A stretch of DNA of 64,000 nt, from NCBI RefSeq assembly GCF_000247475.1, contig NZ_AHZC01000430.1, positions 1 to 64,000 of the forward strand. Direction: 5' to 3'. Below are positions 1-64,000 of this stretch, in pieces. A program made the translations under genes and the position numbers. This stretch comes from Rhizobium sp. PDO1-076. Its GTDB lineage: Bacteria; Pseudomonadota; Alphaproteobacteria; Rhizobiales; Rhizobiaceae. Below the pieces are notes generated by a model that saw nothing but the letters and a program-made list of their open reading frames with translations, did no database searches and had not been told where the DNA came from. Position 1 is the first letter of the stretch. Each line of letters begins with the position of its first letter.

Positions 1-219
1 GCCGAGATCGGCACAACGCGCAATCGCGTTTCCGCCAACATGGATTTCATGCAGGATCTACAGGATGTCACGCAGACCGGAATCGGTCGTCTGGTGGATG
101 CGGACCTGAATGAGCAGTCCGTATTGCTGGCGGCCCAGTTGGCGGCTCAGCAGCTTCAAACAACCTCGCTCAACATTGCCAACAATTCCATGGGGAATTC
201 GCTGAAGCTGTTTCTCTGA
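1..219 (+). CDS. Flagellin, C-terminal fragment (5' end outside window)
   Basis: The frame is open from base 1 and ends with TGA at 217-219, giving 72 residues. The run GIGRLVDADLNEQSVLLAAQ followed by LQTTSLNIANNS is the usual C-terminal flagellin helix (D0 domain), which packs with the N-terminal helix in the filament core. The protein is exported by the flagellar type III apparatus and polymerises at the filament tip. Only the tail is visible, so the total length and the identity among the several rhizobial flagellins cannot be judged. A hairpin follows 22 bases after the stop. Confidence 0.88.
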   Translation, partial: AEIGTTRNRVSANMDFMQDLQDVTQTGIGRLVDADLNEQSVLLAAQLAAQQLQTTSLNIANNSMGNSLKLFL

Positions 220-240
220 CCTCGCAAGGACCTGAGACGA

Positions 241-268
241 CAACAGCCCGCTGTGCGGCGGGCTGTTG
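241..268. terminator. Hairpin between convergent flagellin and hydrolase genes
   Basis: Perfect 11-bp inverted repeat CAACAGCCCGC / GCGGGCTGTTG with a 6-base loop. It has no strong T-run on either side, but it sits between two convergent stops (219 and 283), so a bidirectional terminator is the natural reading. Confidence 0.6.
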
Positions 269-282
269 ATGCGATGATGGTC

Positions 283-1638
283 TCAGTGCTTCGGTGGCGA
301 GCGCTTCGATTTTGTCCGTGCAGATGAAACCCTTGCCGGTGCCGTCGGTTTGGCGGTCGGTGCCGGGTTGGTGGCCTTCGCTGGCGTTGTGATTTCTGGC
401 GTTACGGCCACTGGCGTTGCCAATGCCGGGCTCGTTTCCGGTTCCAACGGTACTGGACCGGCTTCGCTGACAACCGGCAACGGCGGTTCGGCGTCGGCCA
501 ACGCGTGCGGCATGTCATCGTGCGCTTGCATATCCGGCATCAGCTCTACGATCGGAGCTGGCGGGGCTGTCTCAGCGGACGCCAGTGGCGCAAGTTCGAT
601 CGGAGCGGGTTCGTCGTCTGGTACGGCAGGCGCCGCCTGTGTCTCAGCCTCGACCACCTGCGGCTCGATCTCCTTCAGTTCAACAGCCGAGGGCGAAGCC
701 GCGCCGAGGATGTCTTTCAGAACTTTCGTGACCTGCAGGGCTCCGGCGATATCGGTATTGGTCGAATGTCCGCAGAGCGGAACGCGAATGTCGGTCTTGA
801 TCTTCGGTCGTGAGTTGATCTCGCCGAACCAATCCAGTTCGCCCACCACGTCGACCACGTCGGTGAAGATGTCCGGCATCTTGATGCGACCGCCAAAGGT
901 GACGATGCGCGCCTTGTTGGCCAGCGTTTCCAGGCGCGCCGGTGCGGATACGGTCAGCGACTGGAGTGCGTCGGCCAGAACGCGATTGCCGCGCGAGTGA
1001 CCGGCAAGCAGGCTGAACGAAAGCTCCGGGTCGGCCAGCAGCGTGGCGACCGTGTCGGTGTCCAAGCCGGTGCTGCGGACACTTTCCGTGTCTGCATCGC
1101 GTTTGCCGTAGGCGCCGAGTTTCGGCCGACCGACCAGATCGTCGATCACTTCGAGATTGCTGCGGACATGGCCGAGCCAGCCGAAGAAGAAGGCGCCGCC
1201 GATCGCCTCGTTGACGATGTCGCCGAGACCATAGCCAGAAACGACGGCGGCCACCGGGGCGTCGATCGCGTTGGCGACGTTGCGGGCAAAGGCGGCGGCG
1301 CCGATCGCGGAACCGCCAATGCCGGCAACGGCAAGCGCATGAACGTTGCGGCCGCCGCGCAGACGGTATTCCTCGACGCTGTCGCAAATTGTCAGCATGC
1401 CATGTCCGCCGGGCGGCACGATCATGATCAAACCTTCGGAGGCCAGCGCATCGCTGATATAGAAGGTTTCCTCGGCGGACAGCGACTTGACGTCGTAGAA
1501 CAATGCGTCGAGCCCGGTATTGCGCATGCGCCAGGGCTCGAGCGCGGCATTGCGCGCCGGCCGGTGCTGTAGCCGTTCCGGCGTACTGAAGGTTCGGGCA
1601 AACTGGGTCAAACTCAGGGCGAATGCTGTTTCGAACAT
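283..1638 (-). CDS. Alpha/beta-hydrolase-like protein with Pro/Ala-rich tail
   Basis: Encodes 451 residues. The N-terminal two thirds has an alpha/beta-hydrolase look: a nucleophile elbow GHSRGN (Ser near residue 215) follows a stretch with GIGGSAIGAAAF and a short hydrophobic VVSGYGLGDIV. A catalytic His is plausible in PLCGHSTNT. The last 130 or so residues are Pro/Ala/Glu-rich and end in a basic SARTKSKRSPPKH, so they are probably disordered. The ATG at 1638 has GGGAG five bases upstream; an in-frame ATG at 1728 lacks such a site. It is convergent with flagellin. The substrate is unknown, and lipase/esterase activity is only an inference. Confidence 0.6.
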   Translation of the reverse strand: MFETAFALSLTQFARTFSTPERLQHRPARNAALEPWRMRNTGLDALFYDVKSLSAEETFYISDALASEGLIMIVPPGGHGMLTICDSVEEYRLRGGRNVHALAVAGIGGSAIGAAAFARNVANAIDAPVAAVVSGYGLGDIVNEAIGGAFFFGWLGHVRSNLEVIDDLVGRPKLGAYGKRDADTESVRSTGLDTDTVATLLADPELSFSLLAGHSRGNRVLADALQSLTVSAPARLETLANKARIVTFGGRIKMPDIFTDVVDVVGELDWFGEINSRPKIKTDIRVPLCGHSTNTDIAGALQVTKVLKDILGAASPSAVELKEIEPQVVEAETQAAPAVPDDEPAPIELAPLASAETAPPAPIVELMPDMQAHDDMPHALADAEPPLPVVSEAGPVPLEPETSPALATPVAVTPEITTPAKATNPAPTAKPTAPARVSSARTKSKRSPPKH

Positions 1639-1787
1639 TTCCATCTCCCGTTTTTGCTGCGCCGCAACATAGACCGTTTCGGATGAATTAGCAATTGTGG
1701 TTGTACTCCGACGCGCCAAGGCGTCCATCGGATCATACGCTAGCGGATCCGGGCCGCGGGTTCCTTGACGATTGCCTTTTCTCGAAC

Positions 1788-2246
1788 CTAAAGCGCGGTC
1801 TGGCGCAATGCTTCGCCTGCAATCATCGCGGCCGACATGGCGACGTTGATGGAGCGCTGGCCCTCGACCATCGGAATGACGATGCGTGCGTCTGCCATAT
1901 CATGAACTTGATCGGGCACGCCGGCGCTTTCTCGACCGAAGAGCAGGATGTCGTCCGGCATGTAGGAAAAGCCGGTATATGGTTCTGCGGCCTTGGTCGA
2001 TGCTAGCACTAGACGTCGGTTTTCAGCGCGTCGCCACTGGTCGAACTGCTCCCAGTTGACATGGCGTGTCATCGCGACGCTGGCGAGATAATCCATGCCG
2101 GCGCGCTTCAGGTTCTTGTCGGAGAGGACGAAGCCGGCCGGCTCGATGATATCAACTTTTAACCCGAGGCAGGCGGCAAGGCGCAGGATGGTGCCGGTAT
2201 TGCCGGGGATGTCGGGCTGGAAAAGGGCGATGCGGAGCGCTGTCAT
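1788..2246 (-). CDS. trmL: tRNA (cytidine(34)-2'-O)-methyltransferase TrmL
   Basis: 152 residues, the usual size of this small SPOUT methyltransferase. TrmL 2'-O-methylates the wobble nucleotide of tRNA-Leu species using S-adenosylmethionine. The SPOUT motifs are present in order: PGNTGTILRLAACLG near the start, LLFGRESAGVP in the middle, and VIPM...GQRSINVAMSAAM forming the C-terminal trefoil knot. I start it at the ATG at 2246, just before ALRIALFQPDIPGNTG, because residues of the longer frame upstream do not resemble the family. It is divergent from the ABC exporter. Confidence 0.9.
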   Translation of the reverse strand: MTALRIALFQPDIPGNTGTILRLAACLGLKVDIIEPAGFVLSDKNLKRAGMDYLASVAMTRHVNWEQFDQWRRAENRRLVLASTKAAEPYTGFSYMPDDILLFGRESAGVPDQVHDMADARIVIPMVEGQRSINVAMSAAMIAGEALRQTAL

Positions 2247-2624
2247 GACGCGGGTTCTACGCCAGCCTAGCACCACCCTCAAGGGGGCTGGGCGGCAAGG
2301 GTCAACCTTCTGGTTGTTGTCAGTCTGCAACAGTTGCAGTGGAATGCCCTGTCATGTGCCATTCGCCGCTTTGCAAGCGCTGCCGAGGTGGTTACAACAT
2401 CATCATCTGTAACACGCACGAGGGAGGGCCATCGATGGATTTTTTCGGTTTGAAGCCAGTGCCCCACCTGCTCGCCAGGCCTGCGTGACGGCGACTTCAT
2501 CGCCTTTGTATTTCCCAAACTGATTCATCTTGCGGCCCTATGTGGCCTCAATCATTGACATTTCGCGCAGTTGCGACACGTCCCGATGACATGTCCGTTC
2601 GCGCGCTTCTTCATGGAGTTCCAC
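2247..2624. other. Divergent intergenic region trmL / ABC exporter
   Basis: 378 bases without a convincing gene. It must hold the promoters of both neighbours. A TTGACA at 2555-2560 on the + strand is a candidate -35 for the exporter, but the hexamer 17 bases downstream is a poor -10. A 79-codon minus-strand open frame at 2279-2518 has no family resemblance. Confidence 0.4.
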
Positions 2625-4484
2625 ATGTTCTCGTGGTTTGAAAACCGCTTGAATGCCTATCCTTCGGATGCGCCTTCTCTGCCGCCGAAGGGTCTGTTTG
2701 CCTTTTGCTGGCACTACACCAAGCCCGCATGGCCGTGGCTGCTGGTGCTCGGGCTTTGCTCGCTGCTGATCGCGGTGGGCGAAGTGTTCCTGTACCAGTT
2801 CCTCGGTAATATCGTCGACTGGTTGTCGAATGCCGATCGAACCACGTTTCTTGAAAACGAGGGTTCGCGGTTGATCGCCATGGGCGCACTGGTGCTGGTC
2901 GGGCTTCCGATCGTTGGGATCATCCACTCGATCACGATGCATCAGGTTCTGGCGGGCAACTTCCCGATGATCGCGCGCTGGCAGATGCACCGCTTCCTGT
3001 TGCGTCACTCGATGACCTTTTTCGCCAACGAGTTTGCCGGACGAGTCTCGACCAAGGTGATGCAGACGGCCCTGTCGATCCGGGAATCGACGATGAAGGT
3101 CATCGACGTCTTCGTCTATGCCACCAGTTTCTTCGTCTCGATGCTGGCTCTCGTTGCTGCCGTCGACTGGCGCCTGGTTCTGCCGCTCGCCGCATGGATC
3201 GTCATCTATGTGCTGATCCTGCGCTTCTTCATCCCGAAGCTGCGCAAGCTGTCCAGCGAACAGGCGGATGCGCGCTCGATGATGACCGGCCGGATCGTCG
3301 ACAGCTACACCAATATTGCGACGGTGAAGCTGTTTTCCCATGCCGGCCGCGAGGAGAGCTATGCGCGGGAGGGAATGGATGCCTTTCTCGGTACCGTGCA
3401 TCGCCAGATGCGGCAGATCACGCTGCTCAACATTGCCGTCGATATCAACAACGCCATCGTGCTGTTTTCGATCTCGGCGCTGAGCATCTGGTTCTGGCTC
3501 GACGGCGTGGTATCTGTCGGTGCGATCGCGATCGCCATCGGTCTTGCCATGCGCATCAATGGCATGTCGCAATGGATCATGTGGGAAGTGGCGGCGCTGT
3601 TTGAAAACATCGGCACCGTCTACGACGGCATGGGCATGATGACCACGGCGCATGACATCGTCGATGCGCCGACGGCAAAAGCGCTGACGGCGCCGAAGGG
3701 CGAGATCGTCTATGATGCGGTGGGCTTCCACTACGGCAAGCGCAACGGCGTGATCGAGGATTTCGCGCTGACGATCAAGGCCGGGGAAAAGGTTGGCCTG
3801 GTCGGTCGTTCCGGCGCAGGCAAGACGACGCTGGTCAACCTGTTGCTGCGCTTCTACGACCTGGAGAAGGGCCGAATTCTGGTTGATGGGCAGGACATTT
3901 CGCAGGTGTCGCAAGACAGTCTGCGGTCCCTGGTGGGCGTCGTCACCCAGGATACCTCGCTGCTGCACCGGTCGATCCGCGACAACATTGCCTATGGCCG
4001 GCCGGATGCCACGGATGCCGAGGTGATCGAGGCTGCCCGCCGTGCCAATGCCTGGGACTTCATCCAGACGCTGGCCGACCAGCAGGGCCGTGCGGGTCTC
4101 GATGCGCATGTCGGCGAACGCGGGGTGAAACTGTCCGGTGGCCAGCGCCAGCGCATCGCGATTGCGCGCGTCTTCCTCAAGGATGCGCCGATCCTGGTAC
4201 TGGACGAGGCAACGTCTGCACTCGATTCGGAAGTCGAGGCGGCGATCCAGGAAAGCCTGTTCAAACTGATCGAGGACAAGACGGTGATTGCGATTGCGCA
4301 CCGCCTGTCGACGCTGACGCAGATGGACCGGCTGATCGTGCTCGACAAGGGCCGGATCATCGAGAGCGGCTCGCATCAGGAACTGGTGGCGCTGGGTGGC
4401 GTCTATGCCGACCTGTGGAACCGCCAGTCCGGCGGCTTCCTGGCAGCCGAGGACGGCGACGAAACCGACGAGGCGGCGGAGTAA
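2625..4484 (+). CDS. ABC exporter half-transporter (TMD-NBD fusion)
   Basis: 619 residues: an N-terminal membrane domain of about six helices (to residue ~320), then an ATPase domain. Walker A GRSGAGKTT lies at about 393-401, the signature LSGGQRQR near 502, and Walker B ILVLDEATSALD near 523, with an H-loop IAHRLST. This is the MsbA/MDR-type fused exporter, which moves lipids, drugs or peptides outward across the inner membrane. The ATG at 2625 has TGGAG six bases upstream. The gene at 7818-9689 is a close paralogue, so the two could form a heterodimer, although each keeps intact ATPase motifs. The substrate cannot be told. Confidence 0.85.
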   Translation: MFSWFENRLNAYPSDAPSLPPKGLFAFCWHYTKPAWPWLLVLGLCSLLIAVGEVFLYQFLGNIVDWLSNADRTTFLENEGSRLIAMGALVLVGLPIVGIIHSITMHQVLAGNFPMIARWQMHRFLLRHSMTFFANEFAGRVSTKVMQTALSIRESTMKVIDVFVYATSFFVSMLALVAAVDWRLVLPLAAWIVIYVLILRFFIPKLRKLSSEQADARSMMTGRIVDSYTNIATVKLFSHAGREESYAREGMDAFLGTVHRQMRQITLLNIAVDINNAIVLFSISALSIWFWLDGVVSVGAIAIAIGLAMRINGMSQWIMWEVAALFENIGTVYDGMGMMTTAHDIVDAPTAKALTAPKGEIVYDAVGFHYGKRNGVIEDFALTIKAGEKVGLVGRSGAGKTTLVNLLLRFYDLEKGRILVDGQDISQVSQDSLRSLVGVVTQDTSLLHRSIRDNIAYGRPDATDAEVIEAARRANAWDFIQTLADQQGRAGLDAHVGERGVKLSGGQRQRIAIARVFLKDAPILVLDEATSALDSEVEAAIQESLFKLIEDKTVIAIAHRLSTLTQMDRLIVLDKGRIIESGSHQELVALGGVYADLWNRQSGGFLAAEDGDETDEAAE

Positions 4485-4632
4485 CACCGCCGTTTCCCCC
4501 TCATTGCCGCAACGCGTCGCCATTCATCCGGCGGCGCGTTTGAGTTTTTCTGCACCCGGATCAGGAAATGTCGATTGGCATTCAGGGTCCGCATGCTTAT
4601 TCGGGTGCTGGGCGCACTCCGAAATCAATGAA

Positions 4633-5115
4633 ATGGCGAAGCCGATGCGGCAATATCTCGACTGGATCTGGGCGGCCGTTGCAGGGGGCATGCTGGCGGT
4701 GATGGTCACGTTGAACAGCGGGCTTGCCAGCTATTCCACCCCGTTCATCGCGTCCTGGGTCGTGCATGGTGTAGGGGCTGTCGCAGCGATCGTGCTGTTG
4801 CAGACCAGCCGGATGCGGTCCCCGAAACCGGCTGACCTGGCGATCCATGCTGCAAGGCCGCCGCTCTGGTCCTATTTTGGCGGAGCGCCCGGCGCGCTTG
4901 CCGTTGCGCTGGGATCCATCGCGGTCAATTCCAGCCTTGCCCTGGCCGGTGCACTGTCGCTGATGCTTGTCGGGCAGATCCTGTTCAGTCTCCTGTCCGA
5001 CCTGTGGGGCTGGTTCGGTACCCCCAAACGCCCGCTCAACCGTTTCGACCTGCTGGCCGCCTTGCTGGTGACCATGGGCAGCGCGCTGGTGATCTATTCG
5101 GGAGGCGCGTCATGA
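4633..5115 (+). CDS. DMT-superfamily permease, DUF606/YdcZ type (first of pair)
   Basis: 160 residues with about five hydrophobic segments (WIWAAVAGGMLAVMVTLNSG, FIASWVVHGVGAVAAIVLLQ, and a C-terminal LLAALLVTMGSALVIYSGG). This layout fits the short DUF606 (YdcZ) family of the drug/metabolite transporter superfamily, whose substrates are mostly unknown. Its TGA overlaps the next start (ATGA at 5112-5115), so the two are translationally coupled. The ATG at 4633 or the one at 4645 could be used. Confidence 0.72.
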   Translation: MAKPMRQYLDWIWAAVAGGMLAVMVTLNSGLASYSTPFIASWVVHGVGAVAAIVLLQTSRMRSPKPADLAIHAARPPLWSYFGGAPGALAVALGSIAVNSSLALAGALSLMLVGQILFSLLSDLWGWFGTPKRPLNRFDLLAALLVTMGSALVIYSGGAS

Positions 5116-5534
5116 TCGGGTATGTTTTGATCGCGCTTACCGCCGGTGCCTTTGTCGGCATGTCGCGCTCGATCAATGGCCGCCTCGGCATGGATCGCGG
5201 TGCGTTCAAGGCGTCGTTCTGGAACCACCTGAGTGGCTTCCTGCTACTCACCGTGTTTGTGTTGCTGTTCGAACGCGGCAATTTCCACACTCTTGGACTG
5301 GCGCCGAGCTGGGCCTTTACCGGCGGCATCATCGGGGCCGGTTTTGTCGCCGTCAGCTCCTATGTGTTTCCGCGCATCGGCGCTGCCCGTTCGGCGCTGT
5401 TGATCATCGGCGGGCAGATGATCGCCGGGCTGATGATCGACCAGTTGCAGGTTGCATCGGGTCTTCATGCCGGTCAGGTGATTGGCGTGGTGTTGATCCT
5501 GCTTGGCATTTACCTGACGCGTTTCTCGCGTTAG
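5112..5534 (+). CDS. DMT-superfamily permease, DUF606/YdcZ type (second of pair)
   Basis: 140 residues, almost entirely hydrophobic, with about five membrane segments. It starts MIGYVLIALTAGAFVGMSRSINGRLG and ends VIGVVLILLGIYLTRF. The N-terminal half-repeat pattern (GAxxGxxxxxNGRLG) is characteristic of DUF606. It overlaps the preceding gene by four bases. Paired short permeases of this superfamily often act as obligate heterodimers, as in paired SMR proteins; applying that here is an inference. Confidence 0.75.
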   Translation: MIGYVLIALTAGAFVGMSRSINGRLGMDRGAFKASFWNHLSGFLLLTVFVLLFERGNFHTLGLAPSWAFTGGIIGAGFVAVSSYVFPRIGAARSALLIIGGQMIAGLMIDQLQVASGLHAGQVIGVVLILLGIYLTRFSR

Positions 5535-5770
5535 GACCAGATTGGACGGCGCAGGATTGCCGGACACTCTTCTTCTCGAGGCCGACAAGCTGCCACTGAT
5601 CGAAGCGGCATGAGGCAGTTCCGTCGCTCGTTTGATTTTCGTAACATTCTAATTTTACAATGACTTATGGTGGCGGCGTAGTGCTGGACTTCGCCATCTG
5701 ACGTAATTTTTTCTTTAGTTTAAGCTGCCAAGACAGGGCGATATCCATCAAGCTCAGATTGCGGTTTCAG

Positions 5771-7672
5771 ATGTTCAGCAAAGTCAAAATCAAATTTCTT
5801 ATGCCGGCGCTTTTCGCGCTAGTCGTCGTTCTCCTCCTGCTCCAGGGCGTGCTGGGGATGCGCTCCGTATCCGAGCTCAACGCTCAGGCCGAGAAGCTGG
5901 GAGACCGGATGGAGCAATCGCTGATGACGGCAAATCTGGACAGGCTCTTGTCCGAAGTGCGTCGGCTTTACCTGATGACGCTGACCGCCAGCAATGCCGC
6001 AGATCAGAAGCGGACGCTTGAACAGTTGCAAAAAAAGACCGCGGAGCGCGCAGACGCTTTCAAGGCATTCAGCGACAGGATTTCCGACCCGTCGACGAAG
6101 GCGAGCATGGACAAGCTGAACGCAGTCCTGTCCACGTATGATGCGCTGGGCGAAAAGTTCGTCACCGTGGTCAAGGCATCACGCGTCTATGAAGCAAAGG
6201 CCATCATCGCGGAGATGATTCCGATCGGTGGCGAGGCCGGCATCCTCATGCAGGACATGATCAACGAAATCGGCGCCCGGAGCCACGACGATCAAAAGGC
6301 CGCAGCGCTTGCAGCCGAGTTCGCTTACATCACCACCATTGGCGCCATTGTGCTTGCTGCTCTGGTGGCTGCCGGCGCGGCATTGCTGAGCCTCGTCCGC
6401 GTCACGCGCCCGATCGGCGCGATTACCCACTCGATGAACATGCTTGCGTCCGGCAACAATGAGATTTCGATACCGCATACGGATCGTCATGATGAAATCG
6501 GCGAAATGGCCGCTGCCGTTTCCGTATTCCGTGACAATGCCGTCGCACGCGAGCGGCTGGAACTGGAAACCGAAAACAATCGCTCCACCAGCGAAAGCGA
6601 GCGCCTTGCTCGGGACGAACACAATGCTCGTACCGCAGCCGACGTCTCGTTTGCTGTCGAGAGTATTGCGCGTGGCCTGAAGGGTCTGTCCGATGGCGAC
6701 ATGACGTTCCGTCTGGACATTCCGTTTGCCGGCCAGCTTGAGCCGCTTCGTGCCAATTTCAACGAATCGGTGGCGAAACTGCAATCGGTGCTGCAGTCCG
6801 TCGGCGAGAATGCCCGAATGATCGATGCCGGCGCCAATGAGATCCGTTCCGCCGCCAATGATCTGTCCCGCCGGACCGAGCAGCAGGCTGCCTCCGTCGA
6901 GGAAACCGCCGCTGCGCTGGAACAGGTCACGACCGCGGTCAAGGATTCAGCGGTTCGTGCCGGCGAGGCAGGCAAGCTGGTCGAACAAACCCGTCACGGC
7001 GCCGAGCGCTCGGGAGAGATTGTCCATCAGGCCGTCAATGCCATGGAGGTGATCGAGAAATCGTCGAGCGAAATCGGCAACATCATCGGCGTGATCGACG
7101 ATATTGCGTTTCAGACCAACCTGCTGGCGCTGAATGCCGGGGTCGAGGCGGCCCGTGCCGGCGAGGCGGGCAAGGGCTTTGCCGTGGTGGCACAGGAAGT
7201 GCGCGAACTGGCCCAGCGCTCCGCCAAGGCGGCGCGGGAGATCAAGGCGCTGATCACGACATCGGGCGAGAAGGTCCGTGATGGTGTCGATCTGGTCGGC
7301 CAGACCGGCAAGGCGTTGCAGTCGATCGTGACCGAGGTTCAGCAGATCAACGACAATGTCGCGTCCATCGCCGTGTCGGCCCGCGAACAGTCGACCGGTC
7401 TTTCCGAGATCAACATGTCGGTCAACGAGATGGACCAGGGCACACAGCAGAATGCGGCGATGGTCGAGCAGACCACGGCTGCAAGCCACAGCCTTGCAGC
7501 ACAGGCAGCTGCGCTCAACGCGCTGCTGGCGCAGTTCAGGCTGGGCGATGGCCGGGCGGATCTGCATGTCGCGTCATCGGCCTCGCGTCCGGTTGCTTCG
7601 CCGGCGCATGCGATGAGCGACCGACTGGCCTCTGCCTTCGGCGGTGGGGCCACGGCTGCCCGGCGGCGCTGA
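5771..7672 (+). CDS. Methyl-accepting chemotaxis protein
   Basis: 633 residues. The first membrane segment is near 8-27, then a periplasmic helical sensor of about 155 residues, a second membrane segment near 187-209, and HAMP immediately after ([17 protein letters not shown]). A second HAMP-like repeat ([14 protein letters not shown]) follows, then the long coiled-coil signalling domain with the tip [20 protein letters not shown]. It senses a small molecule and controls CheA at the polar array. The tail ends in basic residues (ARRR) with no NWETF-type CheR tether. An in-frame TTG lies four codons upstream; I prefer the ATG, though no clear ribosome site precedes either. Confidence 0.9.
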
Positions 7673-7714
7673 CGCCCCCTGATCAGGAAAGATCCTGACG
7701 AATAATGTGTGGTT

Positions 7715-7743
7715 CGGCGGCTTCGGCCGCCGTTGCCATTTTT
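7715..7743 (+). terminator. Terminator after chemoreceptor gene
   Basis: CGGCGGC-TTCG-GCCGCCG hairpin (7715-7732) followed shortly by TTTTT at 7739-7743. It has a stable UUCG tetraloop and lies 42 bases past the chemoreceptor stop. Confidence 0.65.
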
Positions 7744-7786
7744 GCAAAGCCGTTATTACGCAAATGTAATGACCGGCTTGCTTTGC

Positions 7787-7808
7787 CAGACGGTGGAAAC
7801 CGCCTATA
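7787..7808 (+). promoter_or_regulatory. Candidate promoter directly upstream of second ABC exporter
   Basis: CTATAT at 7803-7808 matches the rhizobial -10 consensus and lies only ten bases before the ATG at 7818. No Shine-Dalgarno-like sequence intervenes. TTTGCC about 16 bases upstream is a weak -35. If real, the transcript would be leaderless or nearly so. Confidence 0.4.
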
Positions 7809-7817
7809 TCGCATTGC

Positions 7818-9689
7818 ATGTTTCATTCTGTTGCGCGTCTCTTCGAAAACTGGCTCGATCCATTTTCCCGCTCGGACAATTTGCGTCCGCCGGAGAAGAC
7901 CTTGGCCTTTGTCTGGTTCTATGTCAGCCAGGCGAAGCTTGCCTTCCTGCTCATGGCGATATTCGGCGGCTCGATCGCCGTGCTGGAGGCCGGCCTGTTC
8001 TGGTTTGTCGGTCGGCTGGTCGATGTGCTCGACACCGTGCCCAAGGAGGCCGGATGGGACGGGCTGCTTGCGGCCCATGGGGGGGAGCTTGCCGCCATGG
8101 CCCTGGTCATGCTGGCGGGACGGTTCATCGTCGTGACGATCGGCGCGCTGGTCGAAGAACAGGTGATCGTCCTCAATTTCTTCAATCTGGTGCGCTGGCA
8201 GGCCTATGCGCATGTCGCGCGGCAATCGCTGTCCTTCTTCCAGAACGATTTTGCCGGCCGTATCGTCACCAAGGTCTGGTCCGCTGGCCAGTCCACCGGG
8301 GACCTGTTGACCTCCCTGCTTCAGGTTGTCTGGTTCATGGTGATCTACACGATCTCGACCATGGCGCTGGTCGCACAGCTCGACTGGCGGCTTTCGGCGG
8401 TCATCGGAGTGTGGATCGCGATTTTCCTGGTGCTTGCCCGCCTGTTCGTACCAAAGATCCGCTATCACGCCAGGGAATCGGCTGAAGCGTCGTCAATGTT
8501 GAATGGCCGTCTAGTGGACAGTTATTCCAATATCCAGACGCTGAAACTGTTCGGTAAGGAGCGGCAGAACGATCACTATATCAAGGCGGGTTTCGATCGC
8601 TTTCAGGACACGTTGAGGCCCTTTGCGCGACTTCTGACGGGCGTCCGGGCCTCGCTTGCCATCCTGTCTGGGGTGATGATCGTGATGGTCGCTGCAATTT
8701 CGATCGATCTGTGGTTTTCCGGCGCGATCACCGGCGGCGGGGTCGCATTCACGCTCGGCCTCGTGCTGCGGCTCAACATGCTGCTCGGCCGGATGATGAC
8801 GCAGATGAACAGCATCATGCGCAATATCGGCACGATCCAGAATTCCGCTGAGTTGATCGCTAGACCGATCGACCTGGTCGATCGCGCCGATGCCACGGCG
8901 CTGAAAGTCGTATCGCCCGAAATCCGCTTCGAAAACGTCAGCTTTCACTATGGCCGCAAGAAGGGCGTGATCGATCACCTGACACTGACCATCGCACCGG
9001 GAGAAAAGGTGGGCATCGTCGGTCGTTCAGGAGCCGGCAAGTCGACCTTGGTCAATCTGCTTTTGCGGTTCTACGATGTCGAGGGGGGCCGCATCGTGAT
9101 AGACGGCCAGGATATCGCAACGGTGACGCAGGAGAGCCTGAGGTCGCAGATCGGCATGGTGACACAAGACACGGCGCTGCTGCATCGCTCGATCCGCGAC
9201 AATATCGTATTCGGACGCGAGGACGCATCCGATGAGCAATTGCTGAAGGCGACGGACAGGGCAGAAGCGCTCGACTTCATCCAGCGCCTGGAAGACCAAC
9301 GTGGACGCAAGGCCTTTGACGCGCATGTCGGCGAGCGCGGGGTCAAGCTTTCGGGTGGGCAGCGCCAGCGGGTGGCGATTGCCCGTGTGATGCTGAAGGA
9401 TGCGCCGATCCTCGTCCTGGATGAGGCGACCTCGGCGCTCGACTCGGAAGTCGAGGCAGCAATTCAGTCCAATCTCGACAAGCTGATGCAAGGCAAGACA
9501 GTTCTGGCCATCGCCCATCGCCTGTCGACCATTGCCGCGCTGGACCGTCTCGTCGTCATGGACAAGGGCCGGATCATCGAACAGGGGACACATGCCGAAC
9601 TCGTTGCGCGGGGCGGACTTTATTCCGAGCTCTGGGCGCGGCAATCCGGCGGTTTCCTCGATACGCAGGGTGTTGTCGAGGAGGCCTGA
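7818..9689 (+). CDS. ABC exporter half-transporter (paralogue of 2625-4484)
   Basis: 623 residues: six-helix membrane domain then ATPase. Walker A GRSGAGKST is near 401, signature LSGGQRQR near 510, Walker B ILVLDEATSALD near 531, H-loop IAHRLST. It shares long identical stretches with the exporter at 2625-4484, for example HVGERGVKLSGGQRQR, and the same C-terminal pattern WxRQSGGFL, so the two derive from a duplication. Conserved catalytic motifs in both argue against one being a degenerate partner. The function is efflux of an unidentified substrate across the inner membrane. There is no ribosome-binding site before the ATG. Confidence 0.86.
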   Translation: MFHSVARLFENWLDPFSRSDNLRPPEKTLAFVWFYVSQAKLAFLLMAIFGGSIAVLEAGLFWFVGRLVDVLDTVPKEAGWDGLLAAHGGELAAMALVMLAGRFIVVTIGALVEEQVIVLNFFNLVRWQAYAHVARQSLSFFQNDFAGRIVTKVWSAGQSTGDLLTSLLQVVWFMVIYTISTMALVAQLDWRLSAVIGVWIAIFLVLARLFVPKIRYHARESAEASSMLNGRLVDSYSNIQTLKLFGKERQNDHYIKAGFDRFQDTLRPFARLLTGVRASLAILSGVMIVMVAAISIDLWFSGAITGGGVAFTLGLVLRLNMLLGRMMTQMNSIMRNIGTIQNSAELIARPIDLVDRADATALKVVSPEIRFENVSFHYGRKKGVIDHLTLTIAPGEKVGIVGRSGAGKSTLVNLLLRFYDVEGGRIVIDGQDIATVTQESLRSQIGMVTQDTALLHRSIRDNIVFGREDASDEQLLKATDRAEALDFIQRLEDQRGRKAFDAHVGERGVKLSGGQRQRVAIARVMLKDAPILVLDEATSALDSEVEAAIQSNLDKLMQGKTVLAIAHRLSTIAALDRLVVMDKGRIIEQGTHAELVARGGLYSELWARQSGGFLDTQGVVEEA

Positions 9690-9743
9690 TGCGCGCTTGT
9701 TTTCTTGTTCGGCGATTCAATCGCGGGCGGGGACAACCCGTGA

Positions 9744-10703
9744 TCAGTTGTCTGGTTCGGCTTCACCGATCAGTGCTACGTCGGCGACAAGGCCGAAATG
9801 GTTTGATCCATAGCTCTCGTCGAGACGCTTCAGCGACAGCGGTGCGAACTCTTTGCCGATGAAGATGTGATCGATCGCAATGCCGGCCACGCCGGCTTCG
9901 ACTGGCCATGTCGCGGGTTCGGGGCCGACCTTGCGCAGGCCCGAGCGCCGCAGGAAACGCTGCATGTCCGGTGCGATGCTGTCCGAGTTGAAATCGCCGG
10001 CCAGGATGACGCTGCCTTTGGCATCGTTCAGCCCCAGGATGAGGTTGTCCATTTCAATGCTGTGATAATCGTCGAAATACGGTTTCGAAACGTGGGCCGC
10101 GAGAAGGCTGATCTTGCGGCCGGCAACCTCGATCTCGATCTCGGCGAAGCGGTCGGCGCGCAGATCGCTGAGCTCATCGTAGCGGCCAGCCCGGATGGGA
10201 TGCTTCGACAGCATCATCAGATCGCAGGTTGGGGTCTCGATGCCGCAGCCGATGCGGTAGGGATAGGTTTCGCCGAGCCGATCGAGTTCGCCAAAAAGCG
10301 GATTGGCTTCCATGATGTAGACCACATCCGCTTGCGATCCCTGGATCATGTCGGCGATCTTTCCGGCATTCTCGACATTGTCGTTGAGGATGTTGAAGCT
10401 GAGGATGCGCAGGCGAGGGGCGTTGGCGATCGCCTCTGCTGGCAAGGGGCTGGCGACGAATTCGCGCTTCATCCACAGGCTGTGGCCAATCAGGGCGAGA
10501 CAGACGGCCAGCAATATCCATACATAGACGCCGCGTTTCACCAGAAGGCAGAGCAGGATGCCGACAAGAACGATCAGACTGATCTGCAGTTGCAGGCTGA
10601 AAAAGAAGGAAAAAATCCAAAGCTCGGTGACATAGCGCATACCGAGGGCCGCCAGCGCCAGTGTCAGCAGGACGCAAAAAACGCAATAGATATTGTCTCT
10701 CAT
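9744..10703 (-). CDS. Membrane-anchored endonuclease/exonuclease/phosphatase-family protein
   Basis: 319 residues. Two or three hydrophobic segments fill the first 75 residues (IYCVFCVLLTLALAALGM; LQISLIVLVGILLCLLV; VYVWILLAVCLALIG). A soluble EEP domain follows with SFNILNDN, YIMEANPLFGEL, LLAAHVSKPYF, GDFNSD and the terminal SNHFGLVADV. Those Asn, Glu, Asp and His positions match the metal-binding catalytic site of the DNase I-like fold. Such membrane EEP proteins are often annotated as putative phosphodiesterases; the substrate is unknown. The ATG at 10703 was chosen over one 72 bases upstream because the hydrophobic N-terminus begins there. Confidence 0.8.
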   Translation of the reverse strand: MRDNIYCVFCVLLTLALAALGMRYVTELWIFSFFFSLQLQISLIVLVGILLCLLVKRGVYVWILLAVCLALIGHSLWMKREFVASPLPAEAIANAPRLRILSFNILNDNVENAGKIADMIQGSQADVVYIMEANPLFGELDRLGETYPYRIGCGIETPTCDLMMLSKHPIRAGRYDELSDLRADRFAEIEIEVAGRKISLLAAHVSKPYFDDYHSIEMDNLILGLNDAKGSVILAGDFNSDSIAPDMQRFLRRSGLRKVGPEPATWPVEAGVAGIAIDHIFIGKEFAPLSLKRLDESYGSNHFGLVADVALIGEAEPDN

Positions 10704-10991
10704 GCCCGTCCCGACCCTGTCATCCGGGCTCGGCCGGAGGCACCCGACCATGCTTGAAAAAAGGCGGGCTTGCAAGAACCGTCCGGTTCATCCAACCTCA
10801 TGGCACCACGTCACAATTTATTCCGCGACATAGTGGCTCCTTCCCCGTGCGGAGACTGGACAGAATGCTTTATCAAGCTTAGAACGCGGCAATCTGGGGG
10901 GAATCTATGGCCGGACTATGTCTGATTCATGATTCCCACTGCGGGGGCAGAATGCGGTGTGTCGCAGGATTGCGAAGAGGATAATTTGACC

Positions 10992-11570
10992 GTGAGCGAA
11001 CACGAGACCAATGCACAACATGCGGCCGAACCTACGCGCCGTGACTTTCTCTACATGGTGACCGGTATGGCCGGCGCGGTTGGTGCAGCCGCCGTCGCAT
11101 GGCCGTTCATTGATCAGATGCGTCCGGACGCTTCCACTCTTGCGCTCGCTTCGATCGAAGTCGACGTGGCCGCGCTTGAGCCCGGCATGTCGTTGACGGT
11201 GAAGTGGCGCGGCAAGCCGGTGTTCATCCGCAACCGCACGGCCAAGGAAGTCGAGGAAGCCAATCAGGTGGCGCTTGCCGACCTCAAGGACCCGATTGCC
11301 CGCAACGCCAATGTCGATGCTGCCGCTGACGCAACCGACCTTGCCCGCTCTGCAGGCGAAGGCAAGGAGAACTGGATCGTCATGATCGGTTCCTGTACCC
11401 ATCTCGGCTGCGTGCCGCTTGGTCAGGCAGGCGATTTCGGCGGATGGTTCTGTCCCTGCCACGGCTCGCACTACGATACCGCGGGTCGTATCCGGAAAGG
11501 TCCGGCACCGATGAATCTTGCAATTCCGACCTTCGGATTTGTGTCTGATTCAGTGATCAAGATCGGTTGA
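10992..11570 (+). CDS. petA: Ubiquinol-cytochrome c reductase Rieske iron-sulfur subunit
   Basis: 192 residues. A twin-arginine signal (TRRDFLY, residues 15-21) precedes the single membrane anchor. The Rieske cluster ligands CTHLGC (about 135-140) and CPCHGSH (about 155-161) are intact. The protein carries electrons from ubiquinol to cytochrome c1 in the bc1 complex. The start is GTG at 10992 (SEHETN...), the family's usual N-terminus. A TTG six bases upstream has better spacing from GAAGAGG (10974-10980) and remains possible. It is first in petABC, 14 bases before petB. Confidence 0.96.
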   Translation: MSEHETNAQHAAEPTRRDFLYMVTGMAGAVGAAAVAWPFIDQMRPDASTLALASIEVDVAALEPGMSLTVKWRGKPVFIRNRTAKEVEEANQVALADLKDPIARNANVDAAADATDLARSAGEGKENWIVMIGSCTHLGCVPLGQAGDFGGWFCPCHGSHYDTAGRIRKGPAPMNLAIPTFGFVSDSVIKIG

Positions 11571-11584
11571 GGGGATAAGAGAAT

Positions 11585-12853
11585 ATGAGTGGTCCTTCCA
11601 GTTACCAGCCGTCGACCGGCGTCGAAAAATGGATTGATGCGCGCCTTCCGTTGCCGCGCATGGTCTATGATAGCTTCGTCGCCTATCCGGTTCCCCGCAA
11701 CCTGAACTATGCCTATACCTTCGGTGCGATGCTTGCCGTCATGCTGGTGGTGCAGATCCTGACCGGTGTCGTTCTGGCCATGCACTATTCCGCGCATGTC
11801 TCGGTGGCATTCGAGTCGGTCGAGAAGATCATGCGCGACGTCAACCACGGTTGGCTGTTGCGCTACATGCACGCCAACGGCGCGTCCTTCTTCTTCATCG
11901 CCGTCTACCTGCACATTGCCCGTGGTCTCTATTACGGGTCCTACAAGGCGCCGCGCGAAATCCTCTGGATCCTCGGTGTGGTGATCTTCCTTCTGATGAT
12001 GGCGACCGCCTTCATGGGCTACGTCCTGCCCTGGGGCCAGATGTCCTTCTGGGGTGCGACCGTTATCACCGGTTTCTTCACCGCATTTCCGGGCGTCGGC
12101 GAATGGATCCAGCAGTTCCTGCTCGGCGGCTTTGCCGTTGACAACCCGACGCTGAACCGCTTCTTCGCCCTGCATTACCTGCTGCCGTTCATGATCGTCG
12201 GCGTTGTCATCCTGCACGTCTGGGCGCTGCATGTGACCGGCCAGACCAATCCGACCGGTGTCGAAGTCAAGTCGAAGACGGATACCGTGCCGTTCACGCC
12301 TTACGCGACCCTCAAGGATGCCTTCGGCGTTTCCATCTTCCTGATCGCCTATGCCTGGTTTGTCTTCTACATGCCGAACTTCCTCGGCCATCCGGACAAC
12401 TACATCCCTGCTGATGCACTGAAGACCCCGGCTCACATCGTTCCGGAATGGTACTTCCTACCGTTCTACGCGATGCTTCGCGCGATCACCTTCAATGTCG
12501 GCCCGATCGATTCCAAGCTCGGCGGCGTTCTGGTGATGTTTGGCGCGATCATCGTCTTGTTCTTCCTGCCCTGGCTCGACACGTCGAAGGTTCGTTCGGC
12601 CGTCTACCGTCCCTGGTACAAGCTGTTCTTCTGGCTGTTCGTGGCCAATTCGATCGTCCTCGGCTGGCTTGGCGCCATGCCGGCGGAAGGCATGTATGTC
12701 GTCATGTCGCAGATCGGTACCGCTTACTACTTCGGCTTCTTCCTGGTCATGATGCCACTGCTCGGCCTGTTCGAAACGCCGCGTCGCATTCCGAACTCGA
12801 TCACCGAAGACGTGCTCGAAAAGAGCGGCAAATCTGCCGCGGCCAAAGCCTAA
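11585..12853 (+). CDS. petB: Ubiquinol-cytochrome c reductase cytochrome b subunit
   Basis: 422 residues, the full bacterial cytochrome b length, with eight or more membrane helices. The Qo-site PEWY motif is present near residue 287 ([12 protein letters not shown]), and paired His residues in the second and fourth helices ([37 protein letters not shown]) supply the two b hemes. It binds and oxidises ubiquinol. The ATG follows GAGGGGATAAGAG. Its stop lies 26 bases before petC. Confidence 0.97.
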
Positions 12854-12879
12854 GTGCGCGAGAGAGGGAAAGTAGAACA

Positions 12880-13764
12880 ATGAAAAAGCTTTTCACGAGC
12901 ATCGCGCTGATTGCTGCCATGGCCGGATTTTCCGGCATGGCTCTCGCAGCCGAAGAGGGTGATCTCGCCCATCTGGTCGAACATGCCGCCAAGACGGGCC
13001 ACTATCCGATCCTGAAGCCCGAGCAGATCGACTGGTCCTTCGCTGGTCCGTTCGGGAAGTATGACAAGGGTCAGCTTCAGCGTGGCCTCAAGGTCTACAC
13101 CGAAGTCTGTGCCGCCTGTCACTCGATGAACCTGGTTTCCTTCCGGACTCTGGAAGGTCTGGGCTATTCGGAAGAGCAGGTCAAAGCCTTCGCCGCGAAT
13201 TACGAAGTGCAGGATGGCCCGAACGCCGACGGTGAAATGTTTACCCGCAAGGCCGTGCCGTCGGATCACTTCCCGTCGCCGTTCCCGAACCATGAAGCGG
13301 CTGCGGCTGCGAACAACGGGGCGGCGCCTCCGGATTTCTCGCTGATCGCGAAGGCACGCGGCGTGACGCGTGGTTTCCCGCAGTTCATCTGGGACATGTT
13401 CCCGATCGTTGGCGGTTACCAGGAAGGCGGCCCGGATTATATCCATGCGCTGTTGACCGGCTATCAGGAACCACCTGAGGGTGTTGTGATTGCGGAAGGC
13501 ACGCACTTCAACCCGCATTTCATCGCCGGCCAGGCGCTCGCCATGGCGGCACCGATCAGCGATGGTCAGGTGACCTATGACGACGGCGCACCGCAGACGC
13601 TCGACCAGTACTCCCAGGACGTCGCTGCATTCCTGATGTGGGCTGCCGAACCGCATCTGGAAGACCGCAAGCGCATGGGTTTCATGGTCATGATCTTCCT
13701 GTTCATCTTCTCGGCCCTGATCTACCTGACCAAGAAGTCGGTTTACGCGAACAAGGAACACTGA
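12880..13764 (+). CDS. petC: Cytochrome c1
   Basis: 294 residues. A signal peptide ends after ALA near residue 23. The heme c site CAACH is at 77-81. The distal Met is likely in the FxxGQALAMAAPI segment, and a C-terminal membrane anchor (MGFMVMIFLFIFSALIYLT) precedes KKSVYANKEH. It accepts electrons from the Rieske protein and passes them to cytochrome c. Here petB and petC are separate genes, as in most bacteria with a bc1 complex; the fused fbcH form of Bradyrhizobium is not present. A strong terminator follows. Confidence 0.97.
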   Translation: MKKLFTSIALIAAMAGFSGMALAAEEGDLAHLVEHAAKTGHYPILKPEQIDWSFAGPFGKYDKGQLQRGLKVYTEVCAACHSMNLVSFRTLEGLGYSEEQVKAFAANYEVQDGPNADGEMFTRKAVPSDHFPSPFPNHEAAAAANNGAAPPDFSLIAKARGVTRGFPQFIWDMFPIVGGYQEGGPDYIHALLTGYQEPPEGVVIAEGTHFNPHFIAGQALAMAAPISDGQVTYDDGAPQTLDQYSQDVAAFLMWAAEPHLEDRKRMGFMVMIFLFIFSALIYLTKKSVYANKEH

Positions 13765-13785
13765 TCGTCAGCTGACGGTTTTGTG

Positions 13786-13819
13786 AAAAAGGCGGGGCCT
13801 CGCGGTCCCGCCTTTTTTT
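13786..13819 (+). terminator. petABC rho-independent terminator
   Basis: GGCGGGGCC-TCGC-GGTCCCGCC stem (one G-T pair) preceded by five A and followed by seven T. Its sequence is nearly the same as the terminator at 47904-47934. Confidence 0.93.
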
Positions 13820-13958
13820 GTTGGGGGCCGTTTTCCTGATGGTGTCCCGACGCGCCTGCCGGCTTTTTCACTTGGTTCTGCCCATCGATGACAGAGGTGG
13901 ACAAGCCGGTGTCGAAAGGCCAATTTGCCGCCAACTCTCCCAAAGGCCATGGATACCA

Positions 13959-14504
13959 ATGAGCTCCGAAGTACAAAATTACCTCGTCGATTCCATCCGT
14001 TCGATCCCGGACTATCCGAAGCCGGGCATCATGTTCCGCGACATCACGACACTGCTGGGCAATGCGCGGGCATTTCGCCGGGCCGTCGATGAGCTGGTGC
14101 AGCCGTATGTCGGGCTGAAGATCGACAAGATTGCCGGCATGGAGGCACGCGGCTTTATCCTCGGTGGTGCGGTTGCGCACCAGCTTTCGGCCGGCTTCGT
14201 GCCGATTCGCAAAAAGGGCAAGCTACCGCACGAGACGGTAAGCATCGCCTATAGCCTGGAATATGGCGTCGATGAGATGGAGATCCACCGTGACGCGATC
14301 CAGCCCGGCGAAAAGGTCATCCTGGTCGACGACCTGATCGCCACCGGTGGAACCGCGGTCGGTGCCGTGCAGTTGCTGCGCCAGATCGGTGCGGATGTCG
14401 TCTCTGCCTGCTTCGTCATCGACCTTCCGGACCTTGGCGGACGCAAGAAACTCGAGGCTCTTGGCGTCGAGGTGCGCACGCTGGTCGAATTCTCCGGCCA
14501 TTGA
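13959..14504 (+). CDS. apt: Adenine phosphoribosyltransferase
   Basis: 181 residues, typical for Apt, which salvages adenine with PRPP to AMP. The PRPP-binding loop [13 protein letters not shown] lies at about 119-131, and the family N-terminus [16 protein letters not shown] and the [10 protein letters not shown] motif are present. The ATG at 13959 follows AAAGG 12 bases upstream. It stands alone downstream of petC, separated by a terminator. Confidence 0.96.
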
Positions 14505-14575
14505 GGATTGCATCGGTCGACCGTGCCCGGTCGGCCGGCATACCTTGCTCCTGGCGGTCAGTGACCGGCTGGTCC

Positions 14576-15055
14576 TCAGCCAGCCAACGCCTTGGCGATA
14601 TCCGCTTTAATATCTTCCGGCGCGGTGCGCGGCGAGAAGCGGGCGATCGGATTGCCGTCGCGGCCGATCAAGAACTTGGCGAAGTTCCAGCCGATATCTG
14701 CGCCCTGATCCTCGCCGGGGGTCTCCGCTTTCAGATAGGCATAAAGCGGGTCGGCACCTTCGCCGTTCACCTCGATCTTCGAAAACAGCGGGAACGTGAC
14801 GGCAAAGCTGGTCTCGCAGAACAGGGCGATTTCCTTTTCCGTTCCGGGCTCCTGGCCGCCAAACTGGTTGCACGGGAAGCCGAGCACGACGAGATCGTCC
14901 TTGAAGGTCTGCTGCAGCGTTTCCAGGCCGCTGTATTGCGGCGTCAGGCCACAGGCGCTGGCGGTATTGACGATCAGGACAAGCTTGCCGGCGTAGTCGG
15001 ACAGATTGCGCTCGTGGCCTTCGATGTCGCGAGCGGTGAACTTGTAAATGCTCAT
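14576..15055 (-). CDS. gpx: Glutathione peroxidase (cysteine type)
   Basis: 159 residues. It reduces hydroperoxides using thiol donors. The active-site tetrad is readable: Cys35 (NTASACGL, Cys instead of Sec), Gln68 (NQFGGQEP), Trp123 and Asn124 (IGWNFAKFL). Cys80 is in the position of the resolving Cys of thioredoxin-dependent homologues, so thioredoxin is the probable reductant. Its ATG overlaps the stop of the upstream MaoC gene by four bases, making it the last gene of a three-gene operon. It is convergent with apt. Confidence 0.93.
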   Translation of the reverse strand: MSIYKFTARDIEGHERNLSDYAGKLVLIVNTASACGLTPQYSGLETLQQTFKDDLVVLGFPCNQFGGQEPGTEKEIALFCETSFAVTFPLFSKIEVNGEGADPLYAYLKAETPGEDQGADIGWNFAKFLIGRDGNPIARFSPRTAPEDIKADIAKALAG

Positions 15056-15540
15056 GATGGCAAATCCTTGGGTTCCGGAAATTCAATGATATTGCTGTTG
15101 AAGCGTAGGACGGGCTCGGCGTTCTGGTTGAAGCCTTCGCATAGGGCTGAAATGACCATGTAACCCTTTGTCCCGGGCATACGGCGGGTCTCGATCGGGG
15201 TCATGAAGTAGGTGACGGTGTCGCCGGCATAGACCGGCTTCAGCCATTGCAGTTCGGAAAACCCGGGCGAGGGGCCGAGCCTAGGCGTTTCTGTTCCGGT
15301 GGCCGTCAGCCGTATTGTTTCTGCATCCCAGAAGGCGACGAAGTTCTTCATCCAGCCAGCGCAGGTATGCCAGCCCGAGGCGCAGAGACCGCCGAAGACA
15401 TAAGACTTCGCCGCTTCAGCGTCGATATGAAAGGGCTGCGGATCGAATGTGCTGGCGAAACGGATGATGTCTTCGGCAGTGAAGGTCAACGAACCGAGTT
15501 CCAAGCGGGTGCCGGCGGGATAGAGGTCGAGCATCTTCAT
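15052..15540 (-). CDS. MaoC-family (R)-hydratase-like protein, copy 2
   Basis: 162 residues with a single hotdog fold. The hydratase motif reads FASTFDPQPFHIDAEAA then FGGLCASGWHTC, carrying the Asp/His pair used for enoyl-CoA hydration. The fatty-acyl substrate is unknown. It overlaps both the preceding MaoC gene and the following glutathione peroxidase by four bases each. The resemblance to its neighbour (FDPQPxH, ASGWHT) shows a tandem duplication. Confidence 0.87.
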   Translation of the reverse strand: MKMLDLYPAGTRLELGSLTFTAEDIIRFASTFDPQPFHIDAEAAKSYVFGGLCASGWHTCAGWMKNFVAFWDAETIRLTATGTETPRLGPSPGFSELQWLKPVYAGDTVTYFMTPIETRRMPGTKGYMVISALCEGFNQNAEPVLRFNSNIIEFPEPKDLPS

Positions 15541-16010
15541 GGCGATACCTCTTCAACCTGGCGGCGACGCAACATGATCGCGTTTCTCGCGGACAGGACA
15601 AGCTGGCCCCGCTGGTTGGTCAATTCATGTTGAAAGGTCACAATGCCCAGATGTGGCCGCGAGCGCATCAGGCGGGCCGTCTCGACCGTAGAATGGCCGC
15701 TGAGCGTGTCTCCGGCCAGTACAGGCTTTCGCCATTGCATCAGATCGATGCCGGGCGCGCCTTCGGAGGCCGAGCGCAGCACATAGCTATCGATCATCAT
15801 GCGCATGAAGATGCTGCTCGTGTGCCATCCCGATGCCGACAGGCCGCCGAGAATACTGGCACGGCCCGCTTCTTCCGACAGGTGCATCGGCTGCGGGTCG
15901 AACTCACGGGCGAATGCGATGATTTCATCCGCCGCAATGGTATTTGGGGCGAAGTCGAAACGCCGCCCGGGTGTGAAATCCTCGTAGTGAAGCTTGTCTG
16001 TCTCCGTCAT
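15537..16010 (-). CDS. MaoC-family (R)-hydratase-like protein, copy 1
   Basis: 157 residues, hotdog fold, first gene of the MaoC-MaoC-gpx operon. The motif FAREFDPQPMHLSEEAG and GGLSASGWHTS provide the candidate catalytic Asp and His. WRKPVLAGDTLSGHSTV is the typical second-half signature. It could be one half of a heterodimeric hydratase with the next gene, since the subunits are coupled by a four-base overlap; this is inference. Confidence 0.87.
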   Translation of the reverse strand: MTETDKLHYEDFTPGRRFDFAPNTIAADEIIAFAREFDPQPMHLSEEAGRASILGGLSASGWHTSSIFMRMMIDSYVLRSASEGAPGIDLMQWRKPVLAGDTLSGHSTVETARLMRSRPHLGIVTFQHELTNQRGQLVLSARNAIMLRRRQVEEVSP

Positions 16011-16086
16011 CTCACCCTCGCTTTCACCGGCAGTCTGCGCAAGACGGGGTTATGTTCAAGTCTGAACTTGTTTTCCGCACATAAAA

Positions 16087-16110
16087 AAAGCGCCTCGTTG
16101 AAGGCGCTTT
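16087..16110 (-). terminator. Terminator, ychF side
   Basis: AAAGCGCCT / AGGCGCTTT 9-bp perfect stem with a 6-base loop. It is flanked by an A-run on the + strand that gives a T-run on the minus strand beyond the stem. It lies just before the ychF stop at 16121, so it ends ychF transcription. Confidence 0.85.
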
Positions 16111-16120
16111 CTTGCTTGCT

Positions 16121-17224
16121 TCAGGTGTTGAAGCGGAAGTGGATGACGTCGCCATCGTGGACGACATATTCCTTGCCTTCGTCACGACCCTTGCCTGCTT
16201 CCTTGGCGCCGACTTCACCCTTGAAGGCGATGTAGTCGTCGAAGGAGATGGTGAAGGCGCGGATGAAGCCGCGTTCGAAGTCGGTATGGATGACGCCGGC
16301 GGCCTGGGGGGCCTTGGTGCCGCGCACAATGGTCCAGGCGCGGGTTTCCTTCGGGCCAACCGTGAAATAGGTGATCAGGTCGAGCAGGTGGTAGCCGGCG
16401 CGGATCAGGCGGTCGAGGCCCGCTTCTTCCAGACCAAGCGCCGAGAGGAATTCTTTCGATTCCTCGTCCGGCAGTTGTGCGACTTCCGCTTCGATCGCAG
16501 CCGAGATGATCACGCATTCCGCGCCCTGAGCCTTGGCCATTTCGGCAACGGCCTTTGTGTGCGCATTGCCGTCCACGGCATCGCTTTCGGCGACATTGCA
16601 GACATAAAGAACCGGATGCGAGGTCAGAAGGTTGAGGCCCTTCAGCACTTCAATCTCGTCGGCAGCCAGGGTCTTCAACAGGATGCGAGCAGGCTTGCCC
16701 TCGTTCAGAAGCTTGATGACGGCTTCCATGACCGGCAACTGGGCGAGCGACTCCTTGTCCTTGGAGGCCGCGCGCTTGCGGGTCTGTTCGACGCGGCGCT
16801 CGAGGCTCTCCAGGTCGGCGAGCATCAGTTCGGTTTCGATGGTCTCCGCGTCACCGACCGGATTGATCTTGCCTTCGACATGGGTGATGTCGTCGTCTTC
16901 GAAACAGCGCAGCACATGCACGACAGCATCGACTTCGCGGATGTTGGCGAGGAACTTGTTGCCGAGGCCTTCACCCTTCGATGCGCCGCGCACTAGGCCG
17001 GCGATGTCGACGAATGAGATGCGGGTCGGGATGATTTCCTTGGAGCCCGCGATCGATGCCAGTTTCTGCATGCGCGGATCCGGCACGGCCACTTCGCCGG
17101 TATTCGGCTCAATGGTGCAGAACGGATAGTTGGCAGCCTGGGCTGCGGCCGTCCTTGTCAGCGCGTTGAAGAGAGTGGACTTGCCGACATTCGGCAGTCC
17201 GACGATACCGCATTTGAAGCCCAT
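16121..17224 (-). CDS. ychF: Redox-regulated ATPase YchF (Obg-like)
   Basis: 367 residues, standard length. The G1 loop GLPNVGKSTLFNAL is at residues 8-21. The G3 region (FVDIAGLVRGASKGEGLGNKFL) and a C-terminal TGS domain (DLITYFTVGPKETRAW; HTDFERGFIRAFTI) are present. YchF binds ATP rather than GTP, associates with ribosomes, and affects translation start choice and oxidative-stress sensitivity. In rhizobia it commonly sits near rplY-pth, as here. It is transcribed away from clpS. Confidence 0.95.
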   Translation of the reverse strand: MGFKCGIVGLPNVGKSTLFNALTRTAAAQAANYPFCTIEPNTGEVAVPDPRMQKLASIAGSKEIIPTRISFVDIAGLVRGASKGEGLGNKFLANIREVDAVVHVLRCFEDDDITHVEGKINPVGDAETIETELMLADLESLERRVEQTRKRAASKDKESLAQLPVMEAVIKLLNEGKPARILLKTLAADEIEVLKGLNLLTSHPVLYVCNVAESDAVDGNAHTKAVAEMAKAQGAECVIISAAIEAEVAQLPDEESKEFLSALGLEEAGLDRLIRAGYHLLDLITYFTVGPKETRAWTIVRGTKAPQAAGVIHTDFERGFIRAFTISFDDYIAFKGEVGAKEAGKGRDEGKEYVVHDGDVIHFRFNT

Positions 17225-17427
17225 GGGTTCATTCCGTCACGTAGTGGGATTTGTTGCCTTGCCTATGGGCGAAGGGGCGCGCCGGGTCAAGGGTTTCGGC
17301 TGATATTGCGCCGCGCGCAAAGCTGAGGCAGGATAAGTTGCAGCCGTGGGGGATGAGGAACGTCTGTTGTTGAATGGCCGGACAGGGGCCATTCCTGACC
17401 AATGCGATCGACGACGGAAAGAGCCTG

Positions 17428-17739
17428 ATGCCGAACAAAGACGTCTCCCTGAAGCCGAAGCTGCAATCCAAGCCGAAGCTGGAGCGGCCCAAGCTCTACA
17501 AGGTCATTCTGCTCAATGACGATTACACGCCGCGCGAATTCGTCACCGTCGTGCTGAAAGCGGTGTTCCGCATGAGCGAGGAGGCCGGCAATCGTGTGAT
17601 GATGACGGCACACAAATTCGGCTCGGCGGTTGTCGTCGTCTGTACCCGTGATATTGCCGAAACGAAGGCCAAGGAGGCAACCGATCTCGCCAAGGAGGCC
17701 GGGTTTCCGCTGATGTTCACCACCGAACCGGAAGAATAG
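17428..17739 (+). CDS. clpS: ATP-dependent Clp protease adaptor ClpS (ClpS2 type)
   Basis: 103 residues from ATG 17428. ClpS delivers N-degron substrates to ClpAP. The core LYKVILLNDDYTPREFVTVV contains the Asp/Asn pair that contacts the N-terminal residue, and MTAHKFGSAVVVVC is the second signature. The basic leader KPKLQSKPKLERPK and the lack of an adjacent clpA match the second alphaproteobacterial ClpS, not the clpA-linked copy. An ATG 54 bases upstream is in frame, but GGAAAGAG precedes the chosen start. Confidence 0.93.
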   Translation: MPNKDVSLKPKLQSKPKLERPKLYKVILLNDDYTPREFVTVVLKAVFRMSEEAGNRVMMTAHKFGSAVVVVCTRDIAETKAKEATDLAKEAGFPLMFTTEPEE

Positions 17740-17919
17740 ACGGGGTTCCACAGGCCTTTCGCGATGTTCGGTCCATTGCTATGGATCTTTTCCCAGGCAA
17801 TTGCAGGTAGAGCAAAATTTGCTAGTGTAGCGTGTCTGGAAATTGGTCGCGCAGGCAACATGGGGATGTTGCCGTCTTTTTATCCAGACAGCTTGGTTCA
17901 TGCATGGAGGGGGTTTCTC

Positions 17920-18609
17920 ATGCGTTCGAAACTGCTTGCCGAATTTCTTGGTACGTTCTGGTTGGTGTTTGGCGGCTGCGGCAGCGCCGTTCTGGCGGCG
18001 GCATTTCCAGACGTCGGCATTGGCCTGCTGGGCGTCTCTCTGGCTTTTGGCCTTACCGTGTTGACGATGGCCTATGCGGTCGGCGGGATTTCCGGCGGGC
18101 ATTTCAATCCGGCAGTCTCCGTCGGGCTTGCCGTTGCCGGGAGGTTCGGCAAAAGCGATCTCGGGCCATATGTCGCGGCCCAGGTGCTGGGTGCGGCCGC
18201 CGCAGCGCTGGTGCTCTACATCGTTGCCACAGGCAAGGCGGGAGCCGAGATCGGCGGCTTTGCGGCAAACGGCTACGGTGAGCATTCGCCGGGCGGATAT
18301 TCCCTCGTCTCGGCGCTGGTGATCGAAGTTGTACTGACGGCTTTCTTCCTGGTGATCATCCTCGGCTCCACCAGTGCCAAGGCGCCCGCCGGCTTTGCGC
18401 CGATTGCCATCGGCCTCGGTTTGACGCTGATTCATCTGATCTCGATCCCGGTGACCAATACCTCGGTCAATCCCGCGCGCTCGACAAGTCAGGCGCTTTT
18501 TGTCGGCGGCTGGGCGCTACAGCAACTCTGGCTGTTCTGGGTGGCCCCCATAGCCGGGGCGGTGATCGGGGCCTTGCTGTGGAAAGGTCTGTCCGATGAG
18601 CGTGACTGA
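17920..18609 (+). CDS. aqpZ: Aquaporin Z
   Basis: 229 residues with six membrane helices and the two half-helix NPA motifs: GHFNPAVS near residue 61-68 and [13 protein letters not shown] near 182. The AqpZ pattern [20 protein letters not shown] opens the protein. It conducts water across the inner membrane. GGAGGGGG lies seven bases before the ATG at 17920, which decides this start over an ATG 156 bases upstream. It is convergent with pth, with a 12-base gap and no obvious terminator hairpin. Confidence 0.96.
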
Positions 18610-18621
18610 GCAGAACTGTAC

Positions 18622-19347
18622 TTAGTCGTCCTTCTTGCCGAACATGCGCTTGAGCATGTCCGCCATCGGTCCGGATTCCGGCAGCTTTTTCGGCTGGTTG
18701 AAGTTTCGCGCCTGGTGGATGTGCGATTGGCCGGTCTTCGCCGGCTTTAGTGCCCTGGCCGGCTTTTCCTCGTCCGCCTTGCCGCCGGTTGCCAGTGCCA
18801 GCTTGTTCATCAGTTGCGAATCTTCGCCCTTGATCAGCATGTCGGCATTGTCGGCCAGCGCTTCGAGCAGCGGCTCTAGCCATTCGGCATCCGACTTGCC
18901 GAAGTCTCCGAGGACATGGCCGTGGACGCGCGACTTGTCGCCGGGGTGGCCGATGCCGAGGCGCAGGCGCCGGTAGTTCAGCCCGCAATGGGCATCGATC
19001 GATTTGATGCCGTTATGGCCGCCATGACCGCCACCGGTCTTGATGCGAGCCTTGCCGGGCATCAGGTCCAGTTCGTCGTAAATGGCGATTATATCCTCGG
19101 GTCCGAGCTTGTAGAAGCGCATCGCCTCGCCGACGCTTTCGCCGGAGAGGTTCATGAAGGTTTGCGGCTTGATCAGCAGCACTTTTTCGGTGCCAAGTGT
19201 GCCTTCCGCGATCAGGCCCTTGAATTTTTTCGCCCAGGGCGAGAAGGAATGGCGCCGATGGATCGCGTCCACCGCCATGAAGCCGATATTGTGGCGATTG
19301 CGCTCGTATTGAGAGCCTGGGTTTCCGAGCCCAGCAAGGATCATCAT
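18622..19347 (-). CDS. pth: Peptidyl-tRNA hydrolase
   Basis: 241 residues. Pth releases peptides from peptidyl-tRNA. The catalytic His is in [11 protein letters not shown] and the Asp in [26 protein letters not shown] is the other family signature. The last 50 residues (from about 190) form a Lys-rich extension absent from the 190-residue enterobacterial enzyme but usual in rhizobia. The second codon is also ATG, so translation may begin at 19344. In many rhizobia it directly follows rplY; here two signalling genes intervene. Confidence 0.95.
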
Positions 19348-19429
19348 GGCTGCGTCCGTTTCTGCCGTTTTGGTCAGTGACCGCGCCGATCGCGGCGCGG
19401 CCTTTCACCACCGCGAAACGCGCTGAATG

Positions 19430-20182
19430 TCAAGGGTTGGAGGCTGGCGTGCTGGCAAGCGCACTGACATTCGACCCGAGCAGGCCATAGTTGCCCAGGA
19501 TCTCGGCCTGCCGGCCATCGGCAATTATCGTATCGAGAGCATCCTGCATCCTGGCCAGGAGATCATCCGGAAAAGTCGAATTGCAGGCGATCGAGAACTT
19601 CTGCTCGGTGAAGACGAATTTGACTTCCAGGGGTTCGCCGTCCTTTACCAGTTGCACATAATGCTGCTCGTCGATCGGCATCAGATCGAGCCGGCCGCTT
19701 TCCAGTTTCTTCAGGGTCAGCTTGAGATCGGTCGCGAGATCGATCTTCTCAAATCCGGCATTTTCGAGCAGCGTCTGGGTGTAGTCATTGCGCTGCGTGC
19801 CGACCGTATAGGACTTGGCTTCGTCGGTATTCTTCACGTCGAGACCTGACCCCTTGCGGGCTACCATCAGATTGCGGCCGACCGCCAGGGGCTCCACCCA
19901 TTTGAACAGCGTATCGCGTTCGGGGATGTGGGCCGTGGTGAAGACGCAATGCATCGGCTCTGTCTGGGCAAGCGCGATAGCGCGTGCCCATGGCATCATC
20001 TCGACGGAGTAGGGGATCTTCAACTCCTCCATCATGACGATCAACTGGTCGTAGCCCGCGCCCTTTATGTCGTTGCCGGCGCGGAAATTGTAGGGCGGGT
20101 AGTCTTCGGTGGTAAAGTAGACAGTGTCGGCGGCGGCAACCGGGGCCGCCGCAAGTGAAAGTAGAATTCCAAGCACTTTCAT
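19430..20182 (-). CDS. Periplasmic solute-binding protein (SBP family 3), orphan
   Basis: 250 residues. An N-terminal signal peptide (residues 1-18, AAAPVAAADT cleavage) is followed by the family 3 start VYFTTEDYPPYNF and conserved GAGYDQL. No permease or ATPase gene lies nearby. Instead it follows the GGDEF-EAL receptor gene on the same strand with only 27 bases between, and GAAGAGAGG precedes its ATG. The likely role is to hand a bound ligand, perhaps an amino acid, to the receptor's periplasmic domain, as NspS does for MbaA in Vibrio. That link is inference; an uptake protein serving a distant transporter is the alternative. Confidence 0.78.
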   Translation of the reverse strand: MKVLGILLSLAAAPVAAADTVYFTTEDYPPYNFRAGNDIKGAGYDQLIVMMEELKIPYSVEMMPWARAIALAQTEPMHCVFTTAHIPERDTLFKWVEPLAVGRNLMVARKGSGLDVKNTDEAKSYTVGTQRNDYTQTLLENAGFEKIDLATDLKLTLKKLESGRLDLMPIDEQHYVQLVKDGEPLEVKFVFTEQKFSIACNSTFPDDLLARMQDALDTIIADGRQAEILGNYGLLGSNVSALASTPASNP

Positions 20183-20209
20183 TGCGGTATGCCTCTCTTC
20201 CTGGTGTTT

Positions 20210-22591
20210 CTAGCCCGCTGCACCCTCGCGCAGGCGGTTTTTCCTGATAGCGGCGTCGATCAAGGCTGCGACCGGTTGCGGGCGCGCGAAGAGATATCCC
20301 TGGCCGTAATCCACGCCGAATTCCTCTAGAAGGACGCGTTGTTCCTCGGTCTCCACGCCTTCCGCCACAACGCTGCATTCCATCTTGTGCGAAATGGCGG
20401 TGATGCCTTCAACCAGCATGCGGCTCTTGTTGCGCAGTTCTGGCTCGACTTCCGACAGCGAGCGGATGAAGGACTGGTCGATCTTGACGATATCGACCGG
20501 GAAGCGGTTGAGATAGCTCAGCGACGAGTAACCCGTGCCGAAGTCGTCAAGTGCAATACGATAGCCGAAGCGGTTGAAGTCATCGAGAATAGTGCGGATC
20601 TGCGGGTTGTCGTGCAGCAGGGTTGCCTCGGTGATCTCGATGACGATGCGTTTGGGCGCGATGCCGTGCCTTGTCGTCAAGGACGCCAGCCGGACCGGTA
20701 GCGATGGCTCGAACTGCAGCGGCGAGAAGTTGATCGCAAGGTACGTGCTATCGTCATCCGTTGCGGTACTCAGTCGCACCAGGTTCTCCAGCGCCTTTTC
20801 CAGAATCCGGCCACCGACCTTGCCAATAGCGCCGATTTCCTCGGCGATCCGAATGATTTCGGTTGGCGGCACGATGCCCCGCTCTGGATGCACGAGCCGC
20901 ATCAGTGCCTCGTAGCCGACGACCCTGCCGCTTTCGATCTGGACGATGGGCTGGAAAAATGCCTCGAACCAGTCGTTGCTCAATCCCTGCTCGATATCGT
21001 GTTCGATCTCGGCGCGCTGGCGCGTGTCGTCCTGAATGAGCGGATTGTAGAGCTGAGCGCCATTCTTGCCGTCGCGTTTCTTGCTGTACATCGCCATGTC
21101 GGACTTTTGCAGCAGTTCCGCCGCATTGGCCGCATGGCGCGGATAGATGGCGATGCCGACACTGGCGCTCAGGCGGGCGGTGGCGCCATCGATCTTGATC
21201 GGCTCGACAAAGATGTCGCACAGTTGCCGGCTCAGCTCCATGGCAACGCTCTCGGCATCCGTGGCGCGCAACAGGATGGCAAACTCGTCCCCGCCAAGTC
21301 GGGCCGCCGTCGCGCCGATCGGCAAATGTGCCTTCATCCGTTCGACGAAATGGCACAGCACTGTATCGCCAGCCTGGTGGCCGAGATTGTCGTTGATCCA
21401 CTTGAACCGATCAAGGTCGACAAAGATGCAGGCAAGTTCGTGTTCAGTTGCGTCGGTCAGCTTGATCTCGTCGTCGAGTGCGTTCTCGAAGCCCTGGCGG
21501 TTGCGAAGGCCCGTCAGGTGGTCGGTGATCGCCTGACGGTGGTTGCGCTCCTCGGACTGCTTGAGGGCCGTGACGTCAGTCATGACGCTGAGCGAAAGGC
21601 CTTCGTCGCCCTCCTGCGCCTCGCGATTTGCCTCGGCGATCAGAACGTCCATGACCGTGCCGTCGGCGCAGACGAAGCGGGTGGTGGCCTCGAGGACGCC
21701 GACAATCGCCTTGGTCCGCTTGTGCTCCAGATAGTTTTCCCAGGCGTCCAAGGGTACGAGTTCGGAAAAGTGACGTCCGACGATCGTGTGACGCTGATAG
21801 CCGGTGGCGAGCAGCCAGTAGTCGCTGACGCCAGTGATGCGATCCTGCTCGTCGAGCGAAAAGAGCATGGCCGGGGTCAGGTTGTAGATTTCGGTGGTGC
21901 GTTGGTGGGCGAGCTTCAGTTCGCGTTCTTCCTGCTCGAGCTTGATCTGCATGGCGTTGAAGCTGCGTGCAAGCCGGCCGATCTCGTCATTCGACTGCCA
22001 GTCGACATGATGGCGAGAACCCAGCCTGCGGGTTGCCTCGATGGCGGCAGTCAGTTTGAGCAATGGTCTCATCACCATGACGCGGTTGCCGATGACTGCA
22101 GCGCCGACGACGCCGAGGACGGCCAGCATGAAGATGCCGATCAAAATCACTTCTGCTTGGCGGAGCGAAGAGAACATGTCGATTCGGCTATAATATATGG
22201 TGATCGTGCCGACGAGTTTTGGTCCCTCGATGGCATGGTAGAAGATTTCGCGGGTGATCGAGCTCAGGCCGTTCTTTGGCCATTTCGGCAGCGCTGGCAT
22301 CGAGACATTGATGCCATTGGACAGATCGCGGACGTGAACCCGGCTGACGGTGCTGTTGGAGATGATCGTTGCGGTAATCTGTTCGACGCTCTCGCGGTCG
22401 AAATCCCACATCGGCTTTGCGAGAGCCTGGCCATTGGCGGCGATCAGCACTTCCAGGTTTTGCTGCAATTCGCTGGAGGCGCGCTCCGTGGTGAGCGAGA
22501 GGAAGAGGGCAAAGAGCGGAACGACAAGAATGAAGATCGTGATCGCAACAATCGCCAGGAATCGACTCTCGACTGATCGTGTCATCGGCAT
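20210..22591 (-). CDS. Membrane receptor GGDEF-EAL protein (c-di-GMP turnover)
   Basis: 793 residues. TM1 is at about 10-32, a periplasmic domain of about 115 residues follows (LAKPMWDFDRESVEQITATI is a common sensor pattern), and TM2 is at about 149-171. HAMP, a PAS-like domain (about 235-350), GGDEF (433-437, LGGDEF intact) and EAL (561-563, YEALMRL intact, with DDFGTGYSSLSYL) come next. Both active sites look usable. No RxxD inhibitory site precedes GGDEF. It makes or breaks cyclic di-GMP in response to a periplasmic cue. AGGAG lies just before the ATG. It is followed by the orphan binding protein. Confidence 0.92.
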   Translation of the reverse strand: MPMTRSVESRFLAIVAITIFILVVPLFALFLSLTTERASSELQQNLEVLIAANGQALAKPMWDFDRESVEQITATIISNSTVSRVHVRDLSNGINVSMPALPKWPKNGLSSITREIFYHAIEGPKLVGTITIYYSRIDMFSSLRQAEVILIGIFMLAVLGVVGAAVIGNRVMVMRPLLKLTAAIEATRRLGSRHHVDWQSNDEIGRLARSFNAMQIKLEQEERELKLAHQRTTEIYNLTPAMLFSLDEQDRITGVSDYWLLATGYQRHTIVGRHFSELVPLDAWENYLEHKRTKAIVGVLEATTRFVCADGTVMDVLIAEANREAQEGDEGLSLSVMTDVTALKQSEERNHRQAITDHLTGLRNRQGFENALDDEIKLTDATEHELACIFVDLDRFKWINDNLGHQAGDTVLCHFVERMKAHLPIGATAARLGGDEFAILLRATDAESVAMELSRQLCDIFVEPIKIDGATARLSASVGIAIYPRHAANAAELLQKSDMAMYSKKRDGKNGAQLYNPLIQDDTRQRAEIEHDIEQGLSNDWFEAFFQPIVQIESGRVVGYEALMRLVHPERGIVPPTEIIRIAEEIGAIGKVGGRILEKALENLVRLSTATDDDSTYLAINFSPLQFEPSLPVRLASLTTRHGIAPKRIVIEITEATLLHDNPQIRTILDDFNRFGYRIALDDFGTGYSSLSYLNRFPVDIVKIDQSFIRSLSEVEPELRNKSRMLVEGITAISHKMECSVVAEGVETEEQRVLLEEFGVDYGQGYLFARPQPVAALIDAAIRKNRLREGAAG

Positions 22592-22751
22592 TTCGCTCCT
22601 TTATGCCGCTGACGATGGGACATGTTTCTCGGGATGCTCCCTTTGTGGCGAGAATACGGCCGTCACGCTTTCATGAAACCGTTAAATCAAGTTAAAGCCG
22701 CCATCCGCATTTTTGTGAGTTTTATGACAATAAGAGCCTGAAATACAAAAA

Positions 22752-22777
22752 AACCCACCCTGTTTCCAAGGTGGGTT
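22752..22777 (-). terminator. rplY terminator
   Basis: AACCCACC / GGTGGGTT 8-bp stem, with a T-run on the minus strand beyond it (A-run at 22747-22753 on +). A separate 16-base palindrome AACCGAAATTTCGGTT lies at 22786-22801, immediately past the rplY stop. Confidence 0.88.
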
Positions 22778-22804
22778 CTCTTTCTAACCGAAATTTCGGT
22801 TTGA

Positions 22805-23404
22805 TCAGGCTTCAGCTTCGGCTTCTTCTTCGACGCCACCAGCTGGTGCAACCAGCGTTGCAATGGTGAAGTCGCGGTCAGCGATGACCGGGGTCACGCC
22901 TGCCGGCAGCTTCACGGCCGAGATGTGGATGCTGTCGCCGATCTTGGCGCCGGAAAGATCAACCGTGATGAATTCCGGGATGTTGTCGGCCGGGCAATGC
23001 AGTTCAACGTCGTGACGCACGATGTTGAGGACTGCGCCGATCTTGACGGCAGACTTGTCTTCGTTGACGAAATGCACCGGAACCTGAACCGAGACCTGGC
23101 TGTTGGCCGAGACGCGGAGGAAGTCGATGTGCATGGTGAAATCGCGGACCGGATCGAGCTGGTAATCCTTCGGGAGAACCTTGATCTTTTCGCCGTTGAT
23201 TTCGATAACGGCGATCGTGGTCATGAAACCGCCGGCATGAATGCGCTTGGTGATCTCGTTGGTGTTGATCGAGATCGAAATCGGGGCCTGCTTGTCACCA
23301 TAGATGACAGCTGGGATGGAACCGTTGCGGCGAAGTTCGCGGGAGGACCCCTTACCTACCCGTTCGCGTGCTACGGCCTTGAGCTCGTATGAAGCATGGC
23401 TCAT
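22805..23404 (-). CDS. rplY: 50S ribosomal protein L25 / general stress protein Ctc
   Basis: 199 residues, the long Ctc/TL5 form. An N-terminal 5S-rRNA-binding L25 domain ([37 protein letters not shown]) is followed by the C-terminal beta domain and an acidic tail (EEEAEAEA). It binds 5S rRNA in the large subunit. GAAAGG lies upstream of the ATG at 23404. The leader before it is about 115 bases if the promoter at 23527-23555 is used. Confidence 0.96.
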
Positions 23405-23526
23405 GGCTTTAACCTTTCAAGTTGTCTGGAGAGCCCTGGTGGCTGCCTTTCAGCGGCGTTCCAGGACTGGAGGCGTTTGACGGCCTCATCCGCGTTGCCT
23501 CCAAGGGTGTCTACGCGGACGGGGGC

Positions 23527-23555
23527 GCTATAAACCAGTCCCCCCCGAATAGCAA
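23527..23555 (-). promoter_or_regulatory. Candidate rplY promoter
   Basis: On the minus strand, TTGCTA (23555-23550) and TATAGC (23532-23527) are separated by 17 bases. Transcription would start near 23520 and leave a leader of about 115 bases before rplY. The 319-base gap 23405-23723 also holds the upstream region of the MHYT gene on the + strand, for which I see no clear promoter. Confidence 0.5.
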
Positions 23556-23723
23556 GTTTCGTTGCAACAATACCGTTGGCCGGCAAGGGTTCTTGGCGAT
23601 TAACTTCGGATTTATCGCGATTTCCGCCAGCGTAGCGATCTCGCTAACTATCTTTGCCAAGCATTTGGAAATTGACGACTGCTAATTGGGTGATGCGCAA
23701 GATTTTACACACGGTCCCATTTG

Positions 23724-25808
23724 ATGCTGAAACTCGTGAATTGCATTGTCGTTGATCATGATCCCGTCTCATTGGCCGCCGCGGTTGGAATATGCATCTG
23801 TGGTGCCTTTCTCACGATGCGGCTGTTCGGTCGTATCCGTGGTACGCGCGGCATGGCCCGGGCGAGCTGGATCTCGCTGACCAGCGTGATCGGTGGTTGT
23901 TCGATATGGACCACGCATTTCGTTGCGATGATGGGTTACGAAGCCGGGGTCGTGACCGGTTACGAGCCGCAGCGGACGCTGATGTCGCTCATTCTTGCCG
24001 TCAGCATCACAGGTATTGGATTTGCCATTGCCGGCATCGCCCAGCGCAGCCTGGCCATCGAGGCGGGCGGCGGCCTTGTCGGTCTCGGCATCGCGGCCAT
24101 GCATTATGTCGGCATGAGCGGCTATCAGGTTCAGGGTCACCTCGAATGGGACCGGAGCTATGTGGTGATGTCGCTGATTTGCGGGGCGCTTTTCGGGGCG
24201 ATCGCAACAAACCGTGCGTCGCGGCCGTTGACGCGCTTTTGTCGCCTGGGCGGCGGTGTGGCCTTGCTTCTTGCCATCGCCTCCACCCATTTTCTCGGCA
24301 TGACAGCGCTAACTGTCGTGCCGAACATGCAGGCGCAATTGCCGTATGACGTGTTGCCGGAAAGCATTCTGACGGTCGTCGTGGTGGTCGTGACCCTAAT
24401 GATCATGACGATTGGCGCCACATCCTATGCGATCGACAGGCAATCGTCGAAATTGGCTGTCGAGCGTTATCGCCAGCTGTCGTTGCACGATGCGCTCACC
24501 GGCTTGCCGAACCGCGCGGCGTTTATCGAGCGTCTGACGCATATGATCGATATGCCATCGGCACACAGCGAGCGCATCTACGTGTTTTCGTTCGACCTCG
24601 ACCGCTTCAAGGAAATCAACGACGTACATGGCCATGCGGCCGGGGATCAGGTTCTGCGGGCGGTTGGCGAGCGGCTCAGTGCCCGTTTGCGTGAAGGTGA
24701 GTTTGTCGCCCGCATCGGCGGAGACGAATTCGTCGCCGTATCGTCGCGGCTCTACACCAAGGCGGACGCACAGCAGTTTGCCGAAAAGGTCATCCAGGAT
24801 CTCGGTGCTCCGGTCGAGTGGGTGGGCGAGACCCTGTCGATCGGAACCAGCATCGGCGTCACGATGTATCCCGAGAGTGCCGAGAGCATTGATGACCTGA
24901 TGGCGCAATCCGATATCGCCATGTACCGGGCCAAGGCGATCGGATCGAACAATGTCTGCTTCTACGACCGCTCGATGGATCTTGCGGCGCGCGAGCGCAA
25001 TGCGCTGGCGATGGATATGCGCAGCGGCTTCCTGCGTGGCGAGTTTGAACTGTATTATCAGCGCCAGAACGACACCGCGACCGGCGACGTGATCGGTCTG
25101 GAGGTACTTTTGCGCTGGAACCATCCGGTGCGCGGCCTCGTCTCGCCAAGCGAATTCATTCCGATTGCCGAGCGCAGCGGTTTCATCCTCGAACTTGGCG
25201 ACTGGGTCCTGCGCCAATCCTGCCTCGCGGCGGTGAAATGGAGCAATCCGCTGAGGATCGCGGTCAATGTCGCGCCGAAGCAGCTCGCCGATATCAGGCT
25301 GCCCGAGCGGGTGCGCGAGATTCTCGAGGAAAGCGGCTTGCCGGCGGAAAGGCTGGAGCTGGAAATCACCGAATCCGGCATCATCGCCGATCAGCAACAT
25401 GCGCTGCAGATCATCCGTCAACTGAAGGCGATCGGCGTGAAGATTGCGATGGACGACTACGGAACGGGCTACTCGTCGCTTTCGACGCTGCAACTGTTTC
25501 CGTTCGACAAGATCAAGATCGATCGCGGCTTCATCGACGGCGTGGCCAGCAGCCGGCAATCAGCGGCGATCGTGCGGTCGACGCTGATCCTTGCCGCCAG
25601 TCTCGACATTCCTGTTCTGGCAGAAGGCGTGGAAAGCGAGGCGCATGTCCGGTTCCTTCAGGCCGAGGGTTGCGAGCAGGTGCAAGGGTATTTCTACGGC
25701 CGGCCGGTTCCGCTGTCCGCGCTGAGCGATGTGGTCAATCTTGTACGGGAGATTGAAGCGGACGCCGGATCGTCCGCCGTTCCGGGCAAGCCCGGACTTG
25801 CTGCCTGA
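23724..25808 (+). CDS. MHYT-GGDEF-EAL protein
   Basis: 694 residues. The N-terminal 235 residues form the seven-helix MHYT sensor, with repeats THFVAMMGY, MHYVGMSGY and THFLGMTAL whose Met/His residues are thought to bind copper and sense O2, CO or NO. A GGDEF domain follows (332-336 intact, no RxxD site), then an EAL domain reading EVLLRW (from about 460), where ExLxR is kept. It therefore probably handles c-di-GMP turnover under a gas or redox cue at the inner membrane. The codon before ATG is TTG; ATG 23724 is preferred. Confidence 0.93.
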   Translation: MLKLVNCIVVDHDPVSLAAAVGICICGAFLTMRLFGRIRGTRGMARASWISLTSVIGGCSIWTTHFVAMMGYEAGVVTGYEPQRTLMSLILAVSITGIGFAIAGIAQRSLAIEAGGGLVGLGIAAMHYVGMSGYQVQGHLEWDRSYVVMSLICGALFGAIATNRASRPLTRFCRLGGGVALLLAIASTHFLGMTALTVVPNMQAQLPYDVLPESILTVVVVVVTLMIMTIGATSYAIDRQSSKLAVERYRQLSLHDALTGLPNRAAFIERLTHMIDMPSAHSERIYVFSFDLDRFKEINDVHGHAAGDQVLRAVGERLSARLREGEFVARIGGDEFVAVSSRLYTKADAQQFAEKVIQDLGAPVEWVGETLSIGTSIGVTMYPESAESIDDLMAQSDIAMYRAKAIGSNNVCFYDRSMDLAARERNALAMDMRSGFLRGEFELYYQRQNDTATGDVIGLEVLLRWNHPVRGLVSPSEFIPIAERSGFILELGDWVLRQSCLAAVKWSNPLRIAVNVAPKQLADIRLPERVREILEESGLPAERLELEITESGIIADQQHALQIIRQLKAIGVKIAMDDYGTGYSSLSTLQLFPFDKIKIDRGFIDGVASSRQSAAIVRSTLILAASLDIPVLAEGVESEAHVRFLQAEGCEQVQGYFYGRPVPLSALSDVVNLVREIEADAGSSAVPGKPGLAA

Positions 25809-25902
25809 CAGCTGCCTGGCCATTGCATCTGTAGATCTGTCGCATATCTGCGCCAGTTTTCTGGATCTACATGTTCGGATGCTTGTATTTCTTTCGTCTC
25901 AT

Positions 25903-25922
25903 TGAAACATGTGGAATGCACA
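25903..25922 (+). promoter_or_regulatory. Possible regulator site upstream of AcoR-like gene
   Basis: TGAAACA at 25903-25909 lies close to GGAATGC at 25913-25919. The same two elements (GCATTCC then TGAAACA, 26929-26942) occur upstream of the aldehyde dehydrogenase. Sharing between the regulator and its likely target suggests an autoregulated binding site. This is by eye only. Confidence 0.3.
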
Positions 25923-25954
25923 GGCATAACTGCATCATGCTTTGGGAGGAGCCG

Positions 25955-26911
25955 ATGCGACAAGATACCAGCCATTCGGCACTCGTCTACTCGACGGCGC
26001 AAAAAGCCTCTGCGGCCGTGACGTCGCCGGTCGCAGCGTCCTGGAGCCGCTGCCTCAATCTTTATCGCCTTGCGCCGGAAGAGGCGCGAAAACCGGTTCA
26101 GGTGGACGATATCGCCTTCCGCGAGGCGCATCGGCGCATGGAACGGCTGATCGGCAGCTCGACCGACGAGGTTGACCGGCTTTACCAGATGATTGGACGC
26201 TCCGGTTGTTGCATCATTCTGGCCGATGCCGACGGGATCGTGGTCGATCGACGTGGTGCGCCGGGCGATGACACCGAGTTTCGCTCGCTCGGTCTCTGGC
26301 AACAGAATGTCTGGAGCGAGGCGAGCGTCGGGACCAACGGCATCGGTACTGCGCTGGTGGACGAACGCTCGGTGGTTATCCACCGCGACCAGCATTTCAT
26401 GAGTGCCAATATCGGACTTTCCTGCGCGACAGCGCCGATCCGCGACCATCTTGGCCGGGTCATGGCAGCGCTCGATGTCTCGACCTGCCGCAACGACGTG
26501 AACGACATGACACTGGCCGTGCTGTCGCAGGCCGTGAAGGATGCGGCCGCCCGGGTCGAAACCAATCTCTTCCGGCAGGCATTTCCTGGCGCACGGATCG
26601 TCGTCGTGCCGCAGGCCAATTCTATTTCGGCTCTGATCGCGGTTGATAGCGACGACCTTATTCTCGGCGCAACCAAAGCAGCGCGAGTGGCGCTGAAGCT
26701 TGATGATCAGCTGATTTCGCAAGGCATGCCGGCGGCTGACGTGCTGCGCGAGGCGCGCGGCGATGGTGGCAGCGATCTCGATGATGCCGAGCGCGCGGCG
26801 CTGCGCCGCGTGCTGTCGCGCACCCAGGGTAATGTCTCTCAGGCGGCCCAGATCCTTGGTATCAGCCGTGCGACGCTGCACCGGAAGCTGAAGCGCTTCC
26901 AGGCGCAATAG
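25955..26911 (+). CDS. AcoR-like GAF-HTH regulator lacking the AAA+ domain
   Basis: 318 residues. An N-terminal helical/GAF region (SWSRCLNLYRLAPEE; LGLWQQNVWSEASVGTNGIGTAL) matches the AcoR/DhaR ligand-sensing part. The end is a Fis-type HTH (LSRTQGNVSQAAQILGISRATLHRKLKRF). No Walker motifs or GAFTGA loop are seen between them, so it cannot drive sigma-54 and probably acts with sigma-70. GGGAGGA sits four bases before the ATG. It lies upstream of, and in line with, the aldehyde dehydrogenase and DUF779 genes, its probable targets. Confidence 0.85.
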   Translation: MRQDTSHSALVYSTAQKASAAVTSPVAASWSRCLNLYRLAPEEARKPVQVDDIAFREAHRRMERLIGSSTDEVDRLYQMIGRSGCCIILADADGIVVDRRGAPGDDTEFRSLGLWQQNVWSEASVGTNGIGTALVDERSVVIHRDQHFMSANIGLSCATAPIRDHLGRVMAALDVSTCRNDVNDMTLAVLSQAVKDAAARVETNLFRQAFPGARIVVVPQANSISALIAVDSDDLILGATKAARVALKLDDQLISQGMPAADVLREARGDGGSDLDDAERAALRRVLSRTQGNVSQAAQILGISRATLHRKLKRFQAQ

Positions 26912-26928
26912 AGATTGGCAGCAGTGTC

Positions 26929-26942
26929 GCATTCCTGAAACA
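26929..26942 (+). promoter_or_regulatory. Possible regulator site upstream of aldehyde dehydrogenase
   Basis: GCATTCC (26929-26935) directly followed by TGAAACA (26936-26942), the same pair seen before the AcoR-like gene in another order. It lies about 105 bases before the dehydrogenase start. Confidence 0.3.
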
Positions 26943-27046
26943 GAGTGCGGTGCGGCACGGTCCAGGTGGGCTTCACGCCAACGCCAATCGCGTCAATCAT
27001 CTTCCTACTGGCCCGAGGAGGGGCCTGTTCACAGGGAGGATAAGAC

Positions 27047-28561
<1,515 letters not shown>

Positions 28562-28606
28562 TCATCGGATCCTCCCCCGAGGCGGCGTCTCCGCCGATGC
28601 CGCTTA

Positions 28607-28636
28607 GCCCTCTCCCTGGTTCGCCAGGGGGAGGGC
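28607..28636 (+). repeat. Stable hairpin between aldehyde dehydrogenase and DUF779 genes
   Basis: GCCCTCTCCCTGG-TTCG-CCAGGGGGAGGGC: a 13-bp stem (one G-T pair) capped by a TTCG tetraloop. There is no T-run, so it is more likely a dispersed palindromic repeat or an mRNA-stabilising element than a terminator. Confidence 0.65.
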
Positions 28637-28659
28637 AGTCATTCGATCAGGAGGCTTCA

Positions 28660-29031
28660 ATGTCGACAGGAAACGAACCCCGCGTCATCGCGACCGAGGC
28701 GGCACTCGCCTTTCTCGCCGAAATCCGGAAAGACCATCCCGACATCCTATTCCACCAGTCCGGCGGATGCTGCGACGGCTCTTCGCCGATGTGTTATCCG
28801 GCAAGCGACTATCGGGTCGGTGAGACGGATGTAAAGCTCGGCGAGATCGGCGGGGTGCCGTTCTATATCAGCGGCAGCCAGTACGATGTCTGGAAGCACA
28901 CACAACTGATCATCGACGTCGTGCCGGGGCGAGGGGGCATGTTTTCCCTCGACAATGGTCGTGAGCGCCGGTTCCTGACGCGGTCACGGCTGTTTTCCGG
29001 TGGCGAGGCGTGTCCGCTGCCGGTGCGCTGA
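28660..29031 (+). CDS. DUF779 protein linked to aldehyde dehydrogenase
   Basis: 123 residues. The features VLFHQSGGCC-like (here ILFHQSGGCCDGSSPMC) and GVPFYISGSQYDVWKHTQ are the DUF779 signature, with a Cys-Cys pair and further Cys that could bind a metal. The family is found almost only next to ExaC/AcoD-type dehydrogenases; its biochemical role is unknown. CAGGAGG precedes ATG 28660. It follows the dehydrogenase by 98 bases that contain the hairpin. Confidence 0.9.
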   Translation: MSTGNEPRVIATEAALAFLAEIRKDHPDILFHQSGGCCDGSSPMCYPASDYRVGETDVKLGEIGGVPFYISGSQYDVWKHTQLIIDVVPGRGGMFSLDNGRERRFLTRSRLFSGGEACPLPVR

Positions 29032-29060
29032 CCGAGTCTGCAAGGAGCGAGTGCGCCCGG

Positions 29061-29915
29061 TCAGCGAATGCCGAAGGTTTCGCAGGCAGCGTCGATGATC
29101 GCCAGCTTGGCCGATTGCGATTCCGCGTATTCACGGCGGAATTCCTTCGAGACCCACATGACCGACCGTCCGCGGGTGCCTTCCCAGCCGATACTGCCGA
29201 TCGCTTCGGCTTCGCGCAGCTTGCGAGTGAGATGCGTGCGCGACAGGCGGAATGTTTCGGCCATCTGCGGCACGGACCTGACTTGCGTCGCGACACGCTC
29301 GACCGACGCGTCCGCCGGTTCGATGCCTGCCAGCAGCCAGTCCATCACGATGCCGCCATTGTTCAGCCAAGTGAACAGGGTGAATGTCTGCGGCGGCGTG
29401 CGGATTTCCGGCGAAACGAGAAAATTCGCCGTTATTTCTGGATGCAGGCGATTGATCAGCGTCGGGTCGTCTTTGTAGGCCGCCTGACGGTGGCCGCCAT
29501 CGAGCCGGTCGAGCGTTGCCAGATGGATCCACATCCACTGGCCAACCGCTGCAACCGTCTGGGCTGCTGGCCGTACCGGGCGGTTGCGCTTGTCGGCGGT
29601 GGCGATCTGTTCCGCGATGCCGTAGACCAGCATTTCCTTGACGAAGGCATCGGCAGTGTTGACGCTGGAAATGCTGTGGCTTTTCACCTGCTCGAAGAAG
29701 CGCGCCATGACGATTGCCGGTTCGGGCGCGCCGCGTGCCGCTTCGTTGAAGTAGATCGACATGGCGAGATGCGCCAGAAGCCAGCGTTGTTGCGTGCCAA
29801 AAACCGCTGCAAGCTTGGGCGCCACAGCGTTGATTTCGAGCAGGGCTTTGGACTGATCGCGAATTGCCTCGTGCAGATCGGCATTCTGGAGCAGCAATTC
29901 GACTGTCAGAGACAT
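29061..29915 (-). CDS. HTH regulator of unknown family
   Basis: 284 residues. The first 200 residues are helical without a recognised domain (LLLQNADLHEAIRDQSKALL; GQWMWIHLATLDRL). Near the C-terminus VRSVPQMAETFRLSRTHLTRKLREAEAIGSI reads as a helix-turn-helix with a wing (GWEGTRGRSVMWVS), which suggests a DNA-binding regulator. The ATG at 29915 gives a typical start; a GTG at 29969 is possible. It is convergent with DUF779. Its target is unknown, and the aldehyde genes next door are a guess. Confidence 0.55.
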   Translation of the reverse strand: MSLTVELLLQNADLHEAIRDQSKALLEINAVAPKLAAVFGTQQRWLLAHLAMSIYFNEAARGAPEPAIVMARFFEQVKSHSISSVNTADAFVKEMLVYGIAEQIATADKRNRPVRPAAQTVAAVGQWMWIHLATLDRLDGGHRQAAYKDDPTLINRLHPEITANFLVSPEIRTPPQTFTLFTWLNNGGIVMDWLLAGIEPADASVERVATQVRSVPQMAETFRLSRTHLTRKLREAEAIGSIGWEGTRGRSVMWVSKEFRREYAESQSAKLAIIDAACETFGIR

Positions 29916-30055
29916 GGAATGGATGGCCGGGTGAGAGTAATTCGATGCATGCGCAGACGCAGCAATCACTCAACATGATAGCCGATCTGTTTTAATGGAA
30001 TTGCGTCAAGGAATGACGTTTTGCAATATAACTAGAAAAATAAGCTAAATATTCC

Positions 30056-30088
30056 AGTGCAATGCGTCTAAATGCGACGCATTGCACT
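30056..30088. repeat. 13-bp perfect inverted repeat downstream of prs
   Basis: AGTGCAATGCGTC (30056-30068) and GACGCATTGCACT (30076-30088) with a 7-base spacer. A further GCATTGC follows at 30089-30095. No T-run follows on either strand. It lies between the prs stop (30102) and the start of the HTH gene (29915), in an AT-rich stretch, so it could be a terminator-like stem or an operator. Confidence 0.7.
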
Positions 30089-30101
30089 GCATTGCCGAAT
30101 A

Positions 30102-31034
30102 TCAGTCGAAGAGGCTGGAAACCGACTCTTCCGCGCTGGTGCGGTTGATGGCTTCGCCGAGCAGGCTGGCGGTCGAGAGCACACGAATGTTGTGTGCCGA
30201 CTGAACGGCCGTGGTGGGCTGAATGGAATCGGTGATCACCAGTTCGCGCAGTTTCGATGACGCAACGCGGGTGACAGCGCCGCCAGACAGAACGCCGTGG
30301 GTGATATAGGCGGTCACGCTGGTCGCGCCATGCTTTAGCAGGGCTTCGGCGGCATTGCAGAGAGTGCCGCCGCTGTCGACGATGTCGTCGATCAGGATGC
30401 AGTCCTTGCCGGCCACGTCGCCGATGACGTTCATGACTTCGGACTCACCCGGACGATCGCGGCGCTTGTCGACGATCGCCAGCAGACAGTCGAGGCGTTT
30501 GGCCAATGAGCGGGCGCGAACCACGCCGCCGACGTCTGGCGATACGACCATGACGTTGTTCTGGTCGTAATGCTCCTTGATGTCGCGCGCCAGAAGCGGC
30601 ACGGCGTAAAGATTGTCCGTCGGAATATCGAAGAAGCCCTGGATCTGTCCGGCATGCAGATCAAGCGTCAGGACGCGGTCTGCTCCAGCCTCGGTGATCA
30701 GGTTTGCCACGAGCTTGGCCGAAATCGGCGTGCGCGGTCCCGGTTTGCGATCCTGACGGGCATAGCCGAAATACGGAAGCACCGCGGTGATGCGCCGTGC
30801 AGACGAACGCCGCATGGCGTCGATCATGATCAGCAGTTCCATCAGGTGGTCGTTTGTCGGAAACGACGTCGATTGTACGACGAACACGTCCTCGCCACGC
30901 ACGTTTTCCTGGATTTCGACGAAGATTTCCTGGTCTGCGAAACGGCGGACGCTGGCCTTGCCGAGTGGAACATTGATATAGGAGCAGATCGCTTCGGCCA
31001 GCTGCCGGTTCGAATTACCTGCGAAAACCTTCAT
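30102..31034 (-). CDS. prs: Ribose-phosphate pyrophosphokinase
   Basis: 310 residues. It makes PRPP from ribose 5-phosphate and ATP, feeding nucleotide, His and Trp synthesis. The family N-terminus [16 protein letters not shown], the ATP-binding [17 protein letters not shown] and the PRPP loop [14 protein letters not shown] are intact. I use ATG 31034 because the 21 residues upstream in the same frame are unlike the family. Confidence 0.97.
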
Positions 31035-31194
31035 CGTGGCCCGCCTGTTATATGCCTTGAGATGCGCGCTTTTTACCGTCCTTGCCCCTGAATGCAATAG
31101 GCTAGGCGGTGTTCACCCGCTTTTTCGTCAATTCGGGGTGAGTTAACTCTGGATAGGGTGAATAAGGCAACTTTGACGGGTTGAAATCCAAGGT

Positions 31195-31995
31195 CTAACC
31201 GGTCTGCGCGTTTTTCCATGCCACATATTGCGCCACGCTCTTAGTGGCGATCTGCTGCATGACCGATGCGGGAACGGAAGCCCACGGATCTTTTGCGCCC
31301 GAAGGCAGGCTTTCCTGACCCTGAATGCGATGAAGCCGGCCGCCGCTGGCGTCCAGTATGTCCCAGACATAGACGATCGTCACATTGCTGCCGTCGGCAA
31401 AGGCGGAAAAATAGCCCTTCAGGATATGTTCGCTGGCCGGATCATTGGCGCTCTTGATGGTCAGGCCATGGGCGCGCGCTTCGGCACCCAGTTGGCGCGA
31501 CAGGGGCGTCACGGCCTGAACCGGGGCGCCGATGATGGGCAGGAAACGGATTGTTCCGCGCGCGGTCGTCGCGCCGGCCGGTGCGAGGGAGGCCTGTTGT
31601 GTCTGCTGGGCGGCCGGCTGTTGCTGTTGTTGTTGCGCCGCCTGCGCCTGTGGTTGCTGCGGAAAGGCCTGGCTTGTCCGATCGGTATCGTATGCGCCTC
31701 CGTCGAGCGGAGCGGAGGCTGTCGGATTGTTGCCCTGGCTCAAAGCGGCCGCCTGAGCCTCCAGCGTGTTCTGCGGAGAGCGGTGATACTGATAGCCGGG
31801 TTGGTCGAGAGGGGCGCTCTGGACGCCCTGGGTGGCGACCGCTCCAAGCGGTGCCGCGGATGTTTGCCCGATGTCGCCGCCGCCCTGGCTGCCATCGCCG
31901 ACATCGACGGGGGGCGTCAGGACTTCGGTACTGTTACAGGCGCCAAGCTGCAGGAGCAGGACGAGTATTGATGCCAGCCGTACGGAACGTCTCAT
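31195..31995 (-). CDS. Putative lipoprotein with poly-Gln tract
   Basis: 266 residues. A lipoprotein signal ends in LQLGAC (Cys20), so it should be lipidated and membrane-anchored. Residues about 105-140 are Gln/Ala-rich, including six consecutive Gln. The C-terminal 120 residues look folded (RGTIRFLPIIGAP; EHILKGYFSAFADGSNVTIVYVWDILDA) and resemble uncharacterised rhizobial lipoproteins. Function is unknown. GGAAGGA lies upstream of ATG 31995. Confidence 0.72.
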   Translation of the reverse strand: MRRSVRLASILVLLLQLGACNSTEVLTPPVDVGDGSQGGGDIGQTSAAPLGAVATQGVQSAPLDQPGYQYHRSPQNTLEAQAAALSQGNNPTASAPLDGGAYDTDRTSQAFPQQPQAQAAQQQQQQPAAQQTQQASLAPAGATTARGTIRFLPIIGAPVQAVTPLSRQLGAEARAHGLTIKSANDPASEHILKGYFSAFADGSNVTIVYVWDILDASGGRLHRIQGQESLPSGAKDPWASVPASVMQQIATKSVAQYVAWKNAQTG

Positions 31996-32087
31996 CTATC
32001 GCCGATCCTTCCCAGTCACTCCTGTTTGTATGCTTGTAGCAGCAATTTACTGTCAATTTTCTGAACAGACGGTGATCGCTTCTCGCC

Positions 32088-33239
32088 TCAGCGGATGATC
32101 AGCTCGAGTGGATGGCGGGAGAGGGCGCGTGGCGCATCCTCGGTGGTCAGATAGGTATGACCGAGCGTCATCGCCGTTTCGCGCTCGCTGTCCATGATGA
32201 TCATGTGCACGAACAGGGTCATGTCCGGCAATATCGGCTGCGCATTGCCGGCGTGGAACATCTGGTGTTCCATCCAGGAGGGCGAGAAGCGGGCGCCCAG
32301 CGAATAGCCGCAGGCATTCAAGCGGTGCCGGGTCAGGCTACGGTCGTCGAGAATGCGGGCGTGCGTGTCGAAGACGTCGCCGAACGTGTTGCCCGGACGC
32401 AGCACGCCCTCGATCGCCTTGATGGTCTCTTGGCAGGCGGCGTACAGTTCGCGGTGCCGCGTGCTGGGTTCACCGACGATCACGGTGCGCATCATGGCCG
32501 CATGGTAGTGTGCGGCGGCACCCGCCCATTCCAGGGTCAACTGGTCGGTCTCGGACAGCTTGCGGCGCCCGGACTTGTATCGGCACAGCAGCGCATCCGG
32601 ACCCGATCCGATGATGAATTCATTGGCCGGATAGTCGCCGCCGCCGCTGAACACGGCTCCTAGCATCGCAGCCAGTATGTCTGCCTCATCCGCGCCGGCG
32701 CTGATCAGCGGCAGGGCGGCGTCGAGGGCATCATCGGCGAGTTCGGCGGCGCGAGTTGCAAAGGCAATCTCGGCCGGGCTCTTGATCAGCCGTAATTCAC
32801 TGACGAGATAGGAGATGTCGGCGATTTCGCAGAAATTGGTCATCTGGTTGTCAAGCAGCCGGGCAACGCGGCCGGTCATGCCATGCGTGTCATATTCGAT
32901 GCCGATTCGCGTGCCGAGCAGATCCATGTCGCTGAGCAGTCCACGCAGGTCTGCGGTCGGATCGGCGTTGACGCGATCGACCCAGATGACAATGTTCTGA
33001 ATTGTCGAGGTGTGCTTTGCCTGACGCAGGTCGGCTGACCGCGTCAGCAGTGTCATACTGCCATCAGCCCTGACCACGAGGCACTGGAAGAAGCAGTAGC
33101 CGAAGGTGTCGTAGCCGGTCAGCCAATACATGCTTTCCTGGGCAAAGAGCAAAACCGCATCGAGCTTCTGCTCCGCCATGCGGGCGGTCAGACGCGACAG
33201 GCGGGTCGCATATTCGCTCTCGGTGAAGTGCAGTGCCAT
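32088..33239 (-). CDS. M24-family Xaa-Pro peptidase-like protein
   Basis: 383 residues. An N-terminal creatinase-like domain (LFAQESMYWLTGYDTFGY) is followed by the pita-bread M24 domain (ELRLIKSPAEIAF; LTLEWAGAAAHYHAAMMRTV; MEHQMFHAGNAQP). The usual five metal ligands are not all obvious: the canonical DxG-D pair appears as LTLEWAGAAAHYHA, so it may be a non-peptidase homologue such as the ectoine-hydrolase type. GGAGG precedes ATG 33239, two bases after the pgeF stop; the two are one operon. Confidence 0.78.
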   Translation of the reverse strand: MALHFTESEYATRLSRLTARMAEQKLDAVLLFAQESMYWLTGYDTFGYCFFQCLVVRADGSMTLLTRSADLRQAKHTSTIQNIVIWVDRVNADPTADLRGLLSDMDLLGTRIGIEYDTHGMTGRVARLLDNQMTNFCEIADISYLVSELRLIKSPAEIAFATRAAELADDALDAALPLISAGADEADILAAMLGAVFSGGGDYPANEFIIGSGPDALLCRYKSGRRKLSETDQLTLEWAGAAAHYHAAMMRTVIVGEPSTRHRELYAACQETIKAIEGVLRPGNTFGDVFDTHARILDDRSLTRHRLNACGYSLGARFSPSWMEHQMFHAGNAQPILPDMTLFVHMIIMDSERETAMTLGHTYLTTEDAPRALSRHPLELIIR

Positions 33240-33240
33240 G

Positions 33241-34035
33241 TCAGTCCTCCAATATCGCGATTGCGGAAATCTGTCGGCCGTAGTCCGGTTCTCCGGCATG
33301 GGTGGTGCGGCGGTACGAATAGAAGGCGTCAGGATCGGCATAGGTGCAGAGGCCGAGCGTGTCGACCTCGATGCCGGCCTTCGCGAGCCGCATCAAGGTC
33401 AGGCCCGGCAGGTCAAACATCGCGTGGCCCAGTTTTGCCGAGGGCGTGAAGAACGCGGTGAAGGCAGGATCTTCGTTGGCGAAGCGGTCGACGAATTCCG
33501 GCCCCACCTCGTAATTGGCGCCGCTGATCGACGGCCCGAGCGTGGCGTGGATGGACTGGCGGCAGGCCCCGAGCGCAATCATCGCCTCGATCGTATTTTC
33601 GAGCACGCCTGTCAGGGCGCCTTTCCAGCCGGCATGGGCCGCACCAATGACGCGGTTTTCAGGATCGGCAAACAGGATCGGGCCGCAATCGGCGGTCAGG
33701 ACGCCAAGCACGATGCCGGGCGTTGCCGTTACCTGAGCATCCGCTTTCGGACGGCTGCCATCATAGTCTGCACCGACCGTCACGACGTCCGGCGAGTGGA
33801 CCTGATGGGCCGTGGCCAGCCGATCAAGCGGCTGTCCGAACCAGGCACTGACGCGGCGCCGGTTCTCCTCGACATTTTGCGGCTCGTCATTCGAGCCGAG
33901 ACCGACGTTCAATCCGCGATAGATGCCATCCGACACGCCGCCGGAACGGGTGAAGAAACCGTGGCGGATACCGGAGGCCGCCGCCTGTTGAAGCCGCGCG
34001 CCGATGATCGGTTGCGGCGACGAGGTGTCGCTCAT
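33241..34035 (-). CDS. pgeF: Peptidoglycan editing factor PgeF (multicopper polyphenol oxidase family)
   Basis: 264 residues. The family motifs are HGFFTRSGGVS, HQVHSPDVV, LTADCGPILF and AAHAGWKGAL, whose His/Cys residues bind zinc. PgeF removes L-Ser-containing precursors mis-made by MurC. The ATG at 34035 has GGAG eight bases upstream; one 48 bases further up (34083) is in frame but lacks a site. It lies between midA and the M24 gene on the same strand. Confidence 0.92.
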   Translation of the reverse strand: MSDTSSPQPIIGARLQQAAASGIRHGFFTRSGGVSDGIYRGLNVGLGSNDEPQNVEENRRRVSAWFGQPLDRLATAHQVHSPDVVTVGADYDGSRPKADAQVTATPGIVLGVLTADCGPILFADPENRVIGAAHAGWKGALTGVLENTIEAMIALGACRQSIHATLGPSISGANYEVGPEFVDRFANEDPAFTAFFTPSAKLGHAMFDLPGLTLMRLAKAGIEVDTLGLCTYADPDAFYSYRRTTHAGEPDYGRQISAIAILED

Positions 34036-34169
34036 GTTTTTGTCTCCGGCATCGATGCGTCCTCCGGCGCCTGATTCGCTCATGCGTGAAAACAACTGAA
34101 TTCATTCGTCTTTCAGGTGTTCCCCAGGCGATATTTTCGGCGCGATGGTGTCAATGGAGGCCGGTCAAG

Positions 34170-35270
34170 TCAATGCTTGACCTTGAACGGGGCAACATGC
34201 ACGGCGGGACTGGACACCGCCATGACCTTGAAAAGTTCGCCCATATAGCCGTTGCCGGAGCCTGCCAGACGCCGCACGGCGTCGACAATATCGGCCTGGG
34301 TCCGCTCGTCCTTGCCGCGCCCAAGGGCGGCGGCGCGCTCCTCGATGCCGAGCGCGACCAGAAAGTCGCCCTGATGCATACAGCCGTTCAGATGGACACC
34401 TGCGGACAGGGAGGTCCGGGCGAGATTTTCGAAATCGACGTGGCTGGTCAGGTCTGCGAGGCCGGGGTGGGCGAGTGGCGGATCGTATTCGTGGGCACGC
34501 ACAGCCTGCAACGTGTCGCCGAAATTGCTGACCATGTGGCCATAGTCGATGACCAGAGCCGTTCCATGATACTGCCGCAGGCGTTCACAGATGGTCAGCA
34601 TTACGGACTGGCGTGCTGGGGCCACTTCGTAGATTGCCCCGTCCTCGGGGGGCTCCATTTGTTGGGGCAGCAGTGCCGCGTCGAGCGTCGCCACACCGGT
34701 GGTGAAGCAGAGGTCGTCATGATCGTCGAGGCTGACCATGCGCTCGCGAAAACCGGTCGGTGTCTTGACGAACTGGCGGATCGGGATTGCGTCGAACAGT
34801 TCGTTGGCTGCAAGCAGGGTGAAGCCAGCCGGCAAACCCTCGAAGCTTTCGTGCCAGGATACCTTTTCGCCGTGCGAGGAGAGGGTTTCCATCTGCGTCA
34901 GCTTGAGCAAGGCGCTGGTTTCGACCAGATGCACCGTCGCGGTTTCATAAAGCCCGGGTGCGACGCGGGCAATGACGCGCAGCATGTCGGCCATCATCGT
35001 GCCACGGCCAGGGCCGATTTCGACCAGCCGAACATCCTGAGGCTCGCCGTGGTGTTGCCAGGTGCTGATCATGAAGATGCCGAGCATCTCACCGAAGAGC
35101 TGGCTGATTTCCGGGGCCGTGATGAAATCGCCGGCGCGGCCGAAAGGATGGCGGGTGCGATAGTAGCCATGCTCGGGATCGGCAAGGCAGAGGGCGAAAT
35201 AGTCGGTGATGCTGATCGGGCCATTGGCGAGGATCAGAGCCTTGATTTTTTCGGCGAGCGGTGTGGGCAT
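34170..35270 (-). CDS. SAM-dependent methyltransferase, MidA/NDUFAF7 family
   Basis: 366 residues. N-terminal ISITDYFALCLADPEHGYY and RAGDFITAPEISQLFGEM, then the SAM motif LVEIGPGRGTMMADML, are the DUF185 signature. In mitochondria NDUFAF7 methylates an Arg of a complex I subunit; the bacterial role is assumed to be similar. AGGAGG is about eight bases before ATG 35270, which decides between it and an ATG two codons upstream. It begins 14 bases after the lgt stop, so the two are co-transcribed. Confidence 0.9.
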   Translation of the reverse strand: MPTPLAEKIKALILANGPISITDYFALCLADPEHGYYRTRHPFGRAGDFITAPEISQLFGEMLGIFMISTWQHHGEPQDVRLVEIGPGRGTMMADMLRVIARVAPGLYETATVHLVETSALLKLTQMETLSSHGEKVSWHESFEGLPAGFTLLAANELFDAIPIRQFVKTPTGFRERMVSLDDHDDLCFTTGVATLDAALLPQQMEPPEDGAIYEVAPARQSVMLTICERLRQYHGTALVIDYGHMVSNFGDTLQAVRAHEYDPPLAHPGLADLTSHVDFENLARTSLSAGVHLNGCMHQGDFLVALGIEERAAALGRGKDERTQADIVDAVRRLAGSGNGYMGELFKVMAVSSPAVHVAPFKVKH

Positions 35271-35283
35271 TCGCATGACCTCC

Positions 35284-36144
35284 TCAGCCTCGTTCCGTCC
35301 GATTGGCGCCAACGGCGGCCCGACCAGACCACACGATCACCCAGATGCCGATGGCAGCCATCGGCAGCGACAGGACCATGCCCATGGTCAGCCAGCCACC
35401 GAAGAGGTAGCCGATCTGCGCGTCGGGCTCACGGAAGAACTCGACGAAGATGCGGGCCGCTGCATAGAGAACGACAAAGACGCCGGTAATGCGGCCAGGG
35501 TTTCGCAAGGACTTGAAGACGCGTGCCAGCACCTGCAGCACAACGAACAACAGAAGCCCTTCAAGGGCTGCTTCATACAACTGGCTTGGGTGACGCGGGA
35601 AAGGGCCGCCGGTCGGAAAGGCCATGGCCCAGGCGACATCAGCCGGACGGCCCCAGAGCTCGCCATTGATGAAATTGGCGATCCGGCCGAAAAACAGCCC
35701 GAGCGGGGCGACGCTGGCGACCAGGTCGAACAGGCTCCAGAGCGGGATTGTGTGCTTGCGGGCAAAGAGGACCATGGCGAGCGTGGCACCCAGAAAGCCG
35801 CCATGGAAGGACATTCCGCCATTCCAGACCTCGATCGCGCGCATCGGATTGGCGGCAACGGAGGCGAAATCGTAGAACAGAATGTAGCCCAGACGTCCGC
35901 CGGCAACGATGCCGATGGCCGCCCAGAGGATGAAGTCGTCTACCTGCTGGATCGTGACCGGCGGTTGGCCGTTTGGCCAGAGCTGCGGCCGGCGCAGCAG
36001 ATCACGGGCGACGAGCCAGCCGAGAAGAATGCCGACGACATAGGCCAGTCCATACCAGTGGACCGCCAAAGGGCCGACCGAGAAGGCGATCGGATCGATC
36101 GCGGGGAAGGTCACGACGGCGAAAAGTTCCAGGACTGACAACAA
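35284..36144 (-). CDS. lgt: Prolipoprotein diacylglyceryl transferase
   Basis: 286 residues, seven membrane helices. The Lgt signature [17 protein letters not shown] and the essential HGG ([10 protein letters not shown]) are intact. It moves diacylglycerol from phosphatidylglycerol to the lipobox Cys of preprolipoproteins at the inner membrane. The start is TTG at 36144 with a GAAAGAAAG stretch upstream; no in-frame ATG fits the family length. It is divergent from ubiK. Confidence 0.95.
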
Positions 36145-36336
36145 ATGGCTTTCTTTCGTTTATGCAGGGCGAAAATGGCGTTGCTAAATGAGCCGGTCAA
36201 GATGGAATCGCGTGCCCCTGTGACACCGTCAACCACCTTTATCACTTCGAAACTTCTTGCAAGCTCCCGGCCGAATGCCTACCTCATCTTCAACGGGGTG
36301 ATCCCCAACGGATCTTGATTGAAGAGGAGCCATGCC

Positions 36337-36618
36337 ATGTCGACCGGGCCGAACCGTATCATGGATGAATTTGCCAAACTGATGACGGACGCCGCCGGTG
36401 CCGCGCAAGGCGTGCGCCGGGAAGTCGAAACCGCGTTTCATGCCCAGGCCGAGCGCTGGATGAACAGCATGGATCTGGTGAAGCGCGAGGAATTCGACGT
36501 CGTGCGCGAGATGGCGCTGAAGGCACGCGAGGAAAACGATCTGCTGCAGAAGCGGATCGAGGCGCTCGAAGCGCAACTTGCGAATAAGCCGGGTAAGGCG
36601 AGCAAGCCGGCAGTCTAA
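36337..36618 (+). CDS. ubiK: Ubiquinone biosynthesis accessory factor UbiK family (YqiC/BMFP)
   Basis: 93 residues. A helical N-terminal part (NRIMDEFAKLMTDAAGAAQGV) precedes a trimeric coiled coil (VKREEFDVVREMALKAREENDLLQKRIEALEAQL), the usual BMFP layout. UbiK binds lipid and aids the cytoplasmic ubiquinone complex. GAAGAGGAG lies seven bases before ATG 36337. A terminator follows at 36660. Confidence 0.9.
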   Translation: MSTGPNRIMDEFAKLMTDAAGAAQGVRREVETAFHAQAERWMNSMDLVKREEFDVVREMALKAREENDLLQKRIEALEAQLANKPGKASKPAV

Positions 36619-36659
36619 GTTTCCGGTAAGCCGGTTCAAATACTTGTTTTCCAAGGATG

Positions 36660-36694
36660 CCCATAACCTGTTGGTTGTGGGTCTTTTGTCTTTT
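36660..36694 (+). terminator. ubiK terminator
   Basis: CCCATAACC-TGTT-GGTTGTGGG stem (one G-T pair, 36660-36681) followed by TCTTTTGTCTTTT. Confidence 0.75.
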
Positions 36695-37048
36695 CAGGCC
36701 CTTGACCGTGGGTCGTCCCAAGCCAATCCCCGGTTATTTTACCGCTTGTGGACAGGTGGCAAAAAGCCAATGGCCAGAGTCGCTTATGCCCCGTTGCGCA
36801 GGCGATTCCCGAAGGTCCATCCACAGGCCCGAGACGCAATTGTGGCATTGGGGGCTGGTTCTTGGTTCTGGCGATTATACACTGATTTTAAATGATGATT
36901 CGAAACGGGCCTACGTAAGTTTCGGACAGGGTGCGTGTTTTATCCTGGGGTCCTTCGGAATCGTTCCAGTGTAGTTTCCGGTTCTGGTGTTTGAGTTCTT
37001 CGGCATGCCGCCGAAAGCCTACATTCATTCCGGTCAAGAAGGTGATGC
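36695..37048. other. Non-coding stretch before YbjN gene
   Basis: 354 bases with no gene I can support. A TTGACC near 36702 and a small TTCGGC/GCCGAA hairpin near 36998-37014 are the only features noticed. It presumably holds the promoter for the YbjN-proC-CsaA operon. Confidence 0.4.
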
Positions 37049-37549
37049 ATGAGCCTCATGGAAATGGAAGTCGAACGCCAGTCCAACCCGGTCGATATGA
37101 TCGAGTTTGTCGCGGCGACCAATGATTGGTCGTTCGAGCGTTCCGGCGAAGACGAGATCGCGATGACGGTCGAAGGGCGCTGGACCGATTACCATGTGTC
37201 GTTCTCCTGGATGGAAGAGTTCGAGGCGTTGCATCTGGCATCGGCCTTCGACCTGAAGATCCCGGAAAATCGCCTCAACGAGGTGATCAAGCTTCTCTCC
37301 TACATCAACGGACAGGTGCTCATGGGGCATTTCGACCTGTGGCGTAACGAGGACGTGGTCATTTTCCGCCAGTCGCTGCTGCTCGCTGGTGGTGCTGAGC
37401 CGACCAACCGACAGGTCGAAGTGCTCCTCTCGTCGGCGGTGGAGGCCTGCGAGGCCTACTATCAGGCTTTCCAGTTCGTCGTCTGGTCGGGCGTCGATGC
37501 AAAGACTGCGATGGATGCAGTGCTGTTCGAGACCGTCGGAGAGGCCTGA
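37049..37549 (+). CDS. YbjN-domain protein
   Basis: 166 residues. It fits the YbjN/secretion-chaperone-like fold: alternating strands such as WSFERSGEDEIAMTVEGRW and YHVSFSWMEEFEALHLASAFDL, then NEVIKLLSYINGQVLMGHFDL. E. coli YbjN affects motility and stress tolerance, but no biochemical role is set. It is two bases before proC and forms an operon with proC and the tRNA-binding protein, an arrangement common in Rhizobiaceae. Confidence 0.85.
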   Translation: MSLMEMEVERQSNPVDMIEFVAATNDWSFERSGEDEIAMTVEGRWTDYHVSFSWMEEFEALHLASAFDLKIPENRLNEVIKLLSYINGQVLMGHFDLWRNEDVVIFRQSLLLAGGAEPTNRQVEVLLSSAVEACEAYYQAFQFVVWSGVDAKTAMDAVLFETVGEA

Positions 37550-37551
37550 GC

Positions 37552-38370
37552 ATGAGCCAGTCAGCATTCGGGCAGATCGTGCTCGTCGGCGCCGGCAATA
37601 TGGGCGGCGCCATGCTGTCCGGATGGCTGAAGAATGGCGTTCCCGGCTCTTCCGTGCTGGTCCTTGATCCGTCGCCGTCAGAGGCCATGCTGACGATGAT
37701 CCGCGATGCGGGTGCAAGCCATTCGGTCAATCCGCCGGATGGTCTCGTTGCCGATATCCTGTTTTTGGCGTTGAAGCCGCAGGTGATGGATGCGGTCCTA
37801 CCGAAGCTGACCTCGCTGATGGGCGACAGCACTGCTGTCGTTTCCGTCGCTGCCGGCAAGACGATTGCCTCAATGGAATCTCATCTGGGGGCGGCGGCGA
37901 TGGTTCGCGCCATGCCGAATACGCCGGCGATGATCGGTCGTGGCGTGACGGGCGCTTATGCCAATGCTGCCGTCAGCGAAACGCAGCGCGATATCGTGCA
38001 TCGTCTGCTGAAGGTTTCCGGCCCGGTCGAATGGGTCGATAGCGAGGATGCGATCAATGCCGTGACCGCGCTTTCGGGCAGTGGGCCGGCCTATGTGTTT
38101 TATCTCGTCGAATGCATGGCAGAGGCAGGCCGCAAAGCCGGACTGCCGGCGGACCTTGCCATGCGTCTCGCGCGGGAAACGGTCGCGGGGGCTGGTGAAC
38201 TTCTTCATCAGTCTCCCGACCCCGCTTCCAGACTGCGTCAGAACGTGACTTCGCCGGGCGGCACAACCGCGGCTGCTCTGTCCGTGCTGATGGCGGACGA
38301 GGGCATGCAACCCTTGTTCGACCAGGCGATCGAAGCTGCGCGCAAGCGGGCCGAGGAACTGGCACAGTGA
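37552..38370 (+). CDS. proC: Pyrroline-5-carboxylate reductase
   Basis: 272 residues. The NAD(P)H-binding Rossmann start [17 protein letters not shown] and the C-terminal signature [21 protein letters not shown] are intact, along with [12 protein letters not shown]. It catalyses the last step of proline synthesis. It overlaps the next gene by four bases (GTGA). Confidence 0.96.
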
Positions 38371-38720
38371 GCGAAAGCAGCTTGAGCGAGATCACCTTTG
38401 CCGATTTCGAGAAGGTCGATATCCGTGTCGGCACGATCATCGAAGTCGAAGACTTCCCCGAAGCGCGCAAGCCGGCCTTCAAGCTGAAGATTGATTTCGG
38501 GTCGGAGATCGGGATCAAGAAATCCTCGGCGCAGATCACGGTGCACTATACGCCGGAAAGCCTGCTCGGTCGTCAGGTGCTGGGGGTGGTCAATTTCCCG
38601 CCGCGCCAGATCGGGCCATTTCGCTCCGAGGTCCTGACGCTTGGCTTTGAGGACGAAGCGGGTGCGATCGTTCTGGCGGCCGTCGAGCGGCCGGTTGCCA
38701 ATGGCCGCAAACTGATGTGA
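38367..38720 (+). CDS. CsaA-like tRNA-binding protein
   Basis: 117 residues forming one OB-fold EMAP/CsaA domain: [37 protein letters not shown] and [22 protein letters not shown]. Such proteins bind tRNA as stand-alone dimers and have been described as export chaperones. The start is GTG overlapping the proC stop. A bidirectional terminator follows. Confidence 0.92.
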
Positions 38721-38722
38721 TC

Positions 38723-38742
38723 AAAGGCCCGCGAGGGCCTTT
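38723..38742. terminator. Bidirectional terminator
   Basis: AAAGGCCC-GCGA-GGGCCTTT hairpin between convergent stops at 38720 and 38748, with T-rich continuation on the + strand. Confidence 0.8.
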
Positions 38743-38747
38743 TCCTT

Positions 38748-39344
38748 TCAGTGAATGTCCTTGCTGACAGGATCGGTGAGCGAGAAGCCGTGAAAGCGGA
38801 CCTTGAAGCCCGCCCGTTTTGGCGAGCATGCGGTGATGCCGACAGAGAGCTGTTCGATGTCGGGCGGAAAATAGGCGAGCCTCGCCATCTGCCAAGGACC
38901 GTCTCCATCCAACTGATACTGGACAAAGAGCGCGTCACCGAGGCGGCTGGCTCTGACGCTGATGGTCTTTGTCGACGGGGGCAGTGCGAAGGCCGACCAG
39001 TCGGAGCGCCCACGCGTCGTCACGACGGTGCTGAAATGGCACAGGCCGTCCGTGAACTCGATGCCGCATTTCATCCAGTGATCCGCATCATGGCGGATCA
39101 TCAGGCCGGCCTGATCGTAGAGTTCCTCATAGGCACCGGTGAAGCGGGTCTCCGCCGTGAAGTCACCGTGCCTGGATTGATGCAGGACGTGGCCGTCGTC
39201 ATGCCGGAAGCCGTAATAGGTCGTCTGCCAGAAGTCACCTTCAAGGCCGGTCTCGATCAGCAGATCGTTGCCCTCGACATGTGCGGATGCCGGAGGATTG
39301 AGCCATGTCATGGCATTCCATGGTGCGCTGTCGGGCGGGGTCAT
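38748..39344 (-). CDS. DUF1349 protein
   Basis: 198 residues. The concanavalin-like DUF1349 pattern is seen: DFWQTTYYGFRHDDGH, FTAETRFTGAYEELYDQAGLMIR, WMKCGIEFTDGLCHFSTVVT. Members include yeast YIL-type and E. coli YagU-region proteins of unknown activity. It begins 18 bases after the histidine kinase stop, so it is transcribed with the kinase. Confidence 0.85.
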   Translation of the reverse strand: MTPPDSAPWNAMTWLNPPASAHVEGNDLLIETGLEGDFWQTTYYGFRHDDGHVLHQSRHGDFTAETRFTGAYEELYDQAGLMIRHDADHWMKCGIEFTDGLCHFSTVVTTRGRSDWSAFALPPSTKTISVRASRLGDALFVQYQLDGDGPWQMARLAYFPPDIEQLSVGITACSPKRAGFKVRFHGFSLTDPVSKDIH

Positions 39345-39362
39345 GTCGGCTTCCTTCTCGGC

Positions 39363-40766
39363 TCAGACGGGAATGCGGATCACGGCTCGAAGACCGCCAA
39401 GGGGACTGTCCTCGAGCGTGACATTGCCGCCATGGCTGCGGGCGATGTCACGGGCGATCGCTAATCCGAGACCCGTGCCGGAGGCGTCGAGATTTCGCGC
39501 TTCATCGAGCCGAAAGAACGGCTTGAACACATCGTCGCGCGCAGACTGCGGAATACCTGGACCGTCGTCGTCGAAGATCACCACGAGCCACTTGGCGGTG
39601 TGGCGTGCCTCGATGTTCAGCTTCGTTGCGTAGCGCCTGGCGTTGGAGGCAAGGTTGGTGACCAGGCGCGTGAAGGCATTCGGCCTGACGGCAATCGCTT
39701 CATCGCCTTCGATCGTATAGGTCAGCGTCTTCTTGTGGAGGGCAAAGTCCGTGGCGAGTTTCTCGAACAATTCGCCGAGCCTGATCTGGCCGACGTCTTC
39801 CTCCGCCTCGCCCTTGGCAAAATCGAGATAACCTTCCAGCATGGTCTGCATGTCGTCGACATCCTGATTGAGATTGTCGAGTTCCGGATCGTCGCCGGCG
39901 AGTGCCAGTTGCAGCTTGAAGCGGGTCAGGATGGTGCGCAGATCGTGGCTGACGCCTGACAGCATGGCGGTACGCTGTTCCATCTGCCGCTCGATGCGTT
40001 CGCGCATCAGGATAAACGCCAGACCGGCGCGGCGGACTTCATCGGCGCCGCGCGGACTGAAATCGTCCGGCGGTCGCTGGCCCTTGCCAAAACTCTCGGC
40101 GGCATTGGCCAGCGCCAGGATCGGTCGGATCTGGCCCCTCAGGAACAGGATGGAGATGATGATCAGCACCAGCGACGTGCCGACCATCCAGACAAGGAAG
40201 ATATGGGTGTTGGAGGCATAGGCCTCGTTGCGCCGGGCAAAGATCTGCAGGATGCCCTGATCCAGCACGATGCGGATTTCGACGAGGCCGGAATCCCCTA
40301 CGGTATCGATCCAGAAGGGCCGGCGGATCTGGCGCTCGATCTGGTCGGACAGGATCTGGTCGAGGATCGAAAAGAAGGGGCGGGGGCGGGCGGGCGGCAG
40401 TTCCGATCCGGGCTCCATCGCGATGGTCAGGTTCAGCCGTTCCTTGGCGATCTGGACCATCTGTCCATAATCCTGCGGGCTCGGATAGGCCTCGATCAGG
40501 GCGATTACCGCCGATATGTCGCGGGTGACGGCGGAGGAGAGGCGTTCGGTCACCAGCTGCCAATGGCGCTCCATGAAGACGAAGGCAACGACCGTCTGGA
40601 GGATCAGCATCGGCAGGATGATAATCAGCAGCGAGCGGGCGTAGAGACCGGTCGGCAGCCGGTGGCGCAGCCAACGGGCAAGATATCGCAGGCCCGTTGC
40701 CGGACTACGATCCTGATCCCGGCGGATCTGCTCGAAAGGCGTCATCGTCTTCGCGTCCTTGGTCAT
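39363..40766 (-). CDS. EnvZ-like sensor histidine kinase
   Basis: 467 residues. Two membrane segments (about 42-66 and 188-210) flank a periplasmic domain. HAMP follows, then the phosphoacceptor box SHDLRTILTRFKLQL and the ATPase motifs N (NLASNARRYA), G1 (DDDGPGIP), F and G2 (GTGLGLAIA). It should phosphorylate the adjacent OmpR-type regulator, which ends 42 bases upstream. The signal is unknown. GGAAG precedes the ATG. Confidence 0.93.
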   Translation of the reverse strand: MTKDAKTMTPFEQIRRDQDRSPATGLRYLARWLRHRLPTGLYARSLLIIILPMLILQTVVAFVFMERHWQLVTERLSSAVTRDISAVIALIEAYPSPQDYGQMVQIAKERLNLTIAMEPGSELPPARPRPFFSILDQILSDQIERQIRRPFWIDTVGDSGLVEIRIVLDQGILQIFARRNEAYASNTHIFLVWMVGTSLVLIIISILFLRGQIRPILALANAAESFGKGQRPPDDFSPRGADEVRRAGLAFILMRERIERQMEQRTAMLSGVSHDLRTILTRFKLQLALAGDDPELDNLNQDVDDMQTMLEGYLDFAKGEAEEDVGQIRLGELFEKLATDFALHKKTLTYTIEGDEAIAVRPNAFTRLVTNLASNARRYATKLNIEARHTAKWLVVIFDDDGPGIPQSARDDVFKPFFRLDEARNLDASGTGLGLAIARDIARSHGGNVTLEDSPLGGLRAVIRIPV

Positions 40767-40808
40767 CGCTTCCTTGCCGGCACGTGCCGTTTGCCGTCGG
40801 CGGACCGA

Positions 40809-41510
40809 CTAGTCCATGCTCAGGCGATAGCCGATGCCACGCACGGTTTGCAGCCACAAAGGATTGGCCGGATCATCCTCGATCTTGCGGCGCAGGCGGT
40901 TGATCTGGACGTCGATCGTGCGTTCGCCGACTTCTGCGTCATTGCCGACCAGTTCATGACGCGCAATCGTCTCACCCGCCCGCGTCGCGAAGAGGAACAT
41001 GATCTCCTGCTCGCGGTCGGTCAGGCGGATGGTTTCCGCGCCTTTGCGCAATTCCTTGCGGAGGACGGAGAAGGTATAGGGGCCGAACATGACCTGCTCA
41101 ATCTTCGGGGCGTCCGGATTGAGGTTACGCTTGAGGATGTTGTTGATGCGCAGCACCAGTTCGCGCGGATCGAAGGGTTTGGCCAGATAGTCGTCAGCCC
41201 CGGCTTCCAGGCCAGCGATACGCGAATCCGCTTCCGAGCGGGCGGTTAGCAGGATCACCGGGCATTTTTTTGCGTCCGACAGGCTCTGGGTCAGCGACAG
41301 GCCGGATTCACCCGGCATCATCACGTCCAGCACCAGCAGGTCGAAATTGAGGCCTTCGAGCTTGCGGCGTGCTTCCGCTGCATCTGCGGCCACCGTCACG
41401 CGAAACCCCTTTTCCGTCAGGAACCGATGGAGCAGGTCGCGGATACGGGTATCGTCGTCAACGACGAGAAGATGGGGTGCATCGTCTGAAAGCAGGATCT
41501 TCTTGGCCAC
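40809..41510 (-). CDS. petR: OmpR-family response regulator, PetR-like
   Basis: 233 residues. The receiver has DDD near residues 18-20, the phospho-acceptor Asp in LLVLDVMMPGESG, and Lys in DDYLAKPF. A winged-helix output follows (ERTIDVQINRLRRKIE; TVRGIGYRL). The DAPHLLVVDDDTRIRDLL start and the MarR gene just upstream match the petP-petR pair of Rhodobacter capsulatus, needed there for bc1 synthesis. The start is GTG, directly after the petP stop. The kinase gene follows. Confidence 0.85.
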   Translation of the reverse strand: MAKKILLSDDAPHLLVVDDDTRIRDLLHRFLTEKGFRVTVAADAAEARRKLEGLNFDLLVLDVMMPGESGLSLTQSLSDAKKCPVILLTARSEADSRIAGLEAGADDYLAKPFDPRELVLRINNILKRNLNPDAPKIEQVMFGPYTFSVLRKELRKGAETIRLTDREQEIMFLFATRAGETIARHELVGNDAEVGERTIDVQINRLRRKIEDDPANPLWLQTVRGIGYRLSMD

Positions 41511-41511
41511 G

Positions 41512-42030
41512 TCAGTCGGCTCCGTCGTCGATATCCGGGTTCACGGCAACTGTCTGTTTCTGCATGCCGTCGAGGAAACGGCGCACCGCCTCACGCTCGG
41601 CGATGGACAGGCCCTGCATGGCATTGGCAATGCGTTGCGATTGCGGCTCCGACAGGGCAAGCGCCAGTTCACGGCCGGCGAGCGTCGGATAGAGGCGCCG
41701 TTGACGGCGATCGGCGGGACCGGCCATCTGGCGGATATAGCCGCTGTCGATCAGTTCCTTCAACACGCGGGCAAGGCTCTGCTTGGTAATCTGCAGGATC
41801 GCCAGCAGGTCGGCCACGGTCATCCCGGGGCGCCGGCTGACGAAATAGACAACCCGGTGATGGGCCCGGCCGTAGCCGAATTTCGACAGGATCGCATCGG
41901 GATCGGAAACGAAATCGCGATAGGCGAAGAACAGCCTTTCGATCGTTTCGAAATCGATTGCCTTGTCGTCGACCACAGGCAATTCGGGAAGATCCTTCTT
42001 GGCAGCCTTTACCGCAGACTGTCGTACCAC
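41512..42030 (-). CDS. petP: MarR-family regulator, PetP-like
   Basis: 172 residues with a winged HTH (VADLLAILQITKQSLARVLKELIDSGYIRQ; GPADRRQRRLYPT). Its place directly before the response regulator and kinase gives the petP-petR order. The start is GTG 42030 with AAGGA nine bases upstream. The stop is separated from the petR start by one base, so translation is coupled. It probably regulates its own operon and perhaps petABC, which lies 28 kb away in this window. Confidence 0.82.
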   Translation of the reverse strand: MVRQSAVKAAKKDLPELPVVDDKAIDFETIERLFFAYRDFVSDPDAILSKFGYGRAHHRVVYFVSRRPGMTVADLLAILQITKQSLARVLKELIDSGYIRQMAGPADRRQRRLYPTLAGRELALALSEPQSQRIANAMQGLSIAEREAVRRFLDGMQKQTVAVNPDIDDGAD

Positions 42031-42400
42031 GCTGTCATTCCTTTCCTTCCGGCCTTTCCCGGCAGATGCGCGGGGCTCTGCCCAGTCGATGCCGGCTTGC
42101 TGTCCGGGATTGCCGCGGCACGATCGTCCGCGTTTGCTCTCCCGCTCGTTCCTGACCGCTCGTTTTGGGCCGGATCACTCAATGCGCATCCATGCCACCG
42201 GAAACGACACTGTATTCGATTGGCGGCAAACTAAGCGGAAGTGCGGCAAAACTCCAATGATTTTACACGGATCGCACAGCTTGCGAAATAGTCGGAAACC
42301 TCTTGCCGACTTGGTCGTTATGGGCTTCGAGAACGGTCGAACAGGTCCACGTAAGGACATTCGGCTAGGGATACCAGGAATGAGGAAGGGACGGGCTCTC
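42031..42400. other. Intergenic region upstream of petP and the small membrane protein
   Basis: 370 bases containing the petP promoter region (minus) and the upstream region of a small + strand gene. I see no clear promoter hexamers or repeats. Confidence 0.35.
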
Positions 42401-42562
42401 ATGCTCCACAATGAAATCGAGGAAAGCACATCGGCACGGTCGTTGAAACCGGTGGTGATTGTCGTGGTCGCGGCCAAGTTGATGGTGGCCAGCCTTCTGG
42501 TGGCGCAGGCGACGATGTTGCCGGGATCGCCGGTTTCGAGCGCCTATGGGCTCAACCGCTGA
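42401..42562 (+). CDS. Small single-span membrane protein, hypothetical
   Basis: 53 residues: MLHNEIEESTSARSLKP, then one hydrophobic helix (VVIVVVAAKLMVASLLVAQA), then a short polar tail. A GGAAGGGACGGG stretch lies before the ATG. No family is recognised; the size and single helix suggest a regulatory micro-protein, but it could also be untranslated. An in-frame ATG at 42380 adds seven residues. Confidence 0.45.
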   Translation: MLHNEIEESTSARSLKPVVIVVVAAKLMVASLLVAQATMLPGSPVSSAYGLNR

Positions 42563-42625
42563 TTTCCGTCGTCGAACAGTCGTGATATGCGCTTCCAGTC
42601 CCTAGCGTCAAAGGAAGCAGTCCCG

Positions 42626-43270
42626 ATGGGTCAAGTTCAGGCAGGCATTATCCCGGTTACTCCATTCCAACAGAATTGCACCATTCTCTTCGACGACGAA
42701 ACGCGCGAAGGCGTGATTGTCGATCCAGGCGGCGATGTCGATGTCATCATCCAGACGATCGAAGAGAACAAGATCAGCTTGAAGGCGATCTGGCTGACCC
42801 ATGGCCATCTTGATCATGCCGGTGGTGCTGCCGAGCTCAAGGAGCGGCTGGGCCTCACGATCATCGGTCCGCACAAGGACGACCTGCCGTTGCTCGAGCG
42901 GATCGAGACGCAGGCAAGGACCTATAACGTTTCGGGCCTGCGCAATGTGGTGCCCGATCAGTGGCTCGAGGATGGTGACCGGGTATCGTTTGGCGATCAC
43001 GAGTTCGAGGTCTATCACTGCCCGGGCCATGCACCAGGTCATGTCATCTACTTCGATCGCAATCAGAACTTTGCCCATCTTGGCGATGTGCTGTTCAGCG
43101 GCTCGATCGGCCGAACCGATCTGCCGGGAGGCGATCATCAGACCTTGCTGAATTCGATCCGGGACAAGGTCTTTCCGCTGGGCGATGATGTCGGCTTCAT
43201 CTGCGGCCATGGTCCGGGCGGGCGCATTGGCGAAGAACGCCGGAATAACCCTTTTTTGCGCGGGCTCTGA
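42626..43270 (+). CDS. Metallo-beta-lactamase-fold hydrolase (glyoxalase II-like)
   Basis: 214 residues. The zinc motif THGHLDH is at about residues 59-65, with further ligands in HCPGHAPGH, HLGDVLF and CGHGPG. The start (GIIPVTPFQQNCTILFD) matches the YcbL-type glyoxalase II group, which hydrolyses S-lactoylglutathione or related thioesters. AAGGAAG lies eight bases before ATG 42626. Confidence 0.92.
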   Translation: MGQVQAGIIPVTPFQQNCTILFDDETREGVIVDPGGDVDVIIQTIEENKISLKAIWLTHGHLDHAGGAAELKERLGLTIIGPHKDDLPLLERIETQARTYNVSGLRNVVPDQWLEDGDRVSFGDHEFEVYHCPGHAPGHVIYFDRNQNFAHLGDVLFSGSIGRTDLPGGDHQTLLNSIRDKVFPLGDDVGFICGHGPGGRIGEERRNNPFLRGL

Positions 43271-43303
43271 TCCAACGGGTCTGTTTCAAGGGTGGATGGA
43301 AAA

Positions 43304-43327
43304 AAAGCGCCGCAGAAGCGGCGCTTT
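43304..43327. terminator. Bidirectional terminator, MBL hydrolase / BA14K gene
   Basis: AAAGCGCCGC-AGAA-GCGGCGCTTT 10-bp perfect stem between convergent stops. An A-run on the + side gives a T-run for the minus-strand transcript. Confidence 0.85.
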
Positions 43328-43353
43328 GCAGTTCAGGCTAACGGTCGTTTCGG

Positions 43354-43779
43354 TCAGCCTGCGGTGCAGAAATGCGACATGCCGTCGTAGCCGATATAGG
43401 TGCCACTGCGCGAATTGAAGCTGCGGTAACGGTTCGAGCAGTAGTCATACCATTCCGGCGTCCATGGCTCGACGCCGTAGCTGACGCGGCGTTCCTGGTA
43501 GACGCTGCGGCGCGGCGGGGGCGGCGGCGGATAATCGTCGACGTAGTATTCCGGTTCGTCATAGACCGGTGCCGGCTCGACATAGACGCGGCGCTGCGGC
43601 TGGCTGGCGATGGCCGAACCGACGATCACGCCGGTTGCAAGGCCCAGAACGCCGAGGGCAACGGCGTCATTGTCCCTGTGGTGACGATAGCGATCCCGTG
43701 CTTCGGCTTGGCTCGATGCCATGATCGGGGTCAAGGTGACGACCGTCGCGAGAAGGGCGTATTTTGCGATTTTCATCAT
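43354..43779 (-). CDS. BA14K-like secreted protein
   Basis: 141 residues. A signal peptide ends near AEA (residues 26-28). A glycine/alanine hydrophobic stretch (AVALGVLGLATGVIVGSAIA), a Pro run and the C-terminal BA14K motif WYDYCSNRYRSFNSRSGTYI follow, with two Cys. The family is named from the Brucella 14-kDa immunoreactive protein and is abundant in rhizobia; it is envelope-located, possibly lectin-like. The second codon is also ATG. Confidence 0.86.
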   Translation of the reverse strand: MMKIAKYALLATVVTLTPIMASSQAEARDRYRHHRDNDAVALGVLGLATGVIVGSAIASQPQRRVYVEPAPVYDEPEYYVDDYPPPPPPRRSVYQERRVSYGVEPWTPEWYDYCSNRYRSFNSRSGTYIGYDGMSHFCTAG

Positions 43780-43876
43780 AAGGTCAGTTCCTCATGCCAA
43801 AGCGGCTTTGCTCTTGGTTAACGAGCGATGAGGAGACACTAGGCCCCGCCGGCTGAACGGAAGCTGAACGAAAAAA

Positions 43877-43894
43877 CCCGGCAAACCTGCCGGG
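43877..43894 (-). terminator. Cold shock gene terminator
   Basis: CCCGGCA / TGCCGGG stem with a 4-base loop and a T-run on the minus strand (A-run 43871-43876), 30 bases past the csp stop. Confidence 0.85.
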
Positions 43895-43924
43895 CCGCGA
43901 ATGCGAAGCAGGGACCGGATGAAA

Positions 43925-44140
43925 TCAGCCGGATACCTGCAGGTTTACGGCCTTCGGGCCCTTGCCACGGCGATCCGGTTCCGTGTCGAAGCTTACCTTC
44001 TGGTTTTCGGTCAGGCCCGAAAGCCCAGATGCCTGCACTGCGGAGATATGAACGAAGATGTCCGCGCCACCATTGTCTGGCTTGATGAAGCCAAAGCCCT
44101 TGTCGGTATTGAAGAATTTTACAGTGCCAGTTTCGGCCAT
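43925..44140 (-). CDS. Cold shock protein
   Basis: 71 residues, one cold-shock domain with RNP1 KGFGFIKP and RNP2 DIFVHISAV. It binds single-stranded RNA/DNA as an RNA chaperone. AAGGA precedes the ATG at 44140. The upstream region to the next gene is long, as is usual for csp leaders. Confidence 0.95.
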   Translation of the reverse strand: MAETGTVKFFNTDKGFGFIKPDNGGADIFVHISAVQASGLSGLTENQKVSFDTEPDRRGKGPKAVNLQVSG

Positions 44141-44589
44141 GCGTCAGGTCCTTTTCTCTCTGCCCATATTCGGCGGGGCAGCATTGCAATGTTTCCCGCG
44201 AACGGGTGAGCGACAGGCATTTGTCGATATGTGAGGAAAGGGGCCCTGTTACCGCATGCAACCTTGAGGCCAACGGCTCAAGATTGTCTGCCCGGAGTTG
44301 TTATAGCGTCCCCGGCGCGCATCTGTTTATTAGGTCTTCCCATGCTCGCAAATTTGCCCGAACACGAAAAGAGTGCTTGGTTTATCAGGAATTGGCAAGC
44401 AAAAGTTTTCCGAAGGTTAACGGCGATAGCCCTTGGATATCAAGGGATGTGCCGGTCTCCGGAGGAGGATTTTGGCCGGAATTGGCGTTTCGGCGAAAAT
44501 TTGCATCGCGTGCGATGGAGATTTACGGAAATCGAAGTGCGAACACGGTGTTTTTCAGTTGAAATTTTCTGTGTTCGCCTTTTTCGCCT
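44141..44589. other. Long non-coding stretch upstream of csp
   Basis: 449 bases without a supported gene. On the minus strand it contains the csp leader and promoter. On the + strand a CGAACAC / GTGTTCG stem (44540-44546, 44571-44577) is followed by CCTTTTTC. A short CCCTTG / CAAGGG repeat lies at 44430-44446. The hairpin may belong to a small transcript or to the end of the neighbouring dehydrogenase gene. Confidence 0.35.
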
Positions 44590-45747
44590 TTAGGATGCAT
44601 CGGCGCGTGATAGTCGGATTAATTGTCCATCTTCTTCATCCGTGACCAGCAAAATTGAGCCGTCCGGCGCCACCTTGACATCGCGGATGCGGCCATAGTC
44701 TCCGGCCAGAAGTCTTTCTTCCGTGCCGATGGAGCCGTCCTCGGCGCGATCGATGCGGGCGAGCAATTGATATTTCAGGGCGGCAATCAGGAAGTCGCCA
44801 TTCCATTCGGGGAACATCGCACCGCGATAGACTGCAATCGCGCCGGGGGCGATTGACGGATCCCAGTAGTGCAGGGGCTGCTCATAGCCATCTGCCGCCT
44901 GGCCAACGCCTATTTCAGCGCCGGAATAATGCTTGCCGTATGAGATCATCGGCCAGCCGTAATTGCTGCCGGCATTCGGGCTGTTGATTTCGTCGCCGCC
45001 GCGGGCGCCATGTTCAACCGTGTAGAGCTGGTTGTCGTTCGGATCGATGGTGATGCCTTGCGGGTTGCGGTGGCCGATCGACCAGATTTCTGCCGCACCC
45101 TTGCCGTTGGTGGCAAACGGGTTGCCGTCGCCGGGCGTGCCATCGGGCTTGATGTGGAGAATGGAACCGGCGTGATCGTTCGGATCCTGGGCGCGATCCA
45201 TCTCGCCACGGTCGCCGATGCCGAAATACAGGCTGCCGTCGGCGGCAATCGCGATGCGCGAGCCGAAATGCTGGCCGGTTCCGGTCAGCCTGTTCATCAC
45301 GAAGATACGCTGGACGTTTTCGAGACCGCTTTCATCCTTTGAAAGCCGGGCGGAAAAAACTGCTGTTCCGTGTCCGCCTTCACCGGCGACGGCGGCGGTG
45401 AAATAGAGGACGCGGCTCTCGGCAAAGTCGGGCGCCAGGGCGATGTCGAGCAATCCGCCCTGGCCGGTCACGCGGATTTCCGGCAGGCCGGCCAGCGGTT
45501 CGCTGGTCTTGCCGTCGCGGATGATGCGGATACGGCCCGGCTTTTCCGTGACGATATATGCTCCATCGGGCAGGACTTCGACCGCCCATGGGTTTTCAAG
45601 GTTGCCTGCGATGGGTTGGACGTTGATCGCGACGTCGCCGGCCTGAATTTTCTCCTGGGCCAGAACGGGTTGTGCTGCCGGAAGCGCTGCCGCAGCAATG
45701 ATGGCGGCGAGGGAAAGGCGCATTTTCAGGCTGGATGTCGCTGTCAT
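44590..45747 (-). CDS. PQQ-dependent aldose sugar dehydrogenase family protein
   Basis: 385 residues. A signal peptide ends at AQPVLAQ (about residue 31). The six-bladed propeller carries NPWAVEVLPDGAYIVTEKPGR, GGLLDIALAPDF, GQHFGSRIAI and GHRNPQGITIDP, where His and Arg residues match the PQQ/Ca site of the YliI (Asd) group. It oxidises aldoses in the periplasm. TTGGAGG precedes the ATG. It stands alone. Confidence 0.92.
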   Translation of the reverse strand: MTATSSLKMRLSLAAIIAAAALPAAQPVLAQEKIQAGDVAINVQPIAGNLENPWAVEVLPDGAYIVTEKPGRIRIIRDGKTSEPLAGLPEIRVTGQGGLLDIALAPDFAESRVLYFTAAVAGEGGHGTAVFSARLSKDESGLENVQRIFVMNRLTGTGQHFGSRIAIAADGSLYFGIGDRGEMDRAQDPNDHAGSILHIKPDGTPGDGNPFATNGKGAAEIWSIGHRNPQGITIDPNDNQLYTVEHGARGGDEINSPNAGSNYGWPMISYGKHYSGAEIGVGQAADGYEQPLHYWDPSIAPGAIAVYRGAMFPEWNGDFLIAALKYQLLARIDRAEDGSIGTEERLLAGDYGRIRDVKVAPDGSILLVTDEEDGQLIRLSRADAS

Positions 45748-45932
45748 GGATCCTCCAAACGGTCTTTGTCTTCCGGGCGCAGCGGGTGGTTTTCAGGCAA
45801 TCCGGTCTCTGATGCTATTTGGTGGACTGGCGAGGCCAGACAAGGGCTATAACAGGTGCCAGGTGCAAAACCGCCGTCTGTTGACCTCATTGTGAACTGC
45901 AGCGTTAACAGCGCGGCAGTGTCAATGTCAGT

Positions 45933-46406
45933 TCAGGGCCGGTCGACACCAATCCGGGTTTGGATCAGATCCCTGAAGCTGCGGCGCCATAGCCCGTAAC
46001 CGCCTACTGCCATGACCGCGAAACAGAGAAACAGCAGGCCGATCAGCACACGCCTTTCCTCGCTGATGAGGGAACTGCTGTGCCCGCCGATGCTTCCGGT
46101 TTTTTCGCCGTCAGTCTTGTCTGACGGGCTGACCAGTGGGGCGGCCAGTGGGGCGACCGGCTGGTTACTTGCGATGGGGCTGGCGGCAGGATCGCCGTGT
46201 GGTGCTACCATGACGGTTGCTTGGTGTTGCGTGGTCGGGAGCCTCGGCGCGAGCGGTGTTTCGGCGCTTGCCCCGAAGGTCAGAGCCGCCACCAGGCCTG
46301 TGACCGCCAATGTTGTGATGCCGACGGCTTTGATGGCGGGCCGTCGGGACCGTCGATGGGAGGTTGCGCAGTCGAGCTCAACAGGATTCTTTGTGCGGGT
46401 ATTCAT
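45933..46406 (-). CDS. Hypothetical membrane protein
   Basis: 157 residues. A basic start (SHRRSRRPAIK) and a hydrophobic stretch near 31-49 (AVGITTLAVTGLVAALTFG) form a signal anchor. A Pro/Ala-rich linker leads to a second membrane segment near 118-140 (VLIGLLFLCFAVMAVGGYGLW) and a short basic tail. No family is recognised. GGAAGG lies six bases before ATG 46406. Confidence 0.55.
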   Translation of the reverse strand: MNTRTKNPVELDCATSHRRSRRPAIKAVGITTLAVTGLVAALTFGASAETPLAPRLPTTQHQATVMVAPHGDPAASPIASNQPVAPLAAPLVSPSDKTDGEKTGSIGGHSSSLISEERRVLIGLLFLCFAVMAVGGYGLWRRSFRDLIQTRIGVDRP

Positions 46407-46559
46407 GGTGGGCCTTCCACGCTGTTGCCGGGCAGGCGCAGACAATCGGCTTTTCGCGACGGCAGCGGGACGGAATTATGGCGATGCCGGGTTCATGTCG
46501 CGGCTTTCACATGATTGGGCAGGTGGTGCGCCGGGCGGATTGGCTCGGTGACGCGATAA

Positions 46560-47882
<1,323 letters not shown>

Positions 47883-47903
47883 GCAACACGATCTGAAATG
47901 CGA

Positions 47904-47934
47904 AAAGGCGGGACCTCGCGGTCCCGCCTTTTTT
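47904..47934 (+). terminator. aatA rho-independent terminator
   Basis: AAAGGCGGGACC-TCGC-GGTCCCGCCTTT 12-bp perfect stem and six T. It is nearly identical to the petABC terminator at 13786-13819. Confidence 0.93.
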
Positions 47935-47953
47935 GTTGAGTCGAACCGGGTGT

Positions 47954-49159
47954 TTAGGCCGTGTTCTTTACCCATGGGCCCAGGAAGGCGCTGTCGCCGA
48001 ACAGCCGTTCGCGGTCGCGCCACAGGGCGGGCAGGGTCAGGAGTGCCAGTGCGACGGCAGTGATCATCGTCTTGGTCAGTTGCGACAGTTCCGGCGTGCG
48101 GCCGTCGACATAGTAGACCAGATAGACGATCAGCACATGCCAGACATAGATCTGCAGCGAGTGGCGTCCGAGCAGTTGCAGGATTTTCAGCGAGAACAGG
48201 CTGGTCAGGCCGTTGGCGATCTTGCGGATGGTGCCGTTCTCACTGCGCGGGCCGGCGATCAGCAGCCAGGCGAGACCATAGGCTACAGCCGCGAAATTGA
48301 GCAGATAGACGGGACCAAAATCGGCGCGGACTTCCATCAGCCCGAATTTTTCCAGCACGACGCCCGGCATCAGACCATGCGCGGTCATGATGCGCAGTGG
48401 CATGAAGAAGAGGCAGATGGCAAGCGCGGTCCAGGCCAGCGTGGTGTTGCGTGGGTTGAACATTTTCTGCCATTCGATTTGCTTCGTCGAGGTCAGACTG
48501 CCGCCAATGATGCCGGCGAAGAAGACGATCTGCCAGCCGAGCAGATTGAAGCTGACCCGCAGGCCCTCCTTGTCGGGCGCTCCGGCTAGCCACTCGTTGA
48601 GCGGATAGGTGAGGGCGCGCTGCAGGCCGAGCTGAGCTGCCATCCAGATCAACAGCGATCCGATGGCGACACCGAGCCACTGACCGCGCAGGCATAGCCA
48701 GATGACGATCGGCGCAAACAGCATGTAGACGATATATTGCGGCAGGATGTCCATGAAGGTCGGCTGGAACAGGAAGGAGATCACCGGCGCTAGGCTGCTC
48801 GGGTCGAAGAGCTTTGTCGGACCCAGCCAGTTCTGCCAGATTGCACCTGCGCCGGGCAGGATCAGCTGCAGTGCCAGGACAACCAGCATAATGCCCATCG
48901 CATAGCGATAAAGCTCAAGCGCCCGCGACCAGATCCGGTCGCGACCGACGGCATAACCGTCCTTCATCATCTTGCGGGCATAGACCATGCCGGTCAGCAG
49001 ACCGGACAGGAAGACGAAGCCCTGCGCATCCTCGACAAAGGCGAGATTGCGATGGTTGATTTCGACGAGCCAAAGGCCGCCTGTGAATACCAGATGGTTG
49101 ACCAGCATAAACACGAGGAAATAGCCCCGCATGCCGTCGATCACGTCCAATCTTTTCAC
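47954..49159 (-). CDS. opgC: OpgC-domain membrane protein
   Basis: 401 residues, about ten membrane helices. The start KRLDVIDGMRGYFLVFMLVNHLVF is the OpgC/acyltransferase-3-like signature, and LQIYVWHVLIVYLVYYV closes the protein. OpgC adds succinyl groups to osmoregulated periplasmic glucans; in rhizobia the target would be cyclic beta-glucan. The start is GTG 49159, with GGGAG six bases upstream; it is not the distant ATG in the same frame. It is convergent with aatA. Confidence 0.9.
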   Translation of the reverse strand: MKRLDVIDGMRGYFLVFMLVNHLVFTGGLWLVEINHRNLAFVEDAQGFVFLSGLLTGMVYARKMMKDGYAVGRDRIWSRALELYRYAMGIMLVVLALQLILPGAGAIWQNWLGPTKLFDPSSLAPVISFLFQPTFMDILPQYIVYMLFAPIVIWLCLRGQWLGVAIGSLLIWMAAQLGLQRALTYPLNEWLAGAPDKEGLRVSFNLLGWQIVFFAGIIGGSLTSTKQIEWQKMFNPRNTTLAWTALAICLFFMPLRIMTAHGLMPGVVLEKFGLMEVRADFGPVYLLNFAAVAYGLAWLLIAGPRSENGTIRKIANGLTSLFSLKILQLLGRHSLQIYVWHVLIVYLVYYVDGRTPELSQLTKTMITAVALALLTLPALWRDRERLFGDSAFLGPWVKNTA

Positions 49160-49336
49160 GTTCGACTCCCGAGTTGGCCCCCCGGTAACCTGTGGGAGCG
49201 ATGTGCATCCGCATCGTGTTGACAATGCGGCGGGTGGCCCAAAGCGGGCTGACCATCGCTGGAGGAACGGCAGTTTTCCACAAAGGTTCCGAAGGAATTT
49301 CGGTTTTCGTGTGCGGTGCACAAAGGCTGGAGGGGC

Positions 49337-50476
49337 TCAGAGGCCGATGAAGGACAGCATAATGAAGGTCGTGAACAGGATGAAATGCGTCATGCCTTCA
49401 ATGGCATTGGTCTCGCCGTCGTTGAGGTTGATGGCCGCTGCAATCAGAGTGATCGCTACCATGGTGGTCTGGACAGGGGTCATCGCCATCACGAAGGGTT
49501 GACCGGTGTAGAGGGCAATACCTTCCATCACAGGGACGGTGAGGATGACCGTCGAAAGCGAGGCACCCATGGCGATGTTGATGGTGGCCTGCATGCGGTT
49601 GTTGAGGGCGGCGCGCAGGGCTGTGAGGATTTCGGGCGCTGCGGAAATCGCCGCGACGAGAATGGCGGTGAGGGCAACCGGGGCACCGGTTCCTTCCAGT
49701 CCGGCATCTGCCAGAACCGCCATGACTTCGGCCAGGCCGCCGATCAGAACGACGCCGAAGAGAATGACGGCAATGGAGACGGTGGTGGACTGTCGATGCG
49801 TTGGTGCGTGAGTTGGCCTGGGGGATGGCCCGGGGGATGGATTGTCGTGTGCCCCGGACTTGCTCTCTTCGGCAGTCGGTTCCCGGGTCGGATAACTATA
49901 GGAGAAGAAGTAGCTGTGGGTGCCGACCTGCATGCGCAGGAACAGTCCATACAGCGCGATCATCGCGAAGATCGTATAGAGCGAATAATACTGCCATTTT
50001 TCGTGCGGGATGAATTCGGGGACGATCATGGAAATTCCCATGGCGGTCAGGATCATCACGCCATAGGTCTTGCCGGAATCGTCATTGTAGGGCTGTTCGC
50101 CGTGCTTGAGCCCGCCGATCAAGGCGGCAAGGCCGAGAATGCCGTTTATATCGAGCATGACCGCGGAATAGATGGTGTCGCGTACAAGGGTCGGTGAGGC
50201 CTCGTTGTTCATCATGATCGCCAGGATGATCACCTCCACTGCGACTGCCGAGAGGGTCAGGATCATCGTGCCGTAGGGGTCGCCAACCTTGTGGGCGAGG
50301 ATTTCGGCGTGATGGGCCACGCGCATCGAGGCGATGACGATCGCACCGATCAACAGGGCCGCACCTATGAGGGATGCTGCCTGGCCTGCCTCCGAGACCG
50401 CGTGTTCGACAAGATAAGCGAGGATTGCCATGACAATCGGAATGAACAGGGATCGTTCCTGGCGGATCAGCGACAT
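49337..50476 (-). CDS. chaA: Calcium/sodium:proton antiporter (ChaA-type CaCA)
   Basis: 379 residues, about eleven membrane helices in two halves. The CaCA repeats are HHAEILAHKVGDPYGTMILTLSAVAVEVIILA and LTAILVAAISAAPEILTAL, both with the acidic residues used for cation binding. A hydrophilic Pro/His-rich loop (about 185-235) separates the halves. It exports Ca or Na against protons. GAGG precedes ATG 50476. Confidence 0.9.
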   Translation of the reverse strand: MSLIRQERSLFIPIVMAILAYLVEHAVSEAGQAASLIGAALLIGAIVIASMRVAHHAEILAHKVGDPYGTMILTLSAVAVEVIILAIMMNNEASPTLVRDTIYSAVMLDINGILGLAALIGGLKHGEQPYNDDSGKTYGVMILTAMGISMIVPEFIPHEKWQYYSLYTIFAMIALYGLFLRMQVGTHSYFFSYSYPTREPTAEESKSGAHDNPSPGPSPRPTHAPTHRQSTTVSIAVILFGVVLIGGLAEVMAVLADAGLEGTGAPVALTAILVAAISAAPEILTALRAALNNRMQATINIAMGASLSTVILTVPVMEGIALYTGQPFVMAMTPVQTTMVAITLIAAAINLNDGETNAIEGMTHFILFTTFIMLSFIGL

Positions 50477-50611
50477 ACTTGCATTCCTCACGGTTGTATT
50501 GCGGAACGGCGAAAGCATTCAGAGGTTCCCGCTCAAGCGGCTGTGACCGCATGACATTTGCGAAGCATCGTCTTTGATGGAATAATCGTCAAACCGTGAG
50601 AGGAGAAGGCC

Positions 50612-50881
50612 ATGGTGAAGATTGTCTATGAGATCGTGCCCCATGATGGGGGCTGGGCTTATCGGCTGGGCACAGTCTATTCCGAATCGTTCGCGACACA
50701 TGATCAGGCGCTTGAGGCGGTCCGGATTGTGGTGGCCGAGCAGCAGGTCGGCGACGAACCGGTGACGATCAGCTTTCAGGACGAAAGCGGTCGCTGGCTG
50801 GAGGAATACAGTGACGGTGGCGATCGCCCTGAAATCGAGGTCGTCGATGCCTACGTTCCCGAGGCGCCTTCACAGCTGTGA
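50612..50881 (+). CDS. DUF2188-like small protein
   Basis: 89 residues: VYEIVPHDGGWAYRLGTVYSESF then THDQALEAVRIVVAEQQ, the short beta-alpha pattern of DUF2188. The second half is acidic and disordered-looking. GAGAGGAG lies nine bases before the ATG. Function is unknown. Confidence 0.7.
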   Translation: MVKIVYEIVPHDGGWAYRLGTVYSESFATHDQALEAVRIVVAEQQVGDEPVTISFQDESGRWLEEYSDGGDRPEIEVVDAYVPEAPSQL

Positions 50882-51067
50882 TGCCGATGGCGGCAGTCGT
50901 TTCGTGAATCCGATCAACCGGCTAGCGGGCCTTCTTCACGCTTGGGCCGTGCGTTAATGTTTTGAATCAAGTGATTGGGGGTTTTGCTCCCGCCGAAGGT
51001 CGGAGCGGGGCATGGTTGATTGTGATCGCCGGTGTGCCTCGACAATGGTCTTTTCGTTCGCAATGCA

Positions 51068-51104
51068 AAACGCCCACCGAATGTTGGACATTCGGTGGGC
51101 GTTT
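51068..51104 (-). terminator. Terminator after old yellow enzyme gene
   Basis: 16-bp perfect inverted repeat AAACGCCCACCGAATG / CATTCGGTGGGCGTTT with a 5-base loop, 48 bases past the minus-strand stop at 51152. The T-run is limited to the stem end. Confidence 0.82.
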
Positions 51105-51151
51105 CTCATTCCATCAGTGGCTTTTATCGAATGCCGCGGCCAGGCGTGGCG

Positions 51152-52252
51152 TCAGGCAAGCGCCGGGTAGGTCGTGTAGCCCTGCTCACCGCCACCATAG
51201 AGCGTGGATCCATCCAGCTCGTTGAGTGGCGCTTCTTCCTTCAGGCGACGAACCAGATCGGGGTTTGCGATGAATGGCTTGCCGAAGGCGACGACGTCGG
51301 CATAACCGCTTTCAACGGCTTCGATCGCCGTTTCGCGGTCATAGCCGTTGTTGACCATCCAGACACCCTTGCCACCCTTGGCGCGGTAGGCTGCCTTGAG
51401 GGCTGCCCAGTCGAAGGGCAGAACGTCACGTGGGCCGCCGGTCGCGCCTTCGACGACGTGGATGAAGGCCAGGTCATGGGCCGCCAGCTTCTCGACCAGG
51501 GCCGTGTAGACAGCCGTCGGATCGGGATCGGATACGTCATTGGCTGGGGTGGTCGGCGAAATGCGGATGCCGGTGCGACCGCCGCCGATTTCCTTGGCTA
51601 CGGCTTCAGCCACTTCCACAGTCAGGCGGATACGGTTGTCAATCGAGCCGCCATAGGCGTCCGTGCGCTGGTTGCTGCTGGAGCGCATGAACTGCTCAAG
51701 CAGATAGCCGTTGGCAGCGTGGATCTCGACGCCGTCGAAGCCGGCATCGATCGCGGCACGGGCGGCCTTGCGATAGTCTTCGAGCAGGCCCGGAATCTCG
51801 TTCAGTTCCAAGGCGCGGGGTTCTGACGTTTCGGCAAATGCGCCGGTGCCATCGGGGTTGAGGATATAGGTCTTGGACTTCGCCTGGATCGCAGACGGGG
51901 CGACAGGCTTTCCACCGTCCGGCTGAAGCGAGGTGTGGGAAATTCGGCCGACATGCCAGATCTGGGTGACGATCTTGCCACCCGCTTCATGTACAGCGCT
52001 GGTGACGCGTTTCCAGCCTTCGATGGCTTCCGGCAGATAGAGCCCCGGCACATCCGCGTAACCCTGGCCCTGGTGGGTGATGGCCGTGCCTTCGGTGATG
52101 ATCAAGCCGGCGCCGGCGCGCTGGCGATAGTATTCGACATTGAGATCGTTGGGAACGGCGCCCGGGGAACGGTTACGGGTCAGCGGTGCCATGGCAACGC
52201 GGTTCGCTACGGCGATATCGCCCACGGTGGTCGATTGAAAAAGCTTGGACAT
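51152..52252 (-). CDS. Alkene reductase, old yellow enzyme family (NemA-like)
   Basis: 366 residues. It is an FMN barrel with MAPLTRNRSP, the substrate-binding pair in EIHAANGYLLEQF, NQRTDAYGGSIDNRIRL and GYDRETAIE. It reduces activated alkenes, nitro-esters or electrophiles such as N-ethylmaleimide with NADPH. GAGAGGT precedes the ATG. It follows an ArsR-type gene on the same strand by 64 bases, so it is probably controlled by it. Confidence 0.94.
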   Translation of the reverse strand: MSKLFQSTTVGDIAVANRVAMAPLTRNRSPGAVPNDLNVEYYRQRAGAGLIITEGTAITHQGQGYADVPGLYLPEAIEGWKRVTSAVHEAGGKIVTQIWHVGRISHTSLQPDGGKPVAPSAIQAKSKTYILNPDGTGAFAETSEPRALELNEIPGLLEDYRKAARAAIDAGFDGVEIHAANGYLLEQFMRSSSNQRTDAYGGSIDNRIRLTVEVAEAVAKEIGGGRTGIRISPTTPANDVSDPDPTAVYTALVEKLAAHDLAFIHVVEGATGGPRDVLPFDWAALKAAYRAKGGKGVWMVNNGYDRETAIEAVESGYADVVAFGKPFIANPDLVRRLKEEAPLNELDGSTLYGGGEQGYTTYPALA

Positions 52253-52316
52253 GAAACCTCTCGGGAGTTTTCCAATGATGGGGAGGAAAGCGCATTGGAA
52301 TTTCTCATTTGGGGTC

Positions 52317-52604
52317 TCAAAGCTTGCTGTTCAAGTCCTGGATAAATTCGGAAATGCTCTGTTCGTTGCGACGATACAGGACGCGTTGTCCTACTCGCTT
52401 CGAGGCAATCAAGCCAGCGCGCTGGAGTGTCGCGAGGTGGGCAGAGACCGCTGATTGCGACAGGCCCGAGCGTTCGAATTGTCCCGCACTGATGCCTTCC
52501 GAGGCTTCCTCTCGTGCGACGCCGAAATATTCGAGCGGATCCTTCAGCCAGATGAGCATTTCCAGTCGCGCCGGATGGGCCAGCGCTTTCATGACGTCTT
52601 CCAA
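52317..52604 (-). CDS. ArsR-family transcriptional regulator
   Basis: 95 residues: KALAHPARLEMLIWLK, then the recognition helix LSQSAVSAHLATLQRAGLI and wing SKRVGQRVLYRR. No Cys metal-site pair is visible, so it likely senses another cue. The start is TTG 52604 with GAGGAG eight bases upstream. It lies just upstream of the old yellow enzyme gene, and candidate operators lie ahead of it. Confidence 0.88.
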   Translation of the reverse strand: MEDVMKALAHPARLEMLIWLKDPLEYFGVAREEASEGISAGQFERSGLSQSAVSAHLATLQRAGLIASKRVGQRVLYRRNEQSISEFIQDLNSKL

Positions 52605-52633
52605 AGAGATTTCTCCTCAGTGTATGTTACGAA

Positions 52634-52664
52634 AGTCAAATAGGGGATTATTGACTATCGTCAA
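52634..52664. promoter_or_regulatory. Possible operator upstream of ArsR gene
   Basis: AGTCAAATA (from 52634) and TATTGACT face each other, and TTGAC-TATC-GTCAA lies at 52651-52664. These short dyads sit 30-60 bases before the TTG start and would suit an ArsR dimer controlling its own operon. Confidence 0.45.
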
Positions 52665-52738
52665 GTTTGTAGATTGCCAAAGGCGGGAGGTTGAACGCAA
52701 GCGGCAATGCCGCCAGACAGATCACTTAAAATTTTGGC

Positions 52739-52857
52739 AAAAAAAGAGGGCCACTGGAAAAATCCAGGGCCCTTTAAAGTGTGAAGGTCAAAAACCTCCA
52801 GAGGGGAACAGCTGCTGCGGTGGAACTGGGAGGAAAAAGCCACCATATGCATCAGCT
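52739..52857 (-). ncRNA. Small RNA, AbcR-like (alpha-r15 family)
   Basis: No protein gene lies here, but a complete sRNA unit can be read on the minus strand. It starts near 52857, seven bases past a -10. A long first stem, GCTG.TGC...GGTGG paired with CCACC...GCAGCAGC, exposes a loop with TTCCTCCCAG, an anti-Shine-Dalgarno sequence. A small CCTCTGGAGG hairpin follows. It ends in an AGGGCC.CTGGA-type stem and seven T at 52745-52739. The length of about 119 nt, the CUCCC loop, and the position between an ArsR gene and lsrB all fit AbcR sRNAs, which repress ABC-transporter mRNAs with Hfq. Those loci usually carry two copies; I see one. Confidence 0.75.
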
Positions 52858-52879
52858 GAGTGCGATATGGTGGTTTTTT
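52840..52879. repeat. Inverted repeat spanning the sRNA start
   Basis: CCACCATAT (52840-52848) and ATATGGTGG (52865-52873), followed by TTTTTT on the + strand. One arm overlaps the sRNA -10 and the other lies inside its first stem. It could be a binding site or a weak terminator. Confidence 0.5.
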
Positions 52880-52892
52880 GTGCAGTGAACAA
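52864..52892 (-). promoter_or_regulatory. Promoter of the AbcR-like sRNA
   Basis: Minus strand: TTGTTC (52892-52887), a 17-base spacer, and CATATC (52869-52864). Transcription should begin near 52857. The upstream 80 bases run into lsrB and would hold any activator site. Confidence 0.55.
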
Positions 52893-52972
52893 TGCTTTTT
52901 TGTGCATGTCAGGCATGCGTCAAGCGCAGGCCTTAACTTTTCAGCCTGAAAACGACTGCATTGCTTGGCTGA

Positions 52973-53869
52973 TCAGAAGTTCCAGTTGCGCGCCTTGGCG
53001 ACGATGAAGTCACGGAAAGCCTTGAGTTTTGCCGCGTTCTTGATCTCGTCCGGGTAGCAGAAATAGGTGTCGAAGGATGGAATGTCGGCGGGGATGGCCA
53101 ACTGGACCAGACCCGGATCGCGGCCGACAATATAGTCCGGCAGCATGGCGATGCCGATGCCGAGAAGGCAGGCGCGCTTGATCGATGTCTGGCTGTTGAT
53201 CTGAAGATGCGGCATGCGGGCATTGTCCGACGAGCGGCCTGCCGTTTCGAGCCAGTTGACATCGAGCAGGTAGTTGGGCGCCGGCTCGCCGAAGGAAATG
53301 ATCTTGTGGCTGTCCAGATCCTCGATCGACTGCGGTTCGCCGTAGCGGTTGATATAGGATGGCGCGGCATAGACGTGCATGTGCACGGTGAATAGCTTGC
53401 GCTGGATCAGGTCCGACTGCTGTGGCTGGCGCAGGCGAATGGCGCAGTCGGCATGACGCATGTTGACGTCCAGTTCCTCGTTGTCGAGGAGAAGTTGGAT
53501 CGACATGTCCGGATAGAGTTGCAGGAATTCCTGCACCTTGTCGGTGAGCCATCCCTGACCGAGGCCGACGGTGGTAGTGACGCGCAGCTTGCCGCTCGGC
53601 TTCTCCGTCGTCTCCGTCAGTTGCATCTTGACGGTCTGCAGTTTGAGCAGGACGTCATGGGCGGTGCGATACAGAAGTTCGCCCTGTTCGGTAAGGATGA
53701 GGCCACGGGCATGGCGATGGAACAGCTTGACGCCGATGTCCTGCTCCAGCGCCGAGACCTGGCGGCTGATCGCGGACTGCGACAGATGAAGCTTGTCGGC
53801 TGCATGGGTGAAGGACCCGGCCTCAGCGGCCGAGTGGAAAATACGCAGCTTGTCCCAGTCCAGCGGCAT
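52973..53869 (-). CDS. lsrB: LysR-family regulator LsrB/VtlR
   Basis: 298 residues. The LysR HTH is DKLRIFHSAAEAGSFTHAAD...LSQSAISRQVSALE, followed by an effector domain with Cys near 142 (HADCAIR), 234 (KRACLLG) and 271 (FCYPDE), which could sense redox. The genomic place, between trxB-lrp and the AbcR-like sRNA, is that of rhizobial lsrB, needed for symbiosis and LPS, and Brucella vtlR, which activates abcR. Start ATG 53869 has GAGGGGG upstream. It begins 18 bases after the trxB stop. Confidence 0.9.
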   Translation of the reverse strand: MPLDWDKLRIFHSAAEAGSFTHAADKLHLSQSAISRQVSALEQDIGVKLFHRHARGLILTEQGELLYRTAHDVLLKLQTVKMQLTETTEKPSGKLRVTTTVGLGQGWLTDKVQEFLQLYPDMSIQLLLDNEELDVNMRHADCAIRLRQPQQSDLIQRKLFTVHMHVYAAPSYINRYGEPQSIEDLDSHKIISFGEPAPNYLLDVNWLETAGRSSDNARMPHLQINSQTSIKRACLLGIGIAMLPDYIVGRDPGLVQLAIPADIPSFDTYFCYPDEIKNAAKLKAFRDFIVAKARNWNF

Positions 53870-53887
53870 GCCGCCCCCTCTCATCGC

Positions 53888-54865
53888 TTATTCCGCCGCT
53901 TGCTGGACGGGAGCGATGGCGGCTGACAGGAAGCGTTCCGCTTCCAGCGCCGCCATGCAGCCCATGCCGGCGGCCGTGATCGCCTGCCGATAGATATCGT
54001 CAGTCACATCGCCAGCGGCAAACACACCGGGGACATCGGTTGCGGTCGAATCAGGCGCGGTCCACAAATAGCCGTTCGACTTCAGCTTCAGCTTATCCTT
54101 GAACAGTTCGACGGCCGGCGCGTGACCGATCGCGACAAAGACGCCATCGATCGGCATTTCGGTGATCGCATCGGTCAGCGTGTCGCGCAGCTTGACGCCG
54201 GAGACCGATGGCGGCATCGGCGGCTTGGCAGGCGCCCCGGTGATTTCATCGACGGCGGTGTTCCACAGCACGCGGATATTGTCCTTGGCGAAGAGCCTTT
54301 CCTGCAGGATCTTTTCCGAACGAAACGAGTCGCGGCGATGCACGACCGTGACCGATTTGCAGATATGCGACAGATAAAGCGCTTCCTCGACGGCCGAATT
54401 GCCGCCGCCGACAACGATGACATCCTTGTTGCGGTAGAAGAAGCCGTCACAGGTCGCGCAGGCGGATACGCCGAAACCCTGGAAATGCTGCTCGCTCTCG
54501 ATGCCGAGCCATTTTGCCTTGGCGCCGGTGCATATGATCAGACTGTCGGCAGTCCAGACCTGGCCGCTGTCCGTCTTGATGGTGAAGGGGCGGTGGCTGG
54601 TGTCGACTTCGGTGACCAGATCGCTGACGATCTCAGTGCCGACATGGATCGCCTGGTTGAGCATCTGTTCCATCAGCCATGGGCCCTGGATCGGATCGGC
54701 AAAGCCCGGGTAGTTCTCCACGTCCGTGGTGATCATCAGCTGACCGCCCTGTTCCATGCCGGCGATCAAGACCGGTTTCAGCATTGCACGGGCGGCATAG
54801 ATCGCGGCGGTATAACCGGCGGGGCCGGAGCCGATGATCAGCACCTTGGTGTGGCGGGCAGACAT
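53888..54865 (-). CDS. trxB: Thioredoxin-disulfide reductase
   Basis: 325 residues. It has an FAD motif IGSGPAGYTAAIYAARA, redox Cys pair SACATCDG, an NADPH motif VVGGGNSAVEEALYL with HRRDSFR, and C-terminal GVFAAGDVTDDIYRQA. It passes NADPH electrons to thioredoxin. AAAGGATCC lies before ATG 54865. It is co-directional with lsrB, which follows 18 bases later, and divergent from lrp. Confidence 0.96.
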   Translation of the reverse strand: MSARHTKVLIIGSGPAGYTAAIYAARAMLKPVLIAGMEQGGQLMITTDVENYPGFADPIQGPWLMEQMLNQAIHVGTEIVSDLVTEVDTSHRPFTIKTDSGQVWTADSLIICTGAKAKWLGIESEQHFQGFGVSACATCDGFFYRNKDVIVVGGGNSAVEEALYLSHICKSVTVVHRRDSFRSEKILQERLFAKDNIRVLWNTAVDEITGAPAKPPMPPSVSGVKLRDTLTDAITEMPIDGVFVAIGHAPAVELFKDKLKLKSNGYLWTAPDSTATDVPGVFAAGDVTDDIYRQAITAAGMGCMAALEAERFLSAAIAPVQQAAE

Positions 54866-55091
54866 GATGGATCCTTTCAAAACGACCAATAGAGAGCTGC
54901 GTTCGAACCGTGGAGCGCGCTCCCGCTTGTCGCTTCATTTATGAACGCTCCCCATGTTTATTCAAGGGGAGCTTTGCATTAGCAACAGGGCTTTCAGAGG
55001 CAGTGTAATATTTGTGCGCATTCCGGACAGATTATTGCGTATTCTGACGTTTCCGCTAGATAACTGAGGCTGATTTGGGAAAGGCCCGCCC

Positions 55092-55559
55092 GTGCTGAAA
55101 GTGGAACTCGACGCCATCGATCTTCGAATCCTTCGGGAGTTGCAGCGCGATGGCCGGATGACGAATGTCGAATTGTCGGAGCGGGTCGGGATCTCCGCAC
55201 CGCCATGCCTGCGCCGCGTGCGCAAGCTTGAAGAGGCCGGCGTGATCGAGGGCTATCATGCGCTGGTGAGCGCAACCAAGCTCGGCTACGATCTTGTCGC
55301 TTTCTGCATGGTTGGCCTGAAGCACCAGTCCGAAGCCAATCTCAAGGCCTTTTCCGCAGCAACCGACGGCTGGCCGATCGTGCGGCAGGCGTGGATGGTC
55401 AATGGCGACAGCGACTTCCTGCTCCATTGCGTTGCGGCCAACCTGACCAAGTTCCAGGATTTCGTCATCGAGGTTCTGACGGCGAACGAGCATGTCGATA
55501 CGGTTCGCACCATGCTGACGATCCGGCAGGTGAAGAAGCTTGGACTGGTGGAGGTCTGA
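55092..55559 (+). CDS. Lrp/AsnC-family regulator
   Basis: 155 residues: HTH IDLRILRELQRDGRMTNVELSERVGIS...CLRRVRKLEEAGVI, then the RAM ligand domain. It starts with GTG 55092. It is divergent from trxB, the order also known near S. meliloti lsrB. The effector is probably an amino acid. The 226-base gap to trxB must contain both promoters. Confidence 0.92.
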   Translation: MLKVELDAIDLRILRELQRDGRMTNVELSERVGISAPPCLRRVRKLEEAGVIEGYHALVSATKLGYDLVAFCMVGLKHQSEANLKAFSAATDGWPIVRQAWMVNGDSDFLLHCVAANLTKFQDFVIEVLTANEHVDTVRTMLTIRQVKKLGLVEV

Positions 55560-55613
55560 GAGCCGAGGCTCCTGGCCGGCGACGAACCGCACCAAATTTA
55601 GATGTGATTGGCT

Positions 55614-56438
55614 CTAAGCGCCGTACCAGGCCTTGCGTAGCCAAGTGACGTCACCGATGCGGCGGTACCATTTCTGTCCGCCGCCATTCAACGCTTCCCC
55701 CATTTTCGGATGGCCGGCAAAGACGACGATCCGGGCGTCTTCGGGAAGCGACGGATCGCGCAGGAAACTGGCGAGGTTCTTTGGTACGCAGTCATTCTTG
55801 AAGCTGACGCACCATTGGCGCGGCCAGTAGCGCAGCTTGCCAGCGCGAAACATATGGTCGCTCAGGAATTGCTGTTCGTGCTCGTAGTCTACGGCGGCCT
55901 GCGCAGGATCCGCCAGGTAGTCTTCAAGCACGTCGGCATGGGCGCCGAATTCATAGCGGAAGACGGAACTGTTGCCGACCATCGCGAGGAATGCATCGCG
56001 CTTGCGGTTGAGCCAGCGGAAGGGCTTTGTGCGGAAAAGGTCGTCGTCGCGGATGACCAGGAATTCGCCTGGCGCGTCGAACAGGGCATCGAGACTGCCG
56101 ACGACGACGAGGTCGAGGTCGAGAAAGAGCGTTGGTCCCGACAGACCGGCAAGGTCCCTGGCGAACACCGACAGTTTTCTCCAGCGTGTATCGGTTTCTC
56201 CATCGCGCATCTTCAACGCGGGAAGGGGGGCGGTCTCCACTACCGGGTCTAATCCGGTCGTGTCATCGGTAAAGCAGACAAAACGATGCGGGCGCTTCAG
56301 GTGGAGTTGCACACCACGGCAGAGATTGTTGACGTATTCGGGGCCGTAAAGCGTGCCCCATTTCATGCAGATGACATTCACCGGAGAGGCAGTGGGCACC
56401 GGAAAGGCGGCGGGAGCGGCGGAGCTTGGCGAATTCAT
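55614..56438 (-). CDS. Putative glycosyltransferase (nucleotide-sugar fold)
   Basis: 274 residues. It shows a GT-A-type layout: VICMKWGTLYGPEYVNNLCRG, RFVCFTDD, KLSVFARDLAGLSGPTLFLDLDLVVVGSLD (DxD-like motif DLDLVV) and HPKMGEALNGG. This resembles uncharacterised glycosyltransferases of the LPS region. It lies 60 bases after the LpsB-like gene on the same strand and likely helps build the LPS core. The exact sugar is unknown. Confidence 0.7.
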   Translation of the reverse strand: MNSPSSAAPAAFPVPTASPVNVICMKWGTLYGPEYVNNLCRGVQLHLKRPHRFVCFTDDTTGLDPVVETAPLPALKMRDGETDTRWRKLSVFARDLAGLSGPTLFLDLDLVVVGSLDALFDAPGEFLVIRDDDLFRTKPFRWLNRKRDAFLAMVGNSSVFRYEFGAHADVLEDYLADPAQAAVDYEHEQQFLSDHMFRAGKLRYWPRQWCVSFKNDCVPKNLASFLRDPSLPEDARIVVFAGHPKMGEALNGGGQKWYRRIGDVTWLRKAWYGA

Positions 56439-56498
56439 GGGCGTGTCTTGTCGCTCTCGATTGATGACGTCTCTGACGGTTCGGCGGCGATTGCCGGC

Positions 56499-57584
56499 TC
56501 AGCCGCCCGCGCGTGAAAGTCGGTCGTAAATGCGCCGTAGGCCTTCTGCTTCGCCTTCAATGGAGAAGGTGCCATGGGCTCTCTCGATTGCACGCCGGCC
56601 TGCGGCGTGTCTGCGTTCTTCATCATCCATCAGCAAGCTGGTGGCATTTACCATCGCCGTCGTGCTGATGTCTGCAAGCACAACGCCGGTTTCGTTTTCG
56701 CCAACCGCGATCAGTTCCCGGAATGCGCCGACATCGGTTGCTACCACCGGCACGCCCGAGGCCATGGCCTCGAGAGGGGTCAGGCCGAAACCTTCCCAGC
56801 GCTGCGGCGCGATGAAGAGATCAAGGGCGCGGTACCAGTCGTTGATATTGGTCTGCTCGCCGACAAACAGAATACGGTCCTGAAGGCCTGCCGTCCGGAC
56901 CTTGTCCTTCAGGGTGCGTTCGAATTCCGCATGCTTGGCGGTGGCACGTCCGGCGATCACCGCGACCCAGTCCGGCCGCGTTGGCAGAAGTTCGATCATC
57001 GCGTCGACGAAAAGGTCGGTGCCCTTCTGGTGACGCACTCGACCGAAGCAACCGACATGCTTTTGCTGCGGGGCAAGGCCAAGGGTCTGCTTGGCTGCAA
57101 TCTTGTCATCAGCAGGACGGAAACGCTGCTCGTCAATGCCATGCATGACCACCGCGTTAGGGACTGTTAGGTAGCTCGACGTCTTGGCACTTGTCGCCAC
57201 GACCGCATCCATGCGCGAGACGAGAAATTTGGTCCAGCGGGAATGTTTGCGCTGCGAGGCGGAGGTGAAGACGAGCTTGAGCGGCATCCGGAGAATGTCC
57301 CGGAGCACGAGGCCCGGCAGCATCTCGATGTTGCGGCGGGCATGCCATACGCGGACATTGCCGTCTTTCGGCTTCTGCCAGAGCTTCCACAGATCGGCAA
57401 ACCGGATATGTGGCAGGTGCGCCGGCAAGCCAGGGCCGATCACCGCCACGCGGTGACCGAGCCTGTTTTGAACCGGAACAAGCTGGATGATCGTCGATGT
57501 GACGCCCGAAAGACGCTGCTTGAAGTTTGGCGCAATCACGTGGATCTCGGATGGATCCACGTAAGCTATCGGTTCGGGTGCCAC
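56499..57584 (-). CDS. lpsB: LPS core glycosyltransferase, family GT4 (LpsB/LpcC-like)
   Basis: 361 residues. IHVIAPNFKQRLSGVTSTI is the LpsB/LpcC start. The donor-binding C-terminal half has GRVRHQKGTDLFVDAM and the GT4 signature EGFGLTPLEAMASGVPVVAT. In rhizobia this enzyme adds mannose to the LPS core at the cytoplasmic membrane, and it sits beside greA as here. The GTG at 57584 has GAGGAGAGG just ahead and is preferred over a GTG at 57611 that would overlap greA. The sugar specificity is by homology. Confidence 0.85.
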   Translation of the reverse strand: MAPEPIAYVDPSEIHVIAPNFKQRLSGVTSTIIQLVPVQNRLGHRVAVIGPGLPAHLPHIRFADLWKLWQKPKDGNVRVWHARRNIEMLPGLVLRDILRMPLKLVFTSASQRKHSRWTKFLVSRMDAVVATSAKTSSYLTVPNAVVMHGIDEQRFRPADDKIAAKQTLGLAPQQKHVGCFGRVRHQKGTDLFVDAMIELLPTRPDWVAVIAGRATAKHAEFERTLKDKVRTAGLQDRILFVGEQTNINDWYRALDLFIAPQRWEGFGLTPLEAMASGVPVVATDVGAFRELIAVGENETGVVLADISTTAMVNATSLLMDDEERRHAAGRRAIERAHGTFSIEGEAEGLRRIYDRLSRAGG

Positions 57585-57601
57585 ATGCCTCTCCTCGGTG
57601 C

Positions 57602-58078
57602 TCAGCCCCACTGAACGGCGAGGATTTCGTAAGCCTTGGAGCCGCCAGGTGCCACGACCTCAATATTGTCGCCGACTTCCTTGCCGATCAGGGCGCGGGC
57701 AATCGGCGAAGAGATCGATATGCGGCCGGCCTTAACGTCGGCCTCCTGGTCGCCGACGATCTGGTAGGTCTTTTCTTCGTCGGTGTCCTCATCGACCAGC
57801 TTGACGGTGGCACCGAACTTGATCTTCGAGCCGGACATCTTCGACAGGTCGATAACTTCCGCGCGGGCGATCAGGTCTTCCAGTTCACCGACCCGACCTT
57901 CGTTGTGGCTCTGGGCTTCCTTGGCCGCGTGATATTCCGCGTTTTCGGAGAGATCGCCATGAGCGCGCGCTTCCGCGATTGCCTCGATGATGCGGGGACG
58001 CTCTTCCTGCTGGCGCCAGCGAAGCTCTTCGTTCAGCTTGACGAAGCCGTTCTGCGTCATCGGTACTTTATCTACCAT
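57602..58078 (-). CDS. greA: Transcription elongation factor GreA
   Basis: 158 residues: N-terminal coiled coil ([30 protein letters not shown]) with the acidic tip, then the globular domain ([35 protein letters not shown]). It stimulates RNA cleavage in stalled polymerase. GGAAGAGG lies before ATG 58078. The leader contains a hairpin with a T-rich tail. Confidence 0.96.
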
Positions 58079-58117
58079 TACCTCTTCCTTTGGTCTTTTT
58101 ATCCGCGAGCGCGGGCA

Positions 58118-58154
58118 CAAAAGAAAACAGGTTCCGAAGCAAAGCTACGGAACC
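58118..58154 (-). terminator. Terminator-like hairpin in the greA leader
   Basis: Minus strand: GGTTCCG-N11-CGGAACC (58154-58130) followed by TGTTTTCTTTTG. It lies 50-75 bases before the greA start, so it could attenuate greA and release a short leader RNA. A second stem CCGCG/CGCGG lies nearer the start. Confidence 0.55.
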
Positions 58155-58471
58155 GTGTCACAAATCAAATTTGAACCAACTATAGCAGATTGCCTGACGC
58201 AAATTCCAGACATTTCGACAGGAGGGATTCGGAGGGTGTATTTCCGAATGCAGGATTGCCGCTAAGTGTCTGTGATTAATATGTATATTTAATTTTACTG
58301 GAATATGAATGTCGGCTTTGGCCATATCGAAAAGGCAGAGGTTTCGGTTGAGTTGATGCGAAAGTCTCAATTTCAGGCGGTAAAATTTAGCCTTTGCCGC
58401 AGCCGTCGATCGGCGTTTTCGCATCAGGCGCGACCAACTCCGCCGTGCCGATGCCTTGACGCAAGCAGGCA
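58155..58471. other. AT-rich intergenic stretch greA / radical SAM gene
   Basis: About 317 bases without a gene. A TATAGT on the minus strand at 58184-58179 is a possible greA -10. The part around 58265-58330 is markedly AT-rich. On the + strand TTGACG (58456-58461) may serve as -35 for the radical SAM operon. Confidence 0.4.
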
Positions 58472-58486
58472 GAACATATAGTGAAC
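58472..58486 (+). promoter_or_regulatory. LexA (SOS) box overlapping the radical SAM operon promoter
   Basis: GAAC-ATATAGT-GAAC (58472-58486) matches the alphaproteobacterial LexA direct repeat GAAC-N7-GAAC (GTTC-N7-GTTC on the other strand) exactly. It ends one base before the ATG at 58487 and covers the TATA-like -10, so bound LexA would block transcription. Confidence 0.72.
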
Positions 58487-59722
58487 ATGCTTATGAAGAA
58501 ATCTCTGAAAGAGCGCCTCGCCATTTTGTCGGATGCGGCGAAATACGATGCTTCATGCGCTTCGAGCGGTACGACCCGCCGCGATTCGTCGGCGAGCGGC
58601 GGGCTGGGCTCAACGGAAGGCTCGGGTATCTGTCACGCCTATGCGCCGGACGGACGCTGCATTTCGCTCCTGAAGATCCTGCTGACCAATTTCTGCATCT
58701 ATGATTGCGCCTATTGCATCAACAGGTCATCGAGCAATGTCGAAAGGGCGCGTTTCACGCCGGACGAAGTCGTCTGGCTGACAATCGAATTCTATCGTCG
58801 AAACTATATCGAGGGGCTGTTCCTGTCGTCGGGCATCATCCGGTCGTCGGACGACACGATGGGCGAAATGGTACAGATTGCCCGCGACCTGCGCATCAAG
58901 CATGGCTTTCGCGGCTATATCCATCTGAAGACGATCCCGGAGGCTTCGGCGCGACTGGTAGAGGAGGCCGGGCTTTATGCCGACCGGCTGTCGATCAATG
59001 TCGAACTGCCGACGGATCAGGGCATGCAGCACTATGCGCCGGAAAAACGCCCGGCCGGGATTCGTCGCTCGATGGGCGACCTGCGTCTGAAGATCGAGGC
59101 TGCGGGCGAGACGACGCATACCGGCCGGCGCAAGAGGTTCGTCCCCGCCGGCCAGAGTACGCAAATGATCGTCGGTGCCGACGGGGCGAACGATGCGACG
59201 ATCCTCGGTTCCAGCGCTAGGCTCTACAGCAGTTATTCGCTCAAGCGGGTTTACTACTCGGCTTTCAGCCCCATTCCGGACAGTTCGCGCAATCTTCCGC
59301 TGATCAAGCCGCCACTGGTGCGCGAGCATCGGCTCTATCAGGCTGACTGGCTTTACCGATTCTACGGCTTTTCGGTTGAAGAGATCACGTCGGCACGTGC
59401 CGACGGCATGCTCGACCTGGAGCTTGATCCGAAGCTCGCCTGGGCGCTCGCCAATCGCCAGGATTTCCCGGTCGATGTGAACACGGCCGATCGGGAGAGC
59501 CTGTTGCGCGTGCCGGGTTTCGGCACCAAGACGGTGAAAGCCCTGCTGGCGGCCCGCCAGCATCGCACGGTTCGGCTGGAGGATCTGGCCCGCCTCGGCG
59601 TCGTGCTCAAGAAGGTGCGGCCTTTCATTGTTGCCGAAGGTTGGTCGCCGCACAGGACCCTGGAGCGATCCGACCTACGGGCTGTCTTCGCACCGCAGCC
59701 CGAACAGTTGTCATTACTCTGA
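58487..59722 (+). CDS. Putative DNA modification/repair radical SAM protein
   Basis: 411 residues. The [4Fe-4S] motif C70-X3-C74-X2-C77 (CIYDCAYC) marks a radical SAM enzyme. LFLSSGIIRSSDDTMGEMVQIA and the family start AKYDASCASSGT match the group annotated as DNA modification/repair radical SAM protein. A helix-hairpin-helix near 330-357 (DVNTADRESLLRVPGFGTKT) suggests DNA binding. The stop overlaps the UdgX start (TGATG), so the two are coupled. The reaction is unknown. An ATG at 58493 and a GTG at 58481 are alternative starts. Confidence 0.88.
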   Translation: MLMKKSLKERLAILSDAAKYDASCASSGTTRRDSSASGGLGSTEGSGICHAYAPDGRCISLLKILLTNFCIYDCAYCINRSSSNVERARFTPDEVVWLTIEFYRRNYIEGLFLSSGIIRSSDDTMGEMVQIARDLRIKHGFRGYIHLKTIPEASARLVEEAGLYADRLSINVELPTDQGMQHYAPEKRPAGIRRSMGDLRLKIEAAGETTHTGRRKRFVPAGQSTQMIVGADGANDATILGSSARLYSSYSLKRVYYSAFSPIPDSSRNLPLIKPPLVREHRLYQADWLYRFYGFSVEEITSARADGMLDLELDPKLAWALANRQDFPVDVNTADRESLLRVPGFGTKTVKALLAARQHRTVRLEDLARLGVVLKKVRPFIVAEGWSPHRTLERSDLRAVFAPQPEQLSLL

Positions 59723-61185
59723 TGCCGGTTGTGTCACTGGAGGGGCGCGGCGATTTCGGGGAATGGCGCGATGCGGCGCGGTCTCTTCTGAGCGCGCATG
59801 TGCATCCGGATGACGTGCGATGGATCGTTTCAGGCGGGGCGGACGATCTGTTCGGTCGAGATGCCGCCGCGCACAATCAGGGTCAGTATGGTGACCGTGT
59901 CCAGGCGTTCAGCGTGCCGCGCGCCTTTGTGGAGGCAGCGAATGCTGCGCTTTGTCATTGCGAGCCGGACCGGTTCGCGTTGCTTTACCGGATTCTCTGG
60001 CGGCTGCAGGCCGATCGGTCGCTGCTGGGAGATACAGCCGATCGGGACATTGTGCATTTGCGGGCACTGATCAAGAACGTTCGTCGCGATGCACACAAGA
60101 TGACCGCTTTCGTGCGGTTTCGCGAGGTTCCCGACCGGCGTGTCGAGGAGCGCCGCTGCTTTGTCGCGTGGTTCGAGCCGGAGCACTACATCGTTGCCCG
60201 GACCGCGCCGTTCTTCCAGAGGCGGTTTACCGACATGGACTGGGTCATCGCCACGCCAAAGGGCTCGGCGATCTGGGATGGCCGCAGCTTGGAGATATCG
60301 GCGGAATCTGCCGAAAAGCCGCAGGCAGAGGATGCGACGGATGATCTGTGGCGGACTTATTTCGCCAATATCTTCAATCCGGCACGGCTGAAGATCAAAG
60401 CCATGCAGGCTGAGATGCCGAAGAAATACTGGAAAAACATGCCGGAGGCCGATCTGATCCCCGGCCTGATCGCCAATGCGGAGCAAAGGGTGGCGGAGAT
60501 GGCCGCGCGCGAAGCCAGCCAGCCGCCGGCCTTTCATGAAAGGCTGCAAGCCGCATGGCAGGAAAAAGCGGAGGACGAGGATGGCGGGCCCGACGATGCA
60601 TTTGCCGGCCTGAGGCAGGACGCTGCAACATGTGAGCGCTGCCCGCTGCATTGTCATGCCACCCAGACGGTGTTTGGCGAGGGGCCGATCGATGCTGCCT
60701 TGATGTTCGTCGGCGAGCAGCCCGGCGATCAGGAGGATCTGGCCGGCCGCGTGTTCGTCGGGCCGGCCGGCAACGTGTTCGACCATGCGCTGACGTCGGC
60801 CGGGATCGTGCGCGAGCAGGCCTATGTGACCAATGCGGTCAAGCATTTCAAATACGAGATGCGCGGCAAGCGCCGTATCCATCAGCGGCCGAATGTCGGA
60901 GAAATCGAGCATTGCCGCTGGTGGCTGGCCGGTGAACTTGACATCGTCAAGCCGAAGATCGTGGTCGCCATGGGCGGTAGCGCCTATTTTGCCCTGACCG
61001 GCGAACGCAAGGCGCTTGATGAGGTGCGTGGCCATCCTCTTGCGCTCGCCAATGGCCAAATCCTGTTCGTCACGGTGCATCCTTCCTACCTGCTGCGCAT
61101 CCCGGACGAGGCGCGCAGACGCCAAGAGATTGCGCGTTTTCACTCGGATATGCTGGCCGTGCATAAGGTATTGCGCGCGTGCTGA
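59722..61185 (+). CDS. DUF4130-UdgX fusion, uracil-DNA binding/glycosylase
   Basis: 487 residues. The N-terminal 230 residues fit DUF4130, always linked to the radical SAM protein. The C-terminal 200 residues are UdgX: Cys cluster CERCPLHC near 305, GEQPGDQED near 331-339, the R-loop KRRIHQRP at 383-390 and HPS motif (TVHPSYLLR). In Mycobacterium UdgX the R-loop His forms a covalent bond to uracil-DNA sites after base release. The enzyme likely caps or excises uracil or another lesion while the partner acts on the base. The ATG overlaps the upstream stop. Confidence 0.92.
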   Translation: MPVVSLEGRGDFGEWRDAARSLLSAHVHPDDVRWIVSGGADDLFGRDAAAHNQGQYGDRVQAFSVPRAFVEAANAALCHCEPDRFALLYRILWRLQADRSLLGDTADRDIVHLRALIKNVRRDAHKMTAFVRFREVPDRRVEERRCFVAWFEPEHYIVARTAPFFQRRFTDMDWVIATPKGSAIWDGRSLEISAESAEKPQAEDATDDLWRTYFANIFNPARLKIKAMQAEMPKKYWKNMPEADLIPGLIANAEQRVAEMAAREASQPPAFHERLQAAWQEKAEDEDGGPDDAFAGLRQDAATCERCPLHCHATQTVFGEGPIDAALMFVGEQPGDQEDLAGRVFVGPAGNVFDHALTSAGIVREQAYVTNAVKHFKYEMRGKRRIHQRPNVGEIEHCRWWLAGELDIVKPKIVVAMGGSAYFALTGERKALDEVRGHPLALANGQILFVTVHPSYLLRIPDEARRRQEIARFHSDMLAVHKVLRAC

Positions 61186-61227
61186 CGCTTGGCGTGCACA
61201 TCCAGTACCCAATCAGAATGTGTGGCT

Positions 61228-62769
61228 CTAATGTGCTTGAAGGGCTTTTTCGTCGAGATGCGCGGTGTCGTAGACACGCTTGGCGACCAACGCGAGCAAC
61301 AGAAGCGTGACCGCCGCAGCGGCGCAACAGACGGCAAAGCCGAGGGCGTAGCTTGCCCGGGCCTCAATGAGCCATTCGGGAGCCGGGCCACCGAGCGCTT
61401 GCGCTATCTCGACCGTGCTGGCGAGTGATGACGAAACAGCAAGAGCGGTCTGGCCGTCAAGGCCGGAGAGATCGACGCTGGACATGGCCATGCGGTAGAC
61501 GAATGTTCCGAGGCTGCCCAGCACGGCAATGCCCAGAGCACCGCCAAACTCGGCGCTTGTTTCAGAAATCGCCGAGGCAGAACCGGCGCGTTCCGGCGGC
61601 GCCGTGCCGACGATCAGGCCGGTGGTGGTGAGGATGACCGGCACGAAGCCGAGGCCGATGATCATGCTGGAGAACAGGACGCCGACAAGGCTCGAATGAT
61701 AGGCGGCGATGGCCATGCAGGCCGCACCGGCCGCGTTGACCACAAGGCCGAGAAGCACGGTTCGAACCGGTCCGAGATGATTGGTGACGCGGTATGCCTG
61801 AAAGGACATCACGGTAAAGACCAGCGATGAAGGGATCGACCAAATCGCTGCCTCTAGTGGTGTCAAGCCGATGACCAACTGCAGGTATAAGTTCTGGAAG
61901 AGGAAAATGCCGAAGATGAAAAACACGCCCGAGAGGTTCACCAACAGCGAGGCTGTGAAGGCGGGAATCTTGAACAGGGCGAGATCGATCAGCGGGTGGC
62001 TGAGGGCTTTTTGACGACGAACGAAGATATAGCCGACCAGCAATCCACTTACGATCGGTATCAACTGGTACGGCATGAAGCCGTCGGCCGCCATTTTCTT
62101 GAAGCCGTAGATGATCGGCAGCACGGTCAACAGTGACAGGCCGACGCTGAGCAGATCGATACGGGACGCCTGCTCGTCGCGATATTCCGGCAACAGGAAG
62201 GGCGCGGTGGCGAGCAGCAGCGCCATGATCGGTACATTGATCAGGAAAACAGAACCCCAGTGGAAATATTCCAGAAGCACGCCGCCGATCAGCGGGCCGA
62301 CAAGGCCGCCAAGCGCAAAGGCGGTGCCCCAGATGCTGATGGCGCGATTGCGCTCGCTCTCGTCGCGAAACAGGTTGACGACGAGTGATAGTGTCGAGGG
62401 TGCGATGGTCGCGCCGGCAATGCCGAGAAGGGCGCGGGCGACGATCAGCATGTCGGCCGTCGTGGCGAAGGCGGCAAAGGCCGAGGCGGCGGCAAAGAAG
62501 AAGGCGCCGATGAGCAGGACCTTGCGGCGACCGATCCGGTCGCCCAGCGTGCCCATCGTCACAAGAAAGCCGGCGACCATGAAGCCGTAGATGTCATTGA
62601 TCCACAAAAGCTGAGTTGCCGAGGGATCGAGATCGGCGACAATGGCCGGCATGGCGAGAAACAGGACCGAGAGGTCCATCGAATAGATCAGGCAGGCGAT
62701 CGACAGGATCAGAAGGCCGATCCATTCGCGGCGCGTCGCATGTTCACCGATCCGGTTTGGCACTTCCAT
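61228..62769 (-). CDS. MFS drug efflux transporter, DHA2 family
   Basis: 513 residues, 14 membrane helices. Motifs: DLSVLFLAMPAIVADL, motif A (GTLGDRIGRRKVLL) and motif C (GTAFALGGLVGPLIGG). It resembles SmvA/QacA exporters of quaternary compounds or dyes. GGGGGAG lies before ATG 62769. It is convergent with UdgX, with no clear terminator between. Confidence 0.9.
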   Translation of the reverse strand: MEVPNRIGEHATRREWIGLLILSIACLIYSMDLSVLFLAMPAIVADLDPSATQLLWINDIYGFMVAGFLVTMGTLGDRIGRRKVLLIGAFFFAAASAFAAFATTADMLIVARALLGIAGATIAPSTLSLVVNLFRDESERNRAISIWGTAFALGGLVGPLIGGVLLEYFHWGSVFLINVPIMALLLATAPFLLPEYRDEQASRIDLLSVGLSLLTVLPIIYGFKKMAADGFMPYQLIPIVSGLLVGYIFVRRQKALSHPLIDLALFKIPAFTASLLVNLSGVFFIFGIFLFQNLYLQLVIGLTPLEAAIWSIPSSLVFTVMSFQAYRVTNHLGPVRTVLLGLVVNAAGAACMAIAAYHSSLVGVLFSSMIIGLGFVPVILTTTGLIVGTAPPERAGSASAISETSAEFGGALGIAVLGSLGTFVYRMAMSSVDLSGLDGQTALAVSSSLASTVEIAQALGGPAPEWLIEARASYALGFAVCCAAAAVTLLLLALVAKRVYDTAHLDEKALQAH

Positions 62770-62868
62770 GTCGTCTCCCCCAAAGGCTGGCGGAGAGTTC
62801 CGCGATTTCTCAGAATTGGCAAGCGTCAAATCCGAACGTACGACAAAACGGCATTGCGCAGGCGTTGT

Positions 62869-63339
62869 TCAGACCCGTTTCCGTTGGCCGCCGACATAGG
62901 CATCCAGGCGCGCCAGGGTTTGCCTTCCACCTTCGACGGCGCCGAACTTGATCGTCGCGTCGCGTGCTTCGGGGCTCGGGAAGATCAGTGTGATGGTAAC
63001 ACGGGTGCGGTCTCCTTCCGGCTGCAGGGTGATGACGCCTTCGAAATGGGCGGGTTCGCCCATCTCGCCGCCGTGCTGATAGGCGATGCGGGTCGGGGGC
63101 GTGATGTCCTGGTATCGGATCCAGTTCGGCCAGTCCTTGCCATCCGGGCCATGCATCGTATAGCGCCAGAGACCGCCGACGGCGAAGTCCATCTCATGGG
63201 TCTCGTTACGAAACCCGTCCGGCCCCCACCACTGGTCTATATGGCCGGGCTCGGTGAACATCGTGAAAACGAGATCGATCGGCGCGCCGACGAGGCGGTC
63301 GACCTCTATGATGCGGGATGGGTCCAGTTCGAGGGGCAT
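62869..63339 (-). CDS. SRPBCC (AHSA1-type) protein, second of pair
   Basis: 156 residues. An AHSA1/START-like fold: IIEVDRLVGAPIDLVFTMFTEPGHIDQWWGP and AVGGLWRYTMHGPDGKDW. It binds a hydrophobic ligand; function unknown. It begins directly after the stop of the preceding SRPBCC gene and is part of the ArsR operon. Confidence 0.86.
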   Translation of the reverse strand: MPLELDPSRIIEVDRLVGAPIDLVFTMFTEPGHIDQWWGPDGFRNETHEMDFAVGGLWRYTMHGPDGKDWPNWIRYQDITPPTRIAYQHGGEMGEPAHFEGVITLQPEGDRTRVTITLIFPSPEARDATIKFGAVEGGRQTLARLDAYVGGQRKRV

Positions 63340-63340
63340 G

Positions 63341-63787
63341 TCACAGCGCTCCCGCGTGCTGGTCGAGCACCTGTTCAAGGCGGTCGAAATTCTGTTCGTT
63401 GGCCGCGGTGATGAATTTTTCGAGTGCGCGATTTTCCTCCGTCGGCTCGAACAGCATGCGCCAATGGAGCCGCGTGCCGTTGCTTTCCGGCGAAAAGGTC
63501 ATTTCCATCGTGTAGATGTGCATCGGCTCGTGATGCAGGAAGGCGATACGGCGGGCCGGGACGATTTCCTTGAAGGTCGAATGGTTGTCGAAATCGGTGC
63601 CGTCGGACGCGGTCATGGTGATGCGCCAACTGCCACCTTCACGGAAATCGAATTCGTCGATCCGGTTGGTGAAATCATGCGGTCCCCACCAATGCTTGAG
63701 CTTTTCGGGGTCGGCAAAGGCATTGAACAGCGTGGACGGATCGACGGCAAACAGCCGATTGTTGAGGATTTCCATCTTCTCAGTCAT
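63341..63787 (-). CDS. SRPBCC (AHSA1-type) protein, first of pair
   Basis: 148 residues, the same fold: RLFAVDPSTLFNAFADPEKLKHWWGP and REGGSWRITMTASDGTDF. It has GGAGG before ATG 63787 and overlaps the ArsR stop by eight bases. The ArsR-SRPBCC pairing is widespread, but the ligand is unknown. Confidence 0.87.
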   Translation of the reverse strand: MTEKMEILNNRLFAVDPSTLFNAFADPEKLKHWWGPHDFTNRIDEFDFREGGSWRITMTASDGTDFDNHSTFKEIVPARRIAFLHHEPMHIYTMEMTFSPESNGTRLHWRMLFEPTEENRALEKFITAANEQNFDRLEQVLDQHAGAL

Positions 63788-64000
63788 TTTTGTCCTCCTG
63801 GTGGTCGTGGTCTGCCTGAAGCGTGGCGAGATAGTCCTCCAGCCGGTCGAGGCGGTGTTCCCAAAGCGTGCGATAATCGCCGAGCCAGCCATCAACGGCC
63901 TTCAAGGGTTCCGGTTCAAGCCGGCACGGGCGCCACTGGGCGGTGCGCCCGCGTGAGATCAGCCGGGCGCGCTCCAGAACCTTCAGATGCTTGGAGACGG
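63780..64000 (-). CDS. ArsR-family regulator, C-terminal part (5' end outside window)
   Basis: The last 72 residues are readable: VSKHLKVLERARLISRGRTA (recognition helix and start of the wing), then a helical tail WLGDYRTLWEHRLDRLEDYL. The N-terminus is beyond base 64000. It overlaps the start of the SRPBCC gene and presumably represses the operon. Confidence 0.85.
   Translation of the reverse strand, partial: VSKHLKVLERARLISRGRTAQWRPCRLEPEPLKAVDGWLGDYRTLWEHRLDRLEDYLATLQADHDHQEDKND

Follow-up and report, generated by a model that had tools for sequence, protein, structure and literature searches.

The analysed DNA is a stretch of 64 kb (the window), and the element considered here lies on its minus strand, in the gap between lsrB, whose end at 52973 adjoins the promoter side of the element, and a gene for an ArsR-family regulator. 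This gap is fully assembled and, read from lsrB toward arsR, comprises the following features:

52973..53884, minus strand: lsrB/vtlR, encoding a LysR-type regulator that is predicted to activate the RNA; position of the start codon uncertain (open frame; best segment 93-100% identical across 80 named loci)
52906..52918, minus strand: LsrB/VtlR box GCAT-GCC-TG-ACA-T, that is GCATGCCTGACAT, at -61 to -49 (perfect consensus; published position)
52887..52892, minus strand: -35 element TTGTTC (sequence)
52864..52869, minus strand: -10 element CATATC, at -12 to -7 (sequence)
52834..52873, minus strand: inverted repeat CCACCATAT...ATATGGTGG followed by TTTTT, a possible lsrB terminator (fold)
52739..52857, minus strand: small RNA of ~119 nt, assigned to AbcR1 (alpha-r15) (Rfam RF02345 match; fold z -4.18)
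52810..52857, minus strand: SL1, the 5' hairpin, with a 16-nt loop (minimum free energy structure)
52828..52835, minus strand: aSD1 seed UUCCUCCC inside the SL1 loop; CUCCUCCC in S. meliloti (sequence; published motif)
52801..52808, minus strand: aSD2 seed UUCCCCUC, unpaired in the SL1-SL2 linker and identical in S. meliloti (sequence and fold; published motif)
52782..52800, minus strand: SL2 hairpin (minimum free energy structure; consensus hairpin in 37 aligned copies)
52739..52773, minus strand: SL3, intrinsic terminator with U7 tail, stem 52773-52747 (minimum free energy structure; covarying pairs in 37 aligned copies)
52317..52604, minus strand: gene for an ArsR-family regulator, following the RNA (open frame; all 80 named lsrB loci, the best 80 of 494, have an arsR homolog downstream)

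AbcR (alpha-r15) RNAs are a family of bacterial small RNAs that damp nutrient-uptake genes. The element belongs to this family: the RF02345 (ar15) covariance model matches the minus strand from 52857 to 52742 over its entire length (model positions 1-112 of 112) with 118 bits and an E-value of 2.6e-24, nearly three times the gathering cut-off of 40 bits, which bears out the AbcR-like identity proposed in the first-pass annotation. It is the sole match listed at gathering scores across the window (one overlapping match of the same clan was omitted by the search). The 5' end at ~52857 is placed by this match rather than by mapping. As the annotation had described, the minus strand carries a -35/-10 pair, here separated by a 17-nt spacer, and a terminator with seven T residues that together delimit a unit of ~119 nt. 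A promoter and terminator scan of 52000-53600 listed neither the AbcR1 promoter nor any terminator, a miss that is probably explained by the bulged terminator stem and the weak hexamers.

The RNA folds considerably better than expected from its composition, with a minimum free energy of -43.7 kcal/mol against a mean of -29.3 (sd 3.4) for 200 dinucleotide shuffles of the RNA, only one of which was as good (z -4.18). The predicted structure contains three stem-loops, including the intrinsic terminator, and leaves two anti-Shine-Dalgarno seeds unpaired: aSD1 within the SL1 loop, in agreement with the long stem and exposed seed loop noted earlier, and aSD2 in the segment linking SL1 and SL2. The S. 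meliloti AbcR1/2 seeds occupy the same two positions (CUCCUCCC for the loop and UUCCCCUC for the linker; PMC8844928, section 8); aSD1 differs from the published seed by one base and aSD2 is exact. In an alignment of 37 copies the terminator base pairs are maintained by two-sided changes, and consensus folding of this mixed alignment did not recover SL1. The location also agrees with published loci, as the first-pass annotation had anticipated in placing the RNA between the ArsR gene and lsrB: in S. meliloti the AbcR RNA locus has lsrB on one side and an ArsR gene on the other (PMC3712013), and A. tumefaciens has the order vtlR, AbcR RNA, arsR, with VtlR binding and activating the abcR1 promoter (PMC7486931). 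The RNA is thus an ordinary member of the alpha-r15/AbcR family, an RNA class that is already known.

The same annotation had stated that the unit contains no open frame. This holds only in part, given that a 63-codon ATG frame runs from 52852 to 52661 on the minus strand, and one could propose that the stretch codes for a small protein through this frame. However, the frame starts within SL1 and passes through the terminator. In relatives the SL1 loop differs by one or two bases; such changes would put the sequence out of frame, whereas the RNA structure is conserved. For this reason we do not read the frame as a gene, and we regard a coding function as extremely improbable.

In S. meliloti, the abcR1 promoter contains an experimentally tested LsrB box, GCAT-N3-TG-N3-T, at -61 to -49 (PMC8844928, section 5), and a perfect copy of this box lies at 52918-52906, exactly -61 to -49 relative to 52857. 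Because the perfect box stands at the published distance and lsrB is adjacent, we call the retained copy AbcR1 on its sequence features. A perfect box at -61 is not a constant feature: in the window genome and its genus it is found in 23 of the 35 first copies linked to lsrB and is missing from 12. Among tandem loci, first copies have a perfect box in 48 of 59 cases and a box with one mismatch, which can arise by chance, in the other 11; second copies have a perfect box in 27 of 59, one mismatch in 11 and none in 21, and 31 of the 59 match a CTTG-type promoter. Since 27 second copies have a perfect box, the box alone cannot separate AbcR1 from AbcR2 in every group.

It might then be asked whether the RpoH1-driven, stress-induced AbcR2 type was retained and AbcR1 lost. 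AbcR2 transcription in S. meliloti depends on RpoH1 (PMC8844928), only one copy is left at the locus, and the AbcR1 and AbcR2 sequences are alike in the species that have been studied. Nevertheless, all 22 single-copy loci have a perfect upstream LsrB box and none of the 22 matches the CTTG-N-CxATA promoter; lsrB is adjacent, as it is for A. tumefaciens AbcR1; and the second copies are those that often have the CTTG-type promoter (31/59) or lack even a one-mismatch box (21/59). We therefore give the retention of AbcR2 practically no credence and treat the copy as AbcR1. In the tandem loci whose second copy has a perfect box, among them L039, L046 and others of the R. tropici group, LsrB may control the two copies alike, in place of a division between LsrB and RpoH1. 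A further unlinked alpha-r15 class (L136-L140) lacks the LsrB box and has a shortened 5' hairpin, and several of its members show CTTG before a CCATAT-like -10 element.

The inverted repeat that spans the -10 element and the 5' arm of the RNA raises a different issue. Its fold is strong (-18.4 kcal/mol, z -5.8) and is followed by T5, so that the hairpin 52873-52840 with its T-run could be read primarily as the terminator of lsrB, with the RNA signal representing mostly lsrB 3' UTR rather than a transcript from its own promoter. Against this, the box, -35 and -10 elements are placed as in the experimentally tested promoter, and the RNA ends in a terminator of its own and matches the family model in full. 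Further, a perfect -61 box is present in 19 of 24 unlinked copies that have no lsrB in the fetched flanks (a set drawn from 18 genomes with flanks of up to 1.5 kb, excluding the weak other-family matches L142-L144). The terminator scan, without any site in 52000-53600, is neutral in this respect. Covariation of the arms, too, is absent: across 81 loci, 475 pairs were counted compared with a shuffle mean of 473.4, and 119 of 2000 shuffles were as good, which led us to reject the nested terminator as a conserved element. Taken together, an origin of the signal in the lsrB 3' UTR appears very unlikely, and an RNA transcribed from its own promoter is the reading that we carry forward.

Within the clade, pairing of the arms CCACCAT / ATGGTGG is complete, counting G-T pairs, in 20 of the 22 single-copy loci, and the repeat at 52834-52873 in the window has T-runs on either strand and could terminate in both directions. 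A nested terminator that ends lsrB transcripts is accordingly a clade-level possibility, to which we give low weight because the arms do not covary across the 81 loci. A fuller version of this idea, which we consider rather doubtful, is that the AbcR system at lsrB in this clade consists of one LsrB-driven RNA whose promoter and 5' arm incorporate the lsrB terminator; readthrough transcripts of lsrB would then either stop at the T-run or sequester the SL1 arm, and only RNA started at 52857 would be active. If this were true, AbcR1 would be a redox (LsrB) output insulated from the transcript of its own activator.

The original survey of alpha-r15 RNAs, as cited in PMC3712013, is quoted there as reporting that genomes "always" have multiple copies. 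The draft assembly studied here (5.5 Mb, 441 contigs, 94% complete) contains one RF02345 match and one motif site, upholding the earlier proposal of a single copy. A divergent, hidden second copy was sought and rejected: a whole-assembly search for the family-wide motif, tolerating one mismatch, recovered only the window site, and a family search to an E-value of 1 returned only one match. An unlinked or plasmid-borne copy could be missing from a draft assembly. Among same-genus genomes, 34 of 35 have a match and nine have exactly one; when rechecked at laxer settings, each of the nine kept one match over the cut-off. One genome (G006) showed a second, weak match of 26.9 bits, below the cut-off of 40, and in another (G020) the motif occurs a second time, with a single mismatch. 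Weak matches at E-values up to 1 mean little, because 8 of 14 control genomes match at this level too, none of them over the cut-off. Other families of the order gave weak matches in 3 of 24 sampled genomes, all below the cut-off. The printed rule of multiple copies is thus contradicted by the draft and the nine same-genus genomes, each with one match over the cut-off, and since these nine genomes share the single match we do not treat multiple copies as defining the family.

A wider count at the family level (f1, 101 genomes) points in the same direction, less cleanly, and is not relied upon here: 66 genomes have a match over the cut-off and 35 of these have exactly one, many of them weak (40-60 bits), and strict filters drop weak second copies. 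Counted at an E-value of 0.001, 40 of 76 genomes of the family have one match. In genome G007 a second match falls below the cut-off, and in G116 the exact motif occurs twice.

The gene neighbourhood of lsrB allows the single-copy state to be placed on a tree. We compared 80 named lsrB loci, the best of 494 and thus the nearest kin of the window locus rather than a random sample. All 80 have an alpha-r15 motif between lsrB and the arsR homolog; 21 of these best 80 have a single copy and 59 a tandem pair. In a tree of lsrB DNA with 81 rows, built by a quick method, rooted at the midpoint and with SH-aLRT as its only support measure, the 21 single loci and the window form one branch (SH-aLRT 96, one change), and the rows nearest to it are tandem. 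The median lsrB-arsR gap is 371 bp in single loci vs 582 bp in tandem loci, ~210 bp or about one unit shorter. Because the single-copy loci form one branch and its nearest outside rows are tandem, the simplest reading of these sequences is that the second tandem copy was probably lost once in this clade. The clade-wide state, one copy where many relatives have two, is mildly unusual and is the sole mild surprise of the locus. Literature searches on alpha-r15 and AbcR turned up no account of the single-copy clade, although the original survey and the 2018 AbcR review could describe it.

Copies of the RNA also occur away from lsrB. Several unlinked copies are flanked by two recurrent reading frames, and PLSDB contains matches to the RNA in 377 of its 72,556 records, of which 274 are typed conjugative, with some of the listed records several megabases long and chromosome-sized. 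Among five records that were inspected, three have the copy flanked by a large helicase/methylase gene and a ParB-type gene, two of these three with one or two additional small genes in the interval; one has it near a ParB-type gene with different neighbours, and one is an ordinary trxB-lsrB-arsR locus. Three of the five have a perfect LsrB box, and the other two, judged by eye, deviate from it by one base. The helicase/methylase-ParB copies (L146:6001-6113, L147:5001-5116 and L148:5001-5115) lie on conjugative MOBQ/MPF_T plasmids; the box at -61 is perfect in L147 and L148 and one base off, by eye, in L146. Those conjugative-plasmid copies that retain the box hint that the host's regulator may be exploited by mobile elements; the occurrence of alpha-r15 genes on plasmids was noted before, in the legend to a figure of PMC3712013. 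One further match (MT838570.1:1653-1732), in a 5.1-kb record with the label "Bacteriophage sp.", covers 68% of the RNA with 88% identity; this record may be a mislabelled host contig. An RNA of another family, alpha-r14 (NfeR1-type, RF02344, 107.7 bits at L188:230-352), occurs at G000:C17:136-352 (L188:136-352) with a perfect LsrB-type box upstream at L188:136; an extra CCTCCTCCC hairpin ahead of the RF02344 match implies that this alpha-r14 RNA may have four hairpins. NfeR1 is under LsrB control in S. meliloti (PMC10746234).

We are highly confident that the element is an AbcR1 small RNA, from a member of the Rhizobiaceae close to Rhizobium sp. 18065 and R. rhizophilum, predicted to be LsrB-activated and Hfq-stabilised and to silence through its anti-Shine-Dalgarno seeds, in a lineage that probably lost AbcR2. 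By analogy with the studied relatives, LsrB/VtlR, the product of the gene just upstream, would bind the -61 box and activate transcription from the sigma-70 promoter; the ~119-nt RNA would be bound and stabilised by Hfq, for which a gene is present in the genome; and aSD1 and aSD2 would pair with the ribosome-binding sites of nutrient-uptake mRNAs, blocking their translation. With the tandem AbcR2 lost, the locus would retain LsrB input only, and the clade may have lost the stress input along with that copy.

Target pairing was examined in 28 substrate-binding-protein genes of this genome, comprising 7 Peripla_BP_6 genes over the cut-off (3 weaker ones dropped) and 21 SBP_bac_5 genes. Duplex energies, compared with those of 55 open reading frames with a called start, favour aSD2 (p 0.007); aSD1 pairing is not enriched (p 0.75), and the better of both seeds gives a weak p of 0.059. 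The aSD2-complementary motif AGGGGAA/GGGGAAC precedes a possible start in 6 of 28 genes vs 0 of 57 window open reading frames (Fisher p 0.0009, an optimistic value because the motif was picked after seeing the duplex energies, with starts called by rule). GGGGAA, in a test likewise set after the energies, gives 6/28 vs 1/57 (p 0.005), and AGGAG 5/28 vs 3/57 (p 0.07). The aSD1 motif GGGAGG shows no enrichment (2/28 vs 1/57, p 0.25), so that neither energies nor motifs show a target enrichment for aSD1. The aSD2 result fits aSD2-based silencing as in S. meliloti, without amounting to proof.

These results extend a well-studied regulator to a clade that has received less study, one in which the printed multiple-copy rule fails, and species with one copy offer natural single-input AbcR networks that would be useful for asking what a stress-driven AbcR2 adds. 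Among the closest known counterparts, S. meliloti AbcR1 (SmelC412, RF02345) is alike in its three stem-loops, its aSD1 and aSD2 seeds, its box at -61 to -49 and its site between lsrB and the ArsR gene. However, aSD1 reads UUCCUCCC here and CUCCUCCC there, and S. meliloti has a tandem AbcR2 and three homologs in all, whereas this draft genome has one. A. tumefaciens AbcR1, under VtlR, has the same gene order, but the tandem abcR2 described there is absent here. Some genomes of the genus have additional unlinked copies elsewhere, none of which was seen in this assembly. The single-copy relatives (Rhizobium sp. 18065, R. rhizophilum, and Peteryoungia and Ciceribacter loci) share with the window the same lone RNA at lsrB, with the same box and the same neighbours.
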